From NCBI GenBank assembly GCA_028681275.1, contig JAQUIV010000007.1, positions 1 through 38,019 of the forward strand: 38,019 nucleotides of DNA, written 5' to 3'. How positions within the stretch are numbered: the stretch's first letter is position 1; each line of letters opens with the position of its first letter. Positions 1 through 38,019 of this stretch are shown one piece after another. The notes beneath the pieces were generated by a model that did not search any database, had not been told where the DNA came from, and was given only the letters and a program-made list of their open reading frames with translations. Source of the DNA: Aliarcobacter sp. GTDB lineage: Bacteria; Campylobacterota; Campylobacteria; Campylobacterales; Arcobacteraceae. The translations under genes and the position numbers were made by a program.

Positions 1-1577
1 GGATTTATACCTTTTTTTGTTAGTTTAGAGATAAATTTTTTTGCAAAATTAGGTTTACTAAGTTGTTTTGCAGAAATATTTATCGAAATAGAAATATCAA
101 TATCTTTTTCTCTCCACTTAACATATCGTTCAAGAGCTGCATCAATTATCCATTCTCCTAATTCTTCAATAAAGCCATTTTCTTCTGCAAGAGGAATGAA
201 ATTATTAGGTGCAATTAAACCTTTTTTAGGGCTAATCCATCTAATCAAAGCTTCAACACCAATGATTTGTGAATTATTTAAATCAACTTTTGGTTGATAA
301 AAAAGTTCATATTCATTATTCTTTAGAGCTAACCTCATATCTTTATCTAAATTTATTGAGTTTTGAACAGTTTCATTAAGTTCTTCTGTATAAAAGTGAT
401 ATTGATTTCGCCCTAATTTTTTGGCTTGATACATAGCTATATCCGCATTTTTCATTAAAGATACACTATCTTTCCCATCTTTTGGATAAAAAGCAATACC
501 TATACTACAACTTATATTAATAGGATTAGTTTTAATAACCCAATTTTTAGATAATTGTTTTTGCACTCTATTTATTACGTTAGAAAGTTCTAAATATGAA
601 CCATAATCTTGAATTAATATTACAAATTCATCTCCACCAATTCTTGCAATAAAATCACTAGGTCGTAATATTCTTTTTAATAATTTCGAAATATTTTGTA
701 AAAGTTCATCTCCAATATTATGACCCAAAGAATCATTTATACTTTTAAAATGGTCAATATCTAAATATAAAAAAGCAAACTCTTTTTTATTTCTTTTTGA
801 AGTTAATATTAATCTCTCAAGATATTCATTAAGGGAATTTCTATTTGATAAACCACTTAACGAATCAGTTCTTGCCATCAAATATAACTCTTTTTTTTCA
901 GACTCTAACCTAGAAAAAGTATCAACCATTGAGTATCGAATAGATTCTAGTTCTCTTACTTTAAAAGCTTTTGGAACATCATTATTATAATAGGCATATT
1001 GTCTTAATTGTTCTAATGGATTTGATACATATTTTCTTAATAAAATCAGTAATAGTGAAAAAGCAATAATTGGCAATAAACCAAAATAAATTAGAAAATT
1101 AATTTTATTATCTATAAAATGTAGAGCTAATTCCTCTTGTTCTAAAATATAAACTAATCTTAGTTTTCTAATCTCTTTATTTTCAAAAAATCTTATATCA
1201 GTTTCAATATATTTGTTGTTCATCAATTCTTTATAATAACTATTTTCTTTTATTCTTGGTATATTATCAATTTTTCCATAAGCAGGATCAGTAACTACAA
1301 GAAGTTTGTCATCATCGAAAATAGCAATTGCAGATATAAAATCATTATTTGCAGAAATCCTATCTAAAAGAGCTCTGTATAATAAGACATCATTTTTTGA
1401 TTTTAAATTTTTTGATAAAGTATAACTAGTTTCAGTAATATTGCTATTGATAGTTTTTAAAATTACTTTGGCTAAATTCTCTTCTTGTTTGAAAAAATAA
1501 TAAGCAAATATCGAATAAAATATTAACACCAAAATAGAGATAAAAAATAGGATTAATCTTCGTATGTTAAAAATCAT
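1..1577 (-). CDS. Membrane-bound GGDEF/EAL c-di-GMP signalling protein (partial, 3' end outside window)
   Basis: This gene starts at an ATG overlapping the upstream lipoprotein stop codon (ATGA) and runs off the left edge, leaving about 525 codons. There is a transmembrane segment at residues 5-25, a periplasmic sensor loop at about 30-157, and a second transmembrane segment at about 158-181. A short linker leads to a GGDEF domain whose active-site motif RIGGDEF is intact (GGDEF at 314-318), so diguanylate cyclase activity is plausible. An EAL domain follows, with its signature VEALIRW near 442; most of the domain is visible but its C-terminus is cut off. The family makes and/or degrades cyclic di-GMP at the inner membrane. 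The periplasmic loop shows no domain I can name. The overlap with the lipoprotein gene suggests that the lipoprotein supplies the ligand signal. Confidence 0.93.
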   Translation of the reverse strand, partial: MIFNIRRLILFFISILVLIFYSIFAYYFFKQEENLAKVILKTINSNITETSYTLSKNLKSKNDVLLYRALLDRISANNDFISAIAIFDDDKLLVVTDPAYGKIDNIPRIKENSYYKELMNNKYIETDIRFFENKEIRKLRLVYILEQEELALHFIDNKINFLIYFGLLPIIAFSLLLILLRKYVSNPLEQLRQYAYYNNDVPKAFKVRELESIRYSMVDTFSRLESEKKELYLMARTDSLSGLSNRNSLNEYLERLILTSKRNKKEFAFLYLDIDHFKSINDSLGHNIGDELLQNISKLLKRILRPSDFIARIGGDEFVILIQDYGSYLELSNVINRVQKQLSKNWVIKTNPINISCSIGIAFYPKDGKDSVSLMKNADIAMYQAKKLGRNQYHFYTEELNETVQNSINLDKDMRLALKNNEYELFYQPKVDLNNSQIIGVEALIRWISPKKGLIAPNNFIPLAEENGFIEELGEWIIDAALERYVKWREKDIDISISINISAKQLSKPNFAKKFISKLTKKGIN

Positions 1578-2458
1578 TTTATTATATCTCTTGTTTTAAA
1601 ATTTGAATTTCTAAGTTTAGTTATTATCTCTTCAGGAACATTTGAATTAATCCATACAATATCATTTAAAGATGCTAAAAACTCTTCATAACTTGTATTT
1701 GGTAAATATAGTTTTATTGTTTCGTAAAACTCTTTTGGATTATTTGCTAAGTTTAATATAGCTTTATCAACTAAATTCTTTAACGCTAAAAACTCCTTTT
1801 TATTTTCATTAAAAAAATCTTCATTTGTAAACATAGCATCAATTACAAGTAGGTTTGAATTATTTTTTGTAGATGATAATTCATTAAAACCATTTTTTTC
1901 TAAATCATAATTATAAGGTGTGTAAGTAACTATTATTGTTGGATTTTCAAGATTTTTGCTATTTAGTTTTGATATATAAGCTTGATCTTCATTTATGTAG
2001 TTGATTTTTTTGTTTTTAAGATTATAAATTTTTAGGAAATCTTCCAATAAAATAGAATTTATAGAATCAATTTCTAAATAGGCATCTATTTGTTTATCAG
2101 TTTTTAGAAGTTCTTCAATTGAGATATTTGATAAAATAACATCTCCTCCGTTTGATTTGTCAAATAACATAATAGGAGTTAGATTTTTATTTTCATTAGA
2201 TAATAAATTGTATTCATATTGCGTACCAACATAAGCATCAGAATTACCTGCTTTATAGAGATACATATTTTCACTCAAAGAGACAACATTTAAAAGTTTA
2301 ATGTTTAAAGGTTCTAGCCATTTTTTTTCTTTTGCATAAAATAAAGGAGTATATCCAATCCAAGTGGTAATAGATATTTTTATTTTCTTATTTTCTTGAA
2401 TGCCACAAGAGCTAAAGAATAGTATAAGACAAGTTAAAAGAATAAAGTGTTTAATCAT
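1574..2458 (-). CDS. Periplasmic substrate-binding lipoprotein (NMT1/SsuA-like), partner of the GGDEF/EAL protein
   Basis: The 294-residue protein begins with a lipoprotein signal peptide: a hydrophobic stretch and the lipobox FSSC, with Cys18 the predicted lipidated residue. The region after it (ITTWIGYTPLFYAKEK) resembles the start of NitT/TauT/thiamine-precursor-type solute-binding proteins of ABC importers, and the length fits that fold. No permease or ATPase gene lies beside it. Instead its stop codon overlaps the start of a GGDEF/EAL gene, so a sensory rather than transport role is likely. A TATAAT box and an AAAAGGA ribosome site precede the ATG. The ligand cannot be told from the sequence. 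The fold assignment is fairly secure; the sensing role is inference. Confidence 0.85.
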   Translation of the reverse strand: MIKHFILLTCLILFFSSCGIQENKKIKISITTWIGYTPLFYAKEKKWLEPLNIKLLNVVSLSENMYLYKAGNSDAYVGTQYEYNLLSNENKNLTPIMLFDKSNGGDVILSNISIEELLKTDKQIDAYLEIDSINSILLEDFLKIYNLKNKKINYINEDQAYISKLNSKNLENPTIIVTYTPYNYDLEKNGFNELSSTKNNSNLLVIDAMFTNEDFFNENKKEFLALKNLVDKAILNLANNPKEFYETIKLYLPNTSYEEFLASLNDIVWINSNVPEEIITKLRNSNFKTRDIIK

Positions 2459-2483
2459 AAAAATCCTTTTATTTAACTAGTAC

Positions 2484-2489
2484 ATTATA
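2484..2489 (-). promoter_or_regulatory. Putative sigma70 -10 box for the lipoprotein-GGDEF/EAL operon
   Basis: The minus strand reads TTGTATAATG, a perfect TATAAT about 26 bases before the lipoprotein ATG. It lies just downstream of the prfB terminator, as expected for an independent transcription unit. No convincing -35 box is seen, which is usual in this phylum. Confidence 0.6.
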
Positions 2490-2516
2490 CAAATTACTAT
2501 ATTAAAATGAGAGTTG

Positions 2517-2541
2517 AAAAACGCTAAAAAATAGCATTTTT
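2517..2541 (-). terminator. Intrinsic terminator after prfB
   Basis: On the minus strand an A-run and GCTA pair with TAGC and a T-run around a T-rich loop, with one mismatch in the stem. The hairpin begins about 13 bases after the prfB stop codon. The plus strand can form the same structure with a T-rich tail. Confidence 0.55.
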
Positions 2542-2553
2542 CTTTTTTTATAA

Positions 2554-3648
2554 TTATTTAGCAGTTGCGATTAATACATCTTCAATAATTTTTGTAATAT
2601 CACCATCTAAAATTGCATCAACATTTGAGTATCCAATATTACTTCTTGAATCTTTTACTTGTTGATATGGTTGTAAAACGTATGAACGTATTTGGTGTCC
2701 CCATCCATTATCACTTTTTTCAACACCATCTTTTGTAGCTTGTTGTTTTTCAAGTTCAAGTTCATATAATCTTGATTTTAACATTTTCATAGCACTTGCT
2801 TTGTTTTTATGTTGGCTTCTATCATTTTGACATTGAACTACAATATTTGTTGCAATATGTGTGATTCTAATAGCTGATTCTGTTTTATTAACATGTTGTC
2901 CACCAGCTCCACTTGCTCTGTATGTATCAATTCTAATATCTTTATCTTCAATAACAATATCAATATTATCATCAACTTCAGGAGATACCATTACAGATGA
3001 AAATGAAGTGTGTCTTTTTGCATTTGAGTCAAATGGTGAGATTCTAACAAGTCTATGAATACCGTTTTCAGCTTTCATATAACCATAAGCATTTTCACCT
3101 TTTATGATAAATGAAACATCTTTGATTCCAGCTTCATCACCATTTTGATAATCAAGTAGTTCTATCTTAAAATCATTTCTTTCAGCCCATCTTAAATACA
3201 TTCTATATAAAATAGATGCCCAATCTTGTGATTCAGTTCCCCCAGCTCCTGGATGAATAGAAACAATAGCATTTGAAGCATCATCAGGATTAGAAAGCAT
3301 TACAGAAATTTCAGTTGATTTGATTAGTTTTTCAAGTTCACCAGCTTCTTCAAAAAGCATTTCCAGTGTCTCTTCATCTTTTTCATCATTTGCCATTTCA
3401 TAAAGCTCATTTGTTCCTTTTAATGAATCATTTGCTTTATTAAATTTACTTAATTTTCCTAAAATTCTATTTTTTTCAATACCAATTTTTGTAGCATTTT
3501 CTATATTATTCCAAAAATCTTGTGCTGATTCTTCTTCTTTGATTTCATCTAATCTTTGATTTAACTCATCAGGTTTTAAAATACCTTTTATATTATTTAG
3601 TTTTGTATTTAGAAGCTTTAATAGCTCTGAATATTCATATGCGTCCAT
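2554..3648 (-). CDS. prfB: Peptide chain release factor 2
   Basis: Class I release factor that recognises UGA and UAA stop codons and triggers peptidyl-tRNA hydrolysis on the ribosome. The 364-residue protein contains the catalytic GGQ in [13 protein letters not shown] and the RF2-type recognition tripeptide SPF (RISPFDS), which separates it from RF1 (PxT). It is one uninterrupted frame from the ATG, so the programmed +1 frameshift that autoregulates RF2 in many bacteria is absent. An AAAGGA ribosome site lies about 10 bases before the ATG. Its length is normal. The gene stands alone between two hairpin terminators. Identification is firm. Confidence 0.97.
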
Positions 3649-3687
3649 ATAGTTTGAATCCTTTGAAAAGGGGGAATTTATTAGTAG

Positions 3688-3714
3688 AAAAAAGAGGTTA
3701 TTTAAACCTCTTTT
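3688..3714 (-). terminator. Intrinsic terminator after the cytochrome c gene
   Basis: AAAAGAGGTT and AACCTCTTTT form a stem with a short AT loop, followed on the minus strand by a T-run (TTTTTTCT). It starts immediately after the stop codon at 3716 and separates the cytochrome gene from prfB. Confidence 0.85.
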
Positions 3715-3715
3715 A

Positions 3716-4345
3716 TTATTTGTTATTTATTTTGTTTAAATAAGCGTGAACTTTTTCTAAATCTTTTTGAGTAACGGCATTTGCAATAGGTTGCATTATT
3801 GAAGCCATTCCTCTATTATAGTCTCCATCCATATATCCAGAAATAGAATATCTCATATCTTCAACACTTAGAGTATTTAAAGGTCTTGAAGAACCTTTTG
3901 CTTCTAATTCACCTTTTGCTCCATGACAAGATTGACATTTATTTAAATAATATTTCTCTCCATCTCCAACAAGATTTTTTTCTTCTTCAATTTTTTTTAC
4001 TTTAATCTCTTCTTCTTTTTTCTTTTCAAGTTTAGCTATGATATTTGCTTCTAATTGTTCTTGATTTCCAGTAAAATTTGTAGTAGTAGTTGGAGTTGTA
4101 GTAGTTTTTAAAATATAAATAAAACTCATACCAGTTGCTGTTTGAGAAATTTTTATATCATCAACAGACCAACCTTTTGCTTTCATTTGATTTACTGTAT
4201 TTTTTCCAGCACAAACTCCACCATCAAGTGGTGTATTTTCAATTGTAGCCATAGATTGATGATTTTCTTTAAAACACATTGTTGTATCAGCAAGAAGTGA
4301 AGTTGAACCTAATAGTATTATTGTTGAAAGAATCGCTTTTTTCAA
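3716..4345 (-). CDS. Periplasmic cytochrome c with an N-terminal extra domain
   Basis: The 209-residue protein starts at TTG (position 4345), preceded by AAAAAAGGA. A Sec signal peptide ends near Ala19. The first part (about 20-80) has Cys24 and Cys45 and matches no family I recognise. A threonine-rich linker (81-89) and a highly charged Lys/Glu helix (about 95-124) follow. The C-terminal domain is a small monoheme cytochrome c with the heme site CQSCH at 137-141 and a Met-containing segment (GMASIMQPI) that could supply the sixth ligand. The protein probably carries electrons in the periplasm; the partner is unknown. It is flanked by terminators and appears monocistronic. Confidence 0.85.
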
Positions 4346-4438
4346 GATAAAATCCTTTTTTAAAATTTATAGATTTTACCATAATAAGAATAAATTTTCG
4401 TAGTATATATATTATTTCAATAATTTTGGAAATAAAAA

Positions 4439-4465
4439 AAGGCTAGAGAAAAAATCTCTAGCCTT
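4439..4465 (-). terminator. Strong intrinsic terminator after the porin gene
   Basis: A perfect 11-base-pair stem (AAGGCTAGAGA with TCTCTAGCCTT) has a 5-base loop. On the minus strand a run of seven T residues extends from its base. It begins about 29 bases after the porin stop codon, as expected for a very abundant transcript. Confidence 0.93.
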
Positions 4466-4493
4466 AAGAAAGAAGTTTTAAATTCTAAAAATA

Positions 4494-5735
4494 TTAGAAT
4501 TTATAAGCAACTTGTAATCTTCCTGCATCAGTAGCATCATTATTTGCAGTTTCATATTGACCTAATCTTACATAAGTACTTAAGTTTTTAGAGTGTGCAT
4601 AAGTGATTTGAGTAAAGATCTCTTTTGCATCATCATCAACAGTATTTCCATTAACTTCATAGTGATTTAAAGCAATATTTAATTTAGGTAATACTTGAAC
4701 ACCTGCATGTAATTGTAAATAATCAGCATCAATTTGTCCATTTAAGTATGTATTCCATCCAAGCATTGCCGTACCAGCATCATTATCATATGCTACTAAA
4801 CCACCATCTTTTCCAGTTACACCATATGTAACTTTAGCATCAAAGATTCCAGCAACAGCAGAGATATAACCTTTTGTTAATTCATCATCAGTTGTTAAAG
4901 CATCTAATTGTAAATTAGTATATCTAATACCAGTACCTAAAGTTACACCATCTAATGCAATTTTGTAATCTGCAGCAGCAGTATAAGACTCTAATGTATC
5001 AACTTGGTCAGCATAGTATGCTTCTAAATCAACACCTGTAAAAGAAGTTTTAGCTCCAACTACAGCGATTGAATTAGCATCTTTCCCAACAGCAATTTTA
5101 TCAGCATTTGCAGTAACTGCATTAGCAGTATAACCTGTTGTATCAGTTACTTTAGCTGTAGTTAAAGAATGATTTCCAGCAGATTTAACAGTTGTTTTAC
5201 CAAAGTTTGTTTGATTAAAATAAGCACCGATGAAAGTTACTGGAGTTGAAGAATTAATTACAACAGCACCTGTTCCAGTTTGCTCGTTTCCATCTATTTG
5301 AGAAGCTACAGTCCAAGGAGTTGGAACACCCATTTTACCTGCTAATACAGTAGTGTCTTTAACACCTGTATATGCAAAATTTACTTTTGTTAATTCTACA
5401 GCAACATTAGCATCACCAGATGTTGAAGTATCAAATGCAGCATAATTATTATTTGCAGAAACAGAAGTGTTTAAAGCTACATCATCAGTGATACCAGCTT
5501 TTAAATTTGCAACAGCTTTATAATAGTTGTTTGTACCAGTTTTATCAGAACCTTTAACAGTTGTCTCTAATCCTGATGGTAAATTTGTATCATCACTGTA
5601 ATCATTGTATCTATAAACAACAGAACCAGATACGTCTACATTTTTGATTGCTTCTTCTAATGGTTGAGCATTAGCAGTAGTTAAACCAGCAACTGCAACA
5701 GCTGCTACTAAACTTAATTTTGCGATTTTTTTCAT
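4494..5735 (-). CDS. Major outer-membrane porin (Campylobacterota type)
   Basis: The 413-residue protein has a clear Sec signal peptide ending ANA before Gln24. The mature part is rich in alternating polar and hydrophobic residues, with many Thr, Ala, Asp and Asn and few Cys, and ends in Phe (VAYKF), the usual C-terminal signature of outer-membrane beta barrels recognised by the BAM machinery. The length and composition fit the major porin of Arcobacter/Campylobacter, which carries small solutes across the outer membrane. The ATG is preceded by AGGAG at ideal spacing. The gene has its own strong terminator, a GC-rich 5' leader and an array of phased repeats upstream, so it is probably highly and conditionally expressed. 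The substrate preference is not evident. Confidence 0.88.
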   Translation of the reverse strand: MKKIAKLSLVAAVAVAGLTTANAQPLEEAIKNVDVSGSVVYRYNDYSDDTNLPSGLETTVKGSDKTGTNNYYKAVANLKAGITDDVALNTSVSANNNYAAFDTSTSGDANVAVELTKVNFAYTGVKDTTVLAGKMGVPTPWTVASQIDGNEQTGTGAVVINSSTPVTFIGAYFNQTNFGKTTVKSAGNHSLTTAKVTDTTGYTANAVTANADKIAVGKDANSIAVVGAKTSFTGVDLEAYYADQVDTLESYTAAADYKIALDGVTLGTGIRYTNLQLDALTTDDELTKGYISAVAGIFDAKVTYGVTGKDGGLVAYDNDAGTAMLGWNTYLNGQIDADYLQLHAGVQVLPKLNIALNHYEVNGNTVDDDAKEIFTQITYAHSKNLSTYVRLGQYETANNDATDAGRLQVAYKF

Positions 5736-5829
5736 TTGTTCTCCTAAAATTTCGAAATCTTTTTTCAGTCTACCGGAGCGCGCGAACTCATCTAAAACCT
5801 AGGTCTTAAACCTTTTCCGACATACCGTT
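5736..5829 (-). promoter_or_regulatory. GC-rich, probably structured 5' leader of the porin mRNA
   Basis: Starting downstream of the predicted promoter, the transcript would have a leader of about 90 bases whose first two thirds are much richer in GC than the surroundings. GTATGTCGG (5825-5817) can pair with CCGGTAGAC (5776-5768) over 8 of 9 positions, counting two G-U pairs. The enclosed part contains the small hairpins GGTTTAAGACC (5812-5802) and GAGTTCGCGCGCTC (5789-5776), the second sharing one base with the long stem. An unstructured A/T-rich stretch with AGGAG then leads to the ATG. It matches no riboswitch class I recognise. Folding is inferred by eye. Confidence 0.5.
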
Positions 5830-5835
5830 GCGACC

Positions 5836-5841
5836 ATTCTA
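5836..5841 (-). promoter_or_regulatory. Putative -10 box of the porin promoter
   Basis: The minus strand reads ATGTAGAATGG. TAGAAT differs from the consensus at one base and would start transcription near 5829, at the start of the GC-rich leader. The expected -35 position is a poor match, which suggests activator dependence. Confidence 0.5.
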
Positions 5842-5883
5842 CATTACTAAATTTTAAAGTTTTCTTAAAATTGTGTTTTGAGT

Positions 5884-5943
5884 GTTAATTAACTGTTAAT
5901 TTAAGTTAGATTTCAATTAACCATTCATTAATGCTGTGTTAAT
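5884..5943. promoter_or_regulatory. Six helically phased TTAA-type direct repeats upstream of the porin promoter
   Basis: On the plus strand, hexamers GTTAAT, GTTAAT, GTTAGA, ATTAAC, ATTAAT and GTTAAT start at 5884, 5895, 5905, 5916, 5927 and 5938, that is every 10-11 bases. They occupy about -55 to -115 relative to the predicted porin start. Tandem half-sites one helical turn apart are the classic layout for OmpR/PhoB-family response regulators; PmrA boxes, for example, are TTAA repeats separated by five bases. The identity of the regulator is inference. Confidence 0.55.
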
Positions 5944-5981
5944 GCTATTTTCGGACTTTTTTTATCGTATTTTACTAGTGT

Positions 5982-6293
5982 TTAATTAGTTAAACTAACA
6001 ATGCAGTTTTTTAATATAGTCGGTTTTGATATTTTAATATTTAGATTAGTTATTTTATAGTTGTTGTTTAGTAGAGATTCAAGATGCAAAATTGCATCTT
6101 CTAAAAGAAGGAATTTCTCTTTTTTCATAGTTTTTTCTATTAAAGCTGAAATTTCTGCGTAGTTTATGAAGTTATCTTTTGAAAAGTTATATTCAAAAGA
6201 TAAATCAATTATTACTTTTTGTTTTTTGATTCGCTCGAAATCTAATATACCAATGATACATTTAAAAGTTAAATCAGAAATTTCTATTTTCAT
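5982..6293 (-). CDS. folB: Dihydroneopterin aldolase (FolB family)
   Basis: The product would catalyse conversion of 7,8-dihydroneopterin to 6-hydroxymethyl-dihydropterin in folate synthesis in the cytoplasm. The 103-residue protein shows the N-terminal family pattern FKCIIGILDFERIKKQ followed by a beta strand (KVIIDLSF), and the C-terminal ISKP segment corresponding to the conserved Lys-Pro of FolB. It is slightly shorter than typical members (about 115-125 residues) and rather divergent. Its ATG overlaps the plsY stop (ATGA), so the two are co-translated although the pathways are unrelated. No terminator is obvious between it and the porin region. Confidence 0.82.
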   Translation of the reverse strand: MKIEISDLTFKCIIGILDFERIKKQKVIIDLSFEYNFSKDNFINYAEISALIEKTMKKEKFLLLEDAILHLESLLNNNYKITNLNIKISKPTILKNCIVSLTN

Positions 6294-6913
6294 ATAACTT
6301 TTTTCTCTTCACCCTTGATAATTCTGATGATATTTGGAATGTGTTTGTAAATAATGATAAAAGCAATTATATACATAGGAACATTTGAACCTACATTTAA
6401 ACCATCATTTAAAAAACTAGCACTAATTACAACTGCTACAAGTCCTAAAAGTGATGATAAAGATGATATTTTAAGAACTTTTGCACAAACTATCCAAACA
6501 ATTGCGCCAATAAGTGTTGGTATTGGAATAAGAACTAAATAAACTCCAAGTCCAGTTGCAACGCCTTTCCCACCTTCAAGTCCTAAATAAATAGAATAAC
6601 AATGTCCCAAAACAGCTAAAATTGCAATTGCCCAAAGTGTAGAGTCACTAACTCCATAATACATAGCAACTAATAAAACAAGAGTTCCTTTTAATGCATC
6701 AAGTAAAACTGTTGCAATTCCAAGTTTTTTTGCTAATTTTGGATTAGTCTCTTTTACAACTCTTAGAACATTTGTTGCCCCAATTGATTTACTTCCTGCT
6801 GTTGTTATATCAACTCCTGCAAATGTTTTTGCTAAGATTGAACCAAAAGGAATAGAGCCTATTAAATAAGCAGCTAGAAAAAATAAAATATTTGTATTTG
6901 TGAAAAAATCCAT
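6290..6913 (-). CDS. plsY: Acyl-phosphate:glycerol-3-phosphate acyltransferase PlsY
   Basis: Inner-membrane enzyme that transfers an acyl group from acyl-phosphate to glycerol-3-phosphate, the first step of phospholipid synthesis. The 207-residue protein has about five transmembrane segments and the three family motifs: SIPFGSILAK near residue 20, GSKSIGATNVLR near 41, and GGKGVATGLG near 113. The length is normal for the family. The ATG is preceded by AAGGGC, and a TATAAT box lies about 36 bases upstream. It heads a two-gene operon with folB and diverges from nadA. Confidence 0.96.
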   Translation of the reverse strand: MDFFTNTNILFFLAAYLIGSIPFGSILAKTFAGVDITTAGSKSIGATNVLRVVKETNPKLAKKLGIATVLLDALKGTLVLLVAMYYGVSDSTLWAIAILAVLGHCYSIYLGLEGGKGVATGLGVYLVLIPIPTLIGAIVWIVCAKVLKISSLSSLLGLVAVVISASFLNDGLNVGSNVPMYIIAFIIIYKHIPNIIRIIKGEEKKVI

Positions 6914-6948
6914 ATATTGCCCTTGTTTTAAGTGTGTGATTAAATGAG

Positions 6949-6954
6949 ATTATA
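6949..6954 (-). promoter_or_regulatory. Putative -10 box for plsY-folB
   Basis: The minus strand reads GTTATAATC, a perfect TATAAT about 36 bases before the plsY ATG, in the 89-base divergent gap with nadA. No clear -35 box is seen. Confidence 0.55.
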
Positions 6955-7002
6955 ACTAATATTTTGTTATATTTATATTTAATAAAAATTTGAAGGTTAA
7001 TT

Positions 7003-7992
7003 TTGGATTTAAAAGAAGAGATAATAAAATTAAAAAAAGAGTTAGATGTGACTCTTGTAGCTCACTTTTATCAAAGGGATGAAGTATTTGAATTAGCTGA
7101 TATAACAGGTGATTCATTGGAACTTGCCAAAAAAGTAATGCTTACAGATTCTGAATATGTTGTATTTTGTGGTGTAGGTTTTATGGGTGAAAGTGTAAAA
7201 GTTATGAGTCCACAAAAAAGAGTGCTTATGCCAAAAATTGCTTGTTGTGCAATGGCTAGAATGATTGATGAGGGATATTTTGAGCAAAATTTAAAAAAAA
7301 TAAATGATGCTGGAATCCCTAATGAAAACATTTTACCAATAACTTATATAAATTCAAGTGCAGCAGTTAAAGCAAAAGTTGGAGAAATGGGCGGAATGGT
7401 TTGTACTTCATCTAATGCTTATAAAATCATAGAAAAAGGTTTACAATCAGGTAAAAAAATATTTTTTGTACCAGATAGATGTTTAGGACAAAATTTTGCA
7501 AAATCTTTAAAACTTAAATCAGCAGTTGTTGGTGATGGAAGTGATTTAAAAGAGGCAGATATTATTTGTTACAATGGTTTTTGTTCAGTTCATCAACAAT
7601 TTACAGTAGAAGATATTGAATTTTATAGAAATAAATTTCCAGATATTTTGATAGCTGTTCATCCTGAATGTGACCCAAGTGTTTGTGATGCTGCCGATTT
7701 TGTAGGTTCAACTTCACAACTTATAACTTATATTAAAGCTTTACCTGAAGATCAAAAAGTAGCTGTTGGAACGGAGTTTAATATGGTGAATAGATTAAGA
7801 ACAAAAAATACTTATATTTTAAGTTCAACAAAACCAGAGTGTCCAACAATGAATGAAACAACATTACAAGATGTATATAATACTTTGAAATCAATAAAAG
7901 ATAATACAATATCAAAAGAGAATGAAATATTTGTATCAGAAGATACTGCAAAGTGGGCGAAAGTTGCCCTTGAAAGGATGTTTGAAGTATGA
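7003..7992 (+). CDS. nadA: Quinolinate synthase
   Basis: Condenses iminoaspartate with dihydroxyacetone phosphate to quinolinate using a 4Fe-4S cluster, in de novo NAD synthesis. The 329-residue protein has the N-terminal motif VAHFYQRDEV and three cysteines in family positions: Cys134 (VCTSSNA), Cys223 (HPEC) and Cys280 (ECPTMNETTL), the likely cluster ligands. The chosen start is TTG at 7003 with GAAGG upstream; no ATG lies close by in frame. The stop overlaps the nadC start (ATGA), so the two NAD genes are coupled. No nadB (aspartate oxidase) is present in the window. Confidence 0.95.
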   Translation: MDLKEEIIKLKKELDVTLVAHFYQRDEVFELADITGDSLELAKKVMLTDSEYVVFCGVGFMGESVKVMSPQKRVLMPKIACCAMARMIDEGYFEQNLKKINDAGIPNENILPITYINSSAAVKAKVGEMGGMVCTSSNAYKIIEKGLQSGKKIFFVPDRCLGQNFAKSLKLKSAVVGDGSDLKEADIICYNGFCSVHQQFTVEDIEFYRNKFPDILIAVHPECDPSVCDAADFVGSTSQLITYIKALPEDQKVAVGTEFNMVNRLRTKNTYILSSTKPECPTMNETTLQDVYNTLKSIKDNTISKENEIFVSEDTAKWAKVALERMFEV

Positions 7993-8810
7993 TAAATATT
8001 AAGAAATTTGTAAAAAATGCCATTATTGAAGATAATGGACGAGGGGATTTATTCTTCGATGTTGCTCCAAAAGGAAGATTTACTGCACGGGCTATTTGTA
8101 AATCAGATGGTATTTTAGCAGGTGTTCAATATGCAAAAGTATTAGCAAGAACTGAAAAGTTTGATTGTAAATTTTTAAAAAATGACGGTGATGAGATAAA
8201 AGCTGGTGATGTTTTAGCTGAACTTGAGGGGAAAGCTTCTGTTTTACTTTCATCTGAGAGAACTTTTTTAAATATGTTACAACACGCTTCTGGAATTGCG
8301 ACTATGGCAAATAAATATGCAAAACTTATGGAAGGAACAGGTGTTGTTTTACTTGATACTAGAAAAACAAGACCACAACTTCGAGATTTTGAAAAATATG
8401 CTTCAAGAGTTGGTGGAGCAATAAATCACAGACTTGGACTTGATGATTGTTTAATGTTAAAAGATACACACTTAAGAACAATTGACAATCTTGCAGAGTT
8501 TGTAAAAAAAGCTAGAAAAAGAATCTCTTGGGTTACAAAAATAGAAATAGAGTGTGAAACATTAGATCAAGTTAAAGAAGCAATGAGTGCTGGTGGCGAT
8601 ATTATCATGTGTGATAATATGACATTAGATCAAATAAGAGAAGTAGTTGCTTTTAGAAATGCAAACTATCCACATATTTTATTAGAAGCAAGTGGAAATA
8701 TAAATCTTGATACTATTAGAAGTTATGCTATGACAGGTGTTGATGCTATTAGTAGTGGAAGTATTATTCATCAAGCAACTTGGCTTGATTTCTCTATGAA
8801 GTTTGATTAG
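7989..8810 (+). CDS. nadC: Nicotinate-nucleotide pyrophosphorylase (quinolinate phosphoribosyltransferase)
   Basis: Converts quinolinate and PRPP to nicotinate mononucleotide, directly following NadA in the pathway. The 273-residue protein has the N-terminal EDNGRGD motif, the phosphoribosyl/quinolinate-binding segment DTRKTRPQLRDFEKYA (near 118), the NHRLGLDDCLMLKDTH segment, and a C-terminal barrel loop EASGNINLDT. The length is normal. The ATG overlaps the nadA stop by four bases, giving translational coupling. Confidence 0.96.
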   Translation: MINIKKFVKNAIIEDNGRGDLFFDVAPKGRFTARAICKSDGILAGVQYAKVLARTEKFDCKFLKNDGDEIKAGDVLAELEGKASVLLSSERTFLNMLQHASGIATMANKYAKLMEGTGVVLLDTRKTRPQLRDFEKYASRVGGAINHRLGLDDCLMLKDTHLRTIDNLAEFVKKARKRISWVTKIEIECETLDQVKEAMSAGGDIIMCDNMTLDQIREVVAFRNANYPHILLEASGNINLDTIRSYAMTGVDAISSGSIIHQATWLDFSMKFD

Positions 8811-8818
8811 GATTAAAT

Positions 8819-9805
8819 TTGAAAAAAGATTTTATAATAAGTAATAAAGTTGATATGTCTGAATATACAAAAGCATTGGAGCTTATTGAAAAAAGTAGAT
8901 ATATTTTAATAATTACTCATGTAAATCCTGATCCTGATTCTATTGGTTCAGCTTTAGCTTTATCAAATCTGTTCCATGAAAATAAGATAAAACATAAGGT
9001 ATTTAATATAAGTTCTGATTTACCTCAAAATCTTGATTTTATACCAAGATTTGAAAAAATCACTGATCAATTACCAGCTTTTTTTGATTTAGCTATTAGT
9101 GTTGATTGTGGAACTTATAAAAGATTAGGATTTGAACTAGACCCATCAATTCCACTTATAAATTTCGATCATCATAAATCAAATAATAGTTTTGGGGCTG
9201 TAAATATAGTAGATCCTATGAAAAGTTCAACAGCAGAACTAGTTTTTGAATTTTTTAAACACAATGGATTATATATAACAAAAAACTCTGCAACAGCACT
9301 ATATGTTGGTATTTATGATGATACTTTAGCATTTTCTTTAGGAAGATGTGATGAATTAACATTTGAGAAAATAAATTTTTTAGTAGAGTGCGGAGCTAGT
9401 CCTTCTGAAATAGCGAATAAGCTTTTAAGAAGAGATTCTTTGGCAAAATATAGAATTATTCCAAAAGTTTTAGATAGTTTAGAGTTATTTAAAGAGGGAG
9501 AAGTTGCATCTATTATCGCAAGAGAAGAGTGGTTCAAACAAACAGGTGCTCATAATAGGGATTGTGAAGATGCTCTTGATATGATAATGAGTATAGCAGT
9601 TGTTAGAATTGCAATTTTTGTAAGAATTGTAAACGGTAGTGCTAGAGTATCTTTAAGGTCAAAGGGACAGATTGATGTTGCTAAAATAGCTGGGGAATTT
9701 GGTGGCGGAGGTCATTTTAATGCAGCTGGTTGTACCATAGAAACATTAGATGTTGAAAAAGCAAAAGAAATTGTATTAAAGGAAATTTTTGAAATTTACA
9801 AATAG
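8819..9805 (+). CDS. DHH/DHHA1-family phosphoesterase (NrnA-like nanoRNase / pAp phosphatase)
   Basis: The 328-residue protein carries the DHH-family motifs: NPDPDSIGSA near residue 42, a VDCG motif near 94, DHH at 117-119, and a C-terminal DHHA1 domain with GGGGHFNAAGC. This is the layout of NrnA-type enzymes, which degrade very short RNAs (including pGpG, the breakdown product of c-di-GMP) and dephosphorylate pAp; RecJ is much longer. The start is TTG at 8819 with AGGA upstream, eight bases after nadC. The end overlaps the next gene by 17 bases. The substrate is not proven by the sequence. Confidence 0.88.
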   Translation: MKKDFIISNKVDMSEYTKALELIEKSRYILIITHVNPDPDSIGSALALSNLFHENKIKHKVFNISSDLPQNLDFIPRFEKITDQLPAFFDLAISVDCGTYKRLGFELDPSIPLINFDHHKSNNSFGAVNIVDPMKSSTAELVFEFFKHNGLYITKNSATALYVGIYDDTLAFSLGRCDELTFEKINFLVECGASPSEIANKLLRRDSLAKYRIIPKVLDSLELFKEGEVASIIAREEWFKQTGAHNRDCEDALDMIMSIAVVRIAIFVRIVNGSARVSLRSKGQIDVAKIAGEFGGGGHFNAAGCTIETLDVEKAKEIVLKEIFEIYK

Positions 9806-11174
9806 TAAAAACGGACTTATGTTGGCGATTGTTATGATTCCAACAGCATTGGTTATTGGATTAGTTGCATTTATATTTTTATCACCTACATTTGAAAGGG
9901 TTGCACCTAAGGTTTTAATTGAAAAAGAGATTTATTGGAATTTACAAAAACCAATAAAAGCAATAATTTCAGATAATAGTGAAATACAGTCATATAATGT
10001 TACTTTTGATGATGGTCAAAAACAAGTAAAATTAGAAACAAAAGTTATTAAAAATGAAAAAGGTTCAATAGAACTAGAAATATTACCACCATCATTTGAT
10101 GAAATGAATAAACCAAAAGATGGAAACATTAAAGTTGATGTTTATGATTCAAGTAAATGGAACTTATTTAAAGGAAATCAAACAGTTACAAATTCTAAAG
10201 TAATTATTGATAAAAGAAGTCCTATTGCAAATGTTATAAGTAATTCATATTTGTTAAGACAAGGTGGAAGTGGAATTATTATTGCTGAAATTAATGATGA
10301 AAATATAAAAGATTATTATGTATCATTTAATGATGAAGAAGTATTTGAATTTTTCCCTTTTTATAAAAAGAATTTTTACATTTCAATTATCACTTGGCCA
10401 ATTGATATAAAAGAGTTTAAAAAAGTTAATATCGTTGCTGTTGATATGGCAGGAAATAAAAGTGTAACAAAAGTTCCTTTTTATATAAAACCTTTCAAAG
10501 AAAAAGTAGATCAAATCAAAATTACTGATGATTTTGTTAATAGCATAAGTAGACATGTTTTAGAAAATAGTGATATGACTATTCCAAATGAAATACCAGA
10601 AATTTTTGTTAAAGCAAATAAAGAACTTAGAGAAAAAAATGTTAAAACAATCAGAGAAGTTTCTAAGAAAAATCTAGAAAATAGTGGAAAAATTCCTTTT
10701 GATGTAAAAACATTTGTAAGAATGCAAAATGCTGCAACTTTTGCACAATATGGAGAAAGAAGACATTATACTTATAATGAACAAAAAATTGATGAAGCTT
10801 GGCATTTAGGTATGGATTGGGCTAGTTCAAAAAGAGCGGAAATTATTGTAACAAATCCTGGAAAAGTTATATATAAAGGTTATTTAGGAATTTATGGAGA
10901 TACAGCTATTATTGACCATGGATGGGGATTAGGAAGTTTATATGCCCATACAAGTAATATTGATGTTGAAGTAAACGATGAAGTTAAGACTGGACAAAAA
11001 ATAGGAAATACAGGGGCAACTGGGGCTGTATTTGGAGATCATTTACACTTTGGTATGTTAGTTCAAGGAATTGAAGTAAATCCAAATGAGTGGTTAGATA
11101 ATGAATGGATAAAAGTAAATTTAACAAAAACTATAAATGATGCGACAAAAATAATAAATGGAAGCACTAAATGA
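9789..11174 (+). CDS. Membrane-anchored M23-family peptidoglycan endopeptidase
   Basis: The 461-residue protein has an N-terminal membrane anchor (about residues 10-32), a long extracytoplasmic region with beta-rich segments, and a C-terminal LytM/M23 metallopeptidase domain. The zinc signature is complete: His339 and Asp343 in HLGMD, and HLH at 418-420. Such enzymes cut peptide cross-links in peptidoglycan; in helical Campylobacterota relatives of this group (Csd-type proteins) help set cell shape. The best start is TTG at 9789, six bases after AAAGGAAA and inside the previous gene; an ATG at 9819 would cut into the start of the anchor. The stop overlaps the lpxC start (ATGA), linking wall remodelling with lipid A synthesis. 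Confidence 0.9.
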   Translation: MKFTNSKNGLMLAIVMIPTALVIGLVAFIFLSPTFERVAPKVLIEKEIYWNLQKPIKAIISDNSEIQSYNVTFDDGQKQVKLETKVIKNEKGSIELEILPPSFDEMNKPKDGNIKVDVYDSSKWNLFKGNQTVTNSKVIIDKRSPIANVISNSYLLRQGGSGIIIAEINDENIKDYYVSFNDEEVFEFFPFYKKNFYISIITWPIDIKEFKKVNIVAVDMAGNKSVTKVPFYIKPFKEKVDQIKITDDFVNSISRHVLENSDMTIPNEIPEIFVKANKELREKNVKTIREVSKKNLENSGKIPFDVKTFVRMQNAATFAQYGERRHYTYNEQKIDEAWHLGMDWASSKRAEIIVTNPGKVIYKGYLGIYGDTAIIDHGWGLGSLYAHTSNIDVEVNDEVKTGQKIGNTGATGAVFGDHLHFGMLVQGIEVNPNEWLDNEWIKVNLTKTINDATKIINGSTK

Positions 11175-12076
11175 AACAACGAACAATAGCTAAAAGCACA
11201 GAAATAGTTGGAATTGGACTTCACAAAGGTGTTCCTGTAAAAATGAGACTTGAACCACTTGATAGTGATATGGGAATTATTTTTTACAGAGTTGATGCGG
11301 GAGTTACTATTCCACTTAAAAGAGAGTTTGTAGTTGATACAAAAATGGCAACAGTTATTGGGAAAGATGGTGTTGTTATTTCAACAATAGAACATCTTTT
11401 ATCGGCTGTTTATGCTTATGGAATTGATAATTTAAGAATTGTAATAGATAATGATGAGGTTCCAGTTCTTGATGGAAGTTCATCTGGATATTGTATGTTA
11501 ATTGAAGAAGCAGGAATTAAAGAACTTGATAAATCAAAAAAAGCGATAAAAATCAAAAAAATGGTTGAAGTTACAACTCCTGAGGGAAAAAGAGTTTGTT
11601 TGAAACCATCAAACAGAATTGTTTATGATTTTGAGATTGATTTTGAACATCCAGCTATTGGGAAACAAAATTTCCATTTTGATTATTCAATTTCTGAATA
11701 TAAAGAGAATATTAGCCGAGCTAGAACATTTGGTTTTTTACATGAAGTTCAATATTTAAGAAGTATAGGATTAGCCCAAGGTGGAAGCATGGAAAACGCT
11801 ATTGTTCTTGATCAAACTAAAGTTTTAAATCCTGAAGGTTTAAGATTTGATGATGAATTTGTAAGACATAAAATTTTAGATGCAATTGGTGATATGGCAC
11901 TTTTAGAATATACAATGGTTGGTGAATATGATGCAATTGCTGGAAGTCACCATTTAAATCATTTACTTACAAAAAAACTTTTCGAAAGTGCTGAAAACTA
12001 TGAAATAATTGATTTAGAAGAAGCAAGTAGTGAAGCTGTGGTATTTGAAATGGCTTATGCAAATGCAGATAATTAA
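11171..12076 (+). CDS. lpxC: UDP-3-O-acyl-N-acetylglucosamine deacetylase
   Basis: Catalyses the committed deacetylation step of lipid A synthesis; zinc-dependent and cytoplasmic. The 301-residue protein contains the family motif STIEHLLSA with zinc ligand His75 and the second motif HKILDAIGD with His233 and Asp237, plus the ENAIVLD segment and the terminal GSHHLNH element holding the catalytic histidine. The length matches the family (about 300). It overlaps the M23 gene by four bases. The order matches that remembered for Campylobacter (M23, lpxC, thrB, infB). Confidence 0.97.
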   Translation: MKQRTIAKSTEIVGIGLHKGVPVKMRLEPLDSDMGIIFYRVDAGVTIPLKREFVVDTKMATVIGKDGVVISTIEHLLSAVYAYGIDNLRIVIDNDEVPVLDGSSSGYCMLIEEAGIKELDKSKKAIKIKKMVEVTTPEGKRVCLKPSNRIVYDFEIDFEHPAIGKQNFHFDYSISEYKENISRARTFGFLHEVQYLRSIGLAQGGSMENAIVLDQTKVLNPEGLRFDDEFVRHKILDAIGDMALLEYTMVGEYDAIAGSHHLNHLLTKKLFESAENYEIIDLEEASSEAVVFEMAYANADN

Positions 12077-12084
12077 GGTATAAA

Positions 12085-12537
12085 TTGATTGAAATTTTAG
12101 TAATTACTATTTCAAATCCTTTATTAATTGGAGTTTATGAAAATAAAAAATTAATAAAGGAACATAAACTTGATGGTAAAACCTCAGATTTATTACCAAG
12201 TTTATTTGAAGAACTTTTAAAAGAGTACGAAATCAAAAGAATTACCTATGTTAATTCTCCAGGTTCTTTTATGGCAATAAAAGTTGCTTACATATTTTTA
12301 AAAACAATTTGTATAACAAAAGATATTGAATTCTCTGCAATTGATGGATTTGAATTTAATCAAAATTCTCCAATAAAAGCCCTTGGAAAAAAATACTTTA
12401 TAAAAGATGAAAATAAAATTAAAGTGGATTTTTTAGAAAAAGATTGTATAATCCACGACTTTAACTTACCTATGTGTATAGAAAAATATAATTTTAACGA
12501 AGAAACACTGCCAATATACAATTTACCAGCTGTTTAA
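12085..12537 (+). CDS. Short TsaB-like protein (t6A tRNA-modification partner family), divergent
   Basis: This 150-residue protein resembles only the N-terminal lobe of TsaB: a first strand like ILVITIS, a central [19 protein letters not shown] helix, and [12 protein letters not shown], which aligns by eye with the TsaB signature GPGSFTGLRIG. Usual TsaB proteins have about 210-230 residues; the second lobe is mostly missing. TsaB serves as a scaffold for TsaD and TsaE in making N6-threonylcarbamoyladenosine in tRNA. The start is TTG with AAGG upstream, and the gene sits tightly between lpxC and thrB. Function as a true TsaB is inferred and could be wrong; it may be a degenerate homolog. Confidence 0.6.
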
Positions 12538-12554
12538 GTTTAAGAAGGAAATGG

Positions 12555-13436
12555 ATGAAAGTAAGCGTTCCAGCTACTAGTGCAAATTTAGGCCCAGGTT
12601 TTGACTGCTTAGGTCTAGCAATCTCAATGAAAAACCAAGTAATCATAAGACCATCAAAATTTCATAGCGTATCTTTAAAAGGTGAGGGTGCAAACAATCC
12701 GGCTTTAAAAGATAACAATATGTTTATCTCAATTTTTAATGATTTTTATCATAATTTGTCATATAAAAAAAGACATTTTAGATTTGAATTTCAAAATGAA
12801 ATTCCATTATCAAGAGGTTTAGGAAGTTCATCTGCTGTTATAGTTTCTGCAATTGCAAGTGCTTATGCAATTGAGGGAATCAAACTTGAAAAAGATAAAT
12901 TACTTAATTTAGCTTTAGCTTATGAAAATCATCCTGATAATATTACACCTGCTGTTATGGGTGGATTTAATGTGGCTTGTGTTCAAGAAAATGAAGTTAG
13001 ATATATAAGAAAAGATATACCAAAAAGTTTAAAAGCAGTTGTAGTTGTTCCAAATAGGGCAATTTCAACACAATTATCAAGAAAAACTTTACCTTTTAAA
13101 TACTCAAAAGAGGATACAGTTTTTAATATTTCACATTCATCTTTATTAACAGCTGCATTTATGGCAGAAGATTGGGAGATGTTAAAACATGCATCTTTTG
13201 ATCAAATTCATCAAAAATATAGAATGAAACAGATGCCAGAACTTTTTGATGTACAAAAAACCGCTTTAAAAGAAGGTGCTTTGATGAGTACTTTATCAGG
13301 TTCTGGTTCAACACTATTTTCTATGGCATATGTGGATGATAGCAAGAATTTAGAAAAAGCATTGAAATTAAGATTTCCTCACTTTAAAGTCTTTGTAGCT
13401 GATTTTGATAATGTTGGCGTAAGAGTTGAAATTTGA
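12555..13436 (+). CDS. thrB: Homoserine kinase
   Basis: GHMP-family kinase phosphorylating homoserine for threonine synthesis. The 293-residue protein begins with [16 protein letters not shown], the diagnostic N-terminal motif, and has the ATP-binding GHMP motif [12 protein letters not shown] (about 86-97) and the C-terminal motif [13 protein letters not shown]. The length is normal. The ATG at 12555 is used; another ATG four bases earlier is out of frame. AGAAGGAA lies just upstream. No other threonine gene is nearby. Confidence 0.97.
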
Positions 13437-13472
13437 AAATCTTTGATATTAAGTATATTTTAGGTATAATAT

Positions 13473-13748
13473 TTGCCTAGTTTAAAAAAAACCTTAAGAA
13501 CTTGTGTCGTTTGCAAAGGCAAATTTGAACAAAAAGAGTTATTAAGACTAAAATGTGAAGAGAAAAAATTGTTGTTTTACAACAATTTTGGTAGAAGTTT
13601 TTATATTTGTGGTGAATGCGAAAAGCTATTACAAACAGATATAAATGGGAAAGATAATAAAAAAATCGAAAAATCACTTTGTAAAGAGTGTAAAAATAAA
13701 GATAAGTATGTCACACAACTTAAGGAGATGCTAACAGATGTCAGATAA
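13473..13748 (+). CDS. ylxR: YlxR family RNA-binding protein (DUF448) with additional CxxC pairs
   Basis: A 91-residue protein directly before infB, the normal place for YlxR/DUF448, which in Bacillus has been reported to bind RNA and modulate RNase P. The N-terminus (LRTCVVCKGKF) and the segment FGRSFYICGECEKL correspond to the family CVVCR and GRGAYVC motifs. The Arg-Gly-Ala core is altered to Arg-Ser-Phe, and a third pair, CKECKNK, lies in a C-terminal extension. Six cysteines in three CxxC pairs suggest zinc binding. The start is TTG at 13473 with AGG eight bases before it. The 3' end overlaps infB by 11 bases. Confidence 0.82.
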   Translation: MPSLKKTLRTCVVCKGKFEQKELLRLKCEEKKLLFYNNFGRSFYICGECEKLLQTDINGKDNKKIEKSLCKECKNKDKYVTQLKEMLTDVR

Positions 13749-16428
13749 AGTAAGAGTTTATGAAATTGCAGAAGAAGCGGGAGCTAGTAGCGCAGACGTA
13801 ATTGCGAAGGCTAAAGATTTAAATATAGATCTTAAATCACCCCAAAGTGCAGTATCATATGAAGATGCTGAAGAGATTACAAAATATATCATGACGGGAA
13901 ACAGTTCAAGATTACCAAGTAAATCATCAGCACCTAAAGCAAAAAAAGTTGTTGAAAAGAAAACGCAAGAGATTGTGGAAGAAGTAAAAGAGACTAAAAT
14001 CGAATTAGAAAAAGTTGAAGTTATTGAGAAAAAAGATGTTGAGGCTGTAAAAAAACCTGAATTAAAAAAAGTTGTAATTTCTAAACCTATTTCTAAACCT
14101 GCTTTAAAAACTCAAGAAGAATTTGACAAACCTGAAGTTAATCCTGATAATGCTAGTAAAATTGTTCCTAAGAGAAGAGGGTTAGTTATTGTTAAAAAGA
14201 ACAAACCTAAAGACGATGAAGAAGTAATTGTTAATAAGTCATTTGATTCTGAAATTCAACCGAAAAAACAGATGAAATCATTAAGTGAAATTTTAGGTGC
14301 TAATGAAGAAGATGATAAATCAAATAATGATAGTTATTCTGAAGAACAAAGAAAAAATAGAATAAAAAAAGAGAAAAAGAAAACAGTTGTAAAAGCTCAA
14401 GACCATGGTAAAAAACTTGAAGTAGATAGAGCTTATACAGATGACTTTGTTAGTTCAGATGACTCTTTATTAGGTGAAGAAGTAGTTTTACTAGATATGG
14501 ATTTAGGTGATACTTATAAAATATTTGATGAACCAAAACCACAAAATCCAGCTAAACAATCAAGAAGTTCAAGACCAGCTGCTTTTGGAAATGCTCCTCA
14601 AGGTTTAAAAAGAGGGAAAAGAAAGAAAAGAATAGCTAGAACTCAAGAAGCTGTTGAAATAACTGAAGTTACAATTCCAGAAGATATTAGAGTTTATGAG
14701 TTTGCAGAAGCTTGTGGTAAATCACCTGCTGAAGTAATTACAGTTTTATTCTCTTTAGGAATGATGGTTACTAAAAATGACTTCTTAAAACAAGATGAGT
14801 TAGAAATTCTTGGTGAAGAGTTTGGAATTGAAGTTACTGTTAATGATGCATTAGAAGATGTAAATTATGTTGGTGATTATCATGATGAAGATATTGATGA
14901 AACAACATTTGTAACAAGACCTCCTGTTGTAACTATTATGGGACATGTTGACCATGGTAAAACTTCGTTATTAGACAAGATTAGATCTTCAAAAGTAGCA
15001 AAAGGTGAAGCTGGTGGGATTACTCAACATATTTCATCTTATACAGTGGAAAAAAATGGACAAAAAATCACATTTGTAGATACTCCTGGACATGCTGCTT
15101 TCTCTGCTATGAGAGCTAGAGGTTCAGCTATTACAGATATAGTTATTATTGTTGTTGCAGCAGATGATGGTGTAAAACCTCAAACTGAAGAAGTTATTTC
15201 ACATGCAAAAGCAAGTGGATGCCCAATTATTGTAGCTATCAATAAAATGGATAAAGAGACTGCAAATCCAGATATGGTAAAAGCTCAAATGGCAGAAAGA
15301 GATTTAACTCCAATTGATTGGGGTGGAAATACAGAATTCATTGGAGTTTCTGCTTTAACTGGTGAAGGTATTGAAGAATTATTAGAAAATATTTTAATAC
15401 AAGCAGAACTTTTAGAACTTAAAGCAGATCCTACTGCAAAAGCAAAAGCTGCTGTTGTTGAATCTTCACTTGAAAAAGGAAGAGGACCGGTTGCAACAAT
15501 TATTGTTCAAAATGGTACATTAAAAGTTGGTGATAATATTGTTTGTGATACAACATTTGGTAGAGTAAAAGCAATTACTGATGATAATGGAAGACCTGTA
15601 AAAGAGTTAGGATTATCTGAAACAGGAACAGTTTTAGGATTAAATGATGTTCCTACAACTGGTTCAGTAATGATTGTATTAGATACTGATAAAGAAGCAA
15701 GAGATATTGCAACAACGAGAGCTGAGCATGCACGTGCTAAAGAGTTATCAAAATCTACTAAAGTTTCTTTAGAAGAGATGAGTGGATTAATCGCTGAAGG
15801 AAAAATCAAACAACTTCCAGTAATTATTAAAGCTGATGTTGGTGGTTCTTTAGAAGCAATTAAAGGTTCATTAGAAAAAATTGCAAATGATGAAGTAAAA
15901 GTTAAAGTAATTCATGCTGCTGTTGGTGGAATCACTGAATCTGATTTAGTTCTTGCTGGTGCATCTGAGGGTTGTATAATTTTAGGATTTAACGTAAGAC
16001 CAACTGGTTCAGTTAAAGCAAAAGCAAAAGCTGATGGAGTTACAATCAATACATATTCAATTATTTATGATTTAATTGATGATATTAAAGATGCATTATC
16101 AGGAATGATGAGTGCAGTTATTAGAGAAGAAAATACTGGTCAAGCTGAAGTTAGAGATACATTTGTTGTTCCTAAAGTTGGAACAGTAGCTGGATGTTTA
16201 GTAACAGATGGTAAAGTAATCAGAGGTGGACACGCAAGAATCATTAGAGATGGAGTTGTTACATATACAGGTAAAATTTCATCATTAAAAAGATTTAAAG
16301 ATGATGTTAAAGAAGTTGCTAATGGTTATGAGTGTGGTATTATGTTCGATAAATTCAACGATATTAAAACAGGTGACTTTATTGAAACATTTATCCAAAT
16401 TGAAGAGAAAGTATCAGTAGATAAGTAA
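13738..16428 (+). CDS. infB: Translation initiation factor IF-2
   Basis: GTPase that delivers fMet-tRNA to the 30S subunit and promotes subunit joining. The 896-residue protein begins with an IF2 N-terminal domain ([17 protein letters not shown]), followed by a long charged low-complexity linker, a second IF2-N domain ([17 protein letters not shown], about 321-337), and the G domain: GHVDHGKT at 402-409, DTPGHAAF at 448-455, and NKMD at 502-505. Domains II, III and the C-terminal fMet-tRNA-binding domain follow. AAGGAG precedes the ATG. It overlaps ylxR and leads directly to rbfA and rimP, a common ribosome-assembly cluster. Confidence 0.98.
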
Positions 16429-16430
16429 TA

Positions 16431-16790
16431 ATGAAAAGTATTAATCTACAAAGAACAGAATCTTTATTAATGGAGTTAATTCCAGAAGCTTTATCAAATT
16501 TAGCAGATAGTAGAATTAACTCTTTACCAATAACAGCAGTTAATTGCAAAAATGGTAAATATGATGCAATTGTATATTTTGATGGTTCTGATTATGATAA
16601 AAGTGAATTAAAAGAAGTAATTGCTTCATTAAATAAAGCAAATGGAAGATTAAAGACTCACATATTAGCAAGTACTGGTTGGTATAAATGTCCAAACTTT
16701 ACTTTTTTAAATGATACATCTTTAGAAAAATCTAAAAATATTGAAGCATTATTTGCTCAAATAAGAAAACCAAAAAGTGAAGAAGAATGA
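16431..16790 (+). CDS. rbfA: Ribosome-binding factor A
   Basis: Small KH-like 30S maturation factor acting near the 5' end of 16S rRNA. The 119-residue protein starts with a helix of the form [20 protein letters not shown] and has the predicted strand-helix pattern of RbfA, with YDAIVYFDG in the middle. It is divergent, as is common in this phylum. It lies two bases after infB and overlaps rimP by four, which strongly supports the call. Confidence 0.88.
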
Positions 16791-17215
16791 GTTTAGAAGA
16801 ATCAATTAAATTAGCTGTTGAAAGTTTAGGTGCAAATCTATATGATATTGTAACAGTAAAAGAACATGATAAAAATATTTTTAGAGTTTTAGTAACTGCT
16901 GAAAATGGTATTAGTTTAGATAAATGTGCTGAAATTTCAAGAATGATTTCTCCAATATTAGATGTTGATGAGCCAATGGGTGGGGAATATATCTTAGAAG
17001 TTAGCTCTCCAGGAATTGAAAGAAAACTTAGAAAAAAAGAGCATTTTATTGCGTCAGTTGGTGAAAAAGTTAAAATCAAAAATTTTGCAACTGAAGTTTA
17101 TAAAGGTGAATTAATTTCTGCTGATAATGAAAAAATAGTTGTTAAAACTGAATTTGGTGAAGAAGAAATTACTTACGATAATATTTTAGCTGCTGCAACA
17201 TACTTCGAATGGTAA
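16787..17215 (+). CDS. rimP: Ribosome maturation factor RimP
   Basis: 30S assembly factor. The 142-residue protein shows the N-terminal segment [21 protein letters not shown], then [15 protein letters not shown] and the diagnostic [21 protein letters not shown], followed by a C-terminal small barrel. The start overlaps the rbfA stop (ATGA). A strong hairpin terminator directly follows, closing the long plus-strand gene run. Confidence 0.95.
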
Positions 17216-17216
17216 T

Positions 17217-17244
17217 AAAACAATAGAATTTTTCTATTGTTTTT
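17217..17244 (+). terminator. Intrinsic terminator closing the infB-rbfA-rimP run
   Basis: AAAACAATAG pairs with CTATTGTTTT around a 7-base AT loop and is followed by T, starting one base after the rimP stop. The reverse strand gives a similar structure. Confidence 0.85.
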
Positions 17245-17312
17245 AACACCAATTAAAACTACTTAATATATACTACCTCCAAAAAATTTATACAAAAAAA
17301 GCGAATATAATA

Positions 17313-18317
17313 ATGAAAATAGATGATAATTTTTATATGAAATTGGCTATTGATGAAGCGTGGAAATATCAACTTTTAACTTATCCAAATCCTGCTGTTG
17401 GTTGCGTAATTTTAAAAAATGGTAGATTATTATCAATAGAAGCCCATAAAGAAGCTGGTCAGGCCCATGCTGAAGTAAATGCACTAAAAGCTGCGTATTT
17501 AGTTGATTATCCTAATTCACCACTAAAAACTAAAAGTAAATCTTCTGATATTCATGATTTCTTTTTAGAAAATCATAATGGTTATTTTAATGATTGTGAG
17601 ATATTTGTAACATTAGAACCTTGTAATCATATAGGTAAAACTCCATCATGTGCTAATCTTTTAAAAGTTTTAAAACCAAAAAGAGTAATAATTAGTGTTA
17701 AAGACCCAAATATTAACGCCTCAGGTGGTCTAGAATCGTTAATTAATGCAAACATTGATGTTAGTATTGGGATATTAGAAAAAGAGGGATTAAACCTTAT
17801 TTTACCATTTGTTTCTTGGCAAAATAGAACTTGCATATTTTTTAAGATGGCTCAGACATTAAATGGGACTATAAATGGAAAAATCTCGTCAAATAGAGGT
17901 TTAGCTTATGTTCATATATTAAGAGATAAAATCGACTTATTGGCTATCGGTGGAAATACAGTAAGAATTGATAAACCAACACTTGATAGCAGATATATTC
18001 AAGGTAATAATCCAGATATTTTTATATATAGTAAAAATAAAATATTTGATAAAAATATACCTTTATTTAACATCCCAAATAGAAAAGTAATTATTTCAGA
18101 TGATTTATTTAAATTATTAGATTATAAATTTATTATGATTGAGGGAACTTATAATTTATTGGATAAATTAAAAGAGAGAATAGATTTTATAATATTATTA
18201 ATAAGTCCAAAAATTAAAAATGGAAGTAATGCTTTAAATGAAATAGATATGGATTTTGAAATTATGCATGAAAATTATATTGGAGAAGAGAAGATTGTTT
18301 TTCTAAAAAGAAAATAG
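17313..18317 (+). CDS. ribD: Bifunctional riboflavin synthesis deaminase/reductase
   Basis: Catalyses the deamination and reduction steps that convert the first riboflavin-pathway pyrimidine to the ribitylamino form. The 334-residue protein has an N-terminal cytidine-deaminase-like domain with zinc ligands His52 and catalytic Glu54 (HAEV), Cys104 and Cys113 (PCNHIGKTPSC), and a C-terminal reductase domain (about 175-330) with KMAQTLNGTINGKISSNRG and GGNTVRIDKPTLDSR. The gap between His52 and Cys104 holds a loop of about 30 extra residues compared with the usual RibD. A TATAAT hexamer directly abuts the ATG, and there is no good ribosome site. Confidence 0.94.
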   Translation: MKIDDNFYMKLAIDEAWKYQLLTYPNPAVGCVILKNGRLLSIEAHKEAGQAHAEVNALKAAYLVDYPNSPLKTKSKSSDIHDFFLENHNGYFNDCEIFVTLEPCNHIGKTPSCANLLKVLKPKRVIISVKDPNINASGGLESLINANIDVSIGILEKEGLNLILPFVSWQNRTCIFFKMAQTLNGTINGKISSNRGLAYVHILRDKIDLLAIGGNTVRIDKPTLDSRYIQGNNPDIFIYSKNKIFDKNIPLFNIPNRKVIISDDLFKLLDYKFIMIEGTYNLLDKLKERIDFIILLISPKIKNGSNALNEIDMDFEIMHENYIGEEKIVFLKRK

Positions 18318-18335
18318 TAGCTTTGCTACTATTTT
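18311..18335. terminator. Shared bidirectional terminator of ribD and efp
   Basis: AAAATAGTAGC and GCTACTATTTT form a perfect 11-base-pair stem with a TTT loop. The ribD stop codon lies in one arm and the efp stop codon in the other. T-rich tails exist in both directions. Confidence 0.8.
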
Positions 18336-18889
18336 ACTTTTTCTAAGTATTCACCAGTTCTTGTGTCACATCTAATAACGTCACCCTCAAGAATATGGAA
18401 AGGAATTTGTACAACTGCACCTGATTCTAAAGTAGCAGGTTTTCTACCACCTTGTGAATCACCTTTAAAGTTAGGTGGAGTTTCTACAATTTTAAGTTCT
18501 ACAACCATTGGAGGCTCAACTGTAATAGCTTTTCCATTGTAATACATCATATCACAAGTCATACCATCGATAATCCAGTCAAATGCATCACCAACTTGAT
18601 CGTAAGTTAAACCCTCTTGTTCATAAGTTGCATTATCCATAAATTGTAATAATTCACCATCATCATATAAAAATTGCATTTGTTTTTGTTGTAAGTTTGG
18701 AACTTCACATTTATCACCAGCATGGAAAGTTTTTTCAATTACTTTTCCATTTAAAAATGATTTAATTTTACATCTAACAAACGCTGCACCTTTACCAGGT
18801 TTTACATGTTGATATTCTGTAATTTTATAAGGAACACCATCTACTTCGATTTTTAATCCCTTTTTTAATTCACTCATGCCAATTGCCAT
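18329..18889 (-). CDS. efp: Elongation factor P
   Basis: Relieves ribosome stalling at polyproline stretches. The 186-residue protein has the three-barrel layout of EF-P. The loop [10 protein letters not shown] carries Lys33, the position that receives the activating modification in lysine-type EF-P proteins. The C-terminal signature near residues 150-175 ([21 protein letters not shown]) matches the family. The length is normal. The ATG is preceded by AAGGAGAAA. It lies nine bases after serA in the same operon. Modification genes are not in the window. Confidence 0.97.
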
Positions 18890-18898
18890 AGTTTCTCC

Positions 18899-20482
18899 TT
18901 ATATTTCTGCGTAAGCAACAGCAATTGCTGCTTCTAAATTATCAAGTTTTTTTAATATATCTGAACTTGGTTTCTCATCAATAAGAATTACAGCTAAAGC
19001 ACCATCTTTTCCTCTTGATAATCTAAAGTCAGCTATATTGATATTACTATCACCTAAAATTTTACCAACTTCACCAATAACACCTGGTACATCATTGTTT
19101 CTCATTACAATCATTTTACCTTTTGGTTCAATGTCTAAAGGGAAACCATTAATTTCAACGATTCTTTGTACATCATCATTAAATACAGTTCCAGATATTG
19201 TTTTTACACCATTTGGAGTAGTGATTTTGATAGATACTTTATTTTGGTATCCACTGTGGTTAGAAAACTCAGAAGTAGTTAATTCTATACCTTTTTCTTT
19301 TGCAATAAAATTAGCATTTACATAGTTTACTTCATCACCTGAAGAAACAGCTAATACACCAACTGTTGCAAAAGTTTGTAAAGAGTCTAAATATTCAGAT
19401 ACTTCACCCTCTGCTGCAATATTAATTGATCTAATTTCACTTTTACTTAATTGAGCAAGTAAAAATGCCATTTTTTGAGTTAATTCAATATATGGTTTTA
19501 CAAATGAAGGAATTTTACTTTCATCAATTGGTAAATTTAAAGCATTTGGATATGCAATTCCTCTTGCTGATTCAATAGCATTATTTGCTGCTTGAACTGA
19601 AATTTCTCTTTGAGACTCTTTTGTATTTGCTCCTAAGTGAGCAGTTACAGTTACATTTGGTAAATCTAATAAAGGATGACTAGTTGCAGGTTCTTTGATA
19701 AATACATCAATACCAGCCATTGCAATTTTCCCAGATTTTAAGTTCTCATATAATGCATCTTCATTATATAATCCACCTCTTGCGCAGTTGATTAAAACTA
19801 CACCATCTTTCATTTTTGCAATTTCTTCAAAACCTATCATATTGATAGTCTCTTTATTTTTTGGCGTATGAATTGTAATAATATCACAAGATAAAATATC
19901 GTCAAAGTTAGTTGTATATTTGATACCTAAATCAGTTGCTTTAGTTGAAGGAATATATGGATCGTAAGCAATTACATCCATTTCAAATGATTTAGCTCTT
20001 AATGCAACTCTATGACCGATATTTCCAAAACCAATAACACCTAGTTTTTTACCATAAAGTTCATTTCCATACCAATCTTCTCTTTTCCAAACTCTATCAA
20101 TTTTTAATTGATTATGAGCGTAAGGAAACTTTCTCATACAAGATAACATATGTGTCATTGTTAATTCAACAGCTGCTATTGTGTTTGCAGTAGGAACATT
20201 CATTGCGATTATTCCTCTTTTACTACAACCTTCAATATCAACATTATCATAACCAACACCAGCTCTAATAATTGCTTTTAAATTAGTCGCTGCATTTAAA
20301 AACTTTTCATCAACATCTGTTGAAGATCTTGTGATTGCTACTTGAGCATCTTTAATAATATTTAATAGTTCTGTTTTGTCAACGTCTGCTGCATATACGT
20401 AGTTTACATCTTCAGTATTCTGAAGAATTTGTAAACCAGCATCATGTATATGATCACAAACTACGATTGTATGTTTAGCCAT
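18899..20482 (-). CDS. serA: D-3-phosphoglycerate dehydrogenase (long form with ACT domain)
   Basis: Oxidises 3-phosphoglycerate to phosphohydroxypyruvate with NAD, the first step of serine synthesis. The 527-residue protein has the substrate-binding halves flanking a Rossmann NAD-binding domain (KLGVIGFGNIGHRVALRAK, about 145-163), the catalytic INCARGGLY and TAHLGANT (His) segments, an intervening ASB domain, and a C-terminal ACT domain (from about 455, MIVMRNNDVPGVIGEVGK) that usually allows feedback control by serine. The length is typical of the long type. It lies 15 bases after rpsA and nine before efp, so the three are probably co-transcribed. Confidence 0.97.
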   Translation of the reverse strand: MAKHTIVVCDHIHDAGLQILQNTEDVNYVYAADVDKTELLNIIKDAQVAITRSSTDVDEKFLNAATNLKAIIRAGVGYDNVDIEGCSKRGIIAMNVPTANTIAAVELTMTHMLSCMRKFPYAHNQLKIDRVWKREDWYGNELYGKKLGVIGFGNIGHRVALRAKSFEMDVIAYDPYIPSTKATDLGIKYTTNFDDILSCDIITIHTPKNKETINMIGFEEIAKMKDGVVLINCARGGLYNEDALYENLKSGKIAMAGIDVFIKEPATSHPLLDLPNVTVTAHLGANTKESQREISVQAANNAIESARGIAYPNALNLPIDESKIPSFVKPYIELTQKMAFLLAQLSKSEIRSINIAAEGEVSEYLDSLQTFATVGVLAVSSGDEVNYVNANFIAKEKGIELTTSEFSNHSGYQNKVSIKITTPNGVKTISGTVFNDDVQRIVEINGFPLDIEPKGKMIVMRNNDVPGVIGEVGKILGDSNINIADFRLSRGKDGALAVILIDEKPSSDILKKLDNLEAAIAVAYAEI

Positions 20483-20497
20483 TTTAAATAAATCCTA

Positions 20498-22150
20498 TTA
20501 TTTCATTTTATCTTTAATAATATCACCTAAAGTCATAGATGAATCATCATTAACAGATTTTAAAACTTCTCTTTCTTGTTGTTGTTCTAATCTTTTTACA
20601 GATAATCTAACTCTATTTTTTTTAGTGTCAATATTGATAATAACAGCTTCAATTTCATCACCATTTTTTACTTCTTCAGCTTTTAATGGTCCAAAATCTT
20701 CAGTTCTAATTAAACCGTCAAGATTATTTTCTAATTTAATGAAAATTCCGAAATCTTTAGCGTCTTTAACTGTACCTTTTACAATATCACCAATTTTATA
20801 AGCATCTTGGAATTTTTTTGCAGGAGAATCAGCTATTTCTTTAATTGATAATGAAATATTTTCTTTTTCTTTATCTATTTTAATGATTCTAACTTCAACT
20901 TCATCACCTTTTTTGTAAAGTGTTTTACACTTAGCATTTGGTTCCCATGAAGCTTCTTCATTGTGTAATAAACCATCAACATCACCGATGCTTACAAATG
21001 CACCAAAGTCAGTTAATGTAGCAATTTTACCTTTAATTACATCTCCAACTTTGTGTTCGTTAGTGAATTTTGCAAAAGGTTTTTCTTGAAGATTTTTTAA
21101 AGAAACTCTTAATCTTTTTTGTTCGATATTTAATTCGATAACTTCAACATTGATTTCTTCACCAATTGTTAAAAGTTCTTTTGGATTTTTTAAGTTTTTA
21201 TTCCAAGAAATTTCTGAAATATGTAATAAACCTTCGATATCATTTCCTAAATCAACAAATGCACCATAAGATTCAAAATTAGAAACAGTAACAGTAATTG
21301 TATCACCAACTTCTAATTCGTCTTTAATTTCTTCCCAAGGATTAGAAAGTGCAGCTTTGATAGATAATGATAAGTGTTGTTTTGCTTTGTCATAAGATAA
21401 AACTACAACAGAAACTTCGTCACCTTCATTATAATAATTTGCAGGATTTACAGGACCTTTGTATGAGATTTCATTGTAGTTTACTAAACCATCAATTCCA
21501 CCTAAATCTACAAACATTCCATAAGAAGTAATTTTTTTGATAGTTCCAATAACTGGTTCTTTGTTATCTAAAATTTCAGTTACTTTGTTGTCTTTTACTG
21601 CTTTTGATTCTTCAATTAATTTTTTTCTTGAAACAATAATTGAATTTTGAGCTTTATTTACTTTGATAACTTTTGCTTTAACAGTTTTTCCAACTGCTCC
21701 AATAGCTTTTAAGTAAGATTGAGCCATAGGCATGAAATATTCACAACCATCAGCATCTTCGATTATAAAACCACCTCTTTGTTTAACAGAAACGATTTTA
21801 CCTTCAATAGTTACATCTTCTACATTTTCACCATGAGTTTTTACAAAAGCGTCAAATTTTTCTTTTTGTAAAACTTTTTTATGTGAAATACTTGGTCTTT
21901 CACCTCTATTTCCCATTAACATAACAGGAATTGTGTCACCAACTTTGTATTTAACTTCACCACCAATTGTAATTTCAGAAATACTTAATTGACCCTCAAT
22001 TTTTTGACCAACATCAACTAAAACTCTCTCACTTGAGATTTCTACAATTACACCATCAACTACAGAATTATTTTCTGCATTCTCGAAAGACTCATTAAGC
22101 ATTTGCTCAAAATCAAAGTCTTCACCTAAATCAATATCTTCGATACCCAT
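20498..22150 (-). CDS. rpsA: 30S ribosomal protein S1
   Basis: mRNA-binding ribosomal protein. The 550-residue protein contains six consecutive S1 (OB-fold) repeats, recognisable by recurring GxFVDLG..GLLHISE-like cores; the last four (from about residue 195) are the most regular. The acidic N-terminus has the form expected for ribosome docking. The length matches Gram-negative S1. An extended -10 box (TGTATAATC) lies about 40 bases upstream and AAGGAA before the ATG. It appears to lead an rpsA-serA-efp operon. Confidence 0.97.
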   Translation of the reverse strand: MGIEDIDLGEDFDFEQMLNESFENAENNSVVDGVIVEISSERVLVDVGQKIEGQLSISEITIGGEVKYKVGDTIPVMLMGNRGERPSISHKKVLQKEKFDAFVKTHGENVEDVTIEGKIVSVKQRGGFIIEDADGCEYFMPMAQSYLKAIGAVGKTVKAKVIKVNKAQNSIIVSRKKLIEESKAVKDNKVTEILDNKEPVIGTIKKITSYGMFVDLGGIDGLVNYNEISYKGPVNPANYYNEGDEVSVVVLSYDKAKQHLSLSIKAALSNPWEEIKDELEVGDTITVTVSNFESYGAFVDLGNDIEGLLHISEISWNKNLKNPKELLTIGEEINVEVIELNIEQKRLRVSLKNLQEKPFAKFTNEHKVGDVIKGKIATLTDFGAFVSIGDVDGLLHNEEASWEPNAKCKTLYKKGDEVEVRIIKIDKEKENISLSIKEIADSPAKKFQDAYKIGDIVKGTVKDAKDFGIFIKLENNLDGLIRTEDFGPLKAEEVKNGDEIEAVIINIDTKKNRVRLSVKRLEQQQEREVLKSVNDDSSMTLGDIIKDKMK

Positions 22151-22189
22151 TTTATTCCTTCATATTTACCAGTTTTATTAAATGGGATG

Positions 22190-22195
22190 ATTATA
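22190..22195 (-). promoter_or_regulatory. Putative extended -10 box for rpsA-serA-efp
   Basis: The minus strand reads TTCTGTATAATCATCC: a TG dinucleotide followed by a perfect TATAAT, about 39 bases before the rpsA ATG. It lies in the 67-base gap between ispH and rpsA. Confidence 0.6.
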
Positions 22196-22217
22196 CAGAA
22201 AATTGACTTAAAAACTC

Positions 22218-23054
22218 TTAGTTAAATGATTCAATTTTATCTACGACTTGTTGTATTATCCAGTCAGGAGTGCTAGCACCGGCTGTTACGCCACATAAGT
22301 TTTTATTTAAAAACCAAGAATTTTCTAGTTCAGTTTCATTTTCAATTAAGTAAGAATTTGGACAATTTTCTAAACAAATAGAGTGTAATTGTTTAGTATT
22401 TGATGAGTTTTTCCCACCAATTACAATCATTACATCTACTTCTTTTGAAAGATCTCTAGCTGCGTCTTGATTCTCAAATGTTGCATCACAAATAGTATTA
22501 AAAACCCTAACTTCTTTGTTTTTTAAAATCAAATAATTAACAATTTCAAGGTATTTTTCTTTTTTCTTTGTAGTTTGAGCAACGGTAGCTATCTTATTAT
22601 TTTTAAAAGATATTTTTTCCAAATCAGATGGTTCTAAGATTATATGCACATCATCTTGATTTTCTGCGTAAGATTGAACACCTTTAACTTCTGGATGATC
22701 TGCATCTCCAAATATTAAAATTGAGTAACCCTCTTTAGACATTTTTTTAACAATTTGTTGAGGAGTTGTAACAAATGGACAAGTTGCATTTATAACTTTG
22801 GCATTTAATGCTTTTAGATTCTTTAAATCATTTTTTGGGATACCATGGGTTCTAATAATAACGGTATCATTATCTTTTACATCACTTAAATTGTTATATA
22901 AACCAACATTAAAATCATTTTTTAATCTATTGATTTCATCTTGATTATGAATTAATGGACCCATCGTTGCAGAATCTTTGTAATCTTCTGCTATTTTAAT
23001 CGCTCTTTTTACACCAAAACAAAATCCATAGTTTGATGCTAATTTTACTTTCAT
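22218..23054 (-). CDS. ispH: 4-hydroxy-3-methylbut-2-enyl diphosphate reductase
   Basis: Last enzyme of the MEP isoprenoid pathway, a 4Fe-4S protein making IPP and DMAPP. With the ATG at 23054 the protein has 278 residues and starts MKVKLASNYGFCFGVKRAI. The three cluster cysteines are Cys12, Cys92 (NATCPFVT) and Cys189 (NTICDATFENQ), with the conserved HGIPK histidine. A GTG one codon earlier is possible, but the ATG lies at the better spacing from AAGGA. A small hairpin (23066-23082) sits directly upstream of that ribosome site. Confidence 0.96.
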   Translation of the reverse strand: MKVKLASNYGFCFGVKRAIKIAEDYKDSATMGPLIHNQDEINRLKNDFNVGLYNNLSDVKDNDTVIIRTHGIPKNDLKNLKALNAKVINATCPFVTTPQQIVKKMSKEGYSILIFGDADHPEVKGVQSYAENQDDVHIILEPSDLEKISFKNNKIATVAQTTKKKEKYLEIVNYLILKNKEVRVFNTICDATFENQDAARDLSKEVDVMIVIGGKNSSNTKQLHSICLENCPNSYLIENETELENSWFLNKNLCGVTAGASTPDWIIQQVVDKIESFN

Positions 23055-23134
23055 CACTTATCCTTAAAATTGTCCCAATTTTTAGGAACTTTTATTTAAT
23101 TATTTTCTTCTGCGAAGGAAACAATGAGTTGTTT

Positions 23135-24412
23135 TTAATATAATGAGTCTAATATCTCTTTAAAATTTGGGAAAGAAGTATCTATACATTGTGTATCTTC
23201 AATATCCATATCACTATTTAATCCAGCTATTGCAAAACTCATAGCAATTCTGTGGTCTCCATGCGAATTTATAGTAGCCTTATTTATTTTCCCACCTGTA
23301 ATTTCATAACCATCTTCAAACTCTGTATATTCTACACCACAAAGTTTTAGGTTATTTACAACTGAACTTATTCTATCTGATTCTTTAACTCTTAATTCTT
23401 TAGCATTTGATACTTTTGATTTTCCATTTGCTAAACTCATCGCAATTGATAATGCTGGTAATTCATCAATTAACCAAGAGATATTTTCGCTAACTTCCAC
23501 ACCATTTAGTTCTTTGTTAATTACTTCAATATCACCAATTGGTTCATAAACATTTTCTTTTTCAATAAAGTTTACAATAACACCCATTCTTTTTAAAACT
23601 TGATAGGCTTCAATTCTTGTAGGATTTAAAGTTACATTTTTTATTAAAACTCTTGCTTTTGGAGTAATCGCAGCTGCAAGTGCAAAGAAAAATGCAGAAC
23701 TTGGGTCGGTTGGGACTGTAATATTTAAAGGTTTTAAATGTCCAGTTAAAGGATGAATATTTATAAATCCTTCACTATCATTTTCGAGAATTGCTCCCAT
23801 ACCTTTTAACATTCGTTCTGTATGGTCACGAGTAAGTTCATTTTCTTTATATTTAGAAATTCCATTTGCTCTAAGAGCCGCTAAAATCATTGCAGATTTA
23901 ACTTGTGCTGAATCAACAGGTGAATGATAAGTAAATGGTTGAAGTTCTTTTACGCCTCTAATAAATAAAGGAGCTTTATTTCCTTTTTCTCTTCCATCAA
24001 TTAATGCACCAATACTTCTTAGTGGATCAGCAACTCTTTTCATTGGTCTATTTCTTAAGTATTTATCACCTGTTAGTGTAAATGCTCCATCAACGCTAGC
24101 TAATAAACCACAAAATAGTCTCATTGCAGTTCCAGAGTTTCCACAATCAAGAACATCTGATGGTTCAGTTAAAGTTTGTGTTGGAGTGATTTCTACACTT
24201 GAACCATCTCTTTTGATGATTGCGCCAAGCTGTTCAACGATACTTAAAGTATTTAATGTATCTTCAGCTGTTAGATAATTTTTTATATAAGAAGTTTCAT
24301 TTGAAAAAAGTGAAAACATAGCACATCTATGAGATATTGATTTATCACTTGCAATTGAATCTATTTCTATATCAAATGCTTTAGTTAATTTTTTTATAGC
24401 AAACTTTTCCAC
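23135..24412 (-). CDS. aroA: 3-phosphoshikimate 1-carboxyvinyltransferase (EPSP synthase)
   Basis: Shikimate-pathway enzyme joining shikimate 3-phosphate and phosphoenolpyruvate. The 425-residue protein has the N-terminal [13 protein letters not shown] motif (Lys/Ser/Arg substrate binding), [17 protein letters not shown] near 88-104, the LRVKESDRI motif near 340, and [10 protein letters not shown] near 385. The length is normal. The start is GTG at 24412 with AAAAGGAA upstream. It lies 14 bases after pheT, so it is probably transcribed with pheST. Confidence 0.97.
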
Positions 24413-24426
24413 TTTTTTCCTTTTGA

Positions 24427-26748
24427 TTATTGTCTTAAACCAATTGATAACTCTTTATTTAGAGCATCTAAAATTGAGTTCATAGTTGTTGTAATATCTT
24501 CTTCTTCCATTGTTTTTTCATCATTTTGTAAAACAAATCTGATTGTTAAACTTTCGTTTTCACCTAATTTTTCATCATTATAAATATCAATTAAATTAAA
24601 TTGTTTGATGTTTGTGTCATTTAAAGAGTTAATTACTTTTTTAATCTCTTTATACTCTAAAGTTTTTGGAGTAATAATAGTTAAATCTTTTTTTGAAGAT
24701 TGGAATTTTGAATATGAAATTGTTTTTACAATATCATTTTCTATTGCTTCAAAATCAATTTCTGCAATAAATGTATCATTTAAATCAAAATCAGCACAAA
24801 CACTTGGATGTAATTTACAAATAAAACCAACAACCTTTCCATCTATTAATACATTTGCATTTTGGTAAGGATGAACAAATGAGTTTGAAATTTCGCTCAT
24901 TGGTTCTAAATCAAATTTTCCAATAGTATTTAATATTTTTTTAGAAAAAGAGAAGAAATCAATATTTTTTGGTTTTCCAGCATTTGAAAAATCTTCAAGT
25001 TCACAAGAACCGGTTTGAATAAATGAGATTTTTTTACTCTCAGCTCTATTTTCATCAAAAATTGTACCAATTTCAAAAAATGCAGTTGAACGAGAACCAA
25101 CTTTAAAGTTATTAGCACAAGCTTCTACTAAATTTAATGTAATTGTAGTTCTGTATGTATTTAATTCTTTTACAATTGGATTAATTAATTCTAATTCATC
25201 TTTAACAGTTTTAAAACCATATTTTTCTAAGTTTTCTTTTGAGCAGAAAACATAAGTTAATGTTTCAAAGAAACCATTTTCAATTGCTTTAAATCTTAAT
25301 CTATTTTTCTTAACTAAGTCATTTGACGTTTTATTTACTCTATTTACTTCATCAATTTCTAATGGTTTTGCAATGATATTGTCTATTCCAATAATTCTTA
25401 CAATCTCTTCTGTAACATCTGCGATATTTTTAATATCATGTCTAAAATATGGAATTTTAACTACTAAAACTTCACCTCTGTCTTTTACTTCAAAACCTAA
25501 TGAATTAAGAATTTTTTCAATCTCAATTTTAGGAATTTCTTGACCAATGATAGCATTTACTTTTTTTACACTAATATCTAGTGTTAATTTTTCTTTATCT
25601 TCTATAAAAGTTTCACTTCCTTTATATATTAAAGCTCCATATTTAGAAACAAATACACTAAAGAAATCAATTCCATACTCTATATTTGGTTCACTTCCCC
25701 TTGAAGCTTTATAATAAACTTCTCCAGTTTTTACTTTAGTTTCATAAACTTTTTTAGAGATTAATTCAGGATTAATATAAGATGCTTCAATGATAAAATT
25801 AGTTTCATCAGCATCTATTTCTTTGTGTTCTACACAAATTTTACTAAGTTGTTCAACACCATAAACATTATCAAAACCTTCAGAATCTTTTTTAACATTT
25901 AATATACATAAATTATTAGAAGCTATTGCTTTTTCTTTTGAATAAGCATTTAAAATAACTCCAGTTGAGTGAGTAACATAAGTTAAAACATTTTTAATAT
26001 CATTTTTATCTTGATATTTTCCAAGAAAACTAGTCCTTAATTTGTGTAAAACATTTAATTTAAAATTTGTAAAATCAATAGCTTTAAAAATTAATGATGA
26101 TTCTATATTACTGTCACATTCTACTTCTAGTACTTGACCAATACCTAAGTTATTGTAGTTAATTTGTTTATCAAATTCAATTAATGAAATATTATAAAAA
26201 GCACTTAACTCTCTTGCTATTCCATTTATACTTAAACAATCACCTCTATTTGCAGTTAATTCAATTTCAATAATTTCATCACTTACTTTTGGATAATCTT
26301 TTAACTCTTTTCCAAGAATTAATTCTCCAATTGAGTTATCTAGTTCTAATATTCCATCATTTAATTTTGGAAGTCCTAATTCAGTTGCTGAACAAATCAT
26401 TCCATTTGATTCAACACCTCTTAATTTAGCTTCTTTAATTATAAAATCATTTCCTAAATCACAACCTAATGTAGCAACTGGTACAAATTGTCCAGCGTCA
26501 ACATTTTTTGCTCCACAAACTATTTGAACTTGATGAGTTCCTAAATCTACTTGACAAATAGATAATTTATCAGCTTCAGGATGTTTTACTCTTTCTAAAA
26601 CTTTTCCAACAACAACTTTAGAAGGGATAGATATTTTTTCAACACTATCAACTTCTAAACCTATTGAGTTTAATGTTTTACAAATTTCATCTGTTGATAT
26701 TTTTGAAATATCTATAAATTCTTCTAACCAACTTCTTGTAATAATCAT
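24427..26748 (-). CDS. pheT: Phenylalanyl-tRNA synthetase beta subunit
   Basis: Beta chain of the alpha2-beta2 enzyme that charges tRNA-Phe. The 773-residue protein has an N-terminal tRNA-binding (EMAP-type) domain (about 38-150, with [22 protein letters not shown]), central B3/4 editing and B5 domains, a catalytic-like core, and a C-terminal ferredoxin-like anticodon-binding domain (about 680-773, [18 protein letters not shown]). The length is within the family range of about 770-800. The ATG overlaps the pheS stop by four bases. Confidence 0.97.
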
Positions 26749-27737
26749 TTGAATTGTCCTAATAGTCTTGTATCACTTTCAAATAGTGATCTTAAATCTC
26801 CAATATTATGAATTAGCATTGCAAATCTTTCAATCCCTAATCCAAAAGCGTAACCAGATTTATTTTCATACCCAACAGCTTTGAATACATTTTCATCCAC
26901 AACACCACAACCTAAAACTTCAAGCCATCCTGTTTGTGAACAAACTCTACATCCATCACCTTTACAAAATACACATGAAATATCAACTTCAGCAGATGGT
27001 TCAGTGAATGGGAAAAAAGATGGTCTAAATCTAACTTCAACATCACCAAACATGTGTTGTAAAAATTCAACTAAAACATGTTTTAAATTTGCAAATGAAA
27101 CTTTGTCTGCTTCATCAACAACTAAAGCTTCAATTTGGTGGAACATTGGAGTATGAGTAATATCAAAATCTCTTCTAAATACAGTTCCTGGAGCTATCAT
27201 CCTAATAGGAGTTTTTTGACTTAACATAGTTCTAATTTGAACAGGAGAAGTGTGAGTTCTTAATAAAGTATAATCTTTGTTATAAAAAGTATCTTGCATA
27301 TCTCTTGCTGGGTGATATTTAGGAAGATTTAATGCTTCAAAGTTGTGGAAATCATCTTCAACAAGAGGTCCTTCTTCAACAGCAAAATTAAGATTTTGAA
27401 AATATGTAATAATTCTATTCATTGTTTCAGCAACTGGATGAGTTGCTCCACATGATAATTCGTTGTTAAATCTTGTTACATCAATTTTTTCATTTTCTAA
27501 TTTTTGATTTAATGCAACTTTCTCTAAGATAACTTTTTTAGCTTCTAAAGCATCTGTTATTAAAGTTTTATTTTTGTTTAAATTTTCTGCAAAAGCTTTT
27601 TTCTCTTCATTCGGAACACTCTTCATTTTAGCAAATTCTAAAGTTAAGATACCTTTTTTACCTAAAGTATCAATTCTAAGATTTTCTAACTCTTCAAGTG
27701 ATGTTGCATTGTTTATTTTTTCAATCCACTGTGTCAC
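26745..27737 (-). CDS. pheS: Phenylalanyl-tRNA synthetase alpha subunit
   Basis: Catalytic chain of the tRNA-Phe charging enzyme. The 330-residue protein begins with a helical tRNA-binding coiled coil and continues with the class II core: motif 2 near [20 protein letters not shown] and motif 3 near [11 protein letters not shown] CxxC pair ([12 protein letters not shown]) lies in the core. The start is GTG at 27737, seven bases after GGGAG. A TATAAT box is about 65 bases upstream. It leads the operon pheS-pheT-aroA. Confidence 0.97.
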
Positions 27738-27803
27738 TTTTTTCTCCCTAAATTTATAAATAATTGTCTTGGATTTAAATTATTTGTATCAGTATTTTTT
27801 GGG

Positions 27804-27809
27804 ATTATA
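27804..27809 (-). promoter_or_regulatory. Putative -10 box for pheS-pheT-aroA
   Basis: The minus strand reads AAGTATAATCCC, a perfect TATAAT about 67 bases before the pheS GTG. It lies back to back with the hit promoter in the same gap. No leader peptide or T-box-like structure was seen in the leader. Confidence 0.5.
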
Positions 27810-27833
27810 CTTAAAGATTTATTAGAGTTTGGT

Positions 27834-27839
27834 TATAAT
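27834..27839 (+). promoter_or_regulatory. Putative -10 box for the hit gene
   Basis: The sequence TTTGGTTATAATATT contains a perfect TATAAT 29 bases before the ATG, followed by CAAGGA as ribosome site. Confidence 0.55.
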
Positions 27840-27868
27840 ATTTTACTATTTAATTTCAAGGAAAAATA

Positions 27869-28198
27869 ATGTGTATATTCTGTAAGATTGTAAAAGGTGA
27901 GATACCAAATCAGACTATTTTAGAGGATGAAAATTTTTTAGCATTTAATGATATTAATCCAACTAGAAAAATTCATGTATTAATTATTCCAAAAGAACAT
28001 TATGCTTCTTTTGATGTAACACCACCAAAAATTATGTCAGAAATGACAGCATTTATTCAAAAAGTTGCTGGTGTTTTAGGTGTAAAAGAGAGTGGTTATA
28101 GATTAATTACAAATATTGGTGATCATGGTGGACAAGAAGTTCATCATTTACATTTTCATTTAATTGGTGGAGAACCTGTTGGTAGGTTAGTTAGATAA
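27869..28198 (+). CDS. HIT-family nucleotide-binding hydrolase (Hint-like)
   Basis: The 109-residue protein is a typical small histidine-triad protein: the N-terminus MCIFCKIVKGEIPNQTILED with a CxxC zinc pair, the FNDINPTRKIHVLIIPKEH segment, and the C-terminal triad HHLHFHLIGG with the nucleophilic histidine. Family members hydrolyse adenosine phosphoramidates; the physiological role in bacteria is not settled. It has its own promoter and terminator and is monocistronic, divergent from pheS. Confidence 0.95.
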   Translation: MCIFCKIVKGEIPNQTILEDENFLAFNDINPTRKIHVLIIPKEHYASFDVTPPKIMSEMTAFIQKVAGVLGVKESGYRLITNIGDHGGQEVHHLHFHLIGGEPVGRLVR

Positions 28199-28224
28199 CA
28201 AGAAGTTTAAACTTCTTGTTTTTT
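28197..28224 (+). terminator. Intrinsic terminator of the hit gene
   Basis: AACAAGAAGTTT followed directly by AAACTTCTTGTT is a perfect 24-base palindrome followed by TTTT. The hit stop codon overlaps its left arm. It also faces the accA end, where the minus strand has no long T-run. Confidence 0.88.
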
Positions 28225-28230
28225 ATGAAT

Positions 28231-29169
28231 TTATCTTTCTAAAAAAGAACCTAAATTCATAATTTTTTGATATTTTTTCTCAGATCTTTGAGCTGGAGTT
28301 AATCTTTTTAATTCATCTAATGAAGTTAAAAAATACTCTTTTAAAGCTAAAATTGCTAACTCTTTTTGTCTATGAGCTCCAATTAATGGCTCATTTATTA
28401 CATCGTCAATTAAGTTTAATTCTTTTAAATTTTCAGCTGTAATTTTTAAAGCATTTGCTGCTGTTTCAACTTTAGCTGGATCATTCCATAAAATTGCACT
28501 ACAACCCTCAGGTGAAATAACCGCATAAACAGAATATCTCATCATTGCAAGTTTATCTGCAACAGAAATAGCTAATGCTCCACCTGAACCACCCTCACCA
28601 ATAACAACTGAAACAGTTGGCGTTGTTAAATCGGCAAATTCATATAAGTTTTTAGCAATTGCTTCAGATTGATTTCTCTCTTCAGCACCAATTCCTGGAT
28701 ATGCACCCGGAGTGTCAACTAACATAAGAATTGGAATTTGAAATTTATCAGCCATTTTTGCAGCTCTTAAAGCTTTTCTATACCCTTCTGGACTTGGCAT
28801 ACCAAAATTTCTGTAAAGTTTATCTTTAGTTCCTCTACCTTTTTGTTCACCAATAACAAGTACTTTTTGAGTTCCTATAAATCCTAAATAACATACTATT
28901 GCATGATCATCAACATAATGTCTATCACCATGGATTTCATAGGCATTAGTTAATAAACCATTTATGTAATCTAATGAATAAGGTCTATCTGGATGTCGTG
29001 CTAGTTGAAGTTTTTGATAATCGCTTAGATTTTTAAAAGTTTTCTCAACTTCTTTTTCTAATTTTTTTTCTAAAATTTCAACAGCATGTTCATCTGATTT
29101 TGTTTTAGCAGTAATAATTTCATCTTCTATTTTTTTGATTTTATCTTCAAATTCTAAGTAAGTTGCCAA
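28231..29169 (-). CDS. accA: Acetyl-CoA carboxylase carboxyltransferase alpha subunit
   Basis: Together with AccD it transfers the carboxyl group from biotin to acetyl-CoA, giving malonyl-CoA. The 312-residue protein has an N-terminal helical region, then the crotonase-type core with [31 protein letters not shown] and [11 protein letters not shown], ending in the usual helical tail. The length is normal. The start is TTG at 29169 with AAAGGGAA upstream. It lies downstream of fabF, separated by a strong hairpin, so it may depend on read-through or a promoter not recognised here. Confidence 0.97.
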
Positions 29170-29182
29170 TTTTTTCCCTTTG

Positions 29183-29217
29183 AAAAAAAAAGGAGATAAT
29201 AAAAAATTATCTCCTTT
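29183..29217 (-). terminator. Strong intrinsic terminator between fabF and accA
   Basis: A perfect 12-base-pair stem (AAAGGAGATAAT with ATTATCTCCTTT) has a 5-base loop and is followed on the minus strand by six or more T residues. It starts about 21 bases after the fabF stop and ends just before the accA ribosome site. Confidence 0.92.
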
Positions 29218-29238
29218 ATATTTAGGTTTTATTTTAAA

Positions 29239-30498
29239 TTATTTTTCGTATTTTCTAAATATTACAGAACCATTAGTTCCACCAAAACCAAAGTTATTAC
29301 TCATAACAGTAGTTAAGTTAGCTTTTCTTGCTACATTAGGAACAATATCTAAATCACAATCTGGATCTTGGTTTTCTACATTTATAGTTGGAGGAATAAT
29401 ACCTTCAGTTAATGCTTTAATAGCCATAATTGCTTCAATCGCTCCAGCAGCACCTAAGCAGTGACCAATTTGCCCTTTTGTTGAAGAAACAGGAGGACAA
29501 TTTTCTTTTCCTCCAAATGCTTCTTTAATTGCAGCAGTCTCATTTTTGTCACCAACAGGAGTTGATGTACCATGAGTATTAATATAGTCAATTTTAGGAT
29601 ATTCACCAGTGATATTTTTTGCCATTTCAAAAGCAGCTTTCATTGCTCTTAATGGACCATCAATAACTGGAGATGTAATATGATTTGCATCACCTGATTC
29701 ACCAAATCCAATGATTTCACAATAGATTTTAGCTCCTCTTGCAAGTGCAATTTCTAAGTCTTCAACTACTAATGCTCCAGCACCTTCTCCCATAACAAAT
29801 CCATCTCTACCAGAATCAAATGGTCTTGATGATTTTTTTGGATCATCATTTCTTGTTGATAATGCTTTCATTGCAGCAAATCCACCAACACCAGCTCCAC
29901 AAACAGCTGATTCAGCTCCAACAACTAAAACTCTGTCTGCTCCACCTAATGCAATTGTTTTAACAGCATCATTTAAAGCATGAGTTGAAGCTGCACAAGC
30001 AGTTACGTGAGATAATGAAGGACCTTTTAAATTATGTTCAATTGAAATAAATCCACTTAACATATTAGCTAATGATGAAGGAATGAAAAATGGTGAAATT
30101 TTTCTTGAACCTCTATTTTCACAAACAACAGAGTTTTTTTCAATCGTAGAAAGACCACCAATTCCAGAACCTGAAATAATTCCAAATCTATCAGCAATAG
30201 AAGCATCAACTTTTTTATCTTCTTGTGTAACGTAACCTGAATCAATCATTGCTTCAAGAGCTGCTTTTATACCTAATTGAATAAATCTATCAGCTTTTTT
30301 TACTTCTTTTTTATCCATTACAGTTTCAGGATTAAAATCTTTTACTTCACCAGCAATTTGTACAGAAAAATCACTTGCGTCAAATAGTGTAATCGTGTCA
30401 ATACCACAAACACCATCTACAACTGCTTGGAAAGAATCTTTTACATTATGTCCTGTAGAATTAATAGTACCTAAACCTGTTACAACAACTCTTCTCAT
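29239..30498 (-). CDS. fabF: 3-oxoacyl-ACP synthase II
   Basis: Condensing enzyme that elongates acyl-ACP with malonyl-ACP. The 419-residue protein has the thiolase fold with nucleophile Cys168 (VTACAAST), the two histidine motifs HGTSTPVGD and GHCLGAAGAIEA, and a C-terminal glycine-rich SNNFGFGGTNGS loop. Length and motifs fit FabF rather than FabB or FabH. The ATG lies about 108 bases after acpP, with a hairpin between them. Confidence 0.97.
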   Translation of the reverse strand: MRRVVVTGLGTINSTGHNVKDSFQAVVDGVCGIDTITLFDASDFSVQIAGEVKDFNPETVMDKKEVKKADRFIQLGIKAALEAMIDSGYVTQEDKKVDASIADRFGIISGSGIGGLSTIEKNSVVCENRGSRKISPFFIPSSLANMLSGFISIEHNLKGPSLSHVTACAASTHALNDAVKTIALGGADRVLVVGAESAVCGAGVGGFAAMKALSTRNDDPKKSSRPFDSGRDGFVMGEGAGALVVEDLEIALARGAKIYCEIIGFGESGDANHITSPVIDGPLRAMKAAFEMAKNITGEYPKIDYINTHGTSTPVGDKNETAAIKEAFGGKENCPPVSSTKGQIGHCLGAAGAIEAIMAIKALTEGIIPPTINVENQDPDCDLDIVPNVARKANLTTVMSNNFGFGGTNGSVIFRKYEK

Positions 30499-30572
30499 TT
30501 AAATATGCTCCATGTTTTATATATTTGAATTATTCAATTTTTTTATAAAAAAACTCAATAGTTAAAATGAAT

Positions 30573-30598
30573 AAATAGAAGATATAAATCTTCTATTT
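30573..30598 (-). terminator. Hairpin after acpP, possible attenuating terminator
   Basis: AAATAGAAGAT and ATCTTCTATTT form an 11-base-pair stem with a 4-base loop, followed on the minus strand by ATTCATTTT. The T-run is imperfect, so partial termination is likely. This fits acpP being made in excess over fabF. Confidence 0.6.
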
Positions 30599-30606
30599 AA
30601 AATAAA

Positions 30607-30837
30607 TTACGCGTTATTTTCAATATATTTGATAGCGTCTGCAACTGTTAAGATTTTTTCAGCATCTTCATCTGGGATTTCGATGTCAAATTTTTCTTCT
30701 AAAGCCATAACTAATTCAACTACGTCTAAAGAATCTGCACCTAAATCTTCAATAAATTTTGAATCTTCTTTTACTTCTGCTGGATCGCAATCTAATTGCT
30801 CAATAACTACTTCTTTTACGTCATCTAATAATGCCAT
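30607..30837 (-). CDS. acpP: Acyl carrier protein
   Basis: A 76-residue acidic helical protein carrying the growing acyl chain on a phosphopantetheine arm. The attachment site is Ser36 in the signature [10 protein letters not shown]. Composition and length are typical. AAAGGAA precedes the ATG, and a TATAAT box lies about 31 bases upstream. It lies between fabG and fabF, as in many bacteria. Confidence 0.98.
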
Positions 30838-30867
30838 ATTTATTTCCTTTTATAAAATTATGTCTGT

Positions 30868-30873
30868 ATTATA
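30868..30873 (-). promoter_or_regulatory. Putative -10 box for acpP
   Basis: The minus strand reads TTTGTTATAATACAG, a perfect TATAAT about 31 bases before the acpP ATG. It would give acpP a promoter separate from fabG. Confidence 0.55.
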
Positions 30874-30929
30874 ACAAAAAAGTTTTAAAAACTCTTTTAA
30901 ATTAGAGATTTTAACTCTTTAATAAAATA

Positions 30930-31673
30930 TTAAACGTATAATCCACCATTAACTTTTAATATTTCACCTGTAATATATGAAGCATGGTCACTTAATAAAA
31001 ATGCCACAGCATCAGCGATTTCACTCGGGTTTCCAAATCTTGAAAGAGGAATATTTTTTTCATATTCAGCTTTTACTTCTGCTTTTAATTCATGTGTCAT
31101 ATCTGTTTGAATAAATCCAGGAGTTACTGCGTTATATCTAATTCCTCTTGAAGCGGCTTCTTTTGCAAATGATTTAGTCATTGCATTTAATCCACCTTTT
31201 GAAGCTGAATAATTAGTTTGACCAGCATTTCCCATTTCTCCAACAATTGAAGAGATATTTACAACTGAACCAAATCTTTTTTTACTCATAACTTTTAAAG
31301 CTTCTCTACATCCAATAAATGAAGATGTTAAGTTTGCATTTATTACATCATTAAAATCAGCAACACTCATTCTTAAAGCTAATTTATCTTTAGTAATACC
31401 AGCATTATTTACTAAATAAGCTAATTCACCATCAGCGTCAATAATAGTTTTTATAGCTTCTGTGAACTCTTCTTCATTTGTAACATCTGCTTTAATTATT
31501 GCAGCTTTCCCACCAGCTTTTTCAATCTCTTCTTTTATAGCTTCAGCAGCTTCTGCGCCACTTCTATAATTAATCCAAACTTTTAATCCAAAACTAGCTA
31601 AAGTTTTTGCAATTTGAGCTCCGATTCCTTTACTTGCACCTGTAATTAATACATTAGAACCTGTAAATTTCAT
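30930..31673 (-). CDS. fabG: 3-oxoacyl-ACP reductase
   Basis: NADPH-dependent short-chain dehydrogenase reducing 3-oxoacyl-ACP in fatty-acid elongation. The 247-residue protein has the cofactor loop GASKGIGAQIA near residue 12, the NNAG motif near 88, catalytic Ser near 140 (NISSIVGEMG), and the YSASK motif near 155, ending in the family tail ITGEILKVNGGLYV. Length and context (fabG-acpP-fabF) are typical. AAAAGGA precedes the ATG. Confidence 0.97.
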   Translation of the reverse strand: MKFTGSNVLITGASKGIGAQIAKTLASFGLKVWINYRSGAEAAEAIKEEIEKAGGKAAIIKADVTNEEEFTEAIKTIIDADGELAYLVNNAGITKDKLALRMSVADFNDVINANLTSSFIGCREALKVMSKKRFGSVVNISSIVGEMGNAGQTNYSASKGGLNAMTKSFAKEAASRGIRYNAVTPGFIQTDMTHELKAEVKAEYEKNIPLSRFGNPSEIADAVAFLLSDHASYITGEILKVNGGLYV

Positions 31674-31707
31674 TTATATCCTTTTTAAATTTTTACATTA
31701 ATTGTTT

Positions 31708-31713
31708 ATTATA
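31708..31713 (-). promoter_or_regulatory. Putative -10 box for fabG
   Basis: The minus strand reads GTTGATATAATAAAC, a perfect TATAAT about 35 bases before the fabG ATG. A perfect 7+1+7 inverted repeat lies just upstream. Confidence 0.55.
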
Positions 31714-31719
31714 TCAACA

Positions 31720-31734
31720 CTTTTATAATAAAAG
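31720..31734. repeat. Perfect inverted repeat in the fabG promoter spacer
   Basis: CTTTTAT-A-ATAAAAG is a perfect 7-base inverted repeat around one central base, ending seven bases upstream of the predicted fabG -10 box. It could be an operator. It is also AT-only apart from its end bases, so chance is possible. Confidence 0.4.
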
Positions 31735-31744
31735 CATTTGAAAA

Positions 31745-32509
31745 TTAAACGCCTCTTTTATTATTCCAAACTCTAATATGTAATCTATCGCAATATTTAA
31801 AACCATTTTCTATTGCCATATTGATTACTTCTTCGCAATTTTTATTTATTTCATCTGCTGTATCACCAAGTGGCATAAGATAAACTTCACATTTTGGAAT
31901 ATCTTCTAAAATTGAATTTATCTCTGTTTTTGCATCATTTAAAAAATCTTTTCCAATTACAAATTTTAAATATGACTCTTTTGTATTTGTTAAAATTTTT
32001 GTTAATGTCTCTTTATTTACTCTTTTTTTCAAAGGTTCAAGTGAATTACTAAGTTTTACACTCATTGAAAATAAAATCTTTTTTTGATAATCAAATTCGA
32101 AATTCAGATTTAACGAAGCATTTGTTTCAATTGTAACTTTATGTCCATTTTCAATATAGTGTTTTAAAAGTTTTTGAAATTCTTCTTTATTCCAATAAAG
32201 TAGGGGTTCTCCACCAGTAATTACAATATCAATTTTGTAATTATTTGGATATTTTGAAAGTAAAACATCAACTTCATTTACAATTTCATCATAAGATTTA
32301 TATTTTGTCCAAGTATCCTTGAACTCTGTATCAACAGCGTAATATGAATCACAAGCACATTTTTTAACTCCACTTGGAGTTTCATACTCCACTTGGAATC
32401 CTTCACATTTAAAATTGCATTTTCCAAATCTAATAAAAATTGAAGGAGTTCCAACAAGTTTTCCTTCACCTTGAATTGTTGGACCAAAAATCTCATTTAT
32501 TTCAAGCAT
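31745..32509 (-). CDS. queE: 7-carboxy-7-deazaguanine synthase (radical SAM, QueE family)
   Basis: Radical SAM enzyme that contracts the pterin ring to 7-carboxy-7-deazaguanine in queuosine precursor synthesis. The 254-residue protein starts with the QueE-type motif INEIFGPTIQGEGKLVGTPSIFIRF and contains the GGEPLLYW motif for SAM binding. The cluster region is unusual: cysteines at 31, 35, 51 and 53 (C-x3-C-x15-C-x-C followed by Asp) in place of the canonical CxxxCxxC. The ATG lies eight bases inside queD, so it is translationally coupled. Its place after queC and queD confirms the pathway. Confidence 0.93.
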   Translation of the reverse strand: MLEINEIFGPTIQGEGKLVGTPSIFIRFGKCNFKCEGFQVEYETPSGVKKCACDSYYAVDTEFKDTWTKYKSYDEIVNEVDVLLSKYPNNYKIDIVITGGEPLLYWNKEEFQKLLKHYIENGHKVTIETNASLNLNFEFDYQKKILFSMSVKLSNSLEPLKKRVNKETLTKILTNTKESYLKFVIGKDFLNDAKTEINSILEDIPKCEVYLMPLGDTADEINKNCEEVINMAIENGFKYCDRLHIRVWNNKRGV

Positions 32510-33035
32510 AAAACGTACTTTTGCTTTTTGGAGTTTCTAAAAATTCAACGTGTGAAACTTTTATATTTATTTTATCCATCTTTTTTTGAACAATTTTCAA
32601 AAACCAAGCTGATAAATTTTCACTTGTTGGTACAAAATCTACTAAAACATAACCCTCATAAAGTTCTTTTATATGAACTTCATCATCTTTAAATTTTGTT
32701 AAATCTACTAAATAATAGTTTTCATCAAATTTAATTAATTCATTTTTATTAACATTTGGAAGTAGGGTTTCAAATAATGGGTCATTTATATCTAAAATAA
32801 ATTTATGGTCAAGAACATCATCAATAAATTGTTTAAACCAATTTAGATGTTTGAAATCTGTAACCATTCCATCTTTTAATTCATTAGCTTCTAAATAAAC
32901 TAAGATTTTTCCTTGATGACCATGTAAATGTCTGCATTTTAAACATCCATCTAATGAAAATTCAGTATCTAAAGTTTGTGACCAAACTCTATGACCGTAA
33001 CAAAACTCAAACTCTTTTGATATTTTCCAATGCAT
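32502..33035 (-). CDS. queD: 6-carboxy-5,6,7,8-tetrahydropterin synthase (QueD family, extended)
   Basis: Converts dihydroneopterin triphosphate to carboxytetrahydropterin, the substrate of QueE. The 177-residue protein has the zinc-binding histidines of the PTPS fold: one in FCYGHRVW near residue 15 and two in HLHGHQGK near 37-39, with a nearby Cys (GCLKC) fitting the catalytic cysteine. The central DFKHLNW and HKFILDINDPLFE segments are typical. It is longer than most QueD proteins (about 120) because of extra residues in the second half. The start overlaps the queC stop (TAATG). Confidence 0.93.
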   Translation of the reverse strand: MHWKISKEFEFCYGHRVWSQTLDTEFSLDGCLKCRHLHGHQGKILVYLEANELKDGMVTDFKHLNWFKQFIDDVLDHKFILDINDPLFETLLPNVNKNELIKFDENYYLVDLTKFKDDEVHIKELYEGYVLVDFVPTSENLSAWFLKIVQKKMDKINIKVSHVEFLETPKSKSTFYA

Positions 33036-33718
33036 TATAAAACCTTATAAGAAATAGGGTCTTTAACACCAGCTATTTTAAATCCATTAAGTCTTAATCT
33101 ACAAGAATCACAAACTCCACAAGCTTCTTTTTCTTCTTTATAACAAGACCAAGTATGTTCTAGAGGAACATTGAGTTTTATAGCCTCTTGTACAATTTGT
33201 GCTTTTGAAAGGTGAACAAGTGGAGTAAGAATTTCTATTTTTGTTTCTTCTTTTGTTCCTTGATTTATTGCTTTTTCCATTTTTGATATAAACTCATCAG
33301 TACAGTCTGGATAACCTGAACTATCTTCTTGAACAACTCCAATATACATAGCAGTTGCTCCTTCTTTTTCAGCAATTGCAGCAGTAATTGAAAGAAAAAT
33401 CCCATTTCTAAATGGAACATAAGTTATAGGAACTCCAGCTTCAATTCCACCAGTTGGAACATCTATAGTTTTATCTGTTAAAGCACTTGCCCCAATTTGT
33501 GTGAAAAAAGGAATATCGATTTCATATTTTTCTAAAATTTTTAAATCATCACAAATATCTCTAAATGCCTTTAACTCTCTATCTTGTGTTCTTTGTCCAT
33601 AATTAAAATGAACAGCAATTATTTCATATCCATCATTTTTTGCCATGTATGAAGCTAAGGTAGAATCCATTCCACCACTTAAAATACATATTGCTTTTTT
33701 TGTTGAGATCTTACTCAT
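33035..33718 (-). CDS. queC: 7-cyano-7-deazaguanine synthase
   Basis: ATP-dependent conversion of 7-carboxy-7-deazaguanine to preQ0. The 227-residue protein has the PP-loop motif LSGGMDST (13-20) and the C-terminal zinc site built from four cysteines in [18 protein letters not shown]. The length is normal. It overlaps moeA by eight bases upstream and queD by one base downstream. Confidence 0.97.
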
Positions 33719-34934
33719 GTGTTAAAAAGTCCTTTTTTATATCGCTAAAGAATTTCCAATTTATTGGTAATATTTTTATTAAACTATTTTTTTCTAATTT
33801 CTCAACTTCATTATCTATACAAATCATTGAATTGCAAGAACTTAAAACTGAAACCATTCCAGGTGATCTTTTTTGTGAAACTTCAAAATATTCACCATCA
33901 AAAAAACCAGGAATTAAAGTAGTCTTACCTTTTTTTGTAAAAAAAGACTCTTTTAATTTTCCTAAAATGAAGTTTGGATAAATATTTTTTTCTCCAAGAA
34001 GTTTTTGAATTAGGATTTTTCCAAACATTTCAAATATTAATGCAGATGCAAGAGGATTTCCTGGAAGATTTAAAATATATGTATTTTTAATTTTTCCAAA
34101 AACAGTTGGTTTCCCAGGTTTTACATCAATTCCATCAAATAAAGTTTCAAAATCTAATTGGTTAAAAGCCTCTTTTGTAAAATCGGCTTCACCAACCGAA
34201 ACACCACCCGAAGTAATTATTAAATTTGCATCAAGGGAGTTATTAATTAATTCTTTTATTCCTTCAATAGAATCTTTTGCTTGACCTATAAATACAACTT
34301 CACAACCTAACTCTTTAGTTCTTGCTACAAAAGTTGGTGTATTTGAATTGTAAATTTGGAAAGATTCAATTTTTTCATAATGAAGTTTTAACTCTTCACC
34401 ACTTGCAAATACTACAACTTTTGGTTTTTTATAAACTTTTATATGAGATATTCCTTGACTTGCAAGTAGGGTGATTTTTGAGAAATTTATTTCATCACCA
34501 ATATTTATCAAAAGCTCATTTTGGTTTATATCTTCACCAATATATCTTATATGTTGAAATTCTTTAACATTTTTTAAAATTTTAATTTTATTATCATTAA
34601 GTTCTTCTACATCTTCTTTTGGAATAATTGCAGTTGAATTTTGAGGTATTTTTGCACCAGTCATGATTTTTATGCAAGAATTTTTTTCTAATAATTTATC
34701 GTTATTGTCACCTGCAAAAATAGTATCAATTATCTCTAACTCACTATTTTTATCTTCATAAATTATTGCATAACCATCCATTGCTGAATTATTAAATTTT
34801 GGTAAAAAACTTGTGGCAAAAATTTCTTCGGCACATATTCTGCTAGTTGCATTTTCTATTGGGACAATTTCAAAATTAAGACTTGGTGTTAAATTTGAAA
34901 TAATTTCTATAGCAGTTTGTACATTTATAGCCAT
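33711..34934 (-). CDS. moeA: Molybdopterin molybdenumtransferase
   Basis: Inserts molybdenum into adenylylated molybdopterin to complete the cofactor used by enzymes such as formate dehydrogenase or nitrate reductase. The 407-residue protein has the N-terminal substrate domain ([11 protein letters not shown] near 50; [14 protein letters not shown] near 91) and the MogA-like core with [12 protein letters not shown] near 242 and [13 protein letters not shown] near 286. The length is normal. AGAAGGAA precedes the ATG. It heads the overlapping operon moeA-queC-queD-queE. Confidence 0.96.
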
Positions 34935-34979
34935 ATTATTCCTTCTTGTAGTTAAAATAAAAACTTATGACAAGTTAGA

Positions 34980-34985
34980 TATAAT
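34980..34985 (+). promoter_or_regulatory. Putative -10 box for the membrane protein-rsmE operon (possibly bidirectional)
   Basis: GATATAATACC holds a perfect TATAAT 32 bases before the plus-strand ATG. On the opposite strand the overlapping bases read TATTAT at about 46 bases before the moeA ATG, so one element could serve both directions. Confidence 0.5.
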
Positions 34986-35017
34986 ACCAAAATTTTTTAA
35001 AAGTGAGATAAACAAGA

Positions 35018-35422
35018 ATGGAATTAATGCAAAGTGCGGTTCAGACGCACGTTTATACAATATATTTTTTTCTAGCAATAATGTTATTTAATCTATATTC
35101 TGTATCTAAAGAAAAAGAGTTTATTGTTTTAGCAAAACGATTAAAATTTATGACACCTTTATATCATTTAACAAATGCAATAGTTATTTACACAGGAACA
35201 ATAGTTGCTTTTTATGTGCAAACTTTTAGTTTTACAATTGCATTAATGATTCCAGCTTCAATTTTTTTATTGGTTATTGAAATAAAAAGATACAAAAAAA
35301 TGAGAGTTATAAAACATGATCAAATTGAGTTACAAAATGAGTTTTTTGCTTATGCAAAAAAGATTTATACAATAGAAATTTCAGTAATAATTGCTGTTTA
35401 TCTTATCAGTAAGGTATTTTAA
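35018..35422 (+). CDS. Small integral membrane protein of unknown function, coupled to rsmE
   Basis: The 134-residue protein has about four hydrophobic segments (near 12-27, 50-68, 72-88 and 116-131) separated by Lys-rich loops. It has no signal peptide, no CxxC and no motif I recognise. It probably sits in the inner membrane. Its stop overlaps the rsmE start (TAATG), and a TATAAT box lies upstream. The ribosome site is weak. I believe similar proteins occur beside rsmE in other Campylobacterota, but I cannot verify this. No function is proposed. Confidence 0.8.
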   Translation: MELMQSAVQTHVYTIYFFLAIMLFNLYSVSKEKEFIVLAKRLKFMTPLYHLTNAIVIYTGTIVAFYVQTFSFTIALMIPASIFLLVIEIKRYKKMRVIKHDQIELQNEFFAYAKKIYTIEISVIIAVYLISKVF

Positions 35423-36093
35423 TGCAATTTACTTATGATGAATTTTGTGGAAGTGATTTTTTAGAGATTAAAGATGAAGTTTATAATTATCTAATTAAAG
35501 CAAGACGACATAAAATAGATGATGAAATATATTTTAGAAATTTAAAAGATAACAATATTTATCTTTATAAAATTAATTCAATTGATAAAAAGAGAGCAAT
35601 TTTAAATCTAATATCAACGCAAGAGAAAATTTTATTAAATGAAAAAAAATTACATCTTGGTTGGTGTGTTGTTGATCCAAAAACAGTAGAAAAATATATA
35701 ACTTCATTAAATGAAATGGGTGTTGATAAAATTACATTCATTTATGCTGATTATTCTCAAAAGAATTTTAAAATTAATATTGAGAAATTAGAGAAGATTT
35801 TAATTAACTCTTCAAGTCAATGTGGACGTTCAAATATTATAAAACTTGAAGTTTGTAAAAACTTAGAACAATTTATAAAAGAGAATGAAAATGTTTATTT
35901 TTTAGATTTTTCAACAATTTGTATTGACGATAAAAAAGATGAAATTAAAACTTTAGTTATTGGTTGTGAAGGTGGATTTTCACAAAAAGAGAGGGGAAAA
36001 TTTAATAAAGATTTTGTTGTTGGATTTAATTCTAATTTAATACTTCGCTCTGAAACAGCAATTATATCAGCTGGAGCAAAAATACTTTTATAA
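35422..36093 (+). CDS. rsmE: 16S rRNA (uracil-1498-N3)-methyltransferase
   Basis: SPOUT-class methyltransferase modifying U1498 in the 30S decoding region. The 223-residue protein has an N-terminal PUA-like segment (YLIKARRHKIDDEIYF) and the C-terminal knotted SPOUT domain with VIGCEGGFSQKE near 180 and LILRSETAIISAGA near the end, both diagnostic for RsmE. It is slightly shorter than the usual 240 residues. It is coupled to the upstream membrane protein and followed directly by a terminator. Confidence 0.94.
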   Translation: MQFTYDEFCGSDFLEIKDEVYNYLIKARRHKIDDEIYFRNLKDNNIYLYKINSIDKKRAILNLISTQEKILLNEKKLHLGWCVVDPKTVEKYITSLNEMGVDKITFIYADYSQKNFKINIEKLEKILINSSSQCGRSNIIKLEVCKNLEQFIKENENVYFLDFSTICIDDKKDEIKTLVIGCEGGFSQKERGKFNKDFVVGFNSNLILRSETAIISAGAKILL

Positions 36094-36123
36094 AAAAGAT
36101 AAACTTTTTAGTTTATCTTTTTT
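36092..36123. terminator. Bidirectional terminator between rsmE and the cytochrome c' gene
   Basis: AAAAAAGATAAACT and AGTTTATCTTTTTT form a perfect 14-base-pair stem with a TTTT loop. The A/T ends of the stem provide a T-run in either direction. It overlaps the rsmE stop and lies six bases past the stop of the convergent cytochrome gene. Confidence 0.9.
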
Positions 36124-36129
36124 AATTTC

Positions 36130-36525
36130 TTACCAATTTCTAACTATTGAGTGACAGCTAGAACATGCATTTAACATATCTGAATATGCATTTGCAGCGT
36201 TTACATAAGCTTTGTTATCTAAATTTGCTTCTAATTCAGCAATATCTAAAGATATTCTTTTTGAAGCATTTTCCGCAACGTTTACCATGTGTTTTTTGTT
36301 AGCTGGTAAAAATTCACCAATAACTTTTTTATCAGAGAAAAGAGTATTTCCTTCTTTTACAAGTTTAGTTCCTTCTTTAATCAATCCAATATTGTTATTT
36401 AAGAAACCTTGTTGAATTTGAACCATACCTTTTTCCATCGTTGACATAGACTTTTGCATTACGTCATTTGCATTTGCAGTTACAACAAATAATGTTGCTG
36501 CTATTATTAATTTTGCTAATTTCAT
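36130..36525 (-). CDS. Cytochrome c'-like (class II) periplasmic cytochrome
   Basis: The 131-residue protein has a Sec signal peptide ending near Ala19 (TANA) and a mature part predicted as a helical bundle, with the single heme site CSSCH at 121-125, six residues from the C-terminus. A C-terminal heme motif on a four-helix bundle is the layout of class II cytochromes (c' or c556 type). Such proteins bind gases such as NO or carry electrons. It follows petC by 30 bases with AGGAG before the ATG, so it is probably the last gene of the bc1 operon. Confidence 0.85.
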   Translation of the reverse strand: MKLAKLIIAATLFVVTANANDVMQKSMSTMEKGMVQIQQGFLNNNIGLIKEGTKLVKEGNTLFSDKKVIGEFLPANKKHMVNVAENASKRISLDIAELEANLDNKAYVNAANAYSDMLNACSSCHSIVRNW

Positions 36526-36555
36526 TTATTTTTCTCCTATTTTAGAAGAGATGTT

Positions 36556-37440
36556 CTAGTGAACATCTCTCCATTTACTTGCTTTCCATAAGAAACCAAA
36601 AATTGCAAAAATTACAAGATAGATTAAGAATTTAGGTCCTAATTCTTCTCTTTGAACTTTTTTAGAATCACCAACTTCTTCTAAATATGCAACAACTTGA
36701 GCTTGAGATTCTTCACTTAATCCAACTCTTGGCATTGCAGTACCTTCAAGTTGTTTTTGAGGATTATTGATAAAAGTTTCTAAATACTCATGACCTCTTG
36801 ATCTAATAAATTGTGATAAATCAGGAGGTAATTTTCCCATGTATTGTTTAATATCTGCATTAGGTGTAAATGCAGCCATTGAACCACCTTTCATATCAGC
36901 ATATTTAATTGAGTGACATCTTTGACAAGCATCAGTAAACACTTCTTTATTAGTCATCTCTTTTGGAGCGATAGATTTAAAGAATGCTACCATATCAGCA
37001 ATTTCTTGAGGTTGCATCCAATCAAAGTTTGGCATTGGATGAACTTTTCCATCTACAAATTTATGTTCAACTTTAGAAGCTTTAGCAGGATTTTTAATAA
37101 ATGCAGCTAAATAATCAGCACTATATAATTTACCAGCAGTACTTAAATCAGGAGGAGTAACTCCATAAGCAGCAGCTGAACTTGCATTATCCATAACTTG
37201 AGGGAAACCCTTTGAATTAATAGAGTGACAAGCTGTACAGTTACTTGTTACTAATGTTTCACCATTAGCAGCATTACCTTGTAATGCTTTAACTTCTGCG
37301 ATATCTTCTTTTACATCAGAGAAAGTAAAATCAGCTGGTGCAACATGAGGATGCATTTGAGAGTGAGCAAATGGCTCAACTCCCCAGTAAGTAATTAGCG
37401 TTAAAGCAACTACTACTGCTAATATTTTTAATTCTCTCAT
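36556..37440 (-). CDS. petC: Diheme cytochrome c subunit of the bc1 complex (cytochrome c1 role)
   Basis: The 294-residue protein has an N-terminal membrane segment (about 5-20), two heme sites CTACH (68-72) and CQRCH (172-176), a Met-containing AMPRVG segment near 246, and a C-terminal membrane anchor (about 268-285). Two tandem class I cytochrome domains replace the monoheme cytochrome c1 of classical bc1 complexes, as is known in Campylobacterota. It passes electrons from the Rieske protein to soluble cytochromes. The ATG overlaps the petB stop (ATGA), so stoichiometric synthesis is likely. Confidence 0.93.
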   Translation of the reverse strand: MRELKILAVVVALTLITYWGVEPFAHSQMHPHVAPADFTFSDVKEDIAEVKALQGNAANGETLVTSNCTACHSINSKGFPQVMDNASSAAAYGVTPPDLSTAGKLYSADYLAAFIKNPAKASKVEHKFVDGKVHPMPNFDWMQPQEIADMVAFFKSIAPKEMTNKEVFTDACQRCHSIKYADMKGGSMAAFTPNADIKQYMGKLPPDLSQFIRSRGHEYLETFINNPQKQLEGTAMPRVGLSEESQAQVVAYLEEVGDSKKVQREELGPKFLIYLVIFAIFGFLWKASKWRDVH

Positions 37441-38019
37441 AGTGATCCCCTTTTCTTAGCGTCAATTTTAGTAACGATTGGAAGTACAACAAATAATAAA
37501 ATAAATGCTACTGCTGCAAAGAATCCAACCCATGCATTTGTACCTGTTGGAGGTAATTTACCATAAACAGTTAATACAATTAAGTCAATCATTAATAACC
37601 AGAACCAAGCAAAGAACGCAGGTCTTTTATGTGCTGGTAAAATTTTTGGATCTCTATCTAACCATGGTAATACTAAGAATATAGCATTTGCGAAAGCAAA
37701 GGCAATTAATCCAATATCAAAAGCACTAAATCCAGCAATATCAAAGAAGAAACCTCTTAATACTTCATACGACCATAAGAAATACCACTCTGGATAAATA
37801 TGTGGAGGTGTAACCATATTATTTGCAGGGTCAAAGTTAACTGGGTCCATCGCAAAGTTATAATGGAAGAATACTAAATAGAAATAGAAAATTAAGAAAA
37901 CACCTAATACAGCTAAATCTTTAGAGATAAAGATTGGCCAGAAAGGAATAACTTTTGATTCTTTTTTATTTCCTGCTAAATATTTTTCAGCTTCAGCATC
38001 AAAATCAAATTCATCAGAA
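37437..38019 (-). CDS. petB: Cytochrome b of the bc1 complex (partial, 5' end outside window)
   Basis: The reading frame stays open to the right edge, so only the C-terminal 193 codons are present; the ATG at 37850 is internal. The visible part contains the PEWY motif of the quinol-oxidising site (HIYPEWYFLWSYEVLRG) and about four hydrophobic segments. It belongs to the second half of a fused cytochrome b (helices E-H), so it is of the bc1 rather than the split b6f type as far as can be seen. The heme-binding helices lie outside the window. It is followed by the diheme cytochrome gene with overlapping codons. Confidence 0.94.
   Translation of the reverse strand, partial: SDEFDFDAEAEKYLAGNKKESKVIPFWPIFISKDLAVLGVFLIFYFYLVFFHYNFAMDPVNFDPANNMVTPPHIYPEWYFLWSYEVLRGFFFDIAGFSAFDIGLIAFAFANAIFLVLPWLDRDPKILPAHKRPAFFAWFWLLMIDLIVLTVYGKLPPTGTNAWVGFFAAVAFILLFVVLPIVTKIDAKKRGSL

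Follow-up and report, generated by a model that had tools for sequence, protein, structure and literature searches.

The stretch of DNA analysed here (the window, 38,019 nucleotides) belongs to an Arcobacteraceae genome that is 77% complete and in 157 contigs. Its porin gene (4494-5735, minus strand) encodes a member of the Campylobacter major outer membrane protein (MOMP) family (PF05538), and folB and plsY lie upstream of it on the same strand. The inferred 5' leader of the porin (5736-5829, minus strand) contains a conserved hairpin and the Shine-Dalgarno sequence AGGAG (5745-5741), and had no match above threshold in Rfam. The leader is near-invariant in the near clade, with a hairpin stem that accepts pair-keeping changes; in the other clade the hairpin is shorter, differs in sequence and covaries. 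Possibly the hairpin is an mRNA-stabilising 5' stem-loop. Directly before the Shine-Dalgarno sequence, TTTCGAAA (5750-5757, minus strand) is invariant or almost so among orthologs.

The porin promoter has the -10 hexamer TAGAAT (5836-5841, minus strand), which places the inferred transcription start near 5829. The original prediction described the -35 as poor, and the hexamers 16-18 bp before TAGAAT indeed match TTGACA poorly; its suggestion that the promoter needs activation gains support from the conservation, phase and recurrence at other promoters described below. That prediction missed a separate element downstream of the array it described, an HsrA/CosR-type box, TTTAAG-AAAAC-TTTAAA (5853-5869, minus strand), that takes the place of the -35: TTTAAGAAAACTTTAA at 5869-5854 stands where a -35 is expected. 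Orthologous promoters were compared in a set of 32 from Arcobacteraceae (30 orthologs plus two from other genera), and TTAAG-N5-TTTAA-N12-TA[AGC]AAT, with a total length of 33, occurs in 32/32.

The HP1043/HsrA motif of H. pylori consists of two TTTAAG repeats separated by a 5-bp spacer, just upstream of the -10 of promoters without a -35 (PMC5253667), and the CosR-DNA complex has two half-sites five bases apart (PMC10936212). Target promoters of HsrA in H. pylori and of CosR in C. jejuni share with the locus studied here the same TTTAAG-N5-TTTAA just before the -10 and the lack of a -35, and the DNA-binding domain of the regulator is near-identical. Searches with the HP1043 DNA-binding domain, checked against PDB 2hqn/2hqr, gave an HsrA/CosR match in 32/32 genomes searched; those from the same genus carry one copy of the domain, with about 92% identity. 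The source genome holds only a partial copy (90% identical, query residues 36-76, in an open frame of 50 aa), so the presence of HsrA there leans on its relatives.

Genus-wide, among the matches listed for TTAAG-gap-TTTAA-gap-TATAAT, a length of 33 occurs in 60/141 matches and in 15/75 sequence families, where about 7 families are expected. Other promoters of the class precede catalase, CheY, chemotaxis receptor and molybdopterin-type oxidoreductase-like genes, their products being named by reading translations, not by family search. The catalase gene is a parallel to katA, which CosR activates in C. jejuni (PMC4943160). The porin promoter shows every sequence property of HsrA/CosR targets for which we tested. 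Motif, geometry and conservation of the regulator make the predicted control of the porin by HsrA/CosR well supported.

The HP1043 paper mentions no porin target (PMC5253667), and an additional upstream array of other half-sites, as seen here, is foreign to the HsrA/CosR class. In Campylobacter and Helicobacter, 3 of 37 non-redundant MOMP-type genes have the box (at least 15/17 matches), where 0.05 are expected. An HsrA-like box lies about 66 nt before the start codon of the Campylobacter MOMP-type genes L181, L184, L192, L200 and L217, and such boxes are commoner there than shuffles predict. CosR/HsrA control of MOMP may be older than the Arcobacteraceae.

Upstream of the box lies the array of six half-sites (5884-5943, minus strand). 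The six hexamers [GA]TTA[AG][TAC] begin at 5884, 5895, 5905, 5916, 5927 and 5938, all matching as originally claimed, with start-to-start spacings of 11, 10, 11, 11 and 11. Read in the porin sense they are ATTAAC (5943), ATTAAT (5932), GTTAAT (5921), TCTAAC (5910), ATTAAC (5900) and ATTAAC (5889). The argument that AT-richness alone is insufficient holds: when the 246-bp intergenic region that contains the array was shuffled 20,000 times with dinucleotides preserved, no phased chain exceeded 3, whereas the real sequence has one of 6, by a hexamer consensus that had been drawn after the fact. Elsewhere in the window there is no second phased chain of at least four hexamers.

Within the array, the distal pair TAGCATTAACACAGCATTAAT (5927-5947, minus strand) is an 11-bp direct repeat whose AGCA is also kept in the near clade, and the proximal block includes a perfect palindrome, AATTAACAGTTAATT (5887-5901, minus strand); distant orthologs have retained the direct repeat but not the palindrome. 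When the distal pair and the proximal block were each searched for across 31 genomes, close copies proved to be nearly confined to porin promoters. Spacing scans with single half-sites (TTAAC, TTAAG and AGCA pairs) were swamped by background. The candidacy of AGCA-N7-AGCA as the true motif was weakened, both by its near matches outside porins, which are coding or scattered, and by locus L148, which has phased TTAAT without AGCA.

Alignment of the upstream regions of the orthologs, proposed as a check with the original prediction, found the repeats and their spacing conserved, including across genera. In the 32 orthologs the offsets of TTAA[CT], counted from the box's TTAAG, are mainly -74, -63, -52, -41, -31, -20 and -9, and an extra offset, -24, stems from the palindrome. 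The window fills slots -74, -63, -52, -31 and -20, and TCTAAC occupies slot -41. Slot -9 is empty in the window and filled in nine orthologs, in a variable stretch without other TTAA[CT]; in these other species the array extends in phase toward the box. Slots have been gained and lost between lineages, mostly in phase; the porin protein tree has long branches, and slot gains were not dated from it. The distant genus members L017, L020 and L030 have the box and almost no array, and the array is absent from porins outside the Arcobacteraceae.

The box-anchored phase of the half-sites reaches V = 5.8 in 13 dissimilar sequences, a value matched in 0 of 2000 shuffles, although the orthologs are not independent and the statistic is inflated by the common ancestry of the sites at -31 and -20. 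A scan of TTAA[CT] periods in 13 dissimilar orthologs peaks at 10.5-11 bp. The per-column conservation profile showed no significant autocorrelation (p = 0.12); the proximal block is conserved throughout.

Besides the porin array, scanning for four hexamers at 11-bp steps picks up a second conserved one; it was seen in five relatives and belongs to the promoter of a predicted RNA gene, sRNA-1. This array, GTTAAC-N5-GTTAAT-N5-ATTAGA-N5-GTTAAT, ends 10 bp before the -10. The sRNA-1 locus is intergenic, upstream of a UvrD-like helicase gene, and the gene itself is unannotated, about 120 nt long, and ends in an intrinsic terminator. By DNA search it is present in nearly all genomes of the genus, with short matches only in G025 and G015; the source genome carries it on contig C40 (G000, 10934-11160; L252/L273). 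Compensatory changes occur in its predicted 5' hairpin and terminator, between which TTTTTATGTTTCCTTGTGT is nearly invariant and single-stranded. Comparison of sRNA-1 with Rfam gave no convincing match, and comparison with the porin start gave no pairing.

A matrix was built from the promoters of sRNA-1 only, porin sequences being left out, and its score at 5884 on the plus strand is 21.7 bits. There it matches GTTAATTAACTGTTAATTTAAGTTAGATTTCAATTAAC (5884-5921, plus strand), inverted relative to the porin; the score is the first in the 38-kb window, with 10.3 bits for the next best on either strand, and was reached by 0 of 1000 shuffles of the intergenic region. The two halves of the matrix may shift by one base relative to each other, and the porin site makes use of this. 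In near-clade porins a match lies at the equivalent place, again inverted and mostly with the same 1-bp shortening. This match is the strongest single result, being free of the consensus with which the array was first described; together with the phase test it provides support for the array that is independent of that consensus. On the porin the array is both inverted and set back from the core box, so that its regulator may either raise or lower transcription there.

Phased half-sites were also seen near CmoB-like genes. At L230 (G015:C104:51596-51634), in the space separating a CmoB-like gene from a divergently oriented one, ATTAATATTTCGTTAACGTGTTATTAACCTCATATTAAT contains four half-sites in phase. 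An HsrA-class promoter upstream of the CmoB-like gene at L057 (G010:C1:1433466-1435966) is preceded by three TTAA[CT] at 11-bp steps (-58, -47 and -36), which are out of phase with its box.

Further RNA genes are predicted behind promoters with similar repeats. The first, sRNA-2, was found in two genomes only (twice in G010, and in G015) and scores 32-38 bits with that matrix. Two hairpins and a terminator are predicted for its RNA, along with an unpaired stretch that resembles AAATTTTGTTCTCCTA. Pairing with starts was judged from single-stranded seeds only, since in full-length duplexes the terminators paired with A-rich starts and made the energies misleading. Perfect complementarity between the unpaired stretch of sRNA-2 and the porin Shine-Dalgarno/start region extends over 12 nt in G015 and 9 nt in G010. 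Among 26 starts compared with this seed, that of the porin pairs best; the other 25 were taken from the window rather than from G010 or G015. A pairing of 12 nt is reached by 1 of 5000 shuffled seeds. The second, sRNA-3 (G009, G014, G021 and G023; L281, L294, L270 and L271), has a weaker promoter (9-13 bits) and a short predicted RNA with an unpaired CTCCTCC-containing stretch. It pairs weakly with the porin, through this generic anti-Shine-Dalgarno stretch only, and is possibly a general anti-Shine-Dalgarno sRNA. Neither sRNA-2 nor sRNA-3 gave anything above threshold in Rfam. The absence of both from the source genome means little because that genome is fragmented.

What, then, reads the array? 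We think it rather likely, from the pattern of the DNA, that an OmpR-family-type array common to the porin and the sRNAs has been added to an HsrA/CosR-type promoter. The hexamers repeat directly and in tandem every 10-11 bp along one face of the helix, the arrangement of an OmpR/PhoB-family array. The original prediction of a multi-dimer OmpR/PhoB-family array is partly borne out: conservation, phase and recurrence at other promoters uphold a direct-repeat, multi-site type. The source genome has 25 Trans_reg_C matches, none of them linked to the array. Stacked, graded control of the porin, as first proposed, is plausible. The Arcobacter regulator CemR, which we take to be an HP1021-type protein, was considered for the array and set aside; the paper on it contains neither a motif nor a porin.

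The alternative that survives best, unlikely in our judgement but deserving of attention, is that HsrA/CosR fills the whole array by itself, binding tightly at the core box and spreading upstream over weaker RTTAAY half-sites. Against it, fifteen other HsrA-class promoters have no phased TTAA[CT] upstream. In the sRNA promoters the repeats are RTTAAY and stop 10 bp short of the -10, unlike TTTAAG with its 12 bp, and the sRNA-1 matrix recognizes the array but does not match the box. Spreading would nonetheless account for the TTAA core and 11-bp step that the half-sites share, in phase with the box, and HP1043 has multiple sites at rpoD (PMC5253667).

We regard as improbable a dimeric repressor or activator that reads the palindrome, with the outer hexamers incidental. 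The dyad is perfect and is conserved in the near clade, but L013, L014, L015 and L021 lack it and yet have direct repeats at -31 and -20, and the sRNA-1 arrays are direct repeats without such a dyad. Slightly more doubtful still is that AT-rich structural DNA (a UP element, intrinsic curvature or a nucleoid protein) boosts a strong promoter and that the phasing serves bending only. The region is 77% AT and is phased at the helical repeat, like curved DNA. However, the bases where a UP element would lie (about -43 to -55) are variable among porin promoter orthologs and those at -55 to -80 are conserved, and other genes share a specific pattern of four units that shuffles of equal dinucleotide content do not match. 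To chance in AT-rich intergenic DNA we give almost no credence: the consensus was picked after the fact and single half-sites are common, but the shuffles, the phase test, the four-hexamer scan, the sRNA-1 matrix and conservation across genera contradict it.

Returning to a second, OmpR-family-type reader of the array, the closest parallels come from two systems. CtrA, an OmpR-family protein of alphaproteobacteria, has the consensus TTAA-N7-TTAA, the same core and spacing (TTAA every 11 bp), and its sites lie at the -35 and further upstream, including at the multi-site pilA promoter. The same geometry is found here, with cores 11 bp apart at -74/-63/-52 and at -31/-20. CtrA belongs to a different bacterial group, however, and up to seven half-sites occur here. 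We do not file the array as a CtrA site; by analogy, CtrA suggests that an OmpR-family fold can read TTAA repeats at 11 bp. In enterobacteria, OmpR controls ompF and ompC from multiple sites (PMC3139631), and the stacked sites upstream of a major porin resemble the array described here. OmpR itself also activates sRNAs, some of which repress outer-membrane proteins, and here sRNA-like genes have the array. The sRNAs OmrA and OmrB are under OmpR control (PMC12692685), and so is MicF (PMC5745476). The half-site differs from that of OmpR, the regulator need not be an OmpR ortholog, and the sRNAs need not be related.

The mechanism we propose begins with the HsrA/CosR-type atypical response regulator, which would bind TTTAAG-N5-TTTAA instead of a -35 and recruit RNA polymerase. 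Further upstream, at about -55 to -115 from the inferred start of transcription, several dimers of an 11-bp direct-repeat reader, most likely of the OmpR/PhoB family, would occupy five to seven RTTAAY half-sites that share a helix face and would thereby tune porin output. Since the same repeat array occurs at the porin and at sRNA-like promoters, one regulator probably controls the major porin and the regulatory RNAs together. At the sRNA genes the array occupies the -35 position, and there the regulator would activate transcription. One sRNA of this putative regulon would, in at least two relatives, be antisense to the porin ribosome-binding site, and the regulator may thus set the porin level twice, by acting on the promoter and by way of RNA, in the manner of OmpR and its sRNAs. 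More tentatively, the locus may be part of a separately arisen OmpR-like circuit, in which one RTTAAY-reading regulator governs the porin and at least three new sRNA families, one of them masking the porin ribosome-binding site, over an HsrA/CosR-driven core.

Our search of the open-access literature (most subscription journals lie outside its scope) found no paper on sRNAs or on the regulation of porins in Arcobacter. What enters these emerging food- and water-borne bacteria, including antibiotics, depends on their porins. The analysis points to HsrA/CosR as the likely activator at the core, defines an exact array as the target of a proposed second regulator, and predicts three sRNA families with similar promoter arrays. 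It would also be a natural test of whether the pairing of porin and sRNA under one response regulator, known in enterobacteria, has evolved more than once.
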